64,000 nt of DNA. Origin: Oceanospirillales bacterium. GTDB taxonomy: Bacteria > Pseudomonadota > Gammaproteobacteria > Pseudomonadales > Balneatricaceae. The notes beneath the pieces were generated by a model. The model was not told the DNA's origin. It ran no database searches and saw only the letters and a program-made list of their open reading frames with translations. The stretch is from contig JAAEYW010000010.1 in NCBI GenBank assembly GCA_018223185.1, positions 62,001 through 126,000 on the forward strand, read 5' to 3'. The translations under genes were made by a program, and so were the position numbers. Below, piece by piece: positions 1-64,000 of the stretch (positions within the stretch are counted from its first letter, which is position 1; the number at the start of each line of letters is the position of its first letter).

Positions 1-116
1 AGACGGTGGATTTTACCTTCAGATTCTTCAATCAGCTTGGTGTAACGCTCAACCATAGCTGGAACCTGCTCACTCTGATTCGGGTGAACCAGAAAAACGA
101 TTTCGTAATGACGCAT
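1..116 (-). CDS. rpsF: 30S ribosomal protein S6, N-terminal part (cut by window edge)
   Basis: The minus strand reads [19 protein letters not shown] and on into a charged helix, the typical start of ribosomal protein S6, a small-subunit protein that pairs with S18 on 16S rRNA. Only the first 38 codons are in the window. The start codon follows a clear Shine-Dalgarno sequence (AAGGAG, about 6 nt upstream). In most gammaproteobacteria rpsF leads an rpsF-rpsR-rplI operon, which would lie off the left end. The 174 bp between this start and the next gene must carry its promoter. Confidence 0.93.
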
Positions 117-290
117 TAATTGCTCCTTACGGTTTATACAGCCTTCAGCCGCATCGAAAAACGGTAGAAAGCAAGGAGTTAGAGTTAGTTTCCTCAGAGG
201 CATAGCCAACGGGAGGCGAAATTATACGCGAAGATCTGCAAAACACAAACATATCTACACTATTCCTGCTTCTGTTATGGCAAATCTATG

Positions 291-767
291 CTATTGGGCA
301 GAAGAGATAGACTGACTCATTTTTGCGCAAAACAATTTTTTAGTGTGTTTATCAGGATCTTTACGAATCCCGGCCCAACAACTGTTGGTATCCTCAAATT
401 GCGTAAAACGCAGACCCTTTCGCAGATCGAACAGATACACCTTGTCGTAGAAATCATGATCATTCCACTCACTGACCTTTAAACGGGTTTTAATGCAGGT
501 ATAACGGGGAACGATATTGGCTCCGGTACTCTGTGCCCGGATATAGTGGCGATAATAGTTTTTACCCCGCTCGGTGCCCCGTATCTGATAACGAACAAAA
601 TCACGACACTGTTCCAGATCCTTTACCCGCTTATCTTCCAGCAGCACCACTTTGCTGATCGGCGTACCTTTATATGTAAATTCACCCAGCAGGTAGATCC
701 CTGACTGTTCCGCAGATGTCAGCGGAGAGGCCAGCAGCATCCCCAGTAAAACTCCCTGTTTAAGCAT
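291..767 (-). CDS. Small secreted protein of unknown function
   Basis: A 158-residue protein with a short hydrophobic N-terminus ending in a plausible signal-peptidase site (LLASPLTSA), so probably exported to the periplasm. The mature part is rich in charged and aromatic residues and has four cysteines (in the contexts EQCRDF, RYTCIK, NSCWAG, LFCAKM), which could form two disulfides. A strong ribosome site (AGGAGG, 6 nt from ATG) supports it as a real gene. I do not recognise a family. It stands alone between rpsF and a GlxA-type regulator, both on the same strand, with intergenic gaps on either side. Confidence 0.7.
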   Translation of the reverse strand: MLKQGVLLGMLLASPLTSAEQSGIYLLGEFTYKGTPISKVVLLEDKRVKDLEQCRDFVRYQIRGTERGKNYYRHYIRAQSTGANIVPRYTCIKTRLKVSEWNDHDFYDKVYLFDLRKGLRFTQFEDTNSCWAGIRKDPDKHTKKLFCAKMSQSISSAQ

Positions 768-900
768 CGTAATCCTCCTGATATAGCCAGATACAGTTGC
801 AGGTTCAGCGTTTTTAAAAAAACAGACTAACGCATCTTAAAATTTTTTTCGCCCCCTGCACCCCTGACTATCACCGGTCGTTGAAACTTCATGACGAACG

Positions 901-1887
901 TCACGTTTCAGCACTAAACCGGCCACGGAACTCCCGCGGAGTCAGGCCGGTGATTTTAATAAATACTTTTCTGAAAGCACTGACATCATCATAACCGGCA
1001 TTCAGCGAGATCACCTCAACGCTGTCAGCGGAACCTTCCAGTGCTTCGCAGGCTTTACTGATCCTGAGCTGCTGAATGTACTCTTTTGGCTTATAACCGG
1101 TTGCCCGGACAAAGCGGCGGAGGAAAGTGCGCTCGGTCAAATGACTGTCCGATGCAAGCTGCTTTACGGTGACCGGATTCTGGCAATGGTTTTGCAGATG
1201 GTGCTGACTTTTCAGAATCACCCTGTCGCCATGATCAAACGGAGGCATAAAACAGCGATAATAGCGTTGCTGACGTGGTGCAGTATCAACAACCAGCCGC
1301 TTCCCCAACTGCCTCATCAAGGCGGGAGTACCAAACTGCGCCACCAGCTCCAGCCCCAGGTCCAGCCAGGCCATCAGCCCACCCGCAGTCATCAGGTCGC
1401 CATCATTAATCAGTATTTTAGTATCATCCACCTGCACCTCTGGAAACCTGGTAGCCAACGCTTCAGCCAGTATCCAGTGCGTAGTTGCCGGGCGCTGATT
1501 CAACAAGCCGGTCTGCGCCAGAAGAAAAGCCCCGGCACACACAGAACATAGCAAAGAACCGGAAGCATGCATCGTTTTAAGCCAGCGACTAAGCACCTGC
1601 TGCTCCTCGGTATAAAAACTTCCGACGAGACAGGGCGGCAAAACTATCACCTGAGGTGTCGCGGTAACAAAGGGCCTGAACCCATTATCTGCGCCCCCCT
1701 CTGAATCAGAGTGGCTGAGTTCATCGCCGTTCAATTCCGAACTGTCCAGCACCTGTACATTAAACTGCAGACCCGGTTGCTGCTCCTGGCTCAGTCGTGA
1801 GGCCATCTCAAATAGTTCACACAACCCCTCAATAGCCGACTTCATCGCCCCGGGGTACTGAATAATTAAAATACTGATATTTTTCAT
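901..1887 (-). CDS. GlxA-family AraC-type transcriptional regulator (DJ-1/PfpI + HTH)
   Basis: 328 residues with an N-terminal DJ-1/PfpI-like domain (about residues 1-180; the VCAGAFLLAQTG segment contains the nucleophile-elbow cysteine position) and a C-terminal AraC double helix-turn-helix (about 225-328, ending TGLTPREFRGRF). This is the architecture of GlxA-type regulators, which often control amine or amino-acid catabolism. The longer frame would begin at a GTG; the ATG at 1887 giving MKNISIL fits the family better. It is divergent from the isochorismatase-fold gene at 2006 with about 118 bp between them, so that gene is its most likely target. The ligand cannot be told. Confidence 0.88.
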   Translation of the reverse strand: MKNISILIIQYPGAMKSAIEGLCELFEMASRLSQEQQPGLQFNVQVLDSSELNGDELSHSDSEGGADNGFRPFVTATPQVIVLPPCLVGSFYTEEQQVLSRWLKTMHASGSLLCSVCAGAFLLAQTGLLNQRPATTHWILAEALATRFPEVQVDDTKILINDGDLMTAGGLMAWLDLGLELVAQFGTPALMRQLGKRLVVDTAPRQQRYYRCFMPPFDHGDRVILKSQHHLQNHCQNPVTVKQLASDSHLTERTFLRRFVRATGYKPKEYIQQLRISKACEALEGSADSVEVISLNAGYDDVSAFRKVFIKITGLTPREFRGRFSAET

Positions 1888-2005
1888 CGCGATCACAGAT
1901 ACTGTCAGTTATTACCCGGAATATGTCAAAAACGACTCCAGTATAGGACACAGAGTCGGTGGATAATAGCCACATCAACAGACATCTATTGCAGAGGTTA
2001 TAGCT

Positions 2006-2572
2006 ATGACGCAGATTCAGCCAAACACAGCACTGCTGTTAATCGACTTCCAGAATGACTATTTTCCCGGTGGAAAATGGGAGCTGTCGAACATCCAGCT
2101 TGCTGCCGATAACGCCGCAAAATTACTGGCCGCTTTTCGTAAAAAACAGCTACCGGTTGTACATGTCCGCCATGAATTTAAAACAGATGAAGCCCCCTTC
2201 TTTCTGCCGGGGTCGCAAGGTGCACAAATCAACGGCACAATTGCCGCCGAAAGCGATGAACCGGTTGTTTTAAAACACTCCGCTAACAGTTTTAAAGAGA
2301 CTAATCTGAAGCAGGTTCTTGAGACTCTGAACATTGACAACCTGATCGTGGCCGGGGCGATGAGCCACATGTGTATTGATGCAGGTGTTCGTGCAGCAGC
2401 AGATCTGGGATACAACGTCACGGTTGCACAGGATGCCTGCGCCACCCGGGATCAGGAATTCAACGGCAATGTCGTGCCCGCCAGCCAGGTACACGCTTCA
2501 TTTATGGCGGCACTGGCGTTCGCCTATGCCCGGGTTGAAAGTACTGAGGTATTGCTGAGTGAATTAGCTTAG
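2006..2572 (+). CDS. Isochorismatase-fold cysteine hydrolase
   Basis: 188 residues of the isochorismatase/nicotinamidase-like superfamily. The expected Asp-Lys-Cys triad is visible: D14 in LLIDFQNDYF, K90 in VLKHSANSF and C123 in AGAMSHMCIDAG. Members hydrolyse amides, ureido groups or enol ethers; nothing in the sequence fixes the substrate. It is transcribed divergently from a GlxA-type regulator and ends just before a strong terminator, so it is probably a single-gene unit under that regulator. Confidence 0.9.
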   Translation: MTQIQPNTALLLIDFQNDYFPGGKWELSNIQLAADNAAKLLAAFRKKQLPVVHVRHEFKTDEAPFFLPGSQGAQINGTIAAESDEPVVLKHSANSFKETNLKQVLETLNIDNLIVAGAMSHMCIDAGVRAAADLGYNVTVAQDACATRDQEFNGNVVPASQVHASFMAALAFAYARVESTEVLLSELA

Positions 2573-2603
2573 TCGCTGACCTGAGAGACCCATCTAAAAC
2601 AAA

Positions 2604-2627
2604 AAAACCGCCTCTTTCGGCGGTTTT
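2604..2627. terminator. Bidirectional intrinsic terminator
   Basis: A 9-bp stem (AAAACCGCC / GGCGGTTTT) with a 6-nt loop, with T-rich sequence after the stem in one direction and an A-tract in the other. It sits between the convergent isochorismatase-fold gene and the OsmC-type gene and can serve both. Confidence 0.85.
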
Positions 2628-2648
2628 CTGGTCTGCTGTTTCTGGCAA

Positions 2649-2695
2649 GGAAAACGGAGTTTTCCGTCTAGCCAGTCGCGCAGCGACGTTCTAAC
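2649..2695 (-). repeat. Hairpin plus REP-like palindromic element (copy A)
   Basis: A perfect 7-bp hairpin (GGAAAAC, loop GGA, GTTTTCC; 2649-2665) is followed by a palindromic unit at 2667-2695. On the minus strand this unit reads GTTAGAACGTCGCTGCGCGA and continues CTGGCTAGA. The same layout (TAGA-CGTCGC-loop-GCGAC-TTGCTAG) recurs at 41287-41342 and, more diverged, at 30949-30979, so this looks like a dispersed family. It lies 3' of the OsmC-type gene. Confidence 0.6.
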
Positions 2696-2703
2696 AATTA
2701 TTT

Positions 2704-3111
2704 TTATTCAACCTCTACTATCTCGAAACTATGGGTAATAGCCACGCCACCCTTTTCCAGCATCAGTGATGCGGAGCAGTACTGTTCTGCAGAGAGCTTT
2801 ACTGCGCGCTCAACTTTCTTCTCATTCAAGCCCCGACCGGAAACAATAAATTTCACATGGATCTTAGTGAATACTGCAGGTACCGCATCGGCACGCTCGG
2901 CATCAATTTCAGCCACACAGTCCACCACATCCTGACGGGTTTTCTTAAGAATTCCGATCACATCGTATGAGGTGCAGCCTCCCAAACCCAGGAGCATCAG
3001 TTCCATTGGACGCGGACCCTGTTTCAGCTCCCCATCAAGGGTAATCTCAAATCCGGAACCTGTGGTTCCCTTAAAACGGACGTCGCCATCCCATTTTACT
3101 TTTGCCTGCAT
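2704..3111 (-). CDS. OsmC-family protein
   Basis: 135 residues of the OsmC/Ohr-like family, which includes thiol peroxidases that reduce organic hydroperoxides. Both redox cysteines are present: one in GLGGCTSYDVIGIL and one in EQYCSASLML. It follows trpC on the same strand after a 59-bp gap. An OsmC-type gene close to trpGDC is also seen in pseudomonads, there with the crp-like gene vfr; no crp gene is present here. Substrate range is unknown; general detoxification is inferred from the family. Confidence 0.9.
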   Translation of the reverse strand: MQAKVKWDGDVRFKGTTGSGFEITLDGELKQGPRPMELMLLGLGGCTSYDVIGILKKTRQDVVDCVAEIDAERADAVPAVFTKIHVKFIVSGRGLNEKKVERAVKLSAEQYCSASLMLEKGGVAITHSFEIVEVE

Positions 3112-3170
3112 AGTAACGGTATCTTCTCTATTGAAACTTTATTGTTTGAGCCGCGCTTATAAAACAACAT

Positions 3171-3980
3171 TCACTTAAAAAGTTCAGCCAGCTTCTCACC
3201 CGGATTCTCTGCCCGCATAAAGGCTTCACCCACCAGGAAGCTGTTCACATTGTGCTCACGCATAGCAATAACATCATCACGGCACAGAATACCGCTCTCG
3301 GTTACCACGATACGGTCTTCAGGAACCATATCCAGTAACTCAAAGGTATGATCAAGCGACACTTCAAAAGTGTGCAGGTTACGATTATTAATCCCTACGA
3401 GAGTATTACCAATCGGCAAAGAGCGTTCCAGTTCCTCTCTGTTATGTACTTCTATCAGTACATCCATGCCCAGCTCCAGCGCCAGGGCGTTGAGGTCAGC
3501 CATCTGCGAGTCCTCCAGCGCCGCCACAATCAAAAGAATGCAGTCAGCACCGATCGCCCGGGCTTCGTAAATCTGATAAGGGTCGACAATGAAATCTTTA
3601 CGGATAACCGGCAGAGAACAGGCTGCACGCGCTTCCATCAGGTAGGCTTCACTACCCTGAAAAAAGTCAGCATCAGTGAGTACTGACAAACAACTGGCGC
3701 CACCCTGCTCGTATGAACGCGCAATATCCGCCGGTACAAAAGGGTCACGAATCACGCCCTTAGAGGGGCTGGCTTTTTTTGCTTCTGCAATAATTGCCGA
3801 ACGGCCCTGCGCCAGAGTTTTCGCCATACTGGCCACGAAACCACGGGGATCAGTTGCACTGCCCTGCTGGGCAGCAATTGTTGCTTTCAGATCCGCAATA
3901 CTGGCCACAGGCTGACGCTCGGCGATCTCTTCATATTTCCGTGCGATAATCTTTTTCAGCACGGTTGGTGTATCAGTCAT
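3171..3980 (-). CDS. trpC: Indole-3-glycerol phosphate synthase
   Basis: 269 residues, a single-domain TrpC (not fused to TrpF). It closes the indole ring from CdRP in tryptophan synthesis. Family motifs are visible: the catalytic lysine region [13 protein letters not shown], then [24 protein letters not shown] and TESGI near the C-terminus. The gene follows trpD with a 6-bp gap; its ribosome site (AAGGA) lies inside the end of trpD, so translation is likely coupled. Confidence 0.97.
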
Positions 3981-3986
3981 CGTTGC

Positions 3987-5021
3987 TCAGTCCTTCAGCG
4001 ACTGACTGAAGTCAGCCAGCTCTTTCATTTTATTCAATGCAGCACCCGACCGGATAGCGTCCAGCGCTTTTGCCACACCCTCTTTATGGCTGGAAGCCTG
4101 ACCGCTCAGATAGATCGCCGCACCGGCATTCAGTGCCACCATAGACACAGCCTTTTTAGCAGCAACATCCTCAGCACCTGAGAATGCTTTTTTAATCAGC
4201 TCCAGCGACTGTTCCGGACTCTCGATCACCAGACCGATCAGACTCTGACTTTCAACCCCAAGCTCTTCAGGTGACAAGCGGTACTCGGTAATTTCACCAT
4301 CTTTCAATTCAGCCACATAGGTATGGGTTGCCAGGCTGATCTCATCCAGCCCGTCATCCGCATGCACCACCATAATGTGCTCACCACCCAGCTTCTGCAT
4401 CACTTCAGCCATCGGCCGACAGAGCTTTTTGGTAAACACGCCAATCACCAGACGTTGCGCTCCGGCAGGGTTGGTCATAGGCCCCAGAATATTGAACATA
4501 GTGCGGGTACCCAGCGCGCGGCGCGCCCCGATTGCATGTTTCATCGCACCATGAAAACCCGGTGCAAACATAAACCCGACACCAACTTCATCGATACAGC
4601 GCGCAACGGCTTCAGCGCCAAGATCCAGATTAATACCCGCATGTTCCAGCACGTCGGCGCTGCCACTGCTGGAGGAAACCCCCCGGTTACCATGCTTTGC
4701 CACATGAACACCGCAAGCGGCAGCAACAAAGGCACTGGCGGAGGATACGTTAAACAGATTGGCGCCATCGCCACCGGTTCCGACGATATCAACCAGAGGC
4801 GCAGATGCGGCTTTCACAGGTGTTGCCAACTCACGCATGACCTGAGCAGCACCGGTAATCTCATCGATCGACTCACTCTTCATCCGCAAAGCAACCAGAA
4901 AACCGGCAATCTGAGATTCAGAACACTCACCGGTCATGACCTGACGCATGACGTCAACCATTTCATCGCGGCTCAGATCGATATGATCGACCACCCGCGC
5001 CAGCGCTTCTTTGATATCCAT
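3987..5021 (-). CDS. trpD: Anthranilate phosphoribosyltransferase
   Basis: 344 residues. TrpD transfers the phosphoribosyl group from PRPP to anthranilate. The PRPP/Mg-binding glycine-rich segment ([18 protein letters not shown]) and the following [18 protein letters not shown] motif are intact, and the length is normal for the family. The gene starts 10 bp after trpG with an AAGGA ribosome site. Free-standing TrpD next to TrpG is the Pseudomonas-type arrangement, not the enterobacterial TrpGD fusion. Confidence 0.97.
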
Positions 5022-5031
5022 AGTGTTGTCC

Positions 5032-5613
5032 TTATGCTCGATTCAGAAAGTTTTGCAGCAGATCATGGCCCTGCTGAGTCAGGATGGATTCCGGATGAAA
5101 CTGAACCCCTTCAATATCCAGCTCTTTATGCCGGATGCCCATAATCTCATCCATAGAGCCATCCTCATTCTGAGTCCAGGCGGTGATCTCCAGACAGTCT
5201 GGCAGAGTATTTTTATCGATTACCAGTGAATGATAGCGAGTTACAGACACAGGGTTTTCCAACCCTTTAAATACGCCGGTATTATTGTGATAAACCGGAG
5301 AGACTTTACCATGCATAACCTGCCGGGCACGCACCACATCACCGCCGAATGCCTGCCCCATACTCTGATGACCCAGACAGATACCAAAAATGGGCAGTTT
5401 ACCGGCAAAATGCTTAATAGCAGCAACAGAGATACCCGCCTCATTCGGTGTACAGGGGCCGGGAGAGATAACCAGCTGATCAGGATTCAGCGCTTCGATC
5501 TGCTCAATGGTAATTTCATCATTACGGTACACCTTAACATCAGCACCGAGTTCACCCAGATATTGCACGACGTTATAGGTAAACGAGTCATAGTTATCGA
5601 TCATCAGCAACAT
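5032..5613 (-). CDS. trpG: Anthranilate synthase component II (glutamine amidotransferase)
   Basis: 193 residues, class I glutamine amidotransferase that delivers ammonia to TrpE (and possibly to PabB). The triad is visible: nucleophile C79 in GICLGHQS, and the His/Glu pair in QFHPESILT near residues 173-175. The oxyanion loop [11 protein letters not shown] is present. First gene of trpGDC; its partner trpE lies about 37 kb away at 42606-44090 on the same strand. The ribosome site is weak. Confidence 0.95.
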
Positions 5614-5969
5614 ATAAATACATAACCTATTGATTTATATAATAAAAATATCGAGCCTTATTCAGATAACCCGGTTTATCAACCAAATAAATCGAAACTG
5701 AGCAGCAGATGGCCTCGAAGAACAGGCGATTATAGTACAGTAACCTAATTCTGGATAACACTGATGACAGGCGAAAACCGCCCCATAAAGGGGTAACAAA
5801 TAAATAGAGACTACAAACCGCTGCGGATAAAAAATATCCGGATATCCTTTTCCAGGATATCCGGATAGTGAAATGAGTAATAGCTGAGTGAAAGTGTGCG
5901 CAGCTGCGCGTTAAAGCAGCAAAGTAACCAGCCCCATCTGTTCAGCAGAATCTGGCAGACAAAGCAGAG
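5614..5969. other. 356-bp intergenic gap between antC and trpG
   Basis: No credible ORF. The trpG-proximal half is AT-rich and must carry the trpGDC promoter, though I could not pick a single convincing -35/-10 pair. The antC-proximal half carries the strong antC terminator described separately. No tryptophan-codon leader peptide was seen. Confidence 0.5.
5829..5867 (-). terminator. Intrinsic terminator of the iif-ant operon
   Basis: A perfect 13-bp inverted repeat (TATCCGGATATCC / GGATATCCGGATA) with a 7-nt loop, followed on the minus strand by a run of six T. It lies about 100 bp past the antC stop codon and separates the catabolic operon from trpG. Confidence 0.88.
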
Positions 5970-6989
5970 TTAACTGGCAGAGAATTTTTCATAATGGATC
6001 GCACTATTGGCCATATCCCGCTCATCCAGCCAGCCTTTAACGGCATCGACCATCGGCGGTGGCCCGCAAAGGTAGAGATCAACCTCGCCGTCGTTGAAAT
6101 GGCTATCCTCAAACAGGTCGGTAACCACTCCAACAGGGCCCTGCCAGCCATCGTTTTCTTTCATCACGATGCTGTAGTAACTGAAGTCAGGCAGTTTTTC
6201 TGCAAACTGCTGGATACGTTCGATCTCACACAGATCAGCCACCTGAGTGACACCGTAAAACAGCGTGATTGGCTGATCACAACGATCAGGATTCTCAACC
6301 AGCTGATCGAGCATCCCGAGAAACGCAGCCAGTCCGGTTCCGCCGGCGACAAAGATCAGCGGACGCTTAATCTGATGCAGATAAAACGCTCCCAGCGGCG
6401 CCTTCAGTTTCATCCGGTCACCCGGTTGTGCCCGGTCACGCAGATAATCGCTCATCACCCCCTGTGGCAGAAGCCGAATCAGAAACTGTAACTGGTTCGT
6501 CTCATTTGGCGCACAGGCAAAGGAGTAGGAACGCCATTCTTCGGTGCCAGGCACATTCACATGCGCATACTGTCCTGGCAGGAAGTCCAACTGATCACCG
6601 CGGGACCTGGCATCGATGTATACCACCGCGGCAGACTCTGATATCAGATCGATTTTGGTAATCACCGTTTCCAGCTCTTCCGGACCGGAGCTGGTGCAGA
6701 GCGTTGACTCAAAACCAAACTCTATAGCGCAATCAGACGCCACTCGCATCTGACAGGTGAGAACACCTCCCTGCTCGAGTTCGGACTCACTCAGCGCATC
6801 CTCATCAACATATTCAAGCTGGTAATCCCCGGAGCTGCAGCGTCCTTTACAGGTAGCACAAACACCCTCACGACAATCCACCGGAATCGTAATACCCTGA
6901 CGCAGGGCAGCATCAAGAACGGTTTCTCCAGCATTAACACCGATAAATCGGGTGCGCCCGTCACTGAAATTCAAAGCAACTTTATTCAT
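5970..6989 (-). CDS. antC: Anthranilate 1,2-dioxygenase reductase component
   Basis: 339 residues: an N-terminal plant-type [2Fe-2S] ferredoxin domain (DCREGVCATCKGRCSSG plus a later LTCQMR, about residues 1-95) and a ferredoxin-NADP reductase module with FAD motif WRSYSFACAP, NAD motif FVAGGTGLAAFLG and YLCGPPPMV near the C-terminus. It passes electrons from NADH to the AntAB oxygenase. Related BenC proteins have the same layout; the AntC label comes from the AntA partner. Last gene of the leftward operon, 135 bp after antB, with a hairpin in that gap. Confidence 0.9.
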   Translation of the reverse strand: MNKVALNFSDGRTRFIGVNAGETVLDAALRQGITIPVDCREGVCATCKGRCSSGDYQLEYVDEDALSESELEQGGVLTCQMRVASDCAIEFGFESTLCTSSGPEELETVITKIDLISESAAVVYIDARSRGDQLDFLPGQYAHVNVPGTEEWRSYSFACAPNETNQLQFLIRLLPQGVMSDYLRDRAQPGDRMKLKAPLGAFYLHQIKRPLIFVAGGTGLAAFLGMLDQLVENPDRCDQPITLFYGVTQVADLCEIERIQQFAEKLPDFSYYSIVMKENDGWQGPVGVVTDLFEDSHFNDGEVDLYLCGPPPMVDAVKGWLDERDMANSAIHYEKFSAS

Positions 6990-7048
6990 ATAACACCTCA
7001 GAGAATCTTCGTCTGATAAAAGACCGGAATCGACGACATACAGACCGT

Positions 7049-7086
7049 TGCAGAAGCCCGCGAAGGGGAAAAAAGCGGGCTCTGCT
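7049..7086 (-). promoter_or_regulatory. Intercistronic hairpin between antB and antC
   Basis: Complementary arms (GCAGAAGCCCGC / GCGGGCTCTGC, one bulged base) enclose a purine-rich loop. It lies in the otherwise empty antB-antC gap. It lacks a T-tract directly after the stem, so RNA processing or message stability is more likely than termination. Confidence 0.5.
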
Positions 7087-7124
7087 CTGAAGCCTAAAGA
7101 TCTTAAAACCGACCTGATAACTGA

Positions 7125-7628
7125 TCAGACGTGATAGAAATCAAGCACATGACGAATCTTATCGTTCAATAAAATCGCTTGTTTACGAAGCACTTTCCAA
7201 CTGTCACTTTCTGACCGAAGAGTGTATTCAACCCGGCCAAAGAAGGCTTCAGATTCACCGAAGCGGTAAAAATGCGTCACCCAGTTTGCCTTCACCTTCC
7301 AGGTACCATCCGCCTGCTCTTCACCCTGCACATTGTTAACACTGTGCAGGGTACGGGGCATCGGGGTACAGGCCGCCGACTTGCCGGTGCGAATGCGGAA
7401 TACCCGGTCCTCAAGACCAGCCCGGCTGGCATAGTAGATCAGCGACATCTCCCGTTTAGGGTCGGTGGTATGCACATGCTCCGAATCCCACTGGGGAATA
7501 TGGAACTCGGCATTCTCATCAAATGTTGCCAGATACTCATCCCACTGCTGACGATCACAATGCTCGGACTGTTTGTACAGAAACTGTTCAATACTCTGCA
7601 GTGCAGCGTTTTTCATTTCGGTGGTCAT
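7125..7628 (-). CDS. antB: Anthranilate 1,2-dioxygenase small (beta) subunit
   Basis: 167 residues of the aromatic-ring-hydroxylating dioxygenase beta family (SnoaL-like cone fold), which structurally supports the alpha subunit in an alpha3beta3 complex. Recognisable elements are YLATFDENAEFHIPQWDSE, TGKSAACTPMPRTLHSV and a C-terminal LLNDKIRHVLDFYHV. The longer frame starts at a GTG; the ATG at 7628 overlaps the antA stop by one base (TGATG) and has GGAGG seven bases upstream, so I use it. Coupled translation with antA is likely. Confidence 0.92.
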   Translation of the reverse strand: MTTEMKNAALQSIEQFLYKQSEHCDRQQWDEYLATFDENAEFHIPQWDSEHVHTTDPKREMSLIYYASRAGLEDRVFRIRTGKSAACTPMPRTLHSVNNVQGEEQADGTWKVKANWVTHFYRFGESEAFFGRVEYTLRSESDSWKVLRKQAILLNDKIRHVLDFYHV

Positions 7629-9022
7629 CACTTTTCCTCCTGCTGCTGCAGCTTACGATCCAACCCCTGCAGCAGATAACTCTGCCAGGTAGAGTGCTGA
7701 TTGACATACAGCCCTTCATGGGTGAACTCGGTGCCGGTAATAGCCGGATGAATACCTAAAGCCTCGGTATTGGCGGTAGGCTCAGTGGTCCATTTTTCAC
7801 ATCCACGGGAGATCTCATTCCAACGTTCCAGCCGCGCTTCAAAACCTTTCTGCGCTTCGCGAAACTCCACCAGGTCATCAGGAGTGCCCATACCGGAAAC
7901 GTTAAAGAAGTCTTCAAACTGACGGATACGGTTTTCCCGGTCGTCATCTGATTCGCCTTTAACACCCAGACAGAAGCTATGCACTTCGGTTTTATTCCAG
8001 GCAACCGGACGGACAACTCGCAGCTGAGAGCTGATCTGATCCATAAAAAACAGGCTTGGGTAGATATTAAGGTTACGTAAACGATGCATCATCCACTGCG
8101 CACGGCTCTCACCATACTCTTTAATCAGACGAGGCATGACAGAGGCGTAACCCGGGCGAACTTCGGGGTTAGGCATATCACTGAACAGAATGGTGTGGCC
8201 GTTTTTGAAGGCAAACCAGCCATCATCAGTTTCCTTATCGCCAGCGCCAAGCTTGCTGTAATCGAGAACCTTTTTCCCGACACCGTGCTTCTCCGTTTCC
8301 AGTTGCTGGCGATACTGAACGGTAGCAACGTAGTTGTAGTGCACAGTACTGACGTGATAACCATCCAGACCATTTTCGTTCTGCAGCTTCCAGTTACCAT
8401 CAAAGGTATAGGATGAAGACCCCGGCAGCACTTCCAGTTCACCGCTCTCTGACTGAGCCACCATCATGTCAAAACCGATGCAGGCATCACCAAGGAAGTC
8501 TTCCAGAGACTCAGTGCACGCTGTATTAAGATTAATAAACACGAATCCCTTGTAAGAACTGATCAGCGCTTTACGCAGACCTCTGCTGGACTTATCAAAG
8601 TCATCGGGATATTCACCGGGGGCTTTGACTTTCACCAGCCGGCCATCGGTCTTATAGCACCATGCATGAAACGGACAGGTGAAAGTAGACTGATTACCAC
8701 GACATACCCGGGTCAGGGTTGCGCCACGATGCTGACAGGCATTGATCAGCGCATTCAGTTCACCGTTACCATCACGGGTGATAATCATCGATTGACGACC
8801 CGCCTGCATGGTAAAAAAATCATGAGGGTTGGCTATCTGACTCTCATGGCAGGCGTAGATCCAGGTATTCTCAAAGATCAGATCCATTTCAATATCGAAA
8901 AGATCACGATCCGTAAACATCTCGCGGGCAACCCGGTATACATTTTCTTCGGGACGGAAGTCGGTCCAGCTTTCAACCTTATTGCGCCACTCAATCAGTG
9001 TTTGTTTAGAATTAGTATTCAT
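7628..9022 (-). CDS. antA: Anthranilate 1,2-dioxygenase large (alpha) subunit
   Basis: 464 residues. The Rieske [2Fe-2S] ligands are C96/H98 (ACQHRGA) and C116/H119 (TCPFHAWCYK); the mononuclear iron ligands D220, H223 and H228 fall in NGLDGYHVSTVHYNY. The enzyme dihydroxylates anthranilate, giving catechol, CO2 and ammonia. The wording WIYACHES and FHAWCYKTDGRLVKVKAPGE matches Pseudomonas AntA as I know it and differs from BenA (CPFHGWTF), so anthranilate is favoured over benzoate. Good ribosome site (AGGAG). Placed downstream of the iif genes that would produce its substrate. Confidence 0.92.
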   Translation of the reverse strand: MNTNSKQTLIEWRNKVESWTDFRPEENVYRVAREMFTDRDLFDIEMDLIFENTWIYACHESQIANPHDFFTMQAGRQSMIITRDGNGELNALINACQHRGATLTRVCRGNQSTFTCPFHAWCYKTDGRLVKVKAPGEYPDDFDKSSRGLRKALISSYKGFVFINLNTACTESLEDFLGDACIGFDMMVAQSESGELEVLPGSSSYTFDGNWKLQNENGLDGYHVSTVHYNYVATVQYRQQLETEKHGVGKKVLDYSKLGAGDKETDDGWFAFKNGHTILFSDMPNPEVRPGYASVMPRLIKEYGESRAQWMMHRLRNLNIYPSLFFMDQISSQLRVVRPVAWNKTEVHSFCLGVKGESDDDRENRIRQFEDFFNVSGMGTPDDLVEFREAQKGFEARLERWNEISRGCEKWTTEPTANTEALGIHPAITGTEFTHEGLYVNQHSTWQSYLLQGLDRKLQQQEEK

Positions 9023-9051
9023 TGATTCAGTCTCCTGGCTCAGCTAATTGA

Positions 9052-9942
9052 TTAAAATTTCACAATCGTTTTTATCCAGAAAGCATCACCCTGAGGCCTG
9101 TTTTCAACGGCCATCTCTTTTTGATACTTAACGGATAAAAAGAAGCCTTTACCGTTATCGAATTTAATCGCAGGACCGATCGCAAAAGCCTGACCTTTAT
9201 TGCCGATATCCGTGCCGTTGACTTCATCTCCGGTTAACTGCTTATAAGCATACCCACCTACTCCAACAACCCAGTTCGGTGATACGCCATAACCCAGGGA
9301 ATAATCAGCATGTAACTCCTGGCCTGAGCGATAATGGGTATCATCATTTTCGAAGTTGTAGTCGTACATCACTTTCACCCCCCAGTTGAGTCCGGCAGGA
9401 TCAATATGGGAAGCCGCGTAGATACCCTGAACAGTCCAGTAATTACGACCGATATTGGCCAGGCGAGAGGAGTCATATTCACCGGTTGGCGCAATAACAT
9501 CGACACCAACAGCGGTATGAAACTGAGGACTGTGGTGGAAGGCCAGCGCCGCAGTCAGATCCAGATCACCGATACCTGACTCACTGTCTTTCATCCCCAT
9601 GACAGAGACATCCAGATCAACCAGCGGCAGTAAGCCGGCAAAAAACAGCTGTCCGCCGAACAAAGTCTTATCTGTTACATAAAGCAGTCGTGGTGCCACG
9701 ACATCGGCTTTCAGGCTGAAGTTAATAGGCAGACTTTTACCATCATTACCTTTGAAATCATCCGCTTCGTAGTGCTCAGCGTAGACCAGCGGGTAAATAC
9801 CGGGAGGTGGCAAAGCCCCCACCATAAGCTGTTCAGCCCCCATCGGGTAGTTTGAACCACCGCCCTCTGTCGCCTGAACACTGGTTGTTATTAATGATGC
9901 CCCGATAAGACACCCTATTGCATAGTTAACTGTACGTTTCAT
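9052..9942 (-). CDS. MetA-pathway-type outer-membrane protein of aromatic catabolism
   Basis: 296 residues with a cleavable signal peptide (MKRTVNYAIGCLIGASLITT, then SVQA) and alternating beta-strand pattern ending in an aromatic C-terminus (WIKTIVKF), as in outer-membrane beta-barrels. The start of the mature protein (YPMGAEQLMVGALPPPGIYP) is typical of the phenol MetA-pathway/SphA-like family found in aromatic degradation operons. A role in uptake of indole, anthranilate or a related compound is inferred from its place between iifD and antA. Confidence 0.8.
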   Translation of the reverse strand: MKRTVNYAIGCLIGASLITTSVQATEGGGSNYPMGAEQLMVGALPPPGIYPLVYAEHYEADDFKGNDGKSLPINFSLKADVVAPRLLYVTDKTLFGGQLFFAGLLPLVDLDVSVMGMKDSESGIGDLDLTAALAFHHSPQFHTAVGVDVIAPTGEYDSSRLANIGRNYWTVQGIYAASHIDPAGLNWGVKVMYDYNFENDDTHYRSGQELHADYSLGYGVSPNWVVGVGGYAYKQLTGDEVNGTDIGNKGQAFAIGPAIKFDNGKGFFLSVKYQKEMAVENRPQGDAFWIKTIVKF

Positions 9943-10008
9943 GTGGCATTATTCCTTATTATTTGTGTTATCAGAGTCCGGCCGCAACCGGACTCAGTAG
10001 AGTACGGT

Positions 10009-10539
10009 TCAGTTACAGAGCTGCTTAAAACCACCCCGGTAAAACACCAGTGGCTCGCCCTCATCGACCCGGTCGAAATCCAGCACCCGGCCCACGATCA
10101 GCAGGTGATCACCGGCAACACGGGTAAACTCCACCTGGCACTGCAGGGTTGCCAGCGCACCGTCCAGCAGGGGAACCCCTGTCGGGCTCAGGCAATACTG
10201 AACAGCAGAAAACTTATCTTCAGAACGGGTAGCCAGTTGCATAGCGATGGCCTCCTGACTCTGACTGAGGATATTCACATTGAAATATTTACCCTCATCA
10301 AACGCCGATACGCTGGGAGAGCTCAGCACCAGGCTCCATAAGATGAGTGCCGGATCTAAAGACAGCGATGAGAAAGAGTTTGCGGTGATTCCCACCAGCT
10401 GATCGTTCTCTCCAAGCGCTGTAATGGCGGTCACGCCGGTGGCAAACATGCCAAAGGTGTTGCGCAGTTCCCGGGTATCAATCAACGGCATTTCAACCGC
10501 AGATGCAGCATGTATCGATTGTGTATTCGAAGAAGTCAT
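10009..10539 (-). CDS. iifD: Flavin reductase component of indole monooxygenase
   Basis: 176 residues of the flavin reductase-like (HpaC/StyB) family: RNTFGMFATGVTAIT, GITANSFSSLSLDP and GDHLLIVGRV are the usual segments. It would supply reduced FAD to the StyA-like oxygenase encoded just upstream. The open frame extends further, into iifC, but the ATG at 10539 lies one base past the iifC stop with GGAGG in front, so I use it. The iifD name rests on gene content and order matching the Acinetobacter indole cluster. Confidence 0.8.
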   Translation of the reverse strand: MTSSNTQSIHAASAVEMPLIDTRELRNTFGMFATGVTAITALGENDQLVGITANSFSSLSLDPALILWSLVLSSPSVSAFDEGKYFNVNILSQSQEAIAMQLATRSEDKFSAVQYCLSPTGVPLLDGALATLQCQVEFTRVAGDHLLIVGRVLDFDRVDEGEPLVFYRGGFKQLCN

Positions 10540-10540
10540 A

Positions 10541-11782
10541 TCAGGCCTCCTTTTTAAAAAATTCACCCACCACCTGGTTGCAGGCTTCGGCATTGGTCCA
10601 CCAGGGCATCAGATCCACCGGGTTGTTAAAGCCGTTGGCAATGGTTCTGGCCAGCTCCGGTGCTTGCTGAGCAGCACCCAGCAGATTGAGGGTATGTTCT
10701 TCTGGCGGGAGCAGAATGCTGTTGGTCCAGCGAACCACATCTTCGGCATAAGCCCAGTACGCTTCGAAAGTCGCCTTCATCCACTCTTCGTCGTATACCT
10801 GATCACCGCGGGCAATAATGGAATCCAGATAGATCTTGCTGCACTTCGCGCCATTATTTGATCCCTGACCAGTGATAGGATCGTTAACCACCAGCGCATC
10901 AGCCATCCCCAGTACTTTACGGCCGGAAGGCAGAGTCAATACGGGTTTACGAACCGTAGGCGGGAAGCGACCGGCGAGCACACCGTTGTCATCGGTCAGC
11001 TGAATATTTTTGCAACGCTCAGCTTCCCAAGGGCAGTAAGTTTTGACGATTTCAAGGCTGCGGGCGAGGTGCTGCTCAGGTGTTTCGACATCACCCCAGC
11101 AATCCATAGGGCCTCCCGGAATACCTTCAAACACCATGATTTCGCAGGGACCGGTCAGGGTCAGCGCAGGGAAACAGAAATACTCTCCGACGCCCGGAAT
11201 CAGGTTAAAAGTTACCCGTGAAAAAGGCTCTTTTGGTTCCATACCATGCACATAGGTGAGGGCTAAGGCGCGTTGGGGTTTATCAAACACTGAACGCTCT
11301 GCATCACGTTCAAACTGTCGGACAATGTCGCCTTTACCGGCCGCCAGCAGCACCAGGTCGTGTGAGGCTGTCAGCTCTTCAAGCTCTTCAATACCGGCAT
11401 CTTTGAACACCAGCTCGCCACCCAGACGGACAAACTCATCCATCCATACCGGCATCTTAAGACGCTGATCCACCGACTGCGCTTTATTGTCGATAGGCGC
11501 TGCCCAATCGATCAGCTTCTCTCCCGGACGTTCGGGGTTCGGAACCGTAAGACCGATACCCTCAACCGGAGGACAATCGTTTTCCCAGAAATTAAGCCCC
11601 AGCTCTCTCTCTGTATTCAGTGCCATATCGAACATGCACTGACTTGAGGTGACTCGGCCGGAACGGATATCGTCCTGTGTCCGGTTGGATAACATAGTGA
11701 CCTGGAAGCCCTGTTTCAGCAGACCGATTCCAGTCTGAAGGCCGGACTGTCCAGCACCTATAATTGCGATTTTACGTGACAT
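10541..11782 (-). CDS. iifC: StyA-like FAD-dependent indole monooxygenase
   Basis: 413 residues, matching styrene/indole monooxygenase StyA in length. The N-terminus carries the FAD dinucleotide fold (MSRKIAIIGAGQSGLQTG) and the C-terminal half contains VLGMADALVVNDPITGQGSN, the usual group E flavoprotein FAD/active-site segment. With IifD it would epoxidise indole at C2-C3. The longer frame (from 11890) runs into iifB; the ATG at 11782 with GGAG upstream fits the family. A styrene role is possible but no styrene-oxide isomerase or phenylacetaldehyde dehydrogenase is nearby. Confidence 0.82.
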   Translation of the reverse strand: MSRKIAIIGAGQSGLQTGIGLLKQGFQVTMLSNRTQDDIRSGRVTSSQCMFDMALNTERELGLNFWENDCPPVEGIGLTVPNPERPGEKLIDWAAPIDNKAQSVDQRLKMPVWMDEFVRLGGELVFKDAGIEELEELTASHDLVLLAAGKGDIVRQFERDAERSVFDKPQRALALTYVHGMEPKEPFSRVTFNLIPGVGEYFCFPALTLTGPCEIMVFEGIPGGPMDCWGDVETPEQHLARSLEIVKTYCPWEAERCKNIQLTDDNGVLAGRFPPTVRKPVLTLPSGRKVLGMADALVVNDPITGQGSNNGAKCSKIYLDSIIARGDQVYDEEWMKATFEAYWAYAEDVVRWTNSILLPPEEHTLNLLGAAQQAPELARTIANGFNNPVDLMPWWTNAEACNQVVGEFFKKEA

Positions 11783-11816
11783 AAAATTTACTCCAGATTT
11801 TATTTTTATTGCCGGC

Positions 11817-12605
11817 TTACTCAGCGAGTTTTGGTATGGCGGGGACACGCTGCTCCGGGCCAATAGCGGAATAACCACCATCAACCGCATAATCAGCGGC
11901 GGTTACAAAGCTGGCCTGAGGAGAACAGAGAAACAGCACCACTTCAGCGACTTCCCGGGGATCGCCCAGACGCCCCAGCATATGAAAATCAGCAGCCACC
12001 TGATCAGCCTTCGCCCGGTTGCCACCACTGACTTCATTGATCACCCTGGACCAGGTCCAGCCCGGAGAAACCGAGTTCACGCGGATGCCATCTTCAGCAA
12101 AGTCCATCGCCATACTGCGGGTCAGATGACGAATCGCCGCCTTGCTGACCGGATACAGCCAGCGACCGGTCTGCGCGATCTGTGATGAGATACTGCTGAA
12201 GTTGACGATCGCACCGCCACCACGCTTAACCATCAGCGGGCGGGCGATATTCGCTGCCATTACCGCGCTGACCACATTGATATCCAGTGCGGTAAGCCAG
12301 TCTGCCCGGGAAGAAGCCTGCCCCTCATCCAGATAGCTGCACGCCAGGTTGATCAGATAATCAACGCCACCAAAGCGGGTTTCAGCACTGTTTATCGCGG
12401 TGCTTAACTGCTCATCATCGGTGATATCCGCGGCAATGAACTGGGCTTTGGCTCCCAGACGATCTGCCAGAGCAACACCCGCGTCGACATCGATATCGAT
12501 TACGGTGACACTCGCACCCGCTTCGATAAATACCTCAGCTACGGCCGCCCCGATCAGCGTGGCGCCCCCGGTCACAATGACACTGCGGTCATTCAGCGGG
12601 CTCAT
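11817..12605 (-). CDS. iifB: Short-chain dehydrogenase of the indole pathway
   Basis: 262-residue classical SDR: cofactor motif IVTGGATLIGAAVAE, the catalytic Ser in NFSSISSQIAQ, YPVSKAA with the YxxxK pair, and a C-terminal AVDGGYSAIGPEQ. In the characterised indole cluster the SDR IifB oxidises the dihydrodiol form of oxidised indole to 3-hydroxyindolin-2-one, keeping it from turning into indigo. Starts inside the end of iifA (ATGA overlap), so translation is coupled. Confidence 0.8.
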   Translation of the reverse strand: MSPLNDRSVIVTGGATLIGAAVAEVFIEAGASVTVIDIDVDAGVALADRLGAKAQFIAADITDDEQLSTAINSAETRFGGVDYLINLACSYLDEGQASSRADWLTALDINVVSAVMAANIARPLMVKRGGGAIVNFSSISSQIAQTGRWLYPVSKAAIRHLTRSMAMDFAEDGIRVNSVSPGWTWSRVINEVSGGNRAKADQVAADFHMLGRLGDPREVAEVVLFLCSPQASFVTAADYAVDGGYSAIGPEQRVPAIPKLAE

Positions 12606-13852
12606 TTTGCACCTCCTTGATCCAGCCCTTCACTGTCGGGCCAGTTCGGCATCAGCGTATTGGAAGGCAGGGTCTCATCCAGCAGCTTGGCAGCAGACTC
12701 CTGTCCGGCAACCGGCAGTCCTTGCGGATCGAGCTTACCAATCTGCACCAGCACTGAAGCCTGATCCCAGTAGATATGTTCGTGATACAGTTTGTCGCCG
12801 CGGAACTTAACGACGGCCACCAAAGGAACTTCCACATATTTTCCGGTTGGTTCGATGCCGGGCAGCATCCAGTCGATAACTCGGTCATGGGTGAAGGTGA
12901 ACAGTAGTTCATCAACAATCTGTGTCGCACCAATGGTGCGGGAGATCGGGATCAGCGCAGTATCTGCCGGGTTCACATCAACAAAGTGATTTTTGTAGAA
13001 GCGGTACAGGTTCTTATAGCCTACCCCGCCGGTCATATTCGGAATGTGATTGACGTAGGGTTCAGCCACCATGGTCGCCATGGTGTCATCAACATTGCGG
13101 GTATCGAATTCATACTCGCAATGTTTATCCCACAGATAGGACAGGTCGTAGTGCGGGCCGATCGCTTGACGGAACGCGGTGACCGAACGCTGGTGAGCCA
13201 TCAGGGCCGAAGGCTTGTGATAATGCTCTGACCCCTCCCGGGCAAACGCATGATCAACGCCGGGATAGGTATATAGTTCCACATGTTCCTGATCACCCAG
13301 CGCCGCATAGATATCGTTGCGCGCCGCTGCAGGGCAATACTCGTCATTACCGGCAAAGTGCAGCACCAGCCGGCCACTGATATTCACCGCCTCATGCAGA
13401 TGGTTTTCAATGCCCATACCGTAATAACCCACTGCAGCATCAACATCACAGCGGCAGGCCGTCAGGTAGGACAACCGGGCGCCCAGACAGAACCCCAGTG
13501 AACCGACCTTGCCGTTGCACTCAGGCAGTCCTTTCAGAACACTGATCGCCGCGTCGATATCCTCAACACCCAGATCCTGATCAAAGCCCTGATATAAACC
13601 GAAAGCCTTCTCCCACTCTGCCGGGCTGTATTCCAGCTGCACACCGGGTTCCTGACGCCAGAACAGATCGGGAGCCAGTACCACATACCCCTCCTCTGCA
13701 TAATAATCAGCCACCTTACGCATGGTATCGTTGATACCAAATATCTCCTGTAACAGAACAATACCCGGCCCCTCTCCCGAAGCCGGTACTGCCAGATAGC
13801 CTTTGAAACGACCACTGCCATCTTTTGCCTGGATATCTATCATTGTGCCCAT
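12602..13852 (-). CDS. iifA: Dienelactone-hydrolase-like / NTF2-like fusion, 3-hydroxyindolinone to anthranilate
   Basis: 416 residues with two domains. Residues 1-230 are a dienelactone-hydrolase alpha/beta fold with a Cys-Asp-His triad (C122 in LGFCLGARL, D170 in AGNDEYCP, H201 in GVDHAFAREG). Residues about 240-400 look like a SnoaL/NTF2-type domain. In Acinetobacter the protein called IifA forms anthranilate from 3-hydroxyindolin-2-one and is described as resembling cofactor-independent oxygenases; I assign this gene by operon place and fold, not by alignment. The ATG at 13852 has GGAGG seven bases upstream. First gene of the operon. Confidence 0.72.
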   Translation of the reverse strand: MGTMIDIQAKDGSGRFKGYLAVPASGEGPGIVLLQEIFGINDTMRKVADYYAEEGYVVLAPDLFWRQEPGVQLEYSPAEWEKAFGLYQGFDQDLGVEDIDAAISVLKGLPECNGKVGSLGFCLGARLSYLTACRCDVDAAVGYYGMGIENHLHEAVNISGRLVLHFAGNDEYCPAAARNDIYAALGDQEHVELYTYPGVDHAFAREGSEHYHKPSALMAHQRSVTAFRQAIGPHYDLSYLWDKHCEYEFDTRNVDDTMATMVAEPYVNHIPNMTGGVGYKNLYRFYKNHFVDVNPADTALIPISRTIGATQIVDELLFTFTHDRVIDWMLPGIEPTGKYVEVPLVAVVKFRGDKLYHEHIYWDQASVLVQIGKLDPQGLPVAGQESAAKLLDETLPSNTLMPNWPDSEGLDQGGAK

Positions 13853-14176
13853 AGCACGCCTCCTGAATGTTGTTCTTTTTCTCGAATCGTTATTTATCCT
13901 CGAATATCAGGCAGACAATTACGCTCCGAAGAATGCGGGGACTATCCACAAGGTGCGAAAAGATGATCTGGCTCAATGATTGATGGAAACGGCTTAACGC
14001 CCGTCAACGCTGAGCATCCGGTCAGCGCGAAGACTATCCAGTTAGCGCAGGTTATTGATTTATGCGTGGAAATCGTACAGAAGCTAGGGCAAACCCCACT
14101 ATACTTAAATCCAACAATATGCAATATATAAGAGGCGATGCATTGATTTAGATTAATAAAAATAAGGTAGTAATCT
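13853..14176. promoter_or_regulatory. Divergent control region iifA / araC-type regulator with two direct repeats
   Basis: This 324-bp gap separates the iif-ant operon (leftward) from its AraC/XylS-type regulator (rightward). It contains two near-identical 14-mers, GCGGGGACTATCCA (13935-13948) and GCGAAGACTATCCA (14027-14040), 92 bp apart in the same orientation. Direct repeats of this sort are usual AraC/XylS operators. The core element positions of the promoters could not be fixed. The regulator start is preceded by an AAGGTAG ribosome site. Confidence 0.55.
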
Positions 14177-14325
14177 ATGTCTTCTGACTTAACTTTGTCT
14201 CCCTGGTTGAGAGACGCGCTTAAAGGTGATCCCGAGCGATTAGTATTCAGCTCTGTAGTGGCACAATGAATTTGGCCACCTAATTAGAGGTGATAACATC
14301 ACCTCATCTAATTACAGGTGAACCA

Positions 14326-15503
<1,178 letters not shown>

Positions 15504-16570
15504 CCACTACACTCCGGTACGCTGGAACAGGTCAGGGAAGAAGTCTCAGCGATGTATAAACCTCATCTGCTGGATATTAAAGGAAGGGGGTCCAAACTGG
15601 ATGCCCGTTTACACTCAGTCGCGATAGGAAATGTCCGCTTTAACCGGCTTAAATATGGTGCCGAAGTGGTTATCGACCCCGGCAACCTTGAACAGTTTTA
15701 TCTGATTCAGATGCCTGTCTGTGGTCAGGCTGACATTTACAACGGCAATAACCTCATCTCTTCGGACACAGATACTGCATCTGTCATTAACCCTTCCGAC
15801 CCGCTGAGCATGATCTGGAGTGAGGATTGCGACCAACTGATGTTCAGAATTGACCGGCACTCGGTGGAATTGGCCTGCAGCCAGATACTGGGACGATCCG
15901 TGCGCGCGCCCCTGCGATTTAAACCCGATATGAACTGGTATCGAAATCCAATCTGGCGCAACATGATGATGTATCTGGCGCATCTGCTACAGGATCAGCC
16001 CTCAATTACGACACAACCCGCCATCGCCCATCAACTCGAACAACTGATCATCAATACCCTCATCTCAATCCAGCCCCATAACTACACCGACGCCATGAAC
16101 AGACCCGACCGGACCCTGGCTCCACGACATGTCAAGAAGGTCGAAGAGTATATCGAGAGCCATGCTGACGAGTCGCTGACACCGGGAGAACTGGCTGAAA
16201 TGGCAGGCGTCAGCGTACGGACACTGTATGCGGGTTTTAAAGATTTTCGTCAGACCAGTCCAATGGAATATCTGCGGACAGTCCGGTTACAGAGAGCGCG
16301 GGAAGAACTGCTGAGACAGGATCCCGATTCATCGGTCACAGAGATCGCAATCCGATGGGGCTTCGCCCATATGGGCCGCTTCAGTCAGGATTATTCACGT
16401 ATGTTTGGCGAACGCCCCAGCGAAACCAAGCGCAGATAATTATCATCACTGGCCAAAGAAACATTGTTTATCTGAATGTTACGCCACTCAATTCAACTTA
16501 ATCAGGAAACCAGTAATCTGTATTCTACCAGTTGCGTATAAACCGATTCATGAGAAAAAGAGATTTTGCT

Positions 16571-16870
16571 ATGAACCGATTAGAGATATCCGCGCTGGAA
16601 GCAATGACTCACATCGACAAGGTAACGGTTCATTCACTGGAACGGATGATCTATCAGGTCACCCTGCAGCTGGATGGAACAACGGTAATGCTCACCGATG
16701 CACAGGGTAAACCGGCTCGATTTAACCATACAGACCAGATCCGTGAACTGCTTCATAATGCCAGAATTGAAAAAGCCGTCATGCTTTTGCCAACTACCTT
16801 CGATGAGATGATCGGCCGTCCGGCGCTGACTGAAAAAACCAACTGCGAAATATTGCTCGGCTGGAAATAA
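16571..16870 (+). CDS. DUF6482-type small protein
   Basis: 99 residues from the ATG at 16571 (MNRLEISALEAMTHIDKVTV); the frame is open further upstream but the family starts here. It resembles small proteins of the DUF6482 group found in Pseudomonas and relatives: a compact alpha/beta sequence without membrane segments or cysteine clusters apart from one near the C-terminus (KTNCEILLGWK). Function is not known. It lies between the disrupted regulator and the convergent folX gene. Confidence 0.7.
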   Translation: MNRLEISALEAMTHIDKVTVHSLERMIYQVTLQLDGTTVMLTDAQGKPARFNHTDQIRELLHNARIEKAVMLLPTTFDEMIGRPALTEKTNCEILLGWK

Positions 16871-16882
16871 GCCGGCAGAGAA

Positions 16883-17251
16883 TCAGCTACAATGCTTCTC
16901 CAGTGTCAGTGACACTGAGTCCGCAAAACGCAGTGCATGAGGCTTATCAATGGTGACACTGGCAAAGGTCACCCAGGGATGGCCGGTTGCTATTTCCAGC
17001 ACATCACCGACCAGCTTTTCCAGCAGCAGAAAGTGTCCTTCCTCTACATGCTGAATAATATCCTTACACACCACTTTATAGTTCAGCGCCTTATCCACAT
17101 CATCAGTGATCGCCGCTTTTTCTGCCGGGTAGTGAATCTCAATATTGATCACCACATCCTGAAGCTTTTTACGCTCTTCCGGGTTAAATCCAATATAGGT
17201 ACGCAAACGCAGATTTTTAATTCGGATAATGGCATTGCTGACTGATGGCAT
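16883..17251 (-). CDS. folX: Dihydroneopterin triphosphate 2'-epimerase
   Basis: 122 residues of the tunnelling-fold FolB/FolX family. The N-terminus [20 protein letters not shown], the central DALNYK-like segment ([20 protein letters not shown]) and the C-terminal [16 protein letters not shown] match E. coli FolX better than FolB. FolX converts 7,8-dihydroneopterin triphosphate to the monapterin isomer. Clear AAGGA ribosome site. A pteridine-reductase-like SDR (60519-61259) elsewhere in the window could act later in the same route. Confidence 0.92.
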
Positions 17252-17492
17252 TTCTGAGTCCTTGTCGATTTTTATCAGTAAGATTCAATAGTCTATCAGA
17301 ACCGGTTTAAGTCGCCAGACATGACGAACGCTAAGGCTCCTGAATAGTTACTCCTACGTCGACAAGCCGGAGTTGGTTCACTGTATCAGAACTGAACCTC
17401 GCCTAATCGGGTCTAAAGATCGCGGTGCTATATTCTGTATCGCTGATGACGGGTATGATGGCACTTTTACAGGCCGACGCAGGATTACAAAC

Positions 17493-18041
17493 ATGAGTGA
17501 TGAGATCAACTACAAGAATAACCCACTGCATGGTCTGGGTTTGAAAGAGCTGCTCACCCAGATAGTTGATCACTACGGCTTTGAGATTCTCTACGCCTAT
17601 CTGAACATCAACTGTTTCAAAACCAACCCCAGTATTGAGTCCAGCGTGAAGTTTCTCAAGAAGACCGACTGGGCGCGCGAAAAGGTTGAACTGTTCTACC
17701 TGTATAAGTTTAAAAATCTGCCACGGGTTTCATCCGAACAGTTTGCCTTGTCACCGAGAGACCGGATTATTCCCGAAGGTCAGACTCCACGTGAACCTGC
17801 CGAACTCAGCCTGGAAGATGCAGAACGCATGCGGGAAAAGCAGGCGAAAAAAGCCGCTGAGCATGGTAAAACCAAAAGCTATCGCAGCGGTAAGCCTGAC
17901 GGTCAGCGCGGGGGATATTCCAGTAAACAGGAAAACGCCCGGGATAAACAAGAACGGTGGAAACCTGCCCGAAAAGCACCCGATTCCCAAAGCGGTTCGT
18001 CAAACAACGATGATGACCCATGGGCAAAGTGGAAAAAATAA
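17493..18041 (+). CDS. VF530-family (DUF2132) protein with charged tail
   Basis: 182 residues. The first ~75 ([20 protein letters not shown] ... [19 protein letters not shown]) form the VF530/DUF2132 domain, a small helical fold with proposed DNA binding. The rest is a low-complexity, Lys/Arg/Ser/Gln-rich tail (about 100-182) ending [10 protein letters not shown], likely disordered. Start at ATG 17493; the frame is open earlier but those residues do not belong to the family. A truncated haemoglobin gene starts 9 bp later. Confidence 0.85.
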
Positions 18042-18050
18042 GATCCATTG

Positions 18051-18464
18051 ATGAATACCACAAATACCCGATACGGTGAAGGCGACAACTCCTACAGAGC
18101 AGCGGGGGAACTGACCGGTCTGACTCTCCTGGTAAACGATTTCTACGACATTATGGATGACATTCCGGAATCAAAACGAATCCGGGATATGCACCCGAAC
18201 GACCTCAGCGAATCCAGAAAGAAGCTAATATTCTTCCTGTCAGGCTGGCTCGGTGGCCCTAAGCTATACTCTGAAGCCTTCGGCCCCATAAATATTCCAG
18301 CCTCACACAGCCACCTGGATATCAACCACGGCGAGAGCGACGCCTGGATCCTCTGCATGCAAAAAGCAGTTGAGCTGCAGCCTTATGACGCGTCTTTCAA
18401 ACTGTATCTTATAGATCAATTGCGGATACCGGCAGAAAGAATAAGAATGGCCTGTAACCGCTGA
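18051..18464 (+). CDS. Group II truncated haemoglobin
   Basis: 137 residues. Expected globin features are present: B10-region tyrosine in LVNDFYDIMDD, a proximal histidine in the ASHSHLDI segment, the tryptophan of the G helix in ESDAWILCMQKAVE and the WLGGPKLYSEAFG signature of group II. Such proteins bind O2 or NO and are linked to oxygen or nitrosative stress. It follows the VF530 gene closely on the same strand, so the two may be co-transcribed. The ATG at 18051 is chosen over the TTG one codon earlier. Confidence 0.9.
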   Translation: MNTTNTRYGEGDNSYRAAGELTGLTLLVNDFYDIMDDIPESKRIRDMHPNDLSESRKKLIFFLSGWLGGPKLYSEAFGPINIPASHSHLDINHGESDAWILCMQKAVELQPYDASFKLYLIDQLRIPAERIRMACNR

Positions 18465-18824
18465 CAAACAATGCCCGCTATATTCCCCGGTTTCTCTTTT
18501 ACGTAAAAAAAAGTACGGCCAGTATCACTACAGTTCCACAGTTCTAATAGAAACTTCTGGTCAAAGTGATTGAGCTGTATCACCAGCAAAACCTGCTCGG
18601 TCAGCAAAGGGCGGGCATATTCGCAGGCGCCTGAGACGCACTTACTCATAGATGACCCGTTATTGGGTATCACAGCAAAGGCGAAAAATGCTTTATCTAA
18701 TGCCCACTGTGTAAAACACCGCGTGGACAGACAGCCGCAATGTCGGGTTATTGACGTAATTCCCCTCTGATAAAAACGCAGACCCGATGTAATACTGACC
18801 GAGTTACTCAGAAACGCCCGGATG
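18465..18824. other. 360-bp gap between convergent globin and cobS genes
   Basis: No ORF with family resemblance, no clear terminator hairpin and no tRNA-like fold. An A8 run near 18508 could help stop transcription from either side. A 144-codon minus-strand frame crosses it but overlaps the globin gene and looks spurious. Confidence 0.5.
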
Positions 18825-19577
18825 TCAGCTTTCCATGACAATGCTTGCAACAGTAAGCAAGGTTACTTCCAGCAATTCAATTAAGGCTCCGGCTGTATCC
18901 CCCGTGGTACCTTTTAAGCGGGCTAGCATCATTCTACGCGCGATCCAGAATACAATAACGATTGCCAACAACCATGTAAGGTTAATCCACCCCAGTATTA
19001 CCGCCCCTAACAGCCCCATGGAATAAATACGGTGTCGCGGCATATTAATCATCATGGAAGAAGCTATACCTTGCGACCTCACATAAGGCGTACCAGCCAA
19101 CAAAACAATAGCTCCCAGGCGGGCAAATAGTGGAGCGACCACTAGTGGTAATAATGTAACGGTTCCCAATAACGTTATCAGTGCAGACCACTTCAACAGA
19201 AGCAATAATACCAATGCCAGAACACCGGTTGCCCCGGAGCAAGGATCTTTCATGATACACAGTGTACGCTCTGCGTCGCCTAACCCTCCCATCCATCCAT
19301 CGGCGCTATCAGCTAAGCCATCAAGATGTAAGCCCCCCGTCAGCACCACCCAGCTAATCAGTACTAACGATGCCTGCATATACAGTGACTGATCATTAAG
19401 CAACCAGCTAATCAGATACAGAATACCTCCAATCACAGCGCCCACGAGTGGATAGTAGAGTAGCGAAAGGGCCTGTAGCCGAGCATCAGGGTAATTTCGT
19501 AATCGAATAGGTAGCTGTGTCAAAAACTGCATCGCAACACACAGAGCTTGCCACTGTTCAGAAAAAAAAGCCTTCAT
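18825..19577 (-). CDS. cobS: Adenosylcobinamide-GDP ribazoletransferase (cobalamin synthase)
   Basis: 250-residue inner-membrane protein with about six hydrophobic segments and the CobS signature HLDGLADSADGWMGGLGD (Mg/substrate binding). It joins adenosylcobinamide-GDP to alpha-ribazole (phosphate), the last assembly step of cobalamin. The ATG at 19577 overlaps the stop of the preceding phosphatase gene (ATGA); an in-frame ATG 12 bases earlier is also possible. Last gene of the B12 operon. Confidence 0.93.
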   Translation of the reverse strand: MKAFFSEQWQALCVAMQFLTQLPIRLRNYPDARLQALSLLYYPLVGAVIGGILYLISWLLNDQSLYMQASLVLISWVVLTGGLHLDGLADSADGWMGGLGDAERTLCIMKDPCSGATGVLALVLLLLLKWSALITLLGTVTLLPLVVAPLFARLGAIVLLAGTPYVRSQGIASSMMINMPRHRIYSMGLLGAVILGWINLTWLLAIVIVFWIARRMMLARLKGTTGDTAGALIELLEVTLLTVASIVMES

Positions 19578-20164
19578 GTGCGCGGCCATACAAGCCGGTG
19601 TAACTCACCATGCCTGACCTCAACGAAAAACATGCCAGAAGCCGGCTTACTCTTATTCAAACACGTCAGCGCTTTGATGACACCACCATGAGTAATTAAT
19701 AGGACTCTGTGATTTCCACTGACTAGCTGAGCATTTAAAAAGACCTCTAAGCGTTGAAAGAACTCAGTTATCAGCTCCCCTTCAGGAGGAGGATACTGCT
19801 CAGGAGAACGCCAAAAAGCGGCTAACTCATCTGCCCAGTGCATCATGATATCAGCTGCTGTCATGCCATCCCAAAGACCAAAATCGTATTCTTGAATTAA
19901 TGAATCCGTGATTAGAAATACGGTATCTGACGCCTGCAATTCAACCCATCGTTCAGCAAAAGCCTTACAACGAACGAGCGGAGAAGTAATCACAACATCA
20001 TAATCACTAATACTGATGTCTTGCAGAGTACCTTCCATTTGACGCCACCCATGATCGGTCAACTCTGCATCAGTACGCCCCAGATAGCATTGTCCTTTTA
20101 TTGTTTCTCCGTGTCGTAAGGCATCGATAATAAGCGGATGCTTGCTATTGCCCTGCGGTGTCAT
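19574..20164 (-). CDS. cobC: Histidine phosphatase, probable alpha-ribazole-5'-phosphate phosphatase
   Basis: 196 residues of the phosphoglycerate-mutase-like branch: the catalytic RHGE motif in IIDALRHGETIKGQCYLGRTD and the second histidine in RVLLITHGGVIK. In E. coli and Salmonella the alpha-ribazole phosphatase CobC belongs to this family and acts in nucleotide-loop assembly; the place between cobT and cobS supports that reading. Starts one base after the cobT stop. Confidence 0.85.
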   Translation of the reverse strand: MTPQGNSKHPLIIDALRHGETIKGQCYLGRTDAELTDHGWRQMEGTLQDISISDYDVVITSPLVRCKAFAERWVELQASDTVFLITDSLIQEYDFGLWDGMTAADIMMHWADELAAFWRSPEQYPPPEGELITEFFQRLEVFLNAQLVSGNHRVLLITHGGVIKALTCLNKSKPASGMFFVEVRHGELHRLVWPRT

Positions 20165-20165
20165 C

Positions 20166-21296
20166 TTACAGCGCTACGTCGTCAATATTTGCTTTTACTG
20201 TTGAAGAAGACACCGCCGCTTCTGTAAACGTAAACATTTCATTGTGCAAAGAACAGGCAAGCCTGATAAGTGGAACAGCGATAGCGGCACCACTGCCCTC
20301 CCCTAAGCGCAATTCAAGATTCAACAGTGGTTGTTGCGTAGCAAAACCGTCCAGCACTAACCGATAGCCAGGTTCGGCTGAGCTGTGAGATAAGATGAGC
20401 CAATCAGACACCTTAGGATTAATACGACACGCCACCAAGGCAGCCACGGTACAGATAAAACCATCGACAACAGCAGGCACACCTTCTTGTGCACACGCGA
20501 GATAAGCACCGGTAAGTGCGGAAATTTCAAAACCACCTAATAGCTGTAACGCCATTAACGGATCTTTTTCGATATCCGCCAGAGCCTTTTCATGTGTTTT
20601 CAGAGCCTGAGCAATAATCGTGGCTTTACGAGAAACACCTTGAGCATCTAATCCGGTACCGGGTCCTGCTAGCTTCTCAGGAACGGTATTCAGTAACACC
20701 GCGGCAATTGCAGTAGCCGATGTGGTATTGGCAATGCCCATTTCTCCGGCGATAAACAGATCAAGCGTCTCTCCTTGCCCGGCCTGTTTATCTAACGAAC
20801 TTAATACTGCCTGGCGTCCAATATTTATCGCTTGTGCAAGCTGGGCTTCTGTCATAGCAGGCTGGTGTAGAAAACTGGCTGTCTGCGGAGCGATCTCACA
20901 ATTGACAACATTAGCCAGTCCTTCGATAGGCGACACAGTACCTAAGTTGTAGACGGTCATAGGAGCATTCAAAAAACGCGCTGCAACACAAATGGCTGCA
21001 CCGCCATGAGAAAAGTTTTTAACCATTTCTGCAGTCACCGATTGGGGGAATAGCGATACCCCCTCTTCAGCAATACCATGATCTGCTGCAAAGATGGCGA
21101 TAGAAACATTATCAGCCGTAGGAAATAACGCCCCCTGCATGGCGGCTAAGCGAATAGCCACATGTTCTAATTTCCCTAAAGAGCCCGGAGGTTTAGTCAG
21201 CTGTTCTTGATGATTTAATGCTGCATACATCGTCATTGTATCAAGCGGTTTTATAGCTGAGTTTAGCCATGAAACGGATGAAGAGTCACCATTCAT
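20166..21296 (-). CDS. cobT: Nicotinate-nucleotide--dimethylbenzimidazole phosphoribosyltransferase
   Basis: 376 residues. CobT makes alpha-ribazole phosphate from nicotinate mononucleotide and DMB. Family signatures: KPPGSLGKLE near the N-terminus, FAADHGIAEEGVSLFPQSV, FSHGGAAICVAAR and GEMGIANTTSA. About 25 residues at the C-terminus go past the usual end (LIRLACSLHNEMFTFTEA and on); these look unstructured. AAAGG ribosome site 7-8 bases before the ATG. Confidence 0.95.
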   Translation of the reverse strand: MNGDSSSVSWLNSAIKPLDTMTMYAALNHQEQLTKPPGSLGKLEHVAIRLAAMQGALFPTADNVSIAIFAADHGIAEEGVSLFPQSVTAEMVKNFSHGGAAICVAARFLNAPMTVYNLGTVSPIEGLANVVNCEIAPQTASFLHQPAMTEAQLAQAINIGRQAVLSSLDKQAGQGETLDLFIAGEMGIANTTSATAIAAVLLNTVPEKLAGPGTGLDAQGVSRKATIIAQALKTHEKALADIEKDPLMALQLLGGFEISALTGAYLACAQEGVPAVVDGFICTVAALVACRINPKVSDWLILSHSSAEPGYRLVLDGFATQQPLLNLELRLGEGSGAAIAVPLIRLACSLHNEMFTFTEAAVSSSTVKANIDDVAL

Positions 21297-21323
21297 ATAC
21301 TGTCTGCCTTTAGATTAAATGCA

Positions 21324-21857
21324 TTAAGAATTGTGTTTAAAGTCAGTAGATACAGGCTTAATAACGACGGGGATTCCCGCTACCATCAAAACAACCTGAT
21401 CTGCCAGCGCTGCAATTTTTTGATGTAACCAACCGGCTTCATCACAATAACGACGGGTTAGCTCCCCCATAGGAACAACTCCCATTCCGGTTTCATTACT
21501 CACCAATATAATGTCACCTTTGACGCGGCCTATAGCATCTACTAACCGGTCTTTATAGTCTGTTATATCCTTATCAGCAGATAGCAAGTTTGTAACCCAA
21601 AGCGTCAGGCAGTCTATTAATAAACAATTATTTACTGCACTTTCATTACGAATAACATCACTGATTTCGATCGGTTCTTCAACAGTCACCCATGCGCCCG
21701 GGCGCTGATTCTTATGCTGTTGAATACGTCGTTGCATCTCATCGTCATACGCTTGTGCCGTTGCGATATAGATGACATCTGAGCCGCTATTTCGGGCCAG
21801 GTTTTCGGCATAGCTACTTTTCCCTGAACGTGCACCGCCAATAATAAAGTGGATCAT
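21324..21857 (-). CDS. cobU: Adenosylcobinamide kinase / adenosylcobinamide-phosphate guanylyltransferase
   Basis: 177 residues, bifunctional CobU/CobP. P-loop GGARSGKSSYAENLA at the N-terminus, the R-H region DDEMQRRIQQHKNQRP where the guanylylated histidine lies, VLVSNE-type motif (IILVSNETGMGVVP) and a short C-terminus. It activates adenosylcobinamide to the GDP form used by CobS. The ATG follows directly on the cobQ stop codon; its ribosome site is in the end of cobQ. Confidence 0.95.
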   Translation of the reverse strand: MIHFIIGGARSGKSSYAENLARNSGSDVIYIATAQAYDDEMQRRIQQHKNQRPGAWVTVEEPIEISDVIRNESAVNNCLLIDCLTLWVTNLLSADKDITDYKDRLVDAIGRVKGDIILVSNETGMGVVPMGELTRRYCDEAGWLHQKIAALADQVVLMVAGIPVVIKPVSTDFKHNS

Positions 21858-23348
21858 TTAACACTCTCCTGAACTGAGCGACGTGTTTAGCAGGCGATAA
21901 ATAGCCTCCATATCCAGGTGCGCTTCAATCGAATCAGCCAGCCTGTCAAGATCTGTCTCTTTACGTTCGTTATAGTCAAAAGGCGTGATTGCTTTAAGGC
22001 CTGCCCATTGCAATACCTGGTTCACGACCTCCGAGTATTCAAATAAACCATGGAGATAAGTTCCAGCAATCTGACCATCGCCCGAAATAGCACCGTCAGG
22101 TGTACCATCTGAGAAATGTATCATGGGTGCAGACAGAGCATCACCAGTTGAAATACCGTTATGGATTTCATAACCCGCAACCACGACAGCCTCTTTACCA
22201 TCAAGACAAAAAGTACCGGTTTGATTAAATAGCTGTTTATCCGGGTAAAGACGAGTATCCATTGCAAGTAAGCCCAGTCCTTCGGAGCACCCCGCCTCGC
22301 CTTCAATCGCATGAGGATCATCAATTGAATGACCCAGCATTTGGAAACCACCGCATATACCGAATACTTTTCCACCATAACGAAGGTGCTTATTGATTTG
22401 ATTATCCCAACCTTGTTTTCGCAGCCATTCCAAATCACTTCGCACCGATTTAGAACCGGGCAAAATGATAAGGTCAGCGGCCGGTATTTGTTGGTCTGGC
22501 CCGACATAGGTTAGCTGGACGGACGGATGCAAACGCAAAGGGTCAAAATCAGTATGGTTACTAATATGAGGTAACACGGGAACAACTACATGCAATGCTT
22601 GCTCTGAATGCCCTGGCTGCTGCAATGCGACAGCATCTTCTGCTTCCAGGTGGAAGCCATGCAAATATGGCAGAACACCCAACACCGGTTTACCTGAGTA
22701 CTCTTCCAACCAATCCAGTCCTGGTTGCAATAACGCAATATCGCCTCGAAAGCGGTTTATAACAAAACCTTTGACACGTGCTTGCTCAGATTCTGATAGC
22801 AGCGCCAGCGTGCCGACAAGATGCGCAAACACGCCGCCCTTATCGATATCAGCGATAATAATAACCGGGCAGTCTTCACGCTCAGCAAAGCCCATGTTAG
22901 CAATATCATTCTCACGCAAATTAATTTCAGCAGGAGAACCGGCACCTTCCACGATGACATAGCGATAGCTGGAGCGCAGGCGCTGATGCGATAACTCAAC
23001 GGCATTCCAGGCCACTTGTTTATAATCGTGATATACGGCAGCTTCCATATTATTCAGCGGTTTACCATGAATAATGACCTGCGCGCCGGTATCGCTGTTA
23101 GGCTTTAACAGCACAGGATTCATATCAATGTGCGGCGCTAAACCACACGCGTATGCCTGTACTGCCTGGGCACGACCAATCTCTCCGCCATCGGCTGTTA
23201 CCGCACTATTTAACGCCATATTCTGAGGTTTAAACGGTGCTACCGATAACCCCTTACGCCACAACACTCGGCATAGCCCAGCTACTAAAGTACTTTTACC
23301 GGCATCAGAGGTTGTCCCCTGAACCATCAATGTGCCAATACTTTTCAT
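21858..23348 (-). CDS. cobQ: Cobyric acid synthase (amidating)
   Basis: 496 residues. N-terminal P-loop-like ATPase ([20 protein letters not shown], then [14 protein letters not shown]) and a C-terminal class I glutamine amidotransferase domain with the nucleophile in [10 protein letters not shown] and the histidine in GTYLHGLFE. It amidates four side chains of adenosylcobyrinate a,c-diamide. Also called CbiP. Overlaps cobD by 4 bp. Confidence 0.96.
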
Positions 23349-24382
23349 GTTTTTAACTCACTAAGTGCCTGTTCAAGCTGCCGCCATGCCATATCATTTT
23401 TGGGTAGCCCTAAACGAAATGCCTTTAGGTGCTCAAAATTACGAATAAGAATGCCGCGCTCTGCAAAGTATTGATAAGCACACAACACGGATTGTCTCTG
23501 AATAGTAGAAAGTTGCACGGTGCAAAAAAGGGGGGTAGACACACATTCAAAGTCATATTGGGCTAGTAAAGTACAGAGCTGCTGGCTCTCTTTAGCCAAG
23601 CGCTGTCGCATCAATAACGTCCAGTTATCGTCTTGTAACGCAACCGCTCCCGCCCAACGAGCAACGCTGGATACAGACCAGGTTGTTAGTTGTTCTGCTA
23701 ACGTCGCTAACAAAACAGGATCAGCCCACACAAACCCTAAACGAATACCGGCTAAACCAAAAAACTTACCAACAGAGCGCAGCACAATCAGCCCGTGTTC
23801 GGGCTCTTGAGTGATCATTGAAAACTCATCACCTTCAGGCAGCGCATCCATAAATGCTTCATCAATAACCAACCACCCATTGCTCTGCTGAAGTATGCTT
23901 AACCAACGTTTTAGCAATGTGTACGACAAGAGTTCTGCTGTCGGATTATTCGGACGAATAACAACCACGACATCCAGATACGCAATCTGAGCGCCCAATT
24001 CATCAACACTCAGCTCTTTAACATCGTGACCCTGGCGTTTCCAGTGATAAGCATATTCAGCATACGCAGGCGATAAGATCCCCACGCGTGAATGAGACCT
24101 CAACCGTGGTAATGCCTCAATGGCCACCTGGCTACCGGCCACCGCCAGCAGATGCGATGAACCATAATAGGTAGCCGCGATGTCCAACAGATTATCACCT
24201 GCGTCTGGTAATTTTTGCCAAACATCCCGAGGTACGGCAGGTAACGGATAGCTATGCGGATTAATACCGGTAGAAAGGTCAACCCAGTTTTCTACCGGAA
24301 TGCCAAATTGCTGAGCCGCCTGGTGTAAACGTCCGCCATGAAACGGTGGATTAGGGGCACTCATGCTAGTAGCTATAGTCAT
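23345..24382 (-). CDS. cobD: Threonine-phosphate decarboxylase
   Basis: 345 residues, fold type I PLP enzyme related to histidinol-phosphate aminotransferase. The PLP lysine is in the [17 protein letters not shown] segment; N-terminal [17 protein letters not shown] and [14 protein letters not shown] are typical of CobD. It makes (R)-1-amino-2-propanol phosphate for the aminopropanol arm of B12. Called CobC in the Pseudomonas naming. Overlaps its neighbours by 4 bp on both sides. Confidence 0.93.
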
Positions 24383-25404
24383 AGCCCTCCTCCATTATTA
24401 ATGGAGAAAAACCATAAAAACTCGGCACTGCCTATCAAACAAATCCAGAGAATTAAGCTATCTGATACCAGCCGCATGGCCCGTTGTACGTCAGCTGCCT
24501 GGGGAAGTGCACCACTGCCCAGCACCGGTTTATCATGCCAAATACCGCGGTAACGCGTAGGACCACCCAGCAATACTCCCAGGCCACCGGCCCCCGCTGC
24601 AATAACAGGCCCACCATTGGGGCTAGCATGCGCAGACGCTTGTTTTTTCCAGCACATCAGAGCATTAGTATAATCAGATAAAATGGCATAGCTTAATGCT
24701 GTTAAGCGTGCGGGGGCATAATTAAGCAGGTCGTCCAGCTTTGCAGCGGCCCAGCCAAAATGGCAATAACGCTCAGTACGATACCCCCACATAGCATCTA
24801 AGGTGTTCACTAAACGATAGAAGACAGCTCCCGCACCGCCCGCAATCACAAACCAGAAAATAGCGCCAAAAATAGCATCACTGCCATTTTCTAAGACCGA
24901 TTCGATTGCGGAAACTTCGATATTAAGCGCGTCAGGATCACGACTCACTATCATCGCAGTATGGTGGCGTGCACTTGCACTATCCAGGCGAAACAGAGCG
25001 TCTGTAATAGGTTGAATGTGATCCCATAAACTTCGATGGCCGATTGCAAGATACAAAAGTAGCGCGTTTAGCAGACTATATAAGCCAAATGATTCCCACA
25101 TCCCATGTAGCCAATAATGCAGAATAAGCGGAAGTGGTAAACACATAAGAGCAACGGCCACCACACCCAACAACTTAAGCTTTATTGCAGATGATTTCGT
25201 TACCGATGCATCTATTAACAGCTCAGTTGAAGACTCTGCTAAACGCTCAACTGAGTCAGGCCCATGCGAGTGCAGCTTATATGAGTTGAATATGCGCTCC
25301 ACTTTTTGCGCGACCCAACCAAAACCAACGAGAGGATGCCAGCGTTTAGGCTCCCCTGCTAACCAGTCGATTAGCACACCCAGTATGATGGTTACACTAA
25401 TCAT
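24379..25404 (-). CDS. cbiB: Adenosylcobinamide-phosphate synthase
   Basis: 341-residue inner-membrane protein. It attaches aminopropanol (phosphate) to adenosylcobyric acid. Family segments: LIDWLAGEPKRWHPLVGFG at the N-terminus, SAIESVLENGSDAIFGAIFW and, near the C-terminus, SPNGGPVIAAGAGGLGVLLG. Residues about 70-90 contain a longer low-similarity insert between the first segments. Called CobD in the Pseudomonas naming. Coupled by 4-bp overlaps. Confidence 0.94.
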   Translation of the reverse strand: MISVTIILGVLIDWLAGEPKRWHPLVGFGWVAQKVERIFNSYKLHSHGPDSVERLAESSTELLIDASVTKSSAIKLKLLGVVAVALMCLPLPLILHYWLHGMWESFGLYSLLNALLLYLAIGHRSLWDHIQPITDALFRLDSASARHHTAMIVSRDPDALNIEVSAIESVLENGSDAIFGAIFWFVIAGGAGAVFYRLVNTLDAMWGYRTERYCHFGWAAAKLDDLLNYAPARLTALSYAILSDYTNALMCWKKQASAHASPNGGPVIAAGAGGLGVLLGGPTRYRGIWHDKPVLGSGALPQAADVQRAMRLVSDSLILWICLIGSAEFLWFFSINNGGGL

Positions 25405-26774
25405 TCAGGCTTAAAAAGAGCAGTACAAGCATCCACTGCTGAAGGGAAATAGTGATGAATGTAACTCGCATATAGATTTCCTTTTCTATACACGGCTTCG
25501 GATGTTCGCGCGTAATTAGGGCACACGCCCAGATAGTCTGCTACTTCGTCTGTTTCAAAAGAAGAATGATGGTAAGTATGGCCGCGTAATGTGCCTTCTG
25601 GTAAAGCAACGCTTTGCATCGCCAGCGCGGTTAAGCGCGACTGCATTGTGACCTTACCCTGAAGAAGACCCAGCATCGGTTGAGTGTTTCCGGCAAGGTC
25701 GGTGAGCGACTCTGCCAGATAGAGCATACCGCCACACTCGGCAATAAGGGGCTTATTGGCATCAACATGCGCTTTAATTGCCTTTTTCATGGCATTATTT
25801 TCAGCTAGCGTTTGCGCAAATAACTCGGGATACCCACCCGGTAGGTAGACACTATCCACATCGGGTAAGTCCTGATCCTGTAATGGCGAGAAGAACACCA
25901 ACTGTGCGCCTAGCTGCCTGAGCAGTGTGATGTTCGCAGGGTAGATAAACGAAAAAGCTTCATCTTTGGCGATACCAATACGCACACCGGCCAAAGCAGG
26001 CTTTTGCTCACCAGGTAAGTCATCACGATTCTCAGTGGAACCCTTTACCAGCGGTTTTGCATCAAAACATATAGCCGGCGGTAACTCATTAGCCCCTGTG
26101 GCTGAAATCATCTTAGCCGCGGTATTCAGACGCTCATCCAGATCACTAATTTCATTGCTTTGCAGCAAGCCTAAGTGCCTGTTGGGAAGTTCAATATCTT
26201 TAGAGCGCTTGATGCCACCATACCAGTGAATAGACTCAGGCAAACTGTCGTGCAATATTTCGGCATGCCGATCACTACCCAGTCGGTTCGCTAATACCCC
26301 GGAAAACGCCAGAGTATCTTGAAATGTTGCCAAGCCGTGGGCAACAGCAGCAAAAGTTTGTGCCATTGCCGACCCATCTATTACGGCTAATACGGGTACA
26401 CCAAACAATCGGGCCAGATCTGCGCCTGAAGGCTTGCCATCAAACAGTCCCATCACGCCCTCAATCAGGATCAGGTCGGCACGCGTTGCTGCATCATGTA
26501 ACAAAGCACGGCAGTGCTCCTCGCCTACCATCCACAAATCTAATGCGTTAACAGGTTCGCCCGAGGCAACTTCCAAAATCATAGGATCAAGAAAATCAGG
26601 CCCTGTTTTAAAAACTACTACTTTCCGTCCGGCATTTCGGTGCAGCCGCGCTAATGCCGCCGTTACGGTGGTTTTCCCCTGGCCAGATGCCGGCGCGCTA
26701 ATAAATAATGCAGGGCATAATACAGTGTCGTGCTTAGATGACGCCTGCGACGCTTGTTGCACATACTGACTCAC
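25401..26774 (-). CDS. cbiA: Cobyrinate a,c-diamide synthase
   Basis: 457 residues. ATPase domain with P-loop ISAPASGQGKTTVTAALAR and FKTGPDFLDP, then a glutamine amidotransferase domain with the nucleophile in LIAECGGMLYLAES. It amidates the a and c side chains of the corrin ring. Its presence means the operon can act on incomplete corrinoids, not only on cobinamide. Called CobB in the aerobic naming. Confidence 0.95.
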   Translation of the reverse strand: MSQYVQQASQASSKHDTVLCPALFISAPASGQGKTTVTAALARLHRNAGRKVVVFKTGPDFLDPMILEVASGEPVNALDLWMVGEEHCRALLHDAATRADLILIEGVMGLFDGKPSGADLARLFGVPVLAVIDGSAMAQTFAAVAHGLATFQDTLAFSGVLANRLGSDRHAEILHDSLPESIHWYGGIKRSKDIELPNRHLGLLQSNEISDLDERLNTAAKMISATGANELPPAICFDAKPLVKGSTENRDDLPGEQKPALAGVRIGIAKDEAFSFIYPANITLLRQLGAQLVFFSPLQDQDLPDVDSVYLPGGYPELFAQTLAENNAMKKAIKAHVDANKPLIAECGGMLYLAESLTDLAGNTQPMLGLLQGKVTMQSRLTALAMQSVALPEGTLRGHTYHHSSFETDEVADYLGVCPNYARTSEAVYRKGNLYASYIHHYFPSAVDACTALFKPE

Positions 26775-27394
26775 AGTTCTATGCCCTTTTGTGCCTTAAT
26801 ACCCGCCTGGTAAGCATGCTTCACAACCTGCATTTCGGTTACTGTATCGGCGATATCTATCAATGCTTGCGGGGCACCACGACCTGTAATCACCACATGC
26901 TGATTCACTGGACGACTTTCGATAGCCCTGATAACCGCTTGCAGATCAACATATTGGTATTTAAGCGCAATGTTCAGCTCATCGAGTACAACCAAGGCAA
27001 CATTCTCATCATTGAGCAGTGCTTCAGATTGTTTCCATGCTTTAGTGGCGGCCGCTATATCACGTTTTTTATCTTGTGTTTCCCACGTGAATCCTTCACC
27101 CATAACGTAATACTGCACTTCAGGGAAACGTCTGAAAAACGCTTCTTCGCCCGTACTAAAAGCGCCTTTAATAAATTGCACAACACCGACCTGCATACCA
27201 TGACCTAACGCACGCGCAACCATACCAAAGGCAGAGCTACTCTTGCCTTTACCATTACCGGTATGAACAAGGCATACACCGCGATCCTGATCAGCACGTG
27301 CAACAGATTGGTCTATCACCTCTTTTTTACGCTTCATACGCGCCAGATAACGTGCTTCGCGCTGCTCTTCCTCAGTGTACTCAGCATCACTCAT
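26771..27394 (-). CDS. cobO: Cob(I)yrinic acid a,c-diamide adenosyltransferase
   Basis: 207 residues of the BtuR/CobA/CobO type. P-loop variant VHTGNGKGKSSSAFG near residue 45, preceded by a charged helical N-terminus (EEEQREARYLARMKRKKEV), and the VVLDELNIALKYQYVD Walker-B-like segment. It adds the 5'-deoxyadenosyl ligand to Co(I) corrinoids. Overlaps the membrane-protein gene upstream and cbiA downstream by 4 bp each. Confidence 0.95.
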   Translation of the reverse strand: MSDAEYTEEEQREARYLARMKRKKEVIDQSVARADQDRGVCLVHTGNGKGKSSSAFGMVARALGHGMQVGVVQFIKGAFSTGEEAFFRRFPEVQYYVMGEGFTWETQDKKRDIAAATKAWKQSEALLNDENVALVVLDELNIALKYQYVDLQAVIRAIESRPVNQHVVITGRGAPQALIDIADTVTEMQVVKHAYQAGIKAQKGIEL

Positions 27395-27969
27395 AGGTTT
27401 TTTGCCCCGGCGTGACGAGTACGGTTAAACCAACTTAAAAACAGGTGTATCGCAATAGCAAAACCTACATAGAAAAATACCGCGGCAAATTGCGAAGGTG
27501 AGTATTTAATCAAACGGTTAATCATTTCAACCATAGTCGGATCTGTAAACCGGCCAGAATAAAAGTAGAAACTACCACTGGAGATAATCTGACAAACAGC
27601 GGTACCGAGTATCAGGCTACTGAACATCATTCGTAAGCTGTGCCATTGTTCCTGATGGCGCTTCGAATACCAGCGCCCAGCCCACCACATCGATGCATAA
27701 GCCGGAACCAGCATAATATAAGTGGGGGTTACACAAAACGAACTAACGCCACCAAAGGTAATCGCTGCAAAATCAAGCAGAAACGCCTCCAAAATCAGCA
27801 ACGGAAAAGCCCATAAGGGTTTAAGGTAGATACCTGCGAGAAAAAACACAGCCCAGGAAGCACTCGGCAAATGATCGATGGAGGCGAAGTGATGGCCACG
27901 GGTGACCGCCATCAATAAAATCAAAAATGCACCGATCATCCATTGTGACCGTTGTGGAGTATTCATCAT
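27391..27969 (-). CDS. Small membrane protein in the B12 operon (candidate cobalt/corrinoid transport)
   Basis: 192 residues with about five transmembrane helices (about 12-30, 40-65, 80-98, 115-130, 160-182). It sits between btuB and cobO, overlaps cobO by 4 bp and is under the same riboswitch. Similar small membrane proteins beside btuB and cobO are sometimes labelled cobalamin transporter, without solid proof that I know of. Histidines in the first third (TRGHHFASIDH) could bind a metal. The transport role is inferred only from context; no ABC or ECF partner gene is present. Confidence 0.6.
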   Translation of the reverse strand: MMNTPQRSQWMIGAFLILLMAVTRGHHFASIDHLPSASWAVFFLAGIYLKPLWAFPLLILEAFLLDFAAITFGGVSSFCVTPTYIMLVPAYASMWWAGRWYSKRHQEQWHSLRMMFSSLILGTAVCQIISSGSFYFYSGRFTDPTMVEMINRLIKYSPSQFAAVFFYVGFAIAIHLFLSWFNRTRHAGAKNL

Positions 27970-27991
27970 GCGGGATATCTCTTATTCAATG

Positions 27992-29815
27992 TTATTGAGG
28001 CTGATAAGCCAGTGTAAATAAGGCGGTTGAACCAGACTGGTTATAACCACTAACTGTTTGATATTGCTTATTGAGTAAGTTGCTCAGCTTTGCCCGGACT
28101 TGCCATGCCGGTGCGAATTGATAAGCAGCCCGCAAATCGACTGTACCAAAGCCTGCTAAAGAACTGGTATTACTGTTGCTCGTGTAACGACGGCCTTCGG
28201 CATGCAACGTTGCACCTAAAGCGAGTGCGCCAAAATCACGATCGATATTAATATTCACAATCCTGTCGGCACGGCGCTGCAAGCGATTGCCTTTATTTAC
28301 ACCTGAACGGTTTTCAGGATCAATAAAAGCAACATTTCCATCTAACGACCACTGCTGCCATTGATAATCTGCACTCAGTTCCAGGCCCCGGATACGGGCT
28401 GAATTAATATTGCTCGGTTTCCAGGTCGAAGAACCAGGAGCAATCGGCGCCCAGGCAATCATATTGTCAAAGGTTGTCTGGTAAACCGAAGCCTGCCAGT
28501 TAACACCATTATGTTTTCCTCTCAGGCTTAGTTCATAAGCGTCGGATTCTTCTGGTGACAACTCAGCATTGCCGCTATTCGGATAATACAGATCATTGAA
28601 CGATGGAGCTTTAAAGGCCGTGCCGTATGAGGCGATAAAACTGATATCATCATTAAGCGGAATACCCCAGGCTACCCCACCTGTGGTATGCGAGCCGAAT
28701 TGCTCGTTATCATCAACACGTATACTGAATTGAAAATCAGATCTGCCCAGCGCGAATTGATATTGGGCAAAACCAGCCCAAATATGGCGTTTAGTCTCAG
28801 CATATGTATAGCTCGAATCAATCTGATCACTCACGTAGTCCACACCAAAGACAAGCTCACTCTCATCGCCTATGAGCACATCGTTTTGAATCGTAAAAGA
28901 ATCACGTATGGTTTCAAAACGACTATTAAATACGTTACCGACAAATGATTTGCTTTGATTCAGACTACGACCTGCGGACAAATCAACAAGCCAGGCTTCA
29001 GACACAGTAATTTTGCCGCGTGCAGCGAGTACTTTGGTCAGCGTATCGCCAAGATCGGGACTGATGGCGAAAGAGCCATCAAATTCATTTTCAGAATCGG
29101 TGATGCTGAAAAGCCCTTCAACCTCATGACCTGCATCAAAACGCCGCCCTAAACGGAGCTGTAAACCTTTATTATGATAACCGTCTGCGTCGTCATCCCC
29201 CGAGGTTTTCGCATCAAAGCCATCGGTTGTAACACCTGATGCCGCAACATTGAACCAACGGTTCTGATCGCCACCCTGAAAACCGATATTTGCTAATGAC
29301 GTATCATCTGATCCGGCTGAAACAGAAAAATAAGGTGTTAGTTTACCCACACCACGTCGGGTGAAAATCTGAATAACACCACCGGCAGCATCAGAACCAT
29401 ACAAAGAGGAGCGTGGTCCGCGAACAATTTCGATTCGTTCAATCTGACTGAGGTTAAGCTCTTCAATACTTACCTGCCCTAGCGTAGCTGAACCGACACG
29501 GATGCCATCAACCAATATCAACAGGTCATTCGTTGATGTACCGCGGAGATAAATACTACTCGCTTTACCAATGCCACCGCTGTTGGTGATCATCACGCTG
29601 GGTGTTTTTTGCAATATATCGGCCACCGTAATTGCCTGTGAGCGCTCAATATCTTTACGCGTGATCACGGTAACTGAAGCCAGTGCTTCATCAACAGACT
29701 GAGCAGTACGGGAAGCAGTTACCAATACGGTATTAAGGGTAGTTGTTTGCTGAGCTACAACCAAAGAGGAATAACAACACGCCGCTACAAGAACGGTGCT
29801 GGAAAGTTGTGTCAT
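27992..29815 (-). CDS. btuB: TonB-dependent vitamin B12 receptor
   Basis: 607 residues: signal peptide ending near VVAQQ, a TonB-box-like start (TLNTVLVTASRTAQ), a plug domain (DILQKTPSVMITNSGG ... RIEIVRGPRSSLYGSDAAGG) and a long 22-strand-type barrel ending ALFTLAYQPQ. It imports corrinoids across the outer membrane. I start at ATG 29815 (MTQLSSTVLVAACCYSS), which gives a proper signal peptide; the longer frame is unlikely. First gene of the operon, downstream of a cobalamin riboswitch. Confidence 0.93.
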   Translation of the reverse strand: MTQLSSTVLVAACCYSSLVVAQQTTTLNTVLVTASRTAQSVDEALASVTVITRKDIERSQAITVADILQKTPSVMITNSGGIGKASSIYLRGTSTNDLLILVDGIRVGSATLGQVSIEELNLSQIERIEIVRGPRSSLYGSDAAGGVIQIFTRRGVGKLTPYFSVSAGSDDTSLANIGFQGGDQNRWFNVAASGVTTDGFDAKTSGDDDADGYHNKGLQLRLGRRFDAGHEVEGLFSITDSENEFDGSFAISPDLGDTLTKVLAARGKITVSEAWLVDLSAGRSLNQSKSFVGNVFNSRFETIRDSFTIQNDVLIGDESELVFGVDYVSDQIDSSYTYAETKRHIWAGFAQYQFALGRSDFQFSIRVDDNEQFGSHTTGGVAWGIPLNDDISFIASYGTAFKAPSFNDLYYPNSGNAELSPEESDAYELSLRGKHNGVNWQASVYQTTFDNMIAWAPIAPGSSTWKPSNINSARIRGLELSADYQWQQWSLDGNVAFIDPENRSGVNKGNRLQRRADRIVNINIDRDFGALALGATLHAEGRRYTSNSNTSSLAGFGTVDLRAAYQFAPAWQVRAKLSNLLNKQYQTVSGYNQSGSTALFTLAYQPQ

Positions 29816-29992
29816 GAGTCTGATAGTGTCCTGTACGTGCCCGCCGCACGCCAATTAAATTAACGGCACTAACACGCAGGAATGAACAGAAACACGACAA
29901 CCGCAAGACATGAACCAGCTAACAAGCCAGAACAGAAACCACAGGAATGTGCTGCCGCTGCATTAGCCCTCCGCTATGCCGACTGAATAGTG

Positions 29993-30167
29993 TTTGAGGC
30001 CGGTCTCCGGACTTACGAGTGGAAAATCATCCCAACATTACGCCTTCCCATGTATGACCACAGTGGCTTTTGCAATGTCTTAACTCGATTACCGTTGCGG
30101 GGGCAGTGTTGGCATTGCCTGTTTAAACATTCGCGCTAAAAAACAGTACGCACCAACTTCCCGTTTA
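29993..30167 (-). ncRNA. Cobalamin (adenosylcobalamin) riboswitch
   Basis: Read on the minus strand, the conserved core elements appear in the right order: GGGAAGTTGGTGCG, then ACTGCCCCCGCAACGGTAAT, the B12-box AAGCCACTG, ATGGGAAGGCG and AAGTCCGGAGACCGGCC. These are the hallmark segments of the cobalamin riboswitch that shuts off uptake and synthesis genes when the cofactor is abundant. About 180 nt of leader then lead into btuB. All the genes from btuB to cobS would be governed by it. Confidence 0.93.
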
Positions 30168-30168
30168 A

Positions 30169-30190
30169 AATCCTGTTTTAAAACAGGATT
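30169..30190 (-). repeat. 22-bp perfect palindrome at the 5' end of the B12 leader
   Basis: AATCCTGTTTTAAAACAGGA followed by TT is its own reverse complement. It lies between the predicted promoter and the riboswitch core. As RNA it would make a 9-bp stem with a 4-nt loop at the 5' end of the leader; as DNA it could be a protein operator. Confidence 0.7.
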
Positions 30191-30206
30191 ACCAAAAACT
30201 GAGTGC

Positions 30207-30235
30207 ATTCTAGGGGGATGAATCAGGAGGGTCAA
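30207..30235 (-). promoter_or_regulatory. Sigma70-type promoter of the B12 operon
   Basis: On the minus strand, TTGACC (30235-30230) and TAGAAT (30212-30207) are separated by exactly 17 bp. Transcription would start near 30200, just before the palindrome and the riboswitch. Confidence 0.6.
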
Positions 30236-30380
30236 TATCAACAGTCATGAATATAATTAACGATCAATCACGCTTTATTCATCTGTAACTATTATCAAGG
30301 CTTATAAAAAACAACTTACTTAAAAAAAGATGCTTGTAGTGATTATAATTAACTAATGAATCTGCGATTAGCCCACACAC

Positions 30381-30412
30381 AAAAAAAAAAGCGCACTGGT
30401 TAACCAATGCGC
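30381..30412 (-). terminator. Intrinsic terminator after ridA
   Basis: An 11-bp stem with one mismatch (GCGCATTGGTT / AACCAGTGCGC on the minus strand) followed by ten T. It is placed about 100 bp after the ridA stop codon. Confidence 0.88.
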
Positions 30413-30512
30413 CAACAGCCTATCGGCGAGGGACAATCTGTTATAAAGCACTCAAGCCAGAACGCTTTTTCTAACAAGAAAAACGTTTTTTACCTGGCCA
30501 CTGGCTGCCGTG

Positions 30513-30902
30513 TTAGCTATCCGCGGGCACTGCAGCGTACGCAACAACCTCGCAAAGCATCTCTTCCCGTGCCAGTCCTGCGACGACCATCGCGGCACGA
30601 TTAGGGTAAGGGGCTTCAAAATAGTCTGCATAGACCTTATTAAATACCGGCAACTGATTCCGGTCGGTCACATAGATCAGTACCTGAGTCACATCAGCCA
30701 TCGTCAGTTCAGCCGCTTCAATGGTATGTTTGAAGTTTTCCATCGTCTGGCGTGCCTGAGCTTCGATACCGCCCTCAACTACCTGACCTTCAGTATTGAT
30801 AGGAATCTGCGCAGTGGATAGCTGACCATTGGCAATAACCGCCCATTCCAGCGGTGCCTTTGAGGCAAACAGTTCAGTTTTTACAGCGTGTTTCATAGTC
30901 AT
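30513..30902 (-). CDS. RidA-family (YjgF/Rid) protein
   Basis: 129 residues of the Rid superfamily. Segments STAQIPINTEGQVVEGGIEA, QARQTMENFKHTIEAAE and the PNRAAMVVAGLAREEML end match the fold; the substrate-binding arginine of true RidA (RxxxxVxxLP) is only partly reproduced, so it may be a Rid subgroup with another substrate. RidA proteins hydrolyse reactive imines or enamines released by PLP enzymes or oxidases. It is the last gene in the run ALDH - M19 peptidase - BCCT - Rid, suggesting an imine intermediate in that pathway. Confidence 0.85.
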   Translation of the reverse strand: MTMKHAVKTELFASKAPLEWAVIANGQLSTAQIPINTEGQVVEGGIEAQARQTMENFKHTIEAAELTMADVTQVLIYVTDRNQLPVFNKVYADYFEAPYPNRAAMVVAGLAREEMLCEVVAYAAVPADS

Positions 30903-30948
30903 TCACTTATAAAAAAGAGAGGAAAGAACCGAGGTCCGAACGCTACGC

Positions 30949-30979
30949 TTGTCCGACGTTGCCTAAGGCAACTTGTCCA
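30949..30979. repeat. REP-like palindromic element (copy D, diverged)
   Basis: CCGACGTTGCCTAAGGCAAC with flanking CTTGTCC on each side. The stem GTTGCC/GGCAAC carries the same GACGT-stem-ACTTG frame as the units at 2667-2695 and 41287-41342. It lies between the BCCT and ridA genes. Further inverted CGGACAA/TTCGGAC pieces fill the rest of the gap. Confidence 0.45.
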
Positions 30980-31043
30980 CTTTTTCGGACTTCGGACAAA
31001 CGCTGTAATCGGACGAGTGAAACGATCTGACTTCGGCTATTAA

Positions 31044-32624
31044 TTAAAGCCCCTGCTCGTCAGCCATCTTGCGAGCGATCTGAGGCGCGGTCCACAGCGA
31101 GGGCAACAGAACCAGAGATACCGGAACCGCGGTCACAACAATAAATGATTGCAGTGCAGAGATACCGCCGGAACCTATCGAGATCAGCAGGGCAGCTACA
31201 ACCCCCATCATGATGCCCCAGAATACTCTGACAGAGCTTTGCGGATGATCCGTACCGGTCATCACCATTGAAACGGCGTAGGTCATTGAGTCACCGGTAG
31301 TCGCCACAAAAATAGTAGTCAGAATCAGGAACAGTACAGAGACCATAAAACCCATCGGCAGCTGTTCAGTAATGGCCAGCAATGCCGCCGGCAAATTAAA
31401 ACCGGTAAACGGCTCAGAGATCACACCAGGGGTCGCCAGCTCGTAAGCCAGCCCACTACCTCCGACAATGGTAAACCAGAAGCAGGTGATCACCGGAGCT
31501 ACCACCGAAATCAACAGTATCATCTCGCGGATGGTCCGACCTTTAGAGATCCGGGCTACAAACATTGCCATCAAAGGACCGTATCCCAGGAACCAGCCCC
31601 AGAAGAAAACTGTCCACCAGTCAAGCCATCCGGTGTCGGCCCGAAAGGTAGCCATCGGGATAAACTGGTCCAGATAGACGCCGAAAGATTGCAGGAAACC
31701 ATCAATAATAAATGCTGTAGGGCCAAAGATAAGAATAAACGCCATCAGGATAACCGCCAGTATAACGTTAGCCCGGCTGAGCATCTGGATTCCTTTAGTG
31801 ACACCGCTGACCGCAGACAGAGTATAAATACCGATCAGTCCTGCCAGAATCATCAACTGAGTAGCGTAGGTATTAGGAATCCCAAACAGTTTTTCCAGAC
31901 CAAAACTCACTTGTAACCCAAGAAAGCCGATCGGCCCGACAGTACCGGCAACCACTGCCAGCACGCAGCAGGAATCAACAATCGATCCTAAGGGACCAGT
32001 CATGACCTTGTCACCAAATACCGGGTACAACAGCGTACGGGGTTTCAGCGGCAAGCCTTTCTCATAATGCAGGTACATGAATACAATGCCGGTCAGACTG
32101 CCCAGAATAGCCCAGGCCAGAAACCCCCAGTGCATAAAACTCTGTGCCAGTGCGTTGTAGGCAGCCTGAGCGGTACCCGATTCAGTACCCGCAAATAGCG
32201 GCGGAGCAGAGGTAAAATGCGCCATCGGCTCAGCGGCAGCCCAGAACACACCTCCACCGGCCAGCAAAGTACACATGATCACAGAGATCCATTGAAAGGT
32301 CGGCATCTCCGGTGTTTTTACACCGCCCAGAACCACCGCACCGGTACGCCCCAGGGTCAGAAACAAACCGATCACAAAGGTCAACAGCAACAGTATCTGC
32401 CAATAAGCGCCGAAATATTTAGTGGAGGCTGCGAACGCCGTATTTACCCAGCCGGACATCATGTTGATATCGTAGAGGGCTAATACGGCAAACAGTACCA
32501 GCACGCCACCACTGATCAGAAATACCGGCAGATCCACTCCTGCCAGTAGTTTTTTACCGGCCATCCCAGCCCCGTTTTTCAGTATCTGCTGTTCAGCGAC
32601 AGCAGCTTGAGTTGTGTTACTCAT
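31044..32624 (-). CDS. BCCT-family betaine/carnitine/choline-type transporter
   Basis: 526 residues with 12 hydrophobic segments, a sodium- or proton-coupled carrier for quaternary ammonium compounds. The BCCT signature is visible: FFWGWFLGYGPLMAMFVARI followed by SKGRTIREMI. There is no long cytoplasmic C-terminal tail, so osmosensing of the BetP type is unlikely and catabolic uptake is more likely. Ribosome site AGGAG before the ATG. It follows the M19 peptidase gene by 100 bp. Confidence 0.93.
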   Translation of the reverse strand: MSNTTQAAVAEQQILKNGAGMAGKKLLAGVDLPVFLISGGVLVLFAVLALYDINMMSGWVNTAFAASTKYFGAYWQILLLLTFVIGLFLTLGRTGAVVLGGVKTPEMPTFQWISVIMCTLLAGGGVFWAAAEPMAHFTSAPPLFAGTESGTAQAAYNALAQSFMHWGFLAWAILGSLTGIVFMYLHYEKGLPLKPRTLLYPVFGDKVMTGPLGSIVDSCCVLAVVAGTVGPIGFLGLQVSFGLEKLFGIPNTYATQLMILAGLIGIYTLSAVSGVTKGIQMLSRANVILAVILMAFILIFGPTAFIIDGFLQSFGVYLDQFIPMATFRADTGWLDWWTVFFWGWFLGYGPLMAMFVARISKGRTIREMILLISVVAPVITCFWFTIVGGSGLAYELATPGVISEPFTGFNLPAALLAITEQLPMGFMVSVLFLILTTIFVATTGDSMTYAVSMVMTGTDHPQSSVRVFWGIMMGVVAALLISIGSGGISALQSFIVVTAVPVSLVLLPSLWTAPQIARKMADEQGL

Positions 32625-32724
32625 TGTAGTCTCCTGATGGATCTTTATAGTTATTTGTTATCAGGTAAATCTATGATCCAGGCAGGACTCTCAAGGCCCG
32701 GGCCATAAACGTTTTAAATTGGGA

Positions 32725-33744
32725 TTACTGTGGTTTCAGCCCGGCATCAAGAAAGTTAAGCCAGTTCAGACCCATTATTTTTGCAACATCGTCACTGCCG
32801 AATCCACGTGACAACAAGCCATTGGTCAGATTCGGAAAGTCCCGGCTGTCACGGAACCAGGACAAGGGAGGCGGCCAGTCCGCGTTATTTTTTGAGCCTT
32901 CGCCATAGTCCATGGACTTCGACCAGCGTCCATTGCGCATCCACTCCAGAACAGACAAGGGCTGCTCCTGGCACAGGTCAGTTCCTATACCAATCTGGTC
33001 AATACCCATCATGTCGGCGGTACGGGCGACCATGTCGCAGAAATCTTCGAGCGTGCAGTCCGGACCGTTCTTAAGATGGAACGGATAGAGACTGAAACCC
33101 AGCAGCCCTCCTGACTCACCCAGAGCCCGGAGTACCCGGTCAGACTTATTCCGCTTTGCTTCATGAAAGCTGAGCGGGTTGGCATGGGAGATCACAATCG
33201 GGCGCTGAGAAATTTCGATCGCATCCAGAGTGCTGCGCTCTCCGCTGTGACTCATATCCACGATCATGCCCACCCGGTTCATCTCTTTGATCGCCTGACG
33301 ACCAAAACGGCTGACACCGCTGTCTTCTGCCTCATAGCAACCACAAGCCAGCAGACTCTGATTGTTGTAGGTCAGCTGCATAATCATCAGATTCAGCTCG
33401 CGCATTACCTCAACCATGCCGATATCATCCTCGATCGGAGAGCAGTTTTGTGCGCCGAACATAATACCGACCTTACCCAACTGCTTTGCCAGCCGGATAT
33501 CCTCGGCGCTACGTACCGGCATAATCAGATCGCTGTGCATCTCAAAGTGACGATTCCACTCAGAAATACGCATCAGAGTTTCACGAATCTGTTCGTGATA
33601 AACAATGGTGGCATGCACCATCGTTACCCCACCTTCACGCAGCTGTTCGAAGATTGTCCGGTTCCAGTTCGAATACTGTAAACCGTCAACAACGATCAGG
33701 CCGGAATGAAGCGTCGCATGCTGTTGTTTTTGTATTGATTGCAT
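32725..33744 (-). CDS. M19-family (renal dipeptidase-like) metallopeptidase
   Basis: 339 residues of the membrane dipeptidase amidohydrolase fold. Metal-binding segments visible: GLIVVDGLQYS (in place of the usual DGHxD), GRQAIKEMNRVGMIVDMSHS and PIVISHANPLSFH, and IDQIGIGTDLCQE. The first motif lacks the usual HxD pair. Similar peptidases occur in glycine-betaine and other methylamine catabolic loci. The gene follows ALDH with a 12-bp gap and has a GGAG ribosome site. The natural substrate is not known. Confidence 0.85.
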   Translation of the reverse strand: MQSIQKQQHATLHSGLIVVDGLQYSNWNRTIFEQLREGGVTMVHATIVYHEQIRETLMRISEWNRHFEMHSDLIMPVRSAEDIRLAKQLGKVGIMFGAQNCSPIEDDIGMVEVMRELNLMIMQLTYNNQSLLACGCYEAEDSGVSRFGRQAIKEMNRVGMIVDMSHSGERSTLDAIEISQRPIVISHANPLSFHEAKRNKSDRVLRALGESGGLLGFSLYPFHLKNGPDCTLEDFCDMVARTADMMGIDQIGIGTDLCQEQPLSVLEWMRNGRWSKSMDYGEGSKNNADWPPPLSWFRDSRDFPNLTNGLLSRGFGSDDVAKIMGLNWLNFLDAGLKPQ

Positions 33745-33756
33745 TATTCGTCTCCG

Positions 33757-35202
33757 TTAACCACGGATATAAGTAGTCTTTACCACGGTGTAAAACTCTT
33801 TCGCGTAGGTACCCTGTTCACGAGGGCCAAAGCTGGAATCTTTACGGCCACCGAACGGCACATGGTAATCCGTACCGGCGGTCGGCAGATTGACCATCAC
33901 ACAACCGGTCTTGGCGTTACGTTTAAAATCGGTAGCATATTTAAGCGATTCAGTGCAGATGCCGCCGGTCAGACCAAAATTGGTATCGTTCAGGGTGGCC
34001 AGCGCCTCGTCGTAATCCTTAACCCTGATAATGCAGGCAATCGGGGCAAAAGCTTCTTCACGGTTAATCGTCATCTGATTAGTGGTTTCTGTGAACAGAG
34101 CGGGTTGCATGTAGTAACCTTCGGTCTCTTCAGTCAGTACTTCGCCGCCATAAACCAGATTACCGCCCTCCTTCTTAGCGACCTCCAGATAGTTAAGGTT
34201 CTGTTCCATCTGACGGGCATCCGCCACCGCACCAATATGAACGCCCGGTTTCAGTGGGTGACCGACCACCAGCTTCTTCATCCGCTCAACCATCGCTGCA
34301 ACAAAACGATCATGAATCCCTTCGGTCACAATCAGACGGGAAGACGCTGTACATTTCTGGCCTGTGCCACCAAACGCACCGCCAACCGCACACTCAACTG
34401 CGTTATCCAGATCAGCATCATCCAGTACGACCAGCGCATTTTTACTGCCCATTTCCAGCTGACACTTAACCAGGTTTACTGCGGTGGCTGCAGCCACCTT
34501 GCGACCCGTATCCAGAGAACCGGTAAAGGTCAGAGCATTGATACCACGGGAATTAATCAGCACATCACCGACGTCTGCGCCCGGCCCCATCACCAGATTG
34601 AATGCACCGGCGGGTAACCCCTGACGGGAGATAATCTCAGTCAGCGCCCAGGCAGACGCCGGTACCTGATTTGCGGGTTTCCAGACCACCGCGTTGCCAA
34701 ACGCCAATGCAGGTGCAATTTTCCAGGCACCGGTTGCGGTTGGGAAGTTCCAGGGCGTGATGATACCGACCACACCCACCGGCTCACGGCGGGTTTCAAT
34801 CTCTATACCCGGGCGGACAGAATCAGCTGTCTCGCCCATCTGGCGCAACACTTCAGCTGCGTAATAGTGGAAAAACTGTCCGGAGCGATAGGTTTCACCG
34901 ACCCCTTCTGCCAGAGTCTTACCTTCTTCCCGGGCCAGCAGTTCACCCAGTTCATCTTTACGGGTAATCAGCTCATCACCAATCGCCATCAGTACGGAGT
35001 AACGTTGCTCGAGGCCACTCTTAGCCCACTCAGCCTGACCGACAGCCGCAGCGCTAATCGCTGCTTCAGTCTGCGCCTTATCAGCCTGAGCATACTGACC
35101 GATCACATCGTTAATATCGGCTGGGCTGATGTTAGCCACACTGCCTTTATTACCCTCAACCCACTCACCTGCAATGTAATTACGGAAAACTGAAACAGAC
35201 AT
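33757..35202 (-). CDS. NAD(P)-dependent aldehyde dehydrogenase (KGSA-dehydrogenase-like)
   Basis: 481 residues, full-length ALDH. Cofactor segment ITPWNFPTATGAWKIAPALA, general-base glutamate in VKCQLEMGSKNALVVLDDAD, catalytic cysteine in GGTGQKCTASSRLIVT and the C-terminal PFGGRKDSSFGPREQG. The wording resembles alpha-ketoglutaric semialdehyde dehydrogenases, but no other hydroxyproline or sugar-acid gene is nearby, so the substrate is uncertain. AGGAGG before the ATG. First gene of the leftward operon, divergent from the LysR regulator. Confidence 0.9.
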   Translation of the reverse strand: MSVSVFRNYIAGEWVEGNKGSVANISPADINDVIGQYAQADKAQTEAAISAAAVGQAEWAKSGLEQRYSVLMAIGDELITRKDELGELLAREEGKTLAEGVGETYRSGQFFHYYAAEVLRQMGETADSVRPGIEIETRREPVGVVGIITPWNFPTATGAWKIAPALAFGNAVVWKPANQVPASAWALTEIISRQGLPAGAFNLVMGPGADVGDVLINSRGINALTFTGSLDTGRKVAAATAVNLVKCQLEMGSKNALVVLDDADLDNAVECAVGGAFGGTGQKCTASSRLIVTEGIHDRFVAAMVERMKKLVVGHPLKPGVHIGAVADARQMEQNLNYLEVAKKEGGNLVYGGEVLTEETEGYYMQPALFTETTNQMTINREEAFAPIACIIRVKDYDEALATLNDTNFGLTGGICTESLKYATDFKRNAKTGCVMVNLPTAGTDYHVPFGGRKDSSFGPREQGTYAKEFYTVVKTTYIRG

Positions 35203-35246
35203 ATCGACCTCCTGAATGTATATGGATCAATCATAGGCTCTGTGCT

Positions 35247-35307
35247 TTAATAAGAATAATTAATAAATAATATCCACCGATAAGGTTTACTTATTAAAAG
35301 AATAAGT
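35247..35307. promoter_or_regulatory. Candidate LysR operator in the ALDH / lysR gap
   Basis: The 134-bp divergent gap contains an inverted repeat ACTTATT-N5-AATAAGT (35289-35307) and a further TTAATAAG half-site (35247-35254). The octamer CTTATTAA, in one orientation or the other, is present in both and again at 36326-36333 ahead of the two-gene module downstream, which suggests a shared operator for the LysR protein. Confidence 0.5.
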
Positions 35308-35336
35308 CATGCCTGACAGTGTTGTGGGAGGTAGTT

Positions 35337-36233
35337 ATGTTGCCGGAGCTGAAGATCACTCAACTGCGTCATTTTGTCTGGGTAGCAGAGCTGAAAGGGT
35401 TTCATGCAGCAGCGGAAAAAGCCCACCGCACCCAACCGGCGATTTCACTGTCGATTCGTGATCTGGAAAACAAACTGAGCGAATCATTATTCGAAAAGCG
35501 TAACGCCAAAACAGCCAAAACTGAGTTAACGCCCTTCGGCGAGTATTTTCTGCCTAAAGCAAAAGAGCTGATTGAGCATCATGATCGTATCGCTGAAGAT
35601 ATGACGCTGCTGGCGGAACACAAGACCGGCCACCTGCGACTTGCCTCAGTGCCATCGATTGCCAGTCAGGTTTTACCAGAACTGTTGCTGGAGTTCGTCA
35701 ACGATACACCCGATCTGCATATCAGTTTTTTTGACGATAACTCTGCAGCCGTGTACCGGATGGTGGAGAATCAGCAGGTGGATTTCGGCATTGCTCACCT
35801 GTTTCACGAACAGGAACACAGCGATAAAACCTTTATTCCGATCTGGGAAGATCAGATCGGGGTGGTATGTCCTAAAGACCATCCGCTGGCTGACTATAAA
35901 GAGCTGCACTGGAAAGAATTACGCAATCACCGACTAATCGGCAACGGTACTTCCCGGCTGCTGGAAGATAGCGAAGCGAGACCCTTAATTGGACACTCGC
36001 AATTTTATATATCCAATATGATCTCTCTGATTGCAATGTTAGAGGCCGGTTTTGGTGTCACCACTCTGCCCCGGTACGCGGTTCCTAAAGAGAGTAAAAC
36101 GCTTTGCTTTATTCCCCTGAGTACCCCCACGGTTGTGCGCCGGATAGGTATCGTGACACTGACCAATAAATCCCTGACACCTCCGGCACAGGCTTTGGTG
36201 GACTTTATTCTGGCCAGAAGCAATAAGGTATAA
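35337..36233 (+). CDS. LysR-type transcriptional regulator
   Basis: 298 residues: N-terminal winged HTH (ITQLRHFVWVAELKGFHAAA, TQPAISLSIRDLENKLSESL) and a periplasmic-binding-type effector domain (LRLASVPSIASQVLPELLLEF onwards). Start at the ATG 35337, which has GGAGG six bases upstream; the frame is open from a GTG at 35319. It is divergent from the ALDH operon and upstream of the unknown pair at 36647-39117, so it probably controls both arms. Effector unknown. Confidence 0.92.
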   Translation: MLPELKITQLRHFVWVAELKGFHAAAEKAHRTQPAISLSIRDLENKLSESLFEKRNAKTAKTELTPFGEYFLPKAKELIEHHDRIAEDMTLLAEHKTGHLRLASVPSIASQVLPELLLEFVNDTPDLHISFFDDNSAAVYRMVENQQVDFGIAHLFHEQEHSDKTFIPIWEDQIGVVCPKDHPLADYKELHWKELRNHRLIGNGTSRLLEDSEARPLIGHSQFYISNMISLIAMLEAGFGVTTLPRYAVPKESKTLCFIPLSTPTVVRRIGIVTLTNKSLTPPAQALVDFILARSNKV

Positions 36234-36646
36234 ACCGATATTGAAAAATTTTCCGGTAACATACGGTCCTGAACATCTCGGATATATAGAAAAAATAATA
36301 GCTTGAGCCAGTTTGATAAGTTTTGCTTATTAAGCGATATAACCTTCTGATTTGTATGCGATCCCTTTTATACCCCATGATAAATCACATACAGGAAGGA
36401 TAAGACACCGGCGATGTAACTCAACGTGCTGCTGTAAAATGACGATTACGGATCATACTTACACAATAAGCACGTACAAACAGTATTGCCATCAGACTCA
36501 AATCCTCTCTGTAGCGCGCCCTGCATATAACGATTACAAACGAAACCCGCGGCGCACAAACAGGAGCCAACACTCCAGAAGGTTTCGGACACATCTATGC
36601 TGCTAACTATAAAAAAGATGTGCTGCAATTTATGAGGATAACAATA
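36234..36646. promoter_or_regulatory. 413-bp gap before the unknown two-gene module
   Basis: No credible gene. Near its start (36313-36335) it has an inverted repeat TTGATAAG-N5-CTTATTAA that shares the CTTATTAA octamer with the ALDH/lysR control region, and the overlapping palindrome GCTTATTAAGC. The remaining ~300 bp to the ribosome site (GAGGAT, 36633-36638) is a long untranslated leader or a region I cannot read; no strong hairpin with a T-tract was seen. Confidence 0.45.
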
Positions 36647-38368
36647 ATGACCACGTCCGCTGCAATACAGGCTGCCCTGAGAGGCGATAATGCACTGCCA
36701 CTGCGCCCGGTTAATCAGATCATGGACCTGGAGCGTCTGGGTGCTATTCATCAGAGCCGGCTCAGTTTTATGCGCACACTTGTTCGCCGGATTATGCGCG
36801 AGCGCTGGCAGATAAACCCCGTACGCTTTGAGCTTGATCAGCAGGGCTACGGGACTGTCATCTATGAAATCACAACACCGAACAAACGCTATAGTTTTGT
36901 TCTGTTTTCCGATTATCTCTCTCCGGACGAACGTAACGATCGAGTCATCGCCACCCAATGGGATCTGACCATGGCACTGGTGGATGGCCAGGTAGACGAT
37001 ATCTATCTGGAGAAGCTGCGCCAGAATGTACCCAAACAGGAAGCAGGGCGGGTCGATGCCCGGGTATTTGTTCTGTCTCGTGCCAATCGCAGTGCCCGGA
37101 ATTTCGACTATGTTGTTGATCAGTTAGCCCGGGGGAAACAACCGGATGTTGCTCAGATAGCCCGCGTAGGCTATCTGTACCGTACCACTGCTGTTTATGG
37201 CAGCGGTAAACTGGGTATGGCTGATTGGGAAAAAGTGTCTACCCGCCACCCTGATTTCAACCGCCCTTTCGCCGCAGAAATGTTCGTCTGTCTGATGTTG
37301 CGAAATTTCAGTCTGTTGCAGGCGGAACACATCGCCCGGCACCAGGCACCTGAAACCTACAATCCAATGCAACCTGAAATTAAACGTTTTTTCGGTATCG
37401 GTAACTCGACAGGCCTGGGCATGGCTCCCTACCTCATCAACCATCCATTGCTGATAAACCAGTGGGTGGAGATGCGTGAACTGGCACTGGCCCGGGTGCG
37501 GGTTCTGGGCAACATCAACAAACGGATTACTCAGCAGTTCCCTGAGCTGCTGGAACGCTGTGCTATTCATGCCGAACAGACCGTCACCGAAGATGAGTGG
37601 CAAACCGCGAATAACCTCCAGGTACTGAAAGATCTGGAGGCGATTCGCCAATATACAACCAACGGCATCGGCAGCTGGGATGCACTGCTCAGATGGAGCG
37701 AAGAAAACTGTTCATTGCAAGGTCAGGAGATGCTGGTTTCAGTGATGCTGGAACTCTATCCTGAATTGGTGGACGAGCTGGAAGATTACCATACGGCTGA
37801 AGAGTTTCTTGATCTTGATCCGGTGATGCCACTGCAACAGTTAAAGCAGGTAATCGAGCAGCGTTACCAGTGGGCGCTGGCGCTGGATTTTTCTGCCGAA
37901 GGGGCGAAAGATACCTTCTGGTACCGCTCAGAAGAGAAAATGGAACCCCGCCTGGGTAATGCCCGGGAGGAAGATGGTAAAGAGAAACAGATGGCGCTGG
38001 GTGTGGGTTACGCCGTGCGCAAATGCTATGACCAGCTGTGTGACTACATTGCCGAATACCCGCACCACTCCACCGCCCGGTTTATGGTTGCGCAACCGAA
38101 ATTGCGCGGTATTGTCCGTCGGATTCAGAGCATGAACCGCTGTATCTACGGCGATATACAAGCCAATCTGCTGGACCGGGATATCCTGCCGATGCATCTG
38201 CTAAGAGCTAAACTGGCCTTTTTTGGTGTAGGGAAATTTGATCCCCGTTCAAAACTCTGGGTTCGCAACACTATGTTCCAGGGGGCGCCGCTGCTGGAAG
38301 ATATCGGTAACACATTTAATGATGATTGGTTTATGCCTCTGGCCCCGGTACAGGAAGGAGATATCTGA
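36647..38368 (+). CDS. Conserved protein of unknown function, 573 aa
   Basis: No signal peptide and no membrane helices; a soluble cytoplasmic protein. The sequence begins MTTSAAIQAALRGDNALPLR and contains a striking glycine-rich stretch (FFGIGNSTGLGMAPYLINHP, about residues 245-265) followed by a long helical half with many acidic and Arg residues, including HHSTARFMVAQPKLRGIVRR near residue 490. I do not recognise a family with known function. The start at 36647 has an AGGA site. It is coupled (TGATG) to a DUF3726 gene and lies downstream of the LysR gene of a catabolic locus, so it may take part in that pathway. Confidence 0.8.
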   Translation: MTTSAAIQAALRGDNALPLRPVNQIMDLERLGAIHQSRLSFMRTLVRRIMRERWQINPVRFELDQQGYGTVIYEITTPNKRYSFVLFSDYLSPDERNDRVIATQWDLTMALVDGQVDDIYLEKLRQNVPKQEAGRVDARVFVLSRANRSARNFDYVVDQLARGKQPDVAQIARVGYLYRTTAVYGSGKLGMADWEKVSTRHPDFNRPFAAEMFVCLMLRNFSLLQAEHIARHQAPETYNPMQPEIKRFFGIGNSTGLGMAPYLINHPLLINQWVEMRELALARVRVLGNINKRITQQFPELLERCAIHAEQTVTEDEWQTANNLQVLKDLEAIRQYTTNGIGSWDALLRWSEENCSLQGQEMLVSVMLELYPELVDELEDYHTAEEFLDLDPVMPLQQLKQVIEQRYQWALALDFSAEGAKDTFWYRSEEKMEPRLGNAREEDGKEKQMALGVGYAVRKCYDQLCDYIAEYPHHSTARFMVAQPKLRGIVRRIQSMNRCIYGDIQANLLDRDILPMHLLRAKLAFFGVGKFDPRSKLWVRNTMFQGAPLLEDIGNTFNDDWFMPLAPVQEGDI

Positions 38369-39117
38369 TGCATGTGTCTATGATTGAGCTGAAAGCGGCC
38401 CTGCGTCGCTGCTTTGAAGCAACCGGTTATTATGTCGGCAACTATGAAGACGCTGCCAATATGATCCTCTGGCTGGAAAAACACGGACTCAAAGGACTTG
38501 AAGAGTTGCAACGCGCCCTGCCCTACATCAGCGAGGACAGCAACAAGCCACTGAGTACTGTAATCTACGAAGACAGCACTTCGGCGATTATCGATAGTAA
38601 CGGTCGCAGCGCTCTGAACTGCATTGCCGCCTCCGTCGATCTGGCCCATGCCAAAGCACTGGAAAATGGCATCGCCACGGTTACCGTGCATAACTGCCAC
38701 AACCGGATGTTTATCCTCAAAGCGCTGACCGACTGTGGCCGCCGGGGGATCAGTGTCACAGCCTACTGGCGGAATGGCAACCAGACGGTTACCGAACATA
38801 CGGCAGCAATTAAGGCGGGTGAACGCTATCCAAGTTACAGTGAGGCCGTCACAAATCTGTCGACTAATGCGACAGATAAACAGGCGATGACGATTATCTG
38901 TAGCTCGCGGGTTGATCTGGCCTCATCACTGCAGCAGTCAAAAGGCAACCGAAATGCCCGGCATATAAGTGCTGAACAGATCAGACTCAACAAGGAATAC
39001 AGCGTCGATTTCGGTATCGATATTGATGAAAATCTGTGGGCAGAAATCAATAGAATCGGCGAAGGCATTCTGGTAGAAAATAGTGAGCGTTCCCGTCAGG
39101 GTGCCGGTGGGCGCTGA
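38368..39117 (+). CDS. DUF3726-type protein of unknown function
   Basis: 249 residues. The N-terminal ~60 residues (SMIELKAALRRCFEATGYYV ... EKHGLKGLEELQRALPYI) resemble the N-terminal helical part of the Ldh_2/YlbC NAD(P)H-dependent reductases; the rest matches the DUF3726 group as far as I can tell, with VHNCHNRMFILKALTDCGRR in the middle. Function unknown. The ATG overlaps the stop of the 573-aa gene by one base and has a strong AAGGAG site, so the two are made together. A strong terminator follows at 39177. Confidence 0.75.
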   Translation: MHVSMIELKAALRRCFEATGYYVGNYEDAANMILWLEKHGLKGLEELQRALPYISEDSNKPLSTVIYEDSTSAIIDSNGRSALNCIAASVDLAHAKALENGIATVTVHNCHNRMFILKALTDCGRRGISVTAYWRNGNQTVTEHTAAIKAGERYPSYSEAVTNLSTNATDKQAMTIICSSRVDLASSLQQSKGNRNARHISAEQIRLNKEYSVDFGIDIDENLWAEINRIGEGILVENSERSRQGAGGR

Positions 39118-39176
39118 CTTAGCCATGCCTGAAAGAGCATGGTCGGCCTGATCTCAATCGGGCTGACCCTGCCTAT

Positions 39177-39220
39177 GATCCGGTTACAGGCGGCACTACC
39201 TGTGACCGGGTCATTTTTTT
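39177..39220 (+). terminator. Intrinsic terminator after the DUF3726 gene
   Basis: A 14-bp stem (GATCCGGTTACAGG / CCTGTGACCGGGTC, three G-U pairs) with an 8-nt loop and a run of seven T. It closes the two-gene unit. Confidence 0.9.
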
Positions 39221-39294
39221 AAACCCTCTTATACCGATTCACCCCATCCACTGGCATACTGGCCACTCACTGATCGCAACGCAGCGCCAAAACC

Positions 39295-40029
39295 ATGTTA
39301 TATACCCTGCCAGAACTGCTGGCTGTCCTGATCGTAACCTGCGGTATCGCCCTGCAAACCGTGGTGGGAATCGGCTATGGTCTGGTGGCGGCACCACTGC
39401 TGTATCTGATCAATCCGGTGTATGTACCCGGCCCGGTTCTGTTAGTCGGCTTCGGGCTGGCACTGATGATGGTCATACGCGAACGCAGAGCGTTGCGCTG
39501 GCGACGGGTGATGCCCGCCATTATTGCCCGAGTCCCGGGAGCCTGGTGTGGAGCAGCCCTGCTCGTGGCATTACCTCAGTATGCCCTGAGCCTGTTTTTC
39601 GGCTTTTCTGTACTGAGTGCCGTATTGCTCAGTCTGTGGCGCTTCAGCATTCCGACCACCCCGGTCAGTCTGACTATCGGTGGGTTCTTATCAGGCGTAA
39701 CGGGCACTGCCACCTCGGTGGGCGGGCCGCCTATTGCACTGGTATATCAACAACAGGACCGGATTACCGCCCGCAGCGAAATCGCCGCGTTTCTGCTGAT
39801 CGGCACCCCGGTCTCAATCCTGATGCTGGTTCTTAAAGGCAGTCTCGACTGGCACACGGCTCATCTCAGCCTGAAGATGCTGCCCGGACTGTTTATGGGA
39901 TTTTTTCTGGCGCGTCTCATCGATGGCAGACTAAAACCCACGTCAGCTAAACCGCTGCTTCTGACGGTATCGGGAGCCTCGGCACTATTAGTGGCCATTA
40001 AAGGACTGATTGACTGGCTGGGACACTGA
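39295..40029 (+). CDS. TauE/SafE-family membrane transporter
   Basis: 244 residues with about seven or eight transmembrane segments and the internal duplication of this family: LQTVVGIGYGLVAAPLLYLI near residue 25 and GGFLSGVTGTATSVGGPPIA near 130. Members export or import small organosulfur or sulfite anions. Substrate not determined. It stands alone between the terminator of the DUF3726 unit and purT; the ribosome site is weak. Confidence 0.88.
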   Translation: MLYTLPELLAVLIVTCGIALQTVVGIGYGLVAAPLLYLINPVYVPGPVLLVGFGLALMMVIRERRALRWRRVMPAIIARVPGAWCGAALLVALPQYALSLFFGFSVLSAVLLSLWRFSIPTTPVSLTIGGFLSGVTGTATSVGGPPIALVYQQQDRITARSEIAAFLLIGTPVSILMLVLKGSLDWHTAHLSLKMLPGLFMGFFLARLIDGRLKPTSAKPLLLTVSGASALLVAIKGLIDWLGH

Positions 40030-40077
40030 TTACCCGGGCCAGGAACGTTTAAATTAGAGCTGACAGCGATCTTGAAA

Positions 40078-40083
40078 TATAAT
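40078..40083 (+). promoter_or_regulatory. Probable -10 element of purT
   Basis: A perfect TATAAT 27 bp before the purT start. No good -35 hexamer at 16-18 bp; a CTGACA lies too close (12 bp). No convincing PurR operator was seen. Confidence 0.4.
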
Positions 40084-40109
40084 GCCCTTTTTTCAACAGG
40101 ACTCCCCCC

Positions 40110-41291
40110 ATGGCAACTATCGGAACACCGTTCTCTTCCTCTGCAACTAAAATTCTGCTCTGCGGTTCCGGTGAACTGGGTAAAGAAGTGGTCATTGAAC
40201 TGCAGCGTTACGGCTGCGAAGTGATCGCCTGCGACCGATATGAAAACGCCCCGGCTATGCAGGTGGCAGATCGTTCCTATACCTTCTCAATGCTCGATGG
40301 CGCTGAACTGCGCCGGGTGATAGAACGGGAAAAGCCCGATTATATTGTCCCTGAAATTGAAGCGATCTCAACCGATACTCTGGTAGAACTGGAGCAGGAA
40401 GGCTTCACTGTGGTGCCAACCGCTAATGCTGCACGGCTGACCATGAATCGTGAAGGAATTCGCCGCCTGGCAGCAGAAGAACTGGGGATTCCCACCTCCG
40501 ATTATCAGTTTGTCGACAACCGCACTGACTTTGAAAAAGCCGTGACAGAGATCGGTATGCCCTGCGTAGTTAAACCGATTATGAGTTCATCCGGCAAAGG
40601 CCAGAGCACCATTAAAAGTGCCGCCGATATCGAAACCAGCTGGACCTATGCTCAGGAAGGTGGCCGCGCAGGCGCAGGCCGGGTAATCGTCGAAGGCTTT
40701 GTCGATTTCGATTATGAGATCACTCTGCTCACCATCCGCCATATTCAGGGCACCAGCTTTTGCCAGCCGATCGGACACCGACAGGAAGATGGCGATTACC
40801 GCGAATCCTGGCAACCACAGGCAATGAGCGAAACGGCGCTTAGCCGGGCGAAAGAGATCGCAGAAAAAGTGACCACAGCCCTTGGAGGACGGGGCATTTT
40901 CGGTGTGGAGCTGTTTATTAAAGGGGACAACGTTTACTTCAGCGAAGTATCCCCCCGCCCTCACGATACCGGCATGGTCACCATGATCTCCCAGGACCTG
41001 TCCCAGTTCGCCCTGCACGCCCGGGCAATCTTAGGTCTGCCAATACCCAACATCGTTCAGCATGGCCCGTCTGCGTCCGCAGTAATACTGGTTGAAGGCG
41101 AATCAAACACCCTGAGTTTTTCTAACCTGGAAGCCGCACTCGCCGCCCCTGACACTCAGTTGCGACTGTTCGGCAAACCCGACGTCAGCGGTAAACGCCG
41201 CATGGGCGTCGCACTGGCACGGGGAGCGGATATAAACGAAGCCACGCAGAAAGCTTTGGCCGCCGCGGCGGCTGTTAAAACAAATTGCTAG
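40110..41291 (+). CDS. purT: Formate-dependent phosphoribosylglycinamide formyltransferase
   Basis: 393 residues, ATP-grasp enzyme that formylates GAR with free formate in purine synthesis. Typical features: the N-terminal [20 protein letters not shown], the [12 protein letters not shown] segment, [12 protein letters not shown] in the ATP-grasp and [14 protein letters not shown] near residue 290. AGGA ribosome site. Its stop codon is part of the REP-like repeat that follows. Confidence 0.97.
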
Positions 41292-41342
41292 ACGTCGCTT
41301 CGCGACTTGCTAGTGGTTAGACGCGGCTGCGCCGCTTGCTAG
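41287..41342 (+). repeat. Two adjacent REP-like palindromic units (copies B and C)
   Basis: Unit B, 41287-41313: GCTAGACGTCGCTTCGCGAC then TTGCTAG. Unit C, 41315-41342: GTTAGACGCGGCTGCGCCGC then TTGCTAGA. The outer parts (TTAGAC.., TTGCTAG) are kept while the stem changes in a compensating way (CGTCGC/GCGAC versus CGCGGC/GCCGC), so base pairing is conserved. Related units lie at 2667-2695 and 30949-30979. Unit B begins inside the last two codons of purT. Confidence 0.7.
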
Positions 41343-41355
41343 AAAAACCATTTTT

Positions 41356-41379
41356 AAAACCGCCGCTGGCGGTTTTTTT
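41356..41379 (+). terminator. Intrinsic terminator after purT
   Basis: Stem AAAACCGCC / GGCGGTTTT with a 3-nt loop and a run of T; the A-rich left arm means it can also work for the convergent cobW-like gene. Nearly the same stem as the terminator at 2604-2627. Confidence 0.88.
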
Positions 41380-41424
41380 GTTGCCGGATATCACCGCACG
41401 CTCTGACGAACGTGCAGAAAACAA

Positions 41425-42417
41425 TCAATACCTGACAGCAATATCAAGTAGTTGCTGTTCAAGTTCAGACCATTCCAGCGGTTGCTGACCGATCACCTCT
41501 ATGCGGCTATCCATCACCTCATCCAGAGCCTGAACTTTAAGCACTGCATCAGCAAGGTTGAAAGCAAAGATCCCCTCATCGGTAATAAATACCGCCTTAA
41601 GGCGTTCAGCAGTGCTCCCCATCAGCAGAGTTTCAAGTGCAGCAAAATTGAATTCAAACTCCGGACTAAAGATCCAGCCACTGCTGTAATATCCTTCACC
41701 ACGATTATCTTTACGCAGGTAACCACAGTCAGGCACCGGTTCATCCGTCTGAAAATGATCATGATGTTGGTGTTGATGCGAAGATTCTGTCTCAGTCATG
41801 CAGTCATGTTTTGACGCCGTATCCAGCCACTGGAGACTGAACTGTCCGTCGCTACAGTTAATCACAGGGGCATCACTACCCAGTGTTTGCAGATATTCGA
41901 TCAACTGCTCCGTCTCAGTCTCGGTGTAGAGATCGGTCTTATGAGCAACGACCAGATCAGCAACCTGCAGTTGCTGATTAAAGGTTTCATTTTCGGTATA
42001 GCGGCTATCTGCCAGTTTACGCGCATCCACCAGCGTAATAGTACTGCGTAGCTCGAGAACATCCCGATAGTGCGGCTGCTGCAACACCCGGACAACCTCC
42101 AGCGGGTGCCCCAACCCTGTCGGCTCAATAAGGAGGCGATCGGGTTTAGCCTGACGAATCAACTGGCTCAGCGCCACCTGCATCGGAACGCCCGCCGCAC
42201 AACACATACAGCCGCCGGGCACCTCTCTCATAAACACCCCGGTTGCCTGCCGCTCATTGGCTAACAGTCCGGCATCAATTCCCACTTCGCCAAACTCATT
42301 CACCAGCACCGCCCAGCGCTCATTAGCAGGTTTATGGTTTAACAGGTATTGAATGGCTGTGGTTTTACCCACTCCGAGAAAACCGGTAATAATATTGGCA
42401 GGAATCTGACTGAACAT
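41425..42417 (-). CDS. COG0523/CobW-family GTPase, probable zinc metallochaperone
   Basis: 330 residues. G1 P-loop GFLGVGKTTAIQYLL (residues 12-26), the metal-binding CxCC motif at 70-73 (PGGCMCCAAGVP), G3/G4-like segments LIEPTGLGHP and VVAHKTDL, then a His-rich linker (SSHQHQHHDHF) and a C-terminal CobW_C domain. Such GTPases insert metals into client proteins; those under Zur handle zinc when it is scarce. The Zur-like operator just upstream favours zinc over cobalt in spite of the nearby B12 genes. Confidence 0.9.
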   Translation of the reverse strand: MFSQIPANIITGFLGVGKTTAIQYLLNHKPANERWAVLVNEFGEVGIDAGLLANERQATGVFMREVPGGCMCCAAGVPMQVALSQLIRQAKPDRLLIEPTGLGHPLEVVRVLQQPHYRDVLELRSTITLVDARKLADSRYTENETFNQQLQVADLVVAHKTDLYTETETEQLIEYLQTLGSDAPVINCSDGQFSLQWLDTASKHDCMTETESSHQHQHHDHFQTDEPVPDCGYLRKDNRGEGYYSSGWIFSPEFEFNFAALETLLMGSTAERLKAVFITDEGIFAFNLADAVLKVQALDEVMDSRIEVIGQQPLEWSELEQQLLDIAVRY

Positions 42418-42438
42418 CGAAGAAATCTTTAATGGTTT

Positions 42439-42461
42439 ATTTTGTTACAATATAACAAAAT
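42439..42461 (-). promoter_or_regulatory. Zur-like operator upstream of the COG0523 GTPase
   Basis: Nine-base perfect arms ATTTTGTTA and TAACAAAAT around CAATA. The centre GTTACAATATAAC agrees with the gammaproteobacterial Zur core GTTATANTATAAC at all but one position. It lies 22 bp before the start codon, where a repressor would block transcription when zinc is plentiful. Confidence 0.72.
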
Positions 42462-42564
42462 AATATCACTGCGTCACAACAATCAGAGCTGGATGAAATA
42501 ACCCGACACCAGCGCAAAAAAGACAGGCTTCCAGAAAACGGAACACTGAGTACTTAACAAGCAC

Positions 42565-42589
42565 AAAAAAGCCCCCTTTCGGAGGCTTT
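42565..42589 (-). terminator. Intrinsic terminator after trpE
   Basis: On the minus strand AAAGCCTCC-GAAA-GGGGGCTTT (9 bp, one G-U, GAAA tetraloop) followed by further T. It lies 17 bp after the trpE stop and shows that trpE is not co-transcribed with anything towards trpGDC. Confidence 0.88.
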
Positions 42590-42605
42590 AGTATATTAAC
42601 TTAAC

Positions 42606-44090
42606 TCAGAGATTATCCAGCCCCTGCTCAACCATCGCTACAGCACGAAATATAGCGCGGCCTTTATTCATTGTTTCATCCCATTCAGAGCTTGGCACTG
42701 AGTCAGCGACAATGCCCGCGCCCGCCTGAATATGCAGCTGACCGTTTTCAATCACTGCGGTACGGATAGCGATCGCTGTATCCATGTTTCCATTCCAGGA
42801 AAGGTAACCGACCGCTCCACCATAAATACCGCGTTTAACCGGCTCCAGCTCATCAATGATCTCCATTGCCCGTACTTTAGGCGCACCACTTAGGGTGCCG
42901 GCCGGCAGTGTCGCACGCAGTACATCCATTACCGAAACATCTGGTTTCAGATGACCAATAACATTGGAGACGATATGCATCACATGGGAGTAGCGCTCTA
43001 CCACCATCTGAGCCGTCAGCTCTACTTTACCGATTTCGGCAACTCGTCCAACATCGTTGCGGCCCAGATCGATCAGCATCAGGTGCTCTGCAAGCTCTTT
43101 AGGGTCTGCCAGCAAATCTTTTTCCAGCGCCAGATCTTCTGTTTCAGTCTCGCCCCGGGGGCGGGTTCCGGCAATTGGCCGAACAGTCACTATATTATCT
43201 TCCACCCGCGCCAGGATCTCCGGAGAGGAACCAACCACATGATGATCCCCCAGATGCAAAACATACATATAGGGTGAAGGATTCAGACAGCGTAATGCAC
43301 GGTACAGATCCAGAGGGCTGCTGGTAAACGGGATTGTCATCCGTTGAGAGATGACCGTCTGCATCACATCTCCGGAGAGAATATACTCCTTGATGCGATC
43401 CACAGAGTCTTTAAACTGCTGTTCACCAAAGCTGGATTTAAACTCCGATTCAGACACTTCCCGACGCTCCGTCGGCTGAGTATCATGATATGGCACAGAA
43501 AATCGCAACCGGCTGACCAGCTCATCCAGACGTAACTGAGCCTGAGCCAGAGCATCTTCCTCACCGGGATCAGCATGACTGATGAGTATTAACTTACCAC
43601 TGAGGTTATCAAATACGACTACCTCGTCGGAGACCATCAGCAGAATATCCGGCGTACCGATTACGTCTTCGGGAATACTGTTTGCCAGTCGCTGCTCCAC
43701 ATAACGGACACAGTCATAACCGAAATAACCGACCAAGCCGCCATTAAAACGTGGCAGGCCTGGCAATTCAGCGGCCCGATAGCGCGCCTGAAACTGTTCA
43801 ACAAATTCAAGCGGATCAGCAACCTCTGACTGCTCTACAACCTCACCGTCGGTCTCAACCCTGACGCTGTAGCCATAAACTTTAAGGACTGTCCGGCAAG
43901 GCAATCCGATGATTGAGTATCGTCCCCATTTCTCGCCGCCTTCAACAGACTCTAACAGGTAGCTGTAGGGCTGATTCGCCAGTTTCATATAGGTGGAAAG
44001 GGGTGTATCCAGATCCGCTAGTACTTCACGAACCACAGGAATGCGATTGAAATTCTGAGCCGACAGCTCAGCAAATTGTTCAGGTGTCAT
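42606..44090 (-). CDS. trpE: Anthranilate synthase component I
   Basis: 494 residues of the chorismate-utilising family. It converts chorismate and ammonia (from TrpG) to anthranilate. N-terminal region with [20 protein letters not shown] (tryptophan feedback site), then a C-terminal catalytic half with [37 protein letters not shown] and [19 protein letters not shown]. Normal length. No tryptophan-rich leader peptide was found upstream. It lies downstream of rpe and gph as in Pseudomonas, with nhaA/nhaR set in between. Confidence 0.97.
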
Positions 44091-44372
44091 GGTCTGTTCT
44101 CATAACTACTCTGTAAAATCTGTTAACAGAGTTTTGAAATCTATTCCGGGCAGTTTTTATAGCACATATACCTCGCCCGGGCGCAATAACTGAAAAGCGG
44201 GGCTCAGTTACGCCATCGCCAGCGCTCTCCAACATAGAGGCCGCAGAGTTTTATCTCAATCGGGGATACCAAATCTGACACAATGTTTCCAGACAGTCGT
44301 TAATTCAGAGATCCAACCTTATAGCAGCCCTCTCTCTGAATCAACCGGGTCAGTTGCTCTGCAACTGTTTTT

Positions 44373-45596
44373 TTAAACTGACTGCCTGTTTACTTCGCCC
44401 TTTTCATCGACAGGGTCCTTATCGCGGACATTACGCAATGCAAAGGTGAGTATCAGATAGCCTGATACTGCGGATATAACTGAACCGGCAAGAATCGCCA
44501 AACGATCAGCCGCACCATAAAGATCCTCTACGCCTTCATAGGCCAGCGAATCAATAAACAGACTCATGGTAAAACCGATTCCCGTCAGCACTGAGACACC
44601 GTAGAGCATCAACCAGTTTGCGCCCTGTGGTTTTTCGGCCAGACCCAGTTTGATCCAGCACCAGGAAAACAGAAATACCCCCGCCTGCTTACCAATAACG
44701 AGACCCAGCAGAATTCCCAGAGGTACCGTGCTAAAAAGTTGCGAGAAAGAGATGCCCGACAGATCAACCCCCGCATTAACAAAGGCGAACAGAGGGATAA
44801 TTGCGAACGAGACCCATGGATGAAGCGCATGTTCAAGACTTTTCAGTGGCGACTCATCGTCCTCAGTATCTTTATTCGGGATCGCCAGAGCCAGCACCAC
44901 ACCCGCCAGTGTCGCATGGACACCGGATTTCAACACACTGACCCAGAGCACGACGCCGACAATCATGTAGGCAGCTACCCGCACCACCCCCATACGATTC
45001 ATCAGTACCAGCACACAGATCGCTGCCGCAGAGATCAATAATGAATGGGTCGCCAGATTCTCGGTATAAAACAGTGCAATCACAATAATGGCGCCCAGAT
45101 CATCCATTATCGCCAGCGCCATCAGAAAGAGTTTCAGAGAGGCCGGCACCCTGGGCCCTAGCAACGACAAGATGCCCAGCGCGAACGCGATATCGGTGGC
45201 AGTGGGTATCGCCCACCCTCGCATATCTGTTGCACTGCCATCCATATTAACCAGATAAAAAACCAGCGCCGGAACAGCCATGCCACCGATAGCCGCAATC
45301 CCCGGCAAACTGACCTGAGATAAACTTGACAGCTGGCCACCCTGAATCTCTCGTTTCAGTTCCAGACCCACCAGCATGAAAAACATCGCCATGAGGCCAT
45401 CGTTGACCCAGTGGAGTAGCGATTTTTCCAGTCCCAGCGAACCGATCCGCACCTCCCCCTTGATATGCCAGAACTCATAATATTCATTTGACCAGGGCGA
45501 ATTAGCAAAGATCATCGCCAGAACCATCGCCGCAATCAGCAAAATTCCAGTCGCCGCTTCAAACTGGAAAAACTCCCTGATTATTTTCTTCATCAT
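44373..45596 (-). CDS. nhaA: Na+/H+ antiporter NhaA
   Basis: 407 residues, 12 hydrophobic segments. The antiport signature with the two membrane aspartates is present (TATDIAFALGILSLLG and MALAIMDDLGAIIVIALFYT), as is the N-terminal LIAAMVLAMIFANSPW. It removes Na+ or Li+ in exchange for protons. Two ATGs lie side by side (45596 and 45593); the longer frame starts at GTG. There is no strong Shine-Dalgarno sequence. The start is only about 11 bp past a transcription terminator in the leader, and nhaR is divergent. Confidence 0.95.
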   Translation of the reverse strand: MMKKIIREFFQFEAATGILLIAAMVLAMIFANSPWSNEYYEFWHIKGEVRIGSLGLEKSLLHWVNDGLMAMFFMLVGLELKREIQGGQLSSLSQVSLPGIAAIGGMAVPALVFYLVNMDGSATDMRGWAIPTATDIAFALGILSLLGPRVPASLKLFLMALAIMDDLGAIIVIALFYTENLATHSLLISAAAICVLVLMNRMGVVRVAAYMIVGVVLWVSVLKSGVHATLAGVVLALAIPNKDTEDDESPLKSLEHALHPWVSFAIIPLFAFVNAGVDLSGISFSQLFSTVPLGILLGLVIGKQAGVFLFSWCWIKLGLAEKPQGANWLMLYGVSVLTGIGFTMSLFIDSLAYEGVEDLYGAADRLAILAGSVISAVSGYLILTFALRNVRDKDPVDEKGEVNRQSV

Positions 45597-45607
45597 AATT
45601 ACCACGC

Positions 45608-45753
45608 AAAAAAAACCCGGCCTTGGGCGCCGGGTGAATATTTGGATGAGAGTCCATTTACTTAAGACTGGAGGAGAGTCTTACAACTTACTTACATAAC
45701 AACCTATCAATAACTCGGTCACCGTGATCCGTAGGGGAGAACCTGAGGGATCA
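45608..45753 (-). promoter_or_regulatory. Structured 5' leader of nhaA ending in a terminator (candidate cation riboswitch)
   Basis: In transcript order: a hairpin TGATCC/GGATCA (45753-45725); a spacer containing GGTGACCGAGTTATTGATAG; a perfect 7-bp hairpin TAAGACT-CTCCTCC-AGTCTTA (45683-45663); a small hairpin TGGA-CTCTCA-TCCA (45656-45643); then an intrinsic terminator ACCCGGC/GCCGGGT plus eight T (45635-45608), only about 11 nt before the ATG. The design fits regulated termination. Known nhaA-I and nhaA-II RNAs sense Li+; I cannot match this sequence to either consensus. Confidence 0.6.
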
Positions 45754-45808
45754 TGACAAACCCGATAAGTCACAGTATAGTCAGCAAAATGACAAATAAA
45801 ATACGAAT

Positions 45809-45826
45809 TTACTAACAATATAGTAA
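45809..45826. promoter_or_regulatory. Candidate NhaR operator between nhaA and nhaR
   Basis: A perfect inverted repeat TTACTA-N6-TAGTAA in the divergent AT-rich gap, matching the general LysR T-N11-A pattern. It is 38 bp upstream of the first possible nhaR start. Confidence 0.45.
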
Positions 45827-45864
45827 GATTTATTCGAACTATATTAATGGCAACCGGTATCTCT

Positions 45865-46773
45865 ATGAATTTCAAACACCTGCGATACTTTCTCGTGGTT
45901 GCTCAGGAAGGCAGCATCAACAAGGCAAGTGAAAAACTGCACCTGACGCCGCAAACAATCAGTGGGCAGCTGAAACTGCTTGAACATGAGCTGGGCACCC
46001 CACTGTTCAGAAAGCGGGGCAGAAACCTGAAACTGACCAAAGCGGGTCAGCATGCGCTTAACTATGCAGAAGATATCTTTCTGCTGGGCGATGAACTCAA
46101 ACAGAGCATTCACAACCCGGTAAATCTCAAACAGCAGCGTTTCAACATTGGTATTGCCGATGTATTGCCTAAACTGATCACTTATCACCTGCTGGAACCC
46201 GCACTGAAACTTAATGATGCCAGCCGGCTTATCTGCGAAGAGGGACCGTTACCCAGTCTGCTGGCAGATCTGGCAACCCAGAAGCTTGACCTGGTGCTGG
46301 CAGACCGGCCACTGGATGCCAGCTTTCATATTCGGGGGTATAACCACCTGCTGGGTGAGTGTGGTCTGAGCTTTTTTGCCACCCGGGCTGTCGCGGCAAC
46401 CTACCGGGCACACTTTCCCGCTTCTCTTGAAGGAGCCCCGATGTTGATGCCCTCTGCCGATACTGAGCGGGGGATTGGACTGAAGCGCTGGTTTGAGCGA
46501 TATAAAATACGACCGGATATTAAGGTTGAGTGTGCCGACACCGCGCTTATTGAAGCATTTGGTCTGTCCGGAGCCGGTATTTTTTGTGCCCCCACCGTCA
46601 TTGAACAGCAGATGACCCGGCAATATGGCGTAGAGGTCATCGGTCGGATGGATGATATCCGTGAGCGCTTTTATGCCATATCACTGGAGCGCCGGGTGAG
46701 TCACCCCGGAGTGCTCGCAGTTTGTAATGCTGCGAGAATGGCGCTTTTCGAAGAGATAGATTCGACGCACTAG
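45865..46773 (+). CDS. nhaR: LysR-type activator NhaR
   Basis: 302 residues from the ATG at 45865 (MNFKHLRYFLVVAQEGSINK); an ATG six codons earlier (45847) is also possible. The HTH segment ASEKLHLTPQTISGQLKLLE and the following FNIGIADVLPKLITYHLLEP, plus GAGIFCAPTVIEQQ, match E. coli NhaR, the Na+-responsive activator of nhaA. Divergent placement next to nhaA supports the call. Confidence 0.92.
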   Translation: MNFKHLRYFLVVAQEGSINKASEKLHLTPQTISGQLKLLEHELGTPLFRKRGRNLKLTKAGQHALNYAEDIFLLGDELKQSIHNPVNLKQQRFNIGIADVLPKLITYHLLEPALKLNDASRLICEEGPLPSLLADLATQKLDLVLADRPLDASFHIRGYNHLLGECGLSFFATRAVAATYRAHFPASLEGAPMLMPSADTERGIGLKRWFERYKIRPDIKVECADTALIEAFGLSGAGIFCAPTVIEQQMTRQYGVEVIGRMDDIRERFYAISLERRVSHPGVLAVCNAARMALFEEIDSTH

Positions 46774-46792
46774 AGCTGCGCACAGCGGCAGA

Positions 46793-47482
46793 TCAGCGGA
46801 TCAGTTCAACCAGGTTATCCACAATAAGATCTGGCTGATAGGCTGAAACAGGTTCTCCGTGATTATAGCCATAGCTAACAGCAGCGACTCGGCAACCAGC
46901 CGCCTGCGCCGCTTTGATATCACTGCGGGAGTCCCCTACCATCAGGGTTTGCTGCGGCGAGACGCCCAGTTGTTCCATCGCATAGATCAGCGGCATGGGG
47001 TGCGGCTTTTTCTCCGTCAGGCTATCGCCCCCCAGGACGATAGAAAAAAAGCGTTGCAGATCAAATTCCCCGAGCAAATTCTCAGTAAAACTGATCGGTT
47101 TATTGGTCACCAGCCCCATGGAAACCCCGTTATCCTTCAAAAAGGATAAAAGTTCTTCTACGCCCGGATAGAGTCTGCTTTGCTCGGCACAACACCGACC
47201 ATAATGGTGCAGAAAAAGCGCAAACGCCTGTTCAAACCGGTCGGACTCAGTCTCACCCTCTGAGGAGCTAACGCAGTGAGCCAGTGCACGCTTTACAAGC
47301 ATCTGGGCACCGTTACCTACCCAGTTACGTACCTGTGACGCCCCCGCTAACGGCAGATCCAGAGCTTCCAGCATACGATCAACAGCCAGCGCCAGATCCG
47401 GCACACTGTCCAGCAAAGTGCCATCAAGATCAAACAGCACCAGCTGGGGTAAGCTGGCGTTATATAATTTGCTTAACTGCAT
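46793..47482 (-). CDS. gph: Phosphoglycolate phosphatase
   Basis: 229 residues, HAD superfamily. Motif I VLFDLDGTLLDSVPDLA, motif II VTNKP, motif III/IV in KKPHPMPLIYAME and VGDSRSDIKAAQAAG. It removes 2-phosphoglycolate, which arises from DNA repair. It follows rpe by 38 bp on the same strand; rpe-gph-trpE is a known gammaproteobacterial order. Confidence 0.95.
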   Translation of the reverse strand: MQLSKLYNASLPQLVLFDLDGTLLDSVPDLALAVDRMLEALDLPLAGASQVRNWVGNGAQMLVKRALAHCVSSSEGETESDRFEQAFALFLHHYGRCCAEQSRLYPGVEELLSFLKDNGVSMGLVTNKPISFTENLLGEFDLQRFFSIVLGGDSLTEKKPHPMPLIYAMEQLGVSPQQTLMVGDSRSDIKAAQAAGCRVAAVSYGYNHGEPVSAYQPDLIVDNLVELIR

Positions 47483-47520
47483 CAGAAGGTTCTATCCGTG
47501 TCACAGGCTACAACGTTTGC

Positions 47521-48192
47521 TTAGCTGACAGATGCCAGTTCAGCCCGCATCTTATCGATGGTGGCTTTATAATCGTCAGTATTGAAGATTGCAGAACCGG
47601 CCACAAAAGTGTCTGCCCCAGCTGCCGCAATCTCAGCAATATTACCGATGCCGACGCCACCATCCACTTCAAGACGGATATCGTAGCCGCTCTGATCGAT
47701 AATGGAACGGGCCTGTTTGAGCTTATCCAGCGTAGCAGGAATAAACTTCTGGCCACCAAAACCAGGGTTAACCGACATCAGCAAGATCATATCGACCTTG
47801 TCCAGAACATAATCCAGATAGCTCAGAGGGGTTGCCGGGTTAAACACCAGACCTGATTTACAACCGCCATCACGGATCATCTGCAGAGAGCGATCAATAT
47901 GTTCAGACCCCTCTGGGTGAAAGGTAATAATGCTGGCACCGGCCTCAATAAAATCACCGATCAGGCGATCAACCGGCTTTACCATCAGATGAACATCGAT
48001 CGGTGCCTGGATACCGTGCTTACGCAGTGCCTTACAGACCATTGGGCCGATTGTCAGGTTAGGTACATAATGATTATCCATCACATCGAAATGGACATAA
48101 TCAGCACCCGCTGCAAGAACATTTTCAACTTCTTCACCCAGGCGGGCAAAGTCTGCAGAAAGAATTGATGGAGCAATCTTATAATCAGCCAT
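47521..48192 (-). CDS. rpe: Ribulose-phosphate 3-epimerase
   Basis: 223 residues, TIM barrel. Conserved segments: [63 protein letters not shown] and [11 protein letters not shown]; the metal-binding His and Asp residues are in place. It interconverts ribulose-5-phosphate and xylulose-5-phosphate in the pentose phosphate pathway. Likely in one unit with gph. Confidence 0.97.
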
Positions 48193-48307
48193 TAACGTAA
48201 CTCGGAAAGTATTAGGAAGAGGAATCCGGCTATTGTACTTTGCACGCTTTGAAACTCAACCGACTTTCGCCCTTGCTAATATTGCCATGCTCTTTAATAA
48301 TCCCCTC

Positions 48308-49369
48308 ATGAAACTGAATAAACCTCTGATTTTCACACTATTTTTAACGTCAGCTTCGGTCCTGCCAGCGGCACAGCAAAATGATGTCGAAAAAAACAGT
48401 ATCGAAAATTCAGCGACAACAGCGGTTAATATCACAACCAGTACCGCTCAACGGGCTGTGCCAGATCAGTCACACCAACAACAGAAAGATCTTGCTGAGG
48501 CGCAGAATTCAGAAACGGACGTTATCTGGCTGGAGTCAGGCGGACAGAAACAGCTGGCATTACTGCAACACGCCGCAACCTCATCCCCCGTTGGCAGCAT
48601 TCTGATCTTTCCGGACCGGTCAACCAGTGCAGACTGGCCCGCAATTGTGCACCCACTCCGGACTCAACTCACCGAATATGACTGGAACACACTAAGCATT
48701 TCTCTGCCCGGCTTACCAGCCGAAGTCGTTCCGCAACGATCACTCCCCGCGGGGCAGGACTCCGGTCAGGTTCAAACACAAACTGACACGACAACCGACA
48801 GTGAAAGTGACCCCGCTGTTGCACCAGCGCCAGCACCCGACTCGGATACTGCGATCTCAGAACAAAACATGTCGGAATACAAAAAGCGTGTCGCTGAACT
48901 TGGCCAGCAGGCATCCAGTCGCCTGGCTGATCTAAAAGGGGATGTAAAAATCATTCTGGGGGTTGGTGAAGGTGCCACCTGGGCGATGTACTATTTTATG
49001 CAGGATAAAACACAGCAGGATCGTTTTCTGATACTGCTTAATCCGGTACCGGTCATGGATGAGTACGCCCCCAACCTGTTACAGATGATTTCAGACGCTG
49101 ATACTCCGATACTGGATCTGTGGTTTGACGGCACCACCATCAGACAGCAACAGGCTGAACTGCGTAAGCGCACCGCCCGAAGAAGCGGCAACGAAGCGTA
49201 CCGTCAGATCCGCCTGAACCTGCGAAGCAATGATCCTCGCAGAGAACCTCTGTGGCTAACCCGCCAACTCAGGGGCATTCTGAAAACACATGTCTTAGGT
49301 GTCCAGAAACCAGAACAGCCCGAAGCTAAAGCAGTGGAGCTTACTCCGGGTTCCGGGCAGCAAAACTAA
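48308..49369 (+). CDS. DUF3530-family exported protein
   Basis: 353 residues with a signal peptide (MKLNKPLIFTLFLTSASVLP then AAQQ). The DUF3530 group looks like an alpha/beta-hydrolase-type fold: strands around GSILIFPDRSTSADWPAIVH and KIILGVGEGATWAMYYFMQD, the latter in place of a nucleophile elbow (GVGEG, no Ser or Cys). A low-complexity Gln/Thr/Asp-rich stretch (about 165-195) separates the halves. The enzyme activity may be lost. Function unknown. The ATG at 48308 is preferred because it alone gives a proper signal sequence. Confidence 0.85.
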   Translation: MKLNKPLIFTLFLTSASVLPAAQQNDVEKNSIENSATTAVNITTSTAQRAVPDQSHQQQKDLAEAQNSETDVIWLESGGQKQLALLQHAATSSPVGSILIFPDRSTSADWPAIVHPLRTQLTEYDWNTLSISLPGLPAEVVPQRSLPAGQDSGQVQTQTDTTTDSESDPAVAPAPAPDSDTAISEQNMSEYKKRVAELGQQASSRLADLKGDVKIILGVGEGATWAMYYFMQDKTQQDRFLILLNPVPVMDEYAPNLLQMISDADTPILDLWFDGTTIRQQQAELRKRTARRSGNEAYRQIRLNLRSNDPRREPLWLTRQLRGILKTHVLGVQKPEQPEAKAVELTPGSGQQN

Positions 49370-49385
49370 GCTGAACTTAATAGCA

Positions 49386-51965
<2,580 letters not shown>

Positions 51966-52098
51966 ATCTATCAATCCCCTAGCGTTGTTATAGCTGAATG
52001 TTTTATCATGCCATGCTCTATAGGGTATGTTACTCGAATCAAGGTTTAGCGATAAGGGAAATAGACGCTTTTTCTGCGCTTCCTAATGGACAATCTGA

Positions 52099-54747
52099 AT
52101 GCCGTTTTCAAGACGTTCTTCCTACACACTTACATTGGCGGTTGTTGCTGCAATGCCCGCAGCCCTGTTTGCTGCCGAAATGGATTCCGATATCCGCGAT
52201 GCGCTTTGGACCTGCACCATGGAAAATGGTCAGAGCTGGCAGTGTGATCAGCCGGATCGGGCCAACCCGCTCGCTGATAACAATTCACAGACAGTCCAGG
52301 CTGTTCCTGCAGGCCCTCTGCCGGTTTCAAAACACAGCAGTACCGGACCTGACACTGCTGCAGGACCTGACACAGGATCTAAGCAGCAAATCAGCGGTGC
52401 CTGGCTATGCGAAGCAAATGCCTCAGGTGGCTGGTCCTGTCTGGAAAACAACCCCATTACAGTCCCGTCAGCGGAACAAAGCCCTCAAAAAAGGGCACCC
52501 GCAGCACTGTATATGGCCAGTCAGAATAGCGATCAACCGGCTATCGAAGATCCGGTAAAAACAGCAAACCTCAACGATATCCGCTATGCGGCTCAGGACT
52601 GGTACCCTATAACCGGGGCCTCAAAAGCCTGTTATGGCGTCTATATAGAGCCGGACTCTCAGCTGCCACCGGAAGATGACGAAAGCCTGACAGTTGATGC
52701 AGACAGCTCAGAAACCCAGCTGGGCGGTCTGACCCGTCTTGAAGGCAATGTTGAATTACGCCAGAGCGGTCACTTCCTGCGCAGTGACTCCGCAGAAGTG
52801 GATCAGGTCTCTAATCAGATCACCATGAATGGTAACATTCAGTATCGTGAGTCAGGTCTGCTACTGAGGGGCTCTCAGGCGCAGACTAATGCAATTACCG
52901 GCGAAACAGTGATCAGTAATGCCGACTATGTGGTTCATGAACAGTCTCTGCGGGGCGAGGCCAAACGTATTATCCGCTTGAAGGATAACCGGATACGGAT
53001 GGAAGATAGCAGTTACACCACCTGCCCGCCAAATGACGAAAGCTGGAAAATAGCTTCAAGCTCTCTGGTACTTGACCCGAACAAGGGCTTTGGTACAGCA
53101 CGTCACGCCACCCTGAAAGTGGCCGATACACCGGTGTTCTATTTCCCATATATCGAATTTCCAATCGACGACCTGCGACATTCAGGTTTTTTGTTCCCCT
53201 TCGTCGGGTACTCCAATGTTGATGGACTGGAGTTAGCTGCACCCTACTACTTCAACCTCGCTCCCGAGTACGATGATACGCTGACACCAAAGGTTTTCAC
53301 CAAACGCGGATTGCTGCTGGAAAATGAGTTTCGTCATCTGAACCACTATGGTCAGCAAGCTCTCAGCACAGGATTATTAATTGATGATAACCAGGCGGGT
53401 CGTGATCGCTGGCTGGTTGGTGTAGATCACACGGGTAGTCAGGGGGCCTGGAGCAGCCTGGTGGATTACACCGCTGTCAGCGATGATAAGTATTTCGATG
53501 ATCTTGGCTCCAGCCTGGAAGTCGATCGCTCCACTCATCTTGACCAGCGAGCCGAAGCAACGTACAGCCGCAACCACTGGTCCGCCACACTGCGGGCCCA
53601 TAGCTATCAAACGATTAATGATAGTAAATCACCTTATCAGCGTATGCCGCAGTTACAGGTAACCGGAAACTACGGTTATGAACTGGGACAGGAAGTCGTA
53701 TTTAGTTACCTCGCCGACGCCACCCGTTTTGATCGAAAAATCGACGACCTGAGCGGTATTGACCGGGTTACCGGTAGCAGGCTGCATATCCAGCCTGCTA
53801 TCAGCTTACCAATGCTCTGGTCCTGGGGTTACCTGACTCCCAAAATGAGTTACTGGTTAAGCCACTACGACCTGCAGGATCAGGTCGCGGGTCAGCACGA
53901 CAATATTGACCGGGCAACCGGTGTTTTCAGTATTGACTCAGGCCTGGTATTTGAACGTCAACAGGACAACTACACACAGACCCTGGAGCCCCGCCTGTTC
54001 ACCCTTTACAGCGAACAGGAAGATCAGCAGGGCATCCCTGATTTTGACACCGCTGAAGCAGACTTCAGCTATCAGGGCCTTTTCCGGGAAAACCGTTTTA
54101 CCGGGCTGGATAAAGTCAGTGACAATCAACAGATTTCTGTGGGCCTCAGCTCAGGCTTCTTCCGTAATGATGGCAGTGAATTAGCCCGGGTGGGACTGGC
54201 ACAGGCTTATTATTTTGCTGACCGCACAGTGCAACTAAACGGTGATACCAGTGTCGATACAGAGGATCAGTCCAACTTCGCCGCTGAAGCTTACTGGAAC
54301 CCTTACTCCGACCTCAGGCTATCGATTGATACTGAACTGGATAAAAGCGACTTTAATCCGTTAGAGAGTAATTTCAAAGTACGCTACACTCCGGCGCTCA
54401 ATAAAGTGGTCGGTTTTAGTTACCGGTACCGGGAAAACCTTCGAAGCCAGGCCGAGATATCGTTCATCTGGCCAATGACACCAGAATGGACGGTGATGGG
54501 ACGCTGGCAGGAAGATATGGAAAACTCTCAGACGCCTGAAGCGTTGCTGGCCCTGGAGTATGCCAGTTGCTGCTGGAAAGTTCGGGTTGCTGCCCGACAG
54601 TGGATAGAGGATGATAGCGGTGGAAGAGAAGACAGTGCACTGTTTCTGCAATTTATCCTGAAAGGCCTCGGCACAGTAGGCGGCGGTAATGCTGCTTTAC
54701 AAGATATTATTGGCTTTAAAGAACGTGAAGAGAATGATGACTACTAA
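52099..54747 (+). CDS. lptD: LPS-assembly protein LptD
   Basis: 882 residues. Signal peptide (about 1-25), a linker of about 170 residues, an OstA/LptA-like jellyroll (about 210-330, starting near GGLTRLEGNVELRQSGH) and a 26-strand outer-membrane barrel. The barrel carries the adjacent cysteine pair CC (YASCCWKVRV) needed for the inter-domain disulfides with LptE. The linker has four cysteines in two similar units (LWTCTMENGQSWQC and AWLCEANASGGWSC), two more than the N-terminal pair I expect. It inserts LPS into the outer leaflet. Ends 14 bp inside surA. Confidence 0.95.
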   Translation: MPFSRRSSYTLTLAVVAAMPAALFAAEMDSDIRDALWTCTMENGQSWQCDQPDRANPLADNNSQTVQAVPAGPLPVSKHSSTGPDTAAGPDTGSKQQISGAWLCEANASGGWSCLENNPITVPSAEQSPQKRAPAALYMASQNSDQPAIEDPVKTANLNDIRYAAQDWYPITGASKACYGVYIEPDSQLPPEDDESLTVDADSSETQLGGLTRLEGNVELRQSGHFLRSDSAEVDQVSNQITMNGNIQYRESGLLLRGSQAQTNAITGETVISNADYVVHEQSLRGEAKRIIRLKDNRIRMEDSSYTTCPPNDESWKIASSSLVLDPNKGFGTARHATLKVADTPVFYFPYIEFPIDDLRHSGFLFPFVGYSNVDGLELAAPYYFNLAPEYDDTLTPKVFTKRGLLLENEFRHLNHYGQQALSTGLLIDDNQAGRDRWLVGVDHTGSQGAWSSLVDYTAVSDDKYFDDLGSSLEVDRSTHLDQRAEATYSRNHWSATLRAHSYQTINDSKSPYQRMPQLQVTGNYGYELGQEVVFSYLADATRFDRKIDDLSGIDRVTGSRLHIQPAISLPMLWSWGYLTPKMSYWLSHYDLQDQVAGQHDNIDRATGVFSIDSGLVFERQQDNYTQTLEPRLFTLYSEQEDQQGIPDFDTAEADFSYQGLFRENRFTGLDKVSDNQQISVGLSSGFFRNDGSELARVGLAQAYYFADRTVQLNGDTSVDTEDQSNFAAEAYWNPYSDLRLSIDTELDKSDFNPLESNFKVRYTPALNKVVGFSYRYRENLRSQAEISFIWPMTPEWTVMGRWQEDMENSQTPEALLALEYASCCWKVRVAARQWIEDDSGGREDSALFLQFILKGLGTVGGGNAALQDIIGFKEREENDDY

Positions 54748-56029
54748 TCTCATAAAAAAACTAAAGCCAGGTATGGCAGCCCTTCTTCTGGGTTTCACTG
54801 TCTCGGCCAGTGCCGCAGATACGCCCCTGGATCGGATCATAGCGATTGTGAACGACGATATCGTTCTGCAAAGCGAACTGAATGACCGGGAGGCGATGAT
54901 AAAGTCCCGCCTTAGCGCCCAGGGGCGCACCCTGCCGGATGAACAAACCCTGCAGAGCCAGGTTCTTGACCGGCTGATTCTGGATAATATCCAGCTACAG
55001 ATCGGTGATGAACGGGGAATCCGCATCAGCGACAGCGAACTGAATGCATCAATGGAACGGATCGCTGCCAGCTCCAACCTGACGCTGGAACAGTTCCGTG
55101 AGGCACTGATCGCCGAGGGACAGGATTACGCGCAGGCCCGCCAGCAGATACGCAACGAAATGCTTATTCAGCGTATTCAGCAACGCATTGTTAACAGTCG
55201 TATCAATGTCTCTCAACAGGAGATTGACAACTATCTCAACTCCCAGCAGGGAGAGCAGCTAAGCGCCGAAACTTATAACCTTTCGCAAATTCTCATTGCA
55301 GTGCCGTTGCAAGCTACTCCCCAGATGATTCAGGCAGCTCAGCAGCAGGCAGAAAAGATTACGTCAGAACTCAAGAACGGCGCTAATTTTGCTGAGACTG
55401 CGGTGGCTCGCTCCAAAGGGCCAAACGCCCTGAAAGGCGGTGAGATTGGCTGGCGCAAACTGAATGAGATGCCAGAAGAGTTAGCTGCGGCCGTTAAAAA
55501 GCTCAGCCCCGGTGAGTTCAGCGCCCCCCTTCGCAGCCCCAGTGGTTTTCATATCCTGAAGGTTAATGATAAAAAGGGCGGCTCTGTACAGCTGATTGAT
55601 CAGGTTAAGGTAAAACATATCCTTCTCTCCCCGAATGAAATCCGCTCCCCGGCTCAGACCCGTCGGGAAATAGAATCGATCTACCAGAAGCTGCAGCAAG
55701 GCGTTGCCTTTGACGAGCTGGCCAAACAACACAGTGACGACGCAGGCAGCGGCTCACTGGGAGGTGACCTGGGCTGGGCACAGGCCGGTCAGATGGTGCC
55801 TGAGTTCGAAGAGGTAATGTTCAACACTCAGCCAGGTGAGATAAGCGCCCCGTTTGAATCCCGCTTCGGCTGGCATATTCTTAAAGTTGAAGATCGTCGC
55901 CAGCAGGATATGGGCGAAGAGATGAAGACCAATCAGGCCAGAGCAACTATCCGTCAGCGTAAGTTTAACGAAGAGCTGCAAAACTGGCTGAGGGAAATCC
56001 GCTCTCAGGCCTATATCGAGATTAAATAA
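54734..56029 (+). CDS. surA: Periplasmic chaperone/peptidyl-prolyl isomerase SurA
   Basis: 431 residues. Signal peptide ([20 protein letters not shown], cleavage near SASA), N-terminal chaperone domain (about 30-170) and two parvulin-type PPIase domains (about 175-275 and 285-385, with [16 protein letters not shown] and [16 protein letters not shown]). It helps fold outer-membrane proteins including LptD. The frame is open upstream but the ATG pair at 54734/54737 gives the signal peptide. Overlaps lptD by 14 bp. Confidence 0.96.
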
Positions 56030-56034
56030 TTCAG

Positions 56035-57045
56035 ATGTCTACCTACAGACTGGCCCTGACCCCGGGCGAACCGGCCGGCATAGGGCCGGACCTATGCATT
56101 CAGATCGCCCAGCAGGGGCACGACCATCAACTGGTCGTGATTGCAGACCCTCTGATGATGCAGGCCCGGGCGCGCCAGCTCAACCTGCCAATCACCCTGG
56201 TCCCGTACAAGGCCGACGAGCCGGTCTGCCCGACCCCGCTTGGCACACTATGGATAGAACCTGTCTGCCTGGTTAAAACAGCACAGCCCGGGCAATTGAA
56301 CCCGGCTAATGCCCGCTACATCCTCGACACCCTGACCCGCGCCACTCAGGGCTGTCAGAGTGGGGAGTTCGCAGCGCTGGTGACCGCCCCGGTACATAAA
56401 GGCGTGATCAACGATGCCGGCATACCGTTTAGCGGTCATACCGAGTTTCTCGAACAGCTGACCAACAGCAACAAGGTTGTAATGATGCTGGCCACCGAGG
56501 GGCTACGGGTAGCACTGGCGACAACGCATCTGCCTCTTGCAGCGGTTCCCGCAGCGATAACACAAACGCTGTTAGAAGAGGTTCTGACGGTATTACAACA
56601 GGATCTGCAGCAGAGCTTTGGTTTGCAAAAACCCAGAATACTGATTGCCGGACTGAACCCCCATGCAGGGGAAGGTGGCCATATGGGACGGGAGGAGATT
56701 GAGGTGATTCAACCGGTCATCGACCGGCTCAGAGCGCAGGGTTACAATCTCAGCGACCCGCTACCGGCGGACACTCTGTTTACCGACAAACTACTTAATA
56801 CCGCTGATGCGGTACTGGCGATGTATCATGATCAGGGACTGCCTGTACTGAAATACAAAGGCTTCGGCCGGGCGGTTAATATTACTCTGGGGATGCCTAT
56901 TATCCGCACCTCAGTAGACCACGGTACAGCGCTGGATCTGGCCGGAACTGGCAGCGCCGATTGTGGCAGCCTGCTAACGGCTATTAATTATGCTGCCGAG
57001 ATGTCAGCTAACCGTCACACCACCGGAACAATGAATGAGCAATAA
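56035..57045 (+). CDS. pdxA: 4-hydroxythreonine-4-phosphate dehydrogenase
   Basis: 336 residues, normal length. PdxA acts in the DXP-dependent pyridoxal phosphate pathway. Recognisable: [38 protein letters not shown] (zinc and substrate His), [16 protein letters not shown] and [15 protein letters not shown]. It follows surA by 5 bp and overlaps rsmA by 11 bp, as in many gammaproteobacteria. Confidence 0.97.
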
Positions 57046-57835
57046 ACCCGCAGGCCATAAAGCACGTAAACGTTTTGGTCAGAACTTCCTTCAGGATCAG
57101 GGCGTTATCCGCCGGATCATCAGAGCTATTGCGCCGGGTGAAACACAGCATCTGGTAGAGATAGGCCCGGGACTGGGCGCCATCACTGAAGAGTTACTGG
57201 ATCTGTGCCAGCGGCTGGATGTGGTAGAGCTGGACCGCGATCTGGTACCAATTCTGCGGACAAAATTCTTCAGTTACGCCGATAAATTCGCCATTCATGA
57301 GGGCGATGCGCTTAAATTTGACTTTGCCACGCTGCAACAACAGGGTGAGCAGCTACGTGTGGTTGGCAACCTGCCGTATAACATCTCCACGCCACTGATC
57401 TTTCATCTGCTCACCTATGCTGATCAGATTGAAGATATGCACTTTATGTTACAGAAAGAGGTGGTCGACCGACTGGCAGCAAAACCTGGTGACAGTGCTT
57501 ATGGCCGGCTAGGGATCATGGCACAGTACTACTGCCAGGTGGAGCCGCTGTTTCTCGTACCGCCCCATGCATTCGATCCGGCGCCCAAAGTTGATTCGGC
57601 TATCGTTCGCCTGATACCGTATAAAGAATTACCCCATACCGCACAGGATATCAGCAAGCTGGAGACCGTTGTCCGCACTGCCTTTGGCCAGCGCAGAAAA
57701 ACCCTGCGGAACAATCTGAAACCCCTGCTTGATGCTGATGAGATTGAAGCGCTTGGCATTGATCCGGGCCTGCGACCTGAACGTCTGGCTCTGACCGACT
57801 TTATCCGGATAAGTGATTATCTGAGCAGTAAATAA
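57035..57835 (+). CDS. rsmA: 16S rRNA dimethyladenosine transferase
   Basis: 266 residues (KsgA). SAM-binding motif [17 protein letters not shown], the acidic loop VVELDRD, catalytic NLPYNIST and the C-terminal helical domain with [12 protein letters not shown]. It dimethylates two adjacent adenosines near the 3' end of 16S rRNA. Coupled to pdxA by an overlap. Confidence 0.97.
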
Positions 57836-57854
57836 CAACCTATAACGAAACTAT

Positions 57855-58241
57855 ATGATCCTCTCAGACGTATCTCATAACATCGCTATCCATGTGGAAA
57901 CAGCTTATTTACCGGAGCAATCTGACCCGGAGAAAAAACGCTACGTATTTTCATATCACATCACCATTACTAATAATGATCCCCAGCCAGTACAGCTGCT
58001 TCGGCGCCACTGGCGGATTGTTGATGGTGATGAACAGGCTCAGGAAGTTGAGGGCGAAGGCGTTATCGGCGAGCAGCCTGTTATTGAACCACAGCAAAGC
58101 TACAGCTATACCAGTGGTACAGTACTGGGAACACGGGTGGGCAGTATGCAGGGGCATTACCTGATGAAAACCAGTGACGGCGAGACATTTAATGCTGATA
58201 TAGAACCGTTTACCCTTGCTCTTCCCAACGCCCTGCATTGA
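57855..58241 (+). CDS. apaG: ApaG protein
   Basis: 128 residues, fibronectin-III-like fold with the conserved YVFSYHITITNNDPQPVQLL, RRHWRIVDGDEQAQEVEGEG VIGEQP region and SYTSGTVLGTRVGSMQGHY. Precise role unknown; nearly always next to apaH. Sits 19 bp after rsmA and 11 bp before apaH. Confidence 0.95.
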   Translation: MILSDVSHNIAIHVETAYLPEQSDPEKKRYVFSYHITITNNDPQPVQLLRRHWRIVDGDEQAQEVEGEGVIGEQPVIEPQQSYSYTSGTVLGTRVGSMQGHYLMKTSDGETFNADIEPFTLALPNALH

Positions 58242-58252
58242 GGACTGTGTAA

Positions 58253-59074
58253 ATGGCAACCTATGCAATCGGGGATATTCAAGGCTGCTACGACGAGCTT
58301 CAGGCACTACTGAAGCATATCGATTTTACTGAAACTGACCGGCTCTGGCTGGCTGGCGATCTGGTAAACCGGGGGCCTAAATCCCTTGAAACACTGCGTT
58401 TTCTTTATAGTATACGCGACCAGGTCGTAGTGACGCTGGGCAACCATGACCTGCATATGCTGGCAGTTTACAGTGGCACGATTAAACCCAGACGGTCCGA
58501 CACCTTTCAGGACCTGCTAAAAGCGCCTGATGCAAAGCAACTGATGAAGTGGCTTCGTTTTCAGCCCCTGCTGGTTACTGATGAACAACTGGGGTTTACT
58601 ATGGTGCACGCTGGCATTCCCCCTCAGTGGTCACTGGAAAAAGCTCAAAAGCGCTCGAAAGAGGTTGAAGCGGTACTGCAAAGCACGCTGGCGACTGAGT
58701 TTTTCAAGCGGATGTATGGCAATCAGCCCGCTTGCTGGTCGGGAAAACTGGAAGGGTTTGACCGCATCAGAACCATTACCAACTACTTTACCCGAATGCG
58801 TTTTTGCGACAGTAAGGGCAGAATGGAATTTTCCGCCAAAGGCACACTAGCCAGCCAGCCAAGCGGTTTTCTGCCCTGGTTCAGCCATGAAGGTAAAGTA
58901 TTCCAGAAAAGCCGCGTTATTTTTGGCCACTGGGCCGCACTCGAGGGCAGAGCAGACCGACAAGACGTCTATGCTATCGATACCGGCTGCGTCTGGGGAG
59001 GCAAGCTGACGGCACTGAGACTCGAGGACCAGCAACTGTTTTCTGTAAATAGCATAAAGAGGTACGGCAACTGA
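58253..59074 (+). CDS. apaH: Symmetrical diadenosine tetraphosphatase
   Basis: 273 residues, metallophosphoesterase. Metal motifs IGDIQGCYDELQALL, WLAGDLVNRGP and VTLGNHDLHML are intact, and the two distal histidines occur in TMVHAGIPP and IFGHWAAL. It splits Ap4A to two ADP and removes Np4 caps from RNA. Overlaps glpE by one base. Confidence 0.97.
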   Translation: MATYAIGDIQGCYDELQALLKHIDFTETDRLWLAGDLVNRGPKSLETLRFLYSIRDQVVVTLGNHDLHMLAVYSGTIKPRRSDTFQDLLKAPDAKQLMKWLRFQPLLVTDEQLGFTMVHAGIPPQWSLEKAQKRSKEVEAVLQSTLATEFFKRMYGNQPACWSGKLEGFDRIRTITNYFTRMRFCDSKGRMEFSAKGTLASQPSGFLPWFSHEGKVFQKSRVIFGHWAALEGRADRQDVYAIDTGCVWGGKLTALRLEDQQLFSVNSIKRYGN

Positions 59075-59394
59075 TGGATAACTTTCAATGTATCGATATC
59101 GTTCGGGCTGAACAACTGATCTCTGAGGGCGCCGTCATTGCTGATATCCGCGACCCACAGAGTTATCAGCAAAACCACATTAAAAACGCCATCCACCTGA
59201 GCAATGATACCCTGCATGACTTCATCCAGTCGGCAGATATGGATACGCCATTGATTGTCTGTTGCTATCACGGTTTCAGCAGCCAGTCCGCCGCGGGCTT
59301 TCTGATCCAGCAAGGCTTTGACCAGGTATACAGCCTCGACGGTGGCTTCGAGCTCTGGCAAGCCAGCCGCCCTGACCTCTGTTCTAACAGCTGA
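59074..59394 (+). CDS. glpE: Thiosulfate sulfurtransferase GlpE (single-domain rhodanese)
   Basis: 106 residues with the rhodanese fold: VIADIRDPQSYQQNHIKNAI and the active-site cysteine in LIVCCYHGFSSQSAAGFL. It transfers sulfur from thiosulfate to acceptors such as cyanide or thioredoxin. Directly coupled to apaH (TGATG) and 3 bp before cca. The apaH-glpE order is shared with Pseudomonas. Confidence 0.93.
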   Translation: MDNFQCIDIVRAEQLISEGAVIADIRDPQSYQQNHIKNAIHLSNDTLHDFIQSADMDTPLIVCCYHGFSSQSAAGFLIQQGFDQVYSLDGGFELWQASRPDLCSNS

Positions 59395-59397
59395 GCA

Positions 59398-60519
59398 ATG
59401 CAGACCTATCTGGTTGGCGGGGCTGTCAGAGACAGTTTGCTCGGCTATCCGGTATATGACCGGGACTGGGTTGTGGTCGGAGCAACGCCCGAGCAGATGC
59501 TGCAACAGGGCTTTCGCCCCGTAGGTAAAGATTTTCCGGTTTTTATCCACCCCGACAGCGGTGAAGAATACGCTCTGGCCCGAACCGAGCGCAAGTCTGG
59601 CAAAGGCTACGCAGGCTTCTGCTATTTCGCCAGCCCTGACGTCACTCTGGAGGAGGATCTGATCCGCCGGGACCTGACGATCAACGCCATGGCAATGGAC
59701 GACGAAGGTAATATCACCGACCCTTACAATGGCCTGCGCGATCTGCAACAGAAGGTGTTACGTCATATTTCACCTGCATTTTCCGAAGACCCCTTAAGAG
59801 TTCTCCGGGTTGCTCGCTTTCAGGCCCGCTATGCCAATCTTGGTTTTACCATCGCGCCGCAGACCGTCAGACTGATGCAACAACTGGCACAGGGCGATGA
59901 ACTCGAGCACCTTACTGCCGAAAGAGTCTGGCAGGAGTTTCAGCGGGCACTGGGCGAAGACTCACCCGAGCAGTTTCTGGTTACCCTGATGCAGGCCAAT
60001 GCTCTCGTAAAGCTGTTTCCTGAACTCATACCGGCTGTCAATGATCCACACACCCTGACGGCGATAAGCCAGCCGGCTGATCCCCGGGTCCGGTTTGCCA
60101 TACTACTGCGCAGCGCTTTCGCGAAAAGCCCTTCAGAGCAACGCAATCAGAATATCAGAACATTTTGCGACGAGCACCGCACTCCAAATGCGTACCGGGA
60201 TCTGGCGTTGCAGTTTTGTAGTCATTTAGATCAACTCTGCAACTACCCACAGCTTGATGCCATACAGAGGCTTGAGCTGATCAGAAACCTTGACCTTCTG
60301 CGGCGCGATGAACACCTGAAACTGTTATTTCAGGGATGCTCAGTGATCTGTAACGAAACTCAGTCCGTAGAACAGCAACTACCTCAACTGATCGAATCGC
60401 TCCGGCAGATAAACCCAAAAGCGCTGATGGATCAGGGATTCAAAGGCAAAGCCCTCGGTGAAGCGATTTATCGCACTCAGCTGGCTATTTGCCAGCAACA
60501 GATCGATGGAGTTTTATAG
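59398..60519 (+). CDS. cca: CCA-adding tRNA nucleotidyltransferase lacking the HD motif
   Basis: 373 residues. The catalytic N-terminal part is normal: YLVGGAVRDSLLGYPVYDRDW (GGxVRD and DxD), FPVFIHPDSGEEYALARTER, RRDLTINAMAMD and EDPLRVLRVARFQARY. The E. coli-type enzyme (about 412 aa) has a C-terminal HD phosphohydrolase domain with HDLGKG; here the matching place reads RFAILLRSAFAKSPSEQRNQ, without HD, and the tail is shorter. It should add CCA ends but lack the phosphatase/phosphodiesterase activities. Confidence 0.93.
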   Translation: MQTYLVGGAVRDSLLGYPVYDRDWVVVGATPEQMLQQGFRPVGKDFPVFIHPDSGEEYALARTERKSGKGYAGFCYFASPDVTLEEDLIRRDLTINAMAMDDEGNITDPYNGLRDLQQKVLRHISPAFSEDPLRVLRVARFQARYANLGFTIAPQTVRLMQQLAQGDELEHLTAERVWQEFQRALGEDSPEQFLVTLMQANALVKLFPELIPAVNDPHTLTAISQPADPRVRFAILLRSAFAKSPSEQRNQNIRTFCDEHRTPNAYRDLALQFCSHLDQLCNYPQLDAIQRLELIRNLDLLRRDEHLKLLFQGCSVICNETQSVEQQLPQLIESLRQINPKALMDQGFKGKALGEAIYRTQLAICQQQIDGVL

Positions 60520-61259
60520 TGATACAGCCTGTCGCATTAATTACCGGCGCCGCCCGCAGAATTGGTGAAACAATAGCACGCCAGCTGTGGCAGCAGGGGT
60601 ACCGGGTAATTATCCACTGCCACCACTCCACCGAAGACGCTGCGCTGCTGGCAGACGAATTAAACGGATTAAAGCCCGCCAGCGCCAGAGTTTTACAGGC
60701 TGATCTCAACGACAGCCAACAGGTATCAGACCTGGCAGATCAGGCACTGGCCTGCTGGGGACAGATCGACCTGCTGGTCAACAACGCGTCTTCTTTTTAC
60801 CCTACACCGCTTGAACAAAGTACTGATCAGCAGTGGAATGATCTGATCAACAGCAATGTGAAAGCCGCTTATTTTCTGTCAGCAAAACTAGCTGACACCC
60901 TGAAGCAGCAACACGGCAGCATTATCAATCTGGTGGACATCCACGCTCAGAGAGCGCTTCCCGGATATCCAATCTATTCGATCGCGAAGGCGGGCATGCA
61001 GATGATGACCCTCAGCCTGGCCAAAGAGATGGCACCGGAAGTCCGGGTCAACGGGGTCGCTCCAGGGCCTATTCTCTGGCCCGAAGAAGACGCAGCAATC
61101 AGCCCTGAAGAGCAAAATGCTATTCTGGAGAAAACCTTGCTGAAACGGGCCGGAACAGCCGAAGATATCGCCGGAACGGTGCTATTTCTGGCCGCTCAGA
61201 ACTTCATCACTGGCCAGATCATCGCCGTGGATGGTGGAAAATCACTCTATAGCCATTAA
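60519..61259 (+). CDS. Pteridine-reductase-like short-chain dehydrogenase
   Basis: 246 residues. The cofactor motif TGAARRIGETIARQL has the arginine (TGxxxRxG) typical of PTR1/FolM-type pteridine reductases; catalytic segment SIINLVDIHAQRALPGYPIY followed by SIAKAG with YxxxK, and end AVDGGKSL. It probably reduces dihydropterins (dihydromonapterin or dihydrofolate). The start is the GTG at 60519, sharing a base with the cca stop, with GGAG eight bases upstream; the frame is open further upstream. FolX at 16883-17251 could provide its substrate. Confidence 0.85.
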   Translation: MIQPVALITGAARRIGETIARQLWQQGYRVIIHCHHSTEDAALLADELNGLKPASARVLQADLNDSQQVSDLADQALACWGQIDLLVNNASSFYPTPLEQSTDQQWNDLINSNVKAAYFLSAKLADTLKQQHGSIINLVDIHAQRALPGYPIYSIAKAGMQMMTLSLAKEMAPEVRVNGVAPGPILWPEEDAAISPEEQNAILEKTLLKRAGTAEDIAGTVLFLAAQNFITGQIIAVDGGKSLYSH

Positions 61260-61288
61260 GCCAGGTTAAAGCTGAAACAGAAACAGCG

Positions 61289-63193
61289 TTAAACCTCGTC
61301 AAGGCCGATCAGCGGGCTCTCCATAACGGCAGCAATCGCGGTTATCAACTCCCGTTCAACAGGTACAATCTGTCCATCATGGCGCGCCACCTGCACCAGT
61401 CCCTTAAGCACCCGCTGTCGAACAAATGGCGTGGCCGCAGCCAGCTCCAACACAGAGGCGGCAAAACGTTCACGTGTACACTCAGAGCGAGATACAGGCT
61501 TAAGGGTATAAAGTCCGGCAACGCCGGCTCCCCGATTAAACGCTTTCAGGGCCAGCTCATCCGATACATCGCCGTGATAAGACAGCATCGAAATCACAAC
61601 AGCGTAATGTTCCGCAAGCACATCGATGTGGTCATAACGGTTCTGCCGTTTACGTGTAGCGCCAAAATGGCCATCGCAATAGCGACTCACCAGCTGATAC
61701 AGCACCCATTCAAACAGATCAATCTGCTGATCCGCCCGAACCACCCTGAGCAGCAATCGCTTAAACGATTTATACTGATTCGCTGACTGTGACTTCAGGG
61801 CAGGCAGTGTCAGCTCAATAAGCTGCAGATATTCAGACCGGGACAACTTCTCAAAACGTCCCAGACAGTCACTAAGGCGATCCGCCAGCGCAGCATCTTC
61901 AGCACCGATCAGCGTTAACTGATGCGTCCTGACCCGACTATCACCATCCATCAGCAAGCCCAGCAAAACGATACGGGCATCATAGGGGTCTCGCGCCAGG
62001 TTATAAAGATCACTGTCTGACGGCGGCGGGTTCCCCAAGGAGAGCTCCTGCCCCGTATAGTCCACCAGCTCGGCGCCGGCCAGTGTACCGATAAGAACAT
62101 TAATGGCCTCTGCATTCGGACGATTCGCTTTGATTGCCTTATCGGCATCTGCCTCAGCTACATACAGAGAGGGCTGAGGCTCAAGATATTTACCGTCCCA
62201 GTGCGGGTCAACCTTTCGAATCCGGACATCAAGAGGAGGATGAGTTGACCAGAGCCAGCCAGGCATTACCGCTGAAAAGAACAGATGCCCTGCTTCCTGG
62301 CATTCAGGATGGTTCAGGTGCCCCTGATAATGACTGCCACCAATCACTTTCAGCGCCCCCCCAATCCCCTCGGGGTTGCGGGTAAACTGCACTGCAGAGG
62401 CATCCGCCAGGAATTCACGCTGACGACTGATAGCAGCCTTGAGCATATTGCCAACCATCACTCCACACCAGCCGACCACCATCAGCCCCAGCCCCAACAA
62501 CACCAGATAACCCCGACCGGAGCTTTTAGATCGGGTCGAATCGGCCCACCAACTGGTTCGGCTACTGGCAAATACCCGCCCTAATTCGGCAAAAAACACC
62601 ATACCGTGAAGCATCACCAGTAAACGCATATTGATGCGCATATCACCATTCAGAATATGACTGAATTCGTGCGCGATAACCCCCTGCAACTGATCGCGAC
62701 TGAGACTATCCAGCGTTCCCCGGGTCACACAGATTGCCGCATCGGTCAGCCCGAGCCCTGCGGCAAACGCATTGATTCCCATCTCATTATTCATAACATA
62801 CACTGGGGGTACGGGCACTCCGGCAGCCAGCGCCATCTCTTCGACGACGTTGATTAACCGTCGTTCAGCTGTATCAGTTGTTAATGGCTGCACCTGCTGC
62901 CCGCCAAACATCTCCGCAACGGCACCGCCGCCCTTTTTTACATCAAGCCATTTCAGCCAGGCGGCAAACAGCAGCAGCAGCGAAATGCTGCTCGCTACAA
63001 CAAAAATTCGCTGCCAGCTGAGATAATCAAGAAACACCCGGTCGGGTAATGCAAGAGGGTCATCACTGACCCAGAGATACCAGGCAAACAGCAGGTTAAT
63101 CAGCACAACCAGCCCGATATTAAGCAGAATAAAGAGCAGCAACAGAATGCGACTGCTCTTGCGGGCCTGATCCTGAGCCGCATAAAAGTTCAT
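61289..63193 (-). CDS. M48-family membrane metalloprotease, long form
   Basis: 634 residues. Two N-terminal transmembrane segments (about 15-43 and 62-82), a zinc protease domain with HEFSH at 175-179 and the third ligand region DASAVQFTRNPEGIGG, further membrane segments around 225-255, and a C-terminal ~250 residues of mostly helical sequence ending with PFVRQRVLKGLVQVARHDGQ. HtpX itself is about 290 residues, so this is the long type usually found beside lemA. It follows lemA by 37 bp. AGGGA-type ribosome site. Confidence 0.9.
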   Translation of the reverse strand: MNFYAAQDQARKSSRILLLLFILLNIGLVVLINLLFAWYLWVSDDPLALPDRVFLDYLSWQRIFVVASSISLLLLFAAWLKWLDVKKGGGAVAEMFGGQQVQPLTTDTAERRLINVVEEMALAAGVPVPPVYVMNNEMGINAFAAGLGLTDAAICVTRGTLDSLSRDQLQGVIAHEFSHILNGDMRINMRLLVMLHGMVFFAELGRVFASSRTSWWADSTRSKSSGRGYLVLLGLGLMVVGWCGVMVGNMLKAAISRQREFLADASAVQFTRNPEGIGGALKVIGGSHYQGHLNHPECQEAGHLFFSAVMPGWLWSTHPPLDVRIRKVDPHWDGKYLEPQPSLYVAEADADKAIKANRPNAEAINVLIGTLAGAELVDYTGQELSLGNPPPSDSDLYNLARDPYDARIVLLGLLMDGDSRVRTHQLTLIGAEDAALADRLSDCLGRFEKLSRSEYLQLIELTLPALKSQSANQYKSFKRLLLRVVRADQQIDLFEWVLYQLVSRYCDGHFGATRKRQNRYDHIDVLAEHYAVVISMLSYHGDVSDELALKAFNRGAGVAGLYTLKPVSRSECTRERFAASVLELAAATPFVRQRVLKGLVQVARHDGQIVPVERELITAIAAVMESPLIGLDEV

Positions 63194-63230
63194 TGACCGT
63201 CCCTATCTCAGATACGTGTTACAGGCAAAG

Positions 63231-63827
63231 TCAGAAACTGACTTTAGGCACAATCTGCAGCTGCTCCCGATCAGCAAACTCCAGCAGAGAGGCATCCCGC
63301 ACATGGCCGAATGTTCCCGCCAGAAGCACAGGAGGAAAGCTCTGCTTATAGCTGTTGTACTCGGTCACCGCATCGTTAAATGCCTGTCGGGAGAACGCCA
63401 CCCGGTTTTCAGTTGAAGTTAACTCTTCGCTCAACTGGCGCATATTAGCGTCCGCTTTCAGATCGGGATAAGCCTCTACCACGATACTGAGCTTACCCAG
63501 CGCGCCCTGCAAGCCACCTTCCGCTCTGGCCAGCTGTGACAACGCCTGGGCGCTCCCAGGATCTGCTGCCGCCGCTTTCAGGCCCGCCATCGCTTCATTA
63601 CGCGCGGCAATCACCGCTTCCAGCGTGCCCCGCTCATGTTCAAGGTAGGCCTTCGCCGTTTCAACCAGATTAGGTATCAGGTCATAACGGCGTTTCAGCT
63701 GTACATCAATTTGTGAAAAGCTGTTCTGGTATCGGTTCTTCAGCGTTACAAGCCGGTTGTAGATCGCTACAACGTAGAACACCAGCGCAACAATCACGAC
63801 CAAAAATACAAGTGATCCCATGCCCAT
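63231..63827 (-). CDS. LemA-family protein
   Basis: 198 residues: one N-terminal membrane anchor (MGSLVFLVVIVALVFYVVAI), then a helical domain with the family segment YNRLVTLKNRYQNSFSQIDV, QLKRRYDLIPNLVETAKAYL and FSRQAFNDAVTEYNSYKQSFP. Function unclear; commonly paired with an M48 protease, as here. Strong ribosome site AAGGAG. Confidence 0.95.
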   Translation of the reverse strand: MGMGSLVFLVVIVALVFYVVAIYNRLVTLKNRYQNSFSQIDVQLKRRYDLIPNLVETAKAYLEHERGTLEAVIAARNEAMAGLKAAAADPGSAQALSQLARAEGGLQGALGKLSIVVEAYPDLKADANMRQLSEELTSTENRVAFSRQAFNDAVTEYNSYKQSFPPVLLAGTFGHVRDASLLEFADREQLQIVPKVSF

Positions 63828-63865
63828 CGTATAACTCCTTTATCGTGTAAAAACTGCCCGACAGA

Positions 63866-64000
63866 TCAGGCAGAAAGATCCTTCTCCCGCCAGATAAATG
63901 GCACCGGATGCAGTGATTGCTTATCCTTATCGTAATCCAGCCACAGCTGCTGGTAGGTCTCAGCCAAAACAGGGTGCCGGGCTTTAGGAGCCAGCTCTGC
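63866..64000 (-). CDS. C-terminal part of an unidentified protein (cut by window edge)
   Basis: An open minus-strand frame of 44 codons runs in from the right edge to a TGA at 63866-63868 and ends LHPVPFIWREKDLSA. It is 38 bp upstream of lemA, in the same orientation, and the codon use looks like the neighbours'. Too little is visible to name a family. Confidence 0.6.
   Translation of the reverse strand, partial: AELAPKARHPVLAETYQQLWLDYDKDKQSLHPVPFIWREKDLSA

Follow-up and report, generated by a model that had tools for sequence, protein, structure and literature searches.

In the window, the 64,000-nt stretch of DNA analysed here, nhaA and nhaR are read in opposite directions from a shared intergenic region. 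Gene nhaA (44373..45605, minus strand) encodes a Na+/H+ antiporter (NCBIfam TIGR00773 and NF007112; Pfam PF06965), for which an ATG at 45596 is a likelier start than position 45605; nhaR (45847..46773, plus strand) encodes a divergent LysR-type regulator recognized by the NCBIfam model NF008284 (NhaR) with 227.6 bits against a cut-off of 219. The minus strand between the two genes carries three hairpins and an intrinsic terminator with eight U, from which the first nhaA ATG is separated by 11 nt. Hairpin 1 (45725..45753) includes the C-rich segment UUCUCCCC, hairpin 2 (45664..45682) has CUCCUCC within its loop, hairpin 3 (UGGACUCUCAUCCA, 45643..45656) has the loop CUCUCA, and the terminator with its 8-U tract occupies 45608..45635, the stem running from 45635 to 45615 and the U-tract from 45615 to 45608. 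The coordinates and a terminator scan bear out what the first-pass annotation had described, namely three hairpins, CUCCUCC and CUCUCA loops, a terminator and a T-run about 11 nt before the ATG; the terminator before nhaA is the sole one that the scan finds in 45500-45900, where shuffles predict 0.3. A -10 box, TATACT, lies at 45774..45779 (minus strand) and recurs letter for letter in all 12 Amphritea loci and in 28 of the 29 loci aligned. Conservation in Amphritea (n=12) extends from just past TATACT to the U-tract, delimiting a putative small RNA gene of about 160 nt (45608..45767, minus strand) that starts upstream of the originally reported interval 45608..45753; its 5ˊ end near 45767 is placed by the spacing from the -10 box. 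The folding energy is ordinary (-52 kcal/mol versus -49.2 for shuffles, sd 4.4, z -0.63), and the case for a real RNA therefore rests on conservation and covariation.

The RNA is present in 12 of 17 Amphritea genomes, the window's own included, with a single match to model R2 in each. A BLAST comparison of the 211-nt region with 95 genomes (again including the window's own) gave E <= 9e-22 in 11 of the 16 other Amphritea genomes and 0.06 or worse in the remaining five. Among the eight loci with trpE downstream, the mean pairwise identity is 80% in the promoter, 78% in the first 70 nt of the RNA and 84% in its last 80 nt, while the 80 nt beyond the terminator reach 52.5% versus 48.8% for shuffled sequence; this drop from 78-84% to a nearly shuffled level indicates that conservation stops at the U-tract. 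The covariance analysis of relatives suggested in the first-pass annotation revealed a covarying RNA. The proposed structure pairs 93% of the cells in the 12 Amphritea sequences (48-52% in a control with the partners slid by one column), with two-sided changes in 11 cells and a covariation score of 0.176, each matched by none of 500 shuffles, which take no account of kinship among the sequences. Two further measures of covariation are weak, with four pairs showing two-sided changes (27 of 500 shuffles as high) and 12 further pair types (246 of 500 as high). The covariation sits in hairpin 1, where one pair has changed on both sides in six of the 12 sequences, plus one pair each in hairpin 2 (100% of cells paired; two-sided change in three of 12) and in the terminator, which is found in all 12 sequences with two outer pairs unformed in three. 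Hairpin 1 has a weak outer helix, with 81% pairing and no compensation, and hairpin 3 is invariant in 12 of 12 and hence uninformative on covariation. Loop letters are kept as well as stems, UGGACUCUCAUCCAA occurring in all 12 Amphritea sequences, and the invariant loop of hairpin 3 would suit a seed region. The central part of the RNA differs widely in length: L013-L017 and L019 have an extended, G/U-rich and repeat-like spacer (GGUUGUUAGUAAA in L015) separating hairpin 1 from hairpin 2, with RNA lengths of 166-264 nt. All 12 Amphritea sequences (L001 and L009-L019) have an AUG at one and the same place near the RNA 5ˊ end, with an MxxQVLP-like reading in several. A short ORF starting there was considered but not adopted; the AUG has a counterpart in 10 of 17 loci outside Amphritea and is absent from that place in seven, and the frames are broken by indels, differ in length and have no evident Shine-Dalgarno sequence.

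Shorter relatives of the RNA occur elsewhere in the family. The 30 best NhaR loci among 116 family genomes comprise the 12 from Amphritea, 17 others with an RNA and one (L067) lacking it, which was excluded from all counts. The 17 non-Amphritea loci belong to genera g5 (8), g8 (4), g9 (4) and g16 (1), and their NhaR loci show 53-61% identity. The RNAs of these loci are 102-159 nt long, follow a -10 box that is TATACT in 16 and TATAAT in L059, end in a terminator with a U-tract (UCUUUUUUU in L064) and share a UCUC/C-rich segment. The motif UUAUCAC is invariant throughout alignment A2, which draws on g5, g8 and g9 and contains 15 of the 17 shorter RNAs (all but L054 and L064), and the Amphritea RNA has CUCUCAUCC at a similar place. 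Four further g16 loci contain the RNA with no adjoining nhaR, three of them with nhaA and one with trpE; the RNA is situated between gph and nhaA in G031 and between gph and trpE in G043, and the other two gph/RNA/nhaA loci (G115 and G121) were recognized by eye in an nhaA search. The covariance model R1, made from the 15 aligned RNAs and run with a strict filter against 390 genomes of the order, gave six matches at E <= 0.01, of which one is a known locus, two are new g16 loci and three (L070, L072 and L073, E 0.004-0.007) were taken for chance matches. R1 missed the window's own copy and is too insensitive to exclude the RNA in other families. R2 matched Amphritea only, plus one doubtful match, in L086, which was likewise taken for chance. 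In 20 further NhaR-like loci beyond the best 30 (L087-L106), judged by eye, the RNA was not seen. The shared place, promoter and short motifs suggest that the Amphritea RNA and the shorter RNAs are homologous.

The gene behind the RNA varies. Mapping of the Amphritea neighbourhoods with nhaA, nhaR, gph and trpE as probes placed nhaA downstream in three of the 12 loci, trpE in eight and a contig end in one (L018), so nhaA is absent behind the RNA in nine of 12 Amphritea loci (one of the nine being cut by the contig end), as it is in 13 of the 17 other nhaR-linked loci, where it comes next in four. Overall, 10 of the 33 loci, a total that includes the contig-cut one, have nhaA behind the RNA. 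No nhaA match at E <= 1e-60 was found in five of the 12 Amphritea genomes with the RNA, two of which are drafts of about 500 contigs, nor in any of the eight RNA-bearing g5 genomes. In all 10 nhaA-bearing loci the terminator stands between the promoter and nhaA, as the first-pass annotation had it, and directly before the gene, with 9-12 nt from U-tract to start in seven and 32, 36 and 45 nt in three; transcription of nhaA should thus pass the terminator, and so short a gap leaves little space for a further promoter, which makes read-through the simple inference. To judge from gene order, the RNA is what stays the same in a neighbourhood gph-(nhaR)-RNA-(nhaA), beyond which lies trpE or another gene; this picture partly mirrors the way the loci were discovered (29 through the RNA sequence or NhaR, two through R1 and two through nhaA). 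The sequences show the RNA to be independent of nhaA and, in g16, of nhaR.

Two operator-like boxes precede the -10 box on the minus strand. The promoter-proximal box AAATTCGTATTTTATTT (45794..45810) is TAAATTCGnATTTT-like and keeps a fixed distance to the -10 box in an ungapped alignment of 29 loci. The distal NhaR-like operator TTCGAATAAATCTTACTATATTGTTAGTAA (45809..45838) agrees in 11 of 13 letters with the Escherichia coli NhaR consensus, given as TCgaAAAAatCtA in the part of the published account covered here (PMC6307784), and has a counterpart at the same place in the other 28 loci. Across all 29 loci the distal box matches 9-12 of the 13 consensus letters at a fixed distance from the -10 box and is the best consensus match of the 72-nt stretch, with an opposite-strand reading in L063 and L065; taken individually, the match reaches a shuffle fraction of 0.05 or less in 18 of the 29 and lies above it in 11. 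Two boxes upstream of a divergent promoter are the usual layout of LysR-type activators, and NhaR in E. coli is a Na+/alkaline-pH regulator. With an operator-type box and a divergent NhaR gene, the RNA locus would, by sequence, count as a member of the NhaR regulon, and the neighbouring sodium-responsive NhaR probably switches the RNA gene on. NhaR orthologues from other families of the order have as their divergent neighbour an S30AE/hibernation-factor-like gene, a gene for a small protein or nhaA itself, and inspection by eye of 29 such loci found no such terminator in between and no sign of the RNA, suggesting that the small RNA occupies here the place that a protein gene has opposite NhaR elsewhere. 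Where an NhaR paralogue of this family is opposite nhaA (L089, L103, L104 and L182), the leader looks plain by eye. In L108 the gene divergent from NhaR (967-1380) matches Pfam PF02482 (S30AE/hibernation-factor-like), and the same arrangement was recognized by eye in L107, L112, L116, L117, L122 and L124; this divergence hints at a link of Na+ sensing to ribosome hibernation.

Since relatives with no nhaA at this place retain the RNA, we read the hairpins and the terminator as a small RNA gene of its own. It is likely, in our view, that the locus encodes a free-standing, trans-acting small RNA with C-rich loops, divergent from nhaR and activated by NhaR. The putative gene has the marks of a trans-acting small RNA, with its own promoter, an intrinsic terminator and conservation apart from that of its neighbours. 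For this gene we infer expression, activation by NhaR, Hfq binding, targets in trans and read-through. NhaR would occupy both boxes ahead of the TATACT promoter and activate transcription of an RNA (about 160 nt here and about 100-260 nt in relatives) whose 3ˊ end, a U-tail, would be set by its own intrinsic terminator. The C-rich segments UUCUCCCC, CUCCUCC and CUCUCAUCC could pair with Shine-Dalgarno regions of mRNAs and block their translation in trans, presumably with the assistance of Hfq. Hfq-bound small RNAs end in an intrinsic terminator with a U-tail; an hfq gene is present in the genome, and the U-tract at the window locus numbers eight. Where nhaA comes next, it would be read by polymerases that pass the terminator, one NhaR-controlled promoter thereby supplying both the small RNA and the nhaA mRNA. 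A bolder version, which we hold with less than even confidence, would see a sodium-responsive small RNA family under direct NhaR control in which the terminator splits the transcript into trans-acting RNA and nhaA mRNA. The constant output of NhaR would then be the RNA instead of the antiporter, and at this locus the RNA would outlive nhaA and, in g16, nhaR.

Pattern and duplex searches yielded no supported mRNA target. The complement of hairpin 3, TGGATGAGAG, has 34 matches near an ATG in 17 genomes, three of them the RNA locus itself, versus 23 for a reversed control, an unclear enrichment. Duplex energies between the RNA and the ribosome-binding site of the adjacent nhaA gave no consistent pairing at 10 loci; the one borderline value (0.045) comes from L164 (G031), where UUUGGGGGAG in the nhaA leader is opposite UCUCCCCCAA of its RNA. 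Nor was consistent pairing found with a second nhaA in seven genomes, two of the seven leaders scoring 0.02 with the RNA 5ˊ end and one 0.04 with hairpin 2. All other values among the 28 duplex comparisons were 0.14 or more.

The first-pass annotation had seen in these hairpins a leader of nhaA, possibly a new class of RNA akin to the Li+ and Na+ riboswitches, and had argued that a terminator so close to the start codon must fold conditionally. A cis-acting leader, that is a riboswitch or attenuator whose terminator opens on Na+, Li+ or pH, would agree with the structured RNA and with a U-tract lying 9-45 nt before the nhaA start in 10 loci, which leaves little room for a separate promoter; we nevertheless consider it quite unlikely, as most loci that have the RNA lack nhaA, genomes with no nhaA match at the threshold used above also retain it, and the leaders of nhaA genes opposite NhaR-type genes elsewhere are, by eye, plain. 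The constant association expected of a leader dedicated to nhaA is not seen. Moreover, none of the 29 sequences has an antiterminator pairing to the 5ˊ arm of the terminator at a fraction of 0.05 or less (lowest 0.17, mononucleotide shuffles), and since intrinsic terminators leak, conditional folding is not required and has no support in the anatomy. The nhaA-I (Li+-I) model RF03057 matched none of 10 genomes with nhaA at the locus, while its control in Caulobacter vibrioides was positive, and nhaA-I is not among the nine Rfam matches at E <= 10 for 45400-45850. Likewise, the nhaA-II (Li+-II) model RF03038 matched none of the 10 genomes, a result for which no positive control was obtained, and is absent from the same nine matches; Na+-I (DUF1646), a motif expected in the Rfam library, is found neither at gathering score nor at E <= 10. 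The nine weak matches (STnc50, rseX, NsiR1, anti-hemB and others) fall well short of gathering score and, in the alignments displayed, depend mainly on a terminator hairpin; they were set aside. No Rfam family reaches its gathering score in the window region, nor does any in 20 related loci except for a tRNA. The proposal of a new class thus holds in so far as the RNA is conserved, covarying and claimed by no Rfam family, and falls in so far as the class was to be dedicated to nhaA. A new riboswitch class is unlikely, and most likely the RNA represents a new small RNA family of a known sort.

Between a leader and a small RNA stands a dual-function RNA that would act in trans and whose read-through into nhaA would itself be regulated, by RNA structure, Hfq, Rho or translation, the terminator apportioning output to small RNA and nhaA mRNA. 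The layout with nhaA in four genera, together with retention of the RNA without nhaA, would suit such a dual role, for which the 5ˊ-end AUG of all 12 Amphritea sequences could be a regulatory start; against it, no alternative structure was found, simple leaky termination is enough, and the AUG opens frames that vary from 6 to 28 codons in Amphritea, has no clear Shine-Dalgarno sequence and is missing from that place in seven of the 17 other loci. We regard this dual role as rather unlikely. Very improbable is a functionless transcript, merely a terminator behind a conserved NhaR-regulated promoter: that no target was found and that the middle of the RNA is so variable in length would be in keeping with it, but conservation of the loops (UGGACUCUCAUCCAA in 12 of 12 Amphritea sequences and UUAUCAC in 15 of 15 from g5, g8 and g9) argues against it.

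The NhaR-activated small RNA favoured here has well-known parallels. In GcvA/GcvB and OxyR/OxyS of E. coli, a small RNA gene is divergent from, and activated by, a LysR-type regulator, ends in an intrinsic terminator and regulates in trans with Hfq. The present locus resembles GcvB and OxyS in having an RNA gene divergent from a LysR-type gene and an intrinsic terminator, with NhaR activation and Hfq binding as predictions; it differs from both systems in that the regulator is NhaR, nhaA is directly behind the terminator in some species and no Rfam family matches at gathering score. Small RNAs with C-rich anti-Shine-Dalgarno loops include LhrC of Listeria, AbcR of alphaproteobacteria and CcsR of Rhodobacter. 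Like these, the RNA has several C-rich stretches, in loops or single-stranded, that could base-pair with Shine-Dalgarno sequences, whereas they come from other phyla or classes and the RNA described here has no Rfam match. With the Li+-I (nhaA-I) and Li+-II (nhaA-II) riboswitches it shares a position upstream of nhaA (PMC9646797, in the part covered here); unlike them it leaves their models unmatched (for nhaA-II without a positive control), is kept without nhaA and has no antiterminator. In that same part of the paper, nhaA-I variants with terminators are named only from Deltaproteobacteria (PMC9646797). According to the covered part of another study, NhaR in E. coli raises CsrB and CsrC indirectly, via UvrY (PMC6307784); there as in our prediction NhaR is tied to small RNA levels, whereas here the small RNA gene is directly behind an NhaR-like operator. 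No report of the RNA was found in open-licence papers searched by titles and abstract openings. To our knowledge, no small RNA gene directly under an NhaR-like operator has been described before, none being apparent in the same literature at the level of titles and abstract openings.

If our reading is right, the RNA would define a new small RNA family, apparently the first directly under an NhaR-like operator, and would extend the control of Na+/alkaline stress in marine bacteria to post-transcriptional regulation. It would also illustrate that a terminator near a start codon, in reality the end of a small RNA gene, can be mistaken for part of a riboswitch, and the loci with and without nhaA and with and without nhaR would form a natural series for studying the conversion between small RNA and leader. 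Elsewhere in the window, a short frame between nhaA and trpE (44086-44375, minus strand) ends in GERWRWRN-stop with two Trp codons and probably encodes the leader peptide of a trp attenuator distinct from the small RNA, and an ordinary cobalamin riboswitch (RF00174, 109 bits) is located at 29981-30211 on the minus strand.
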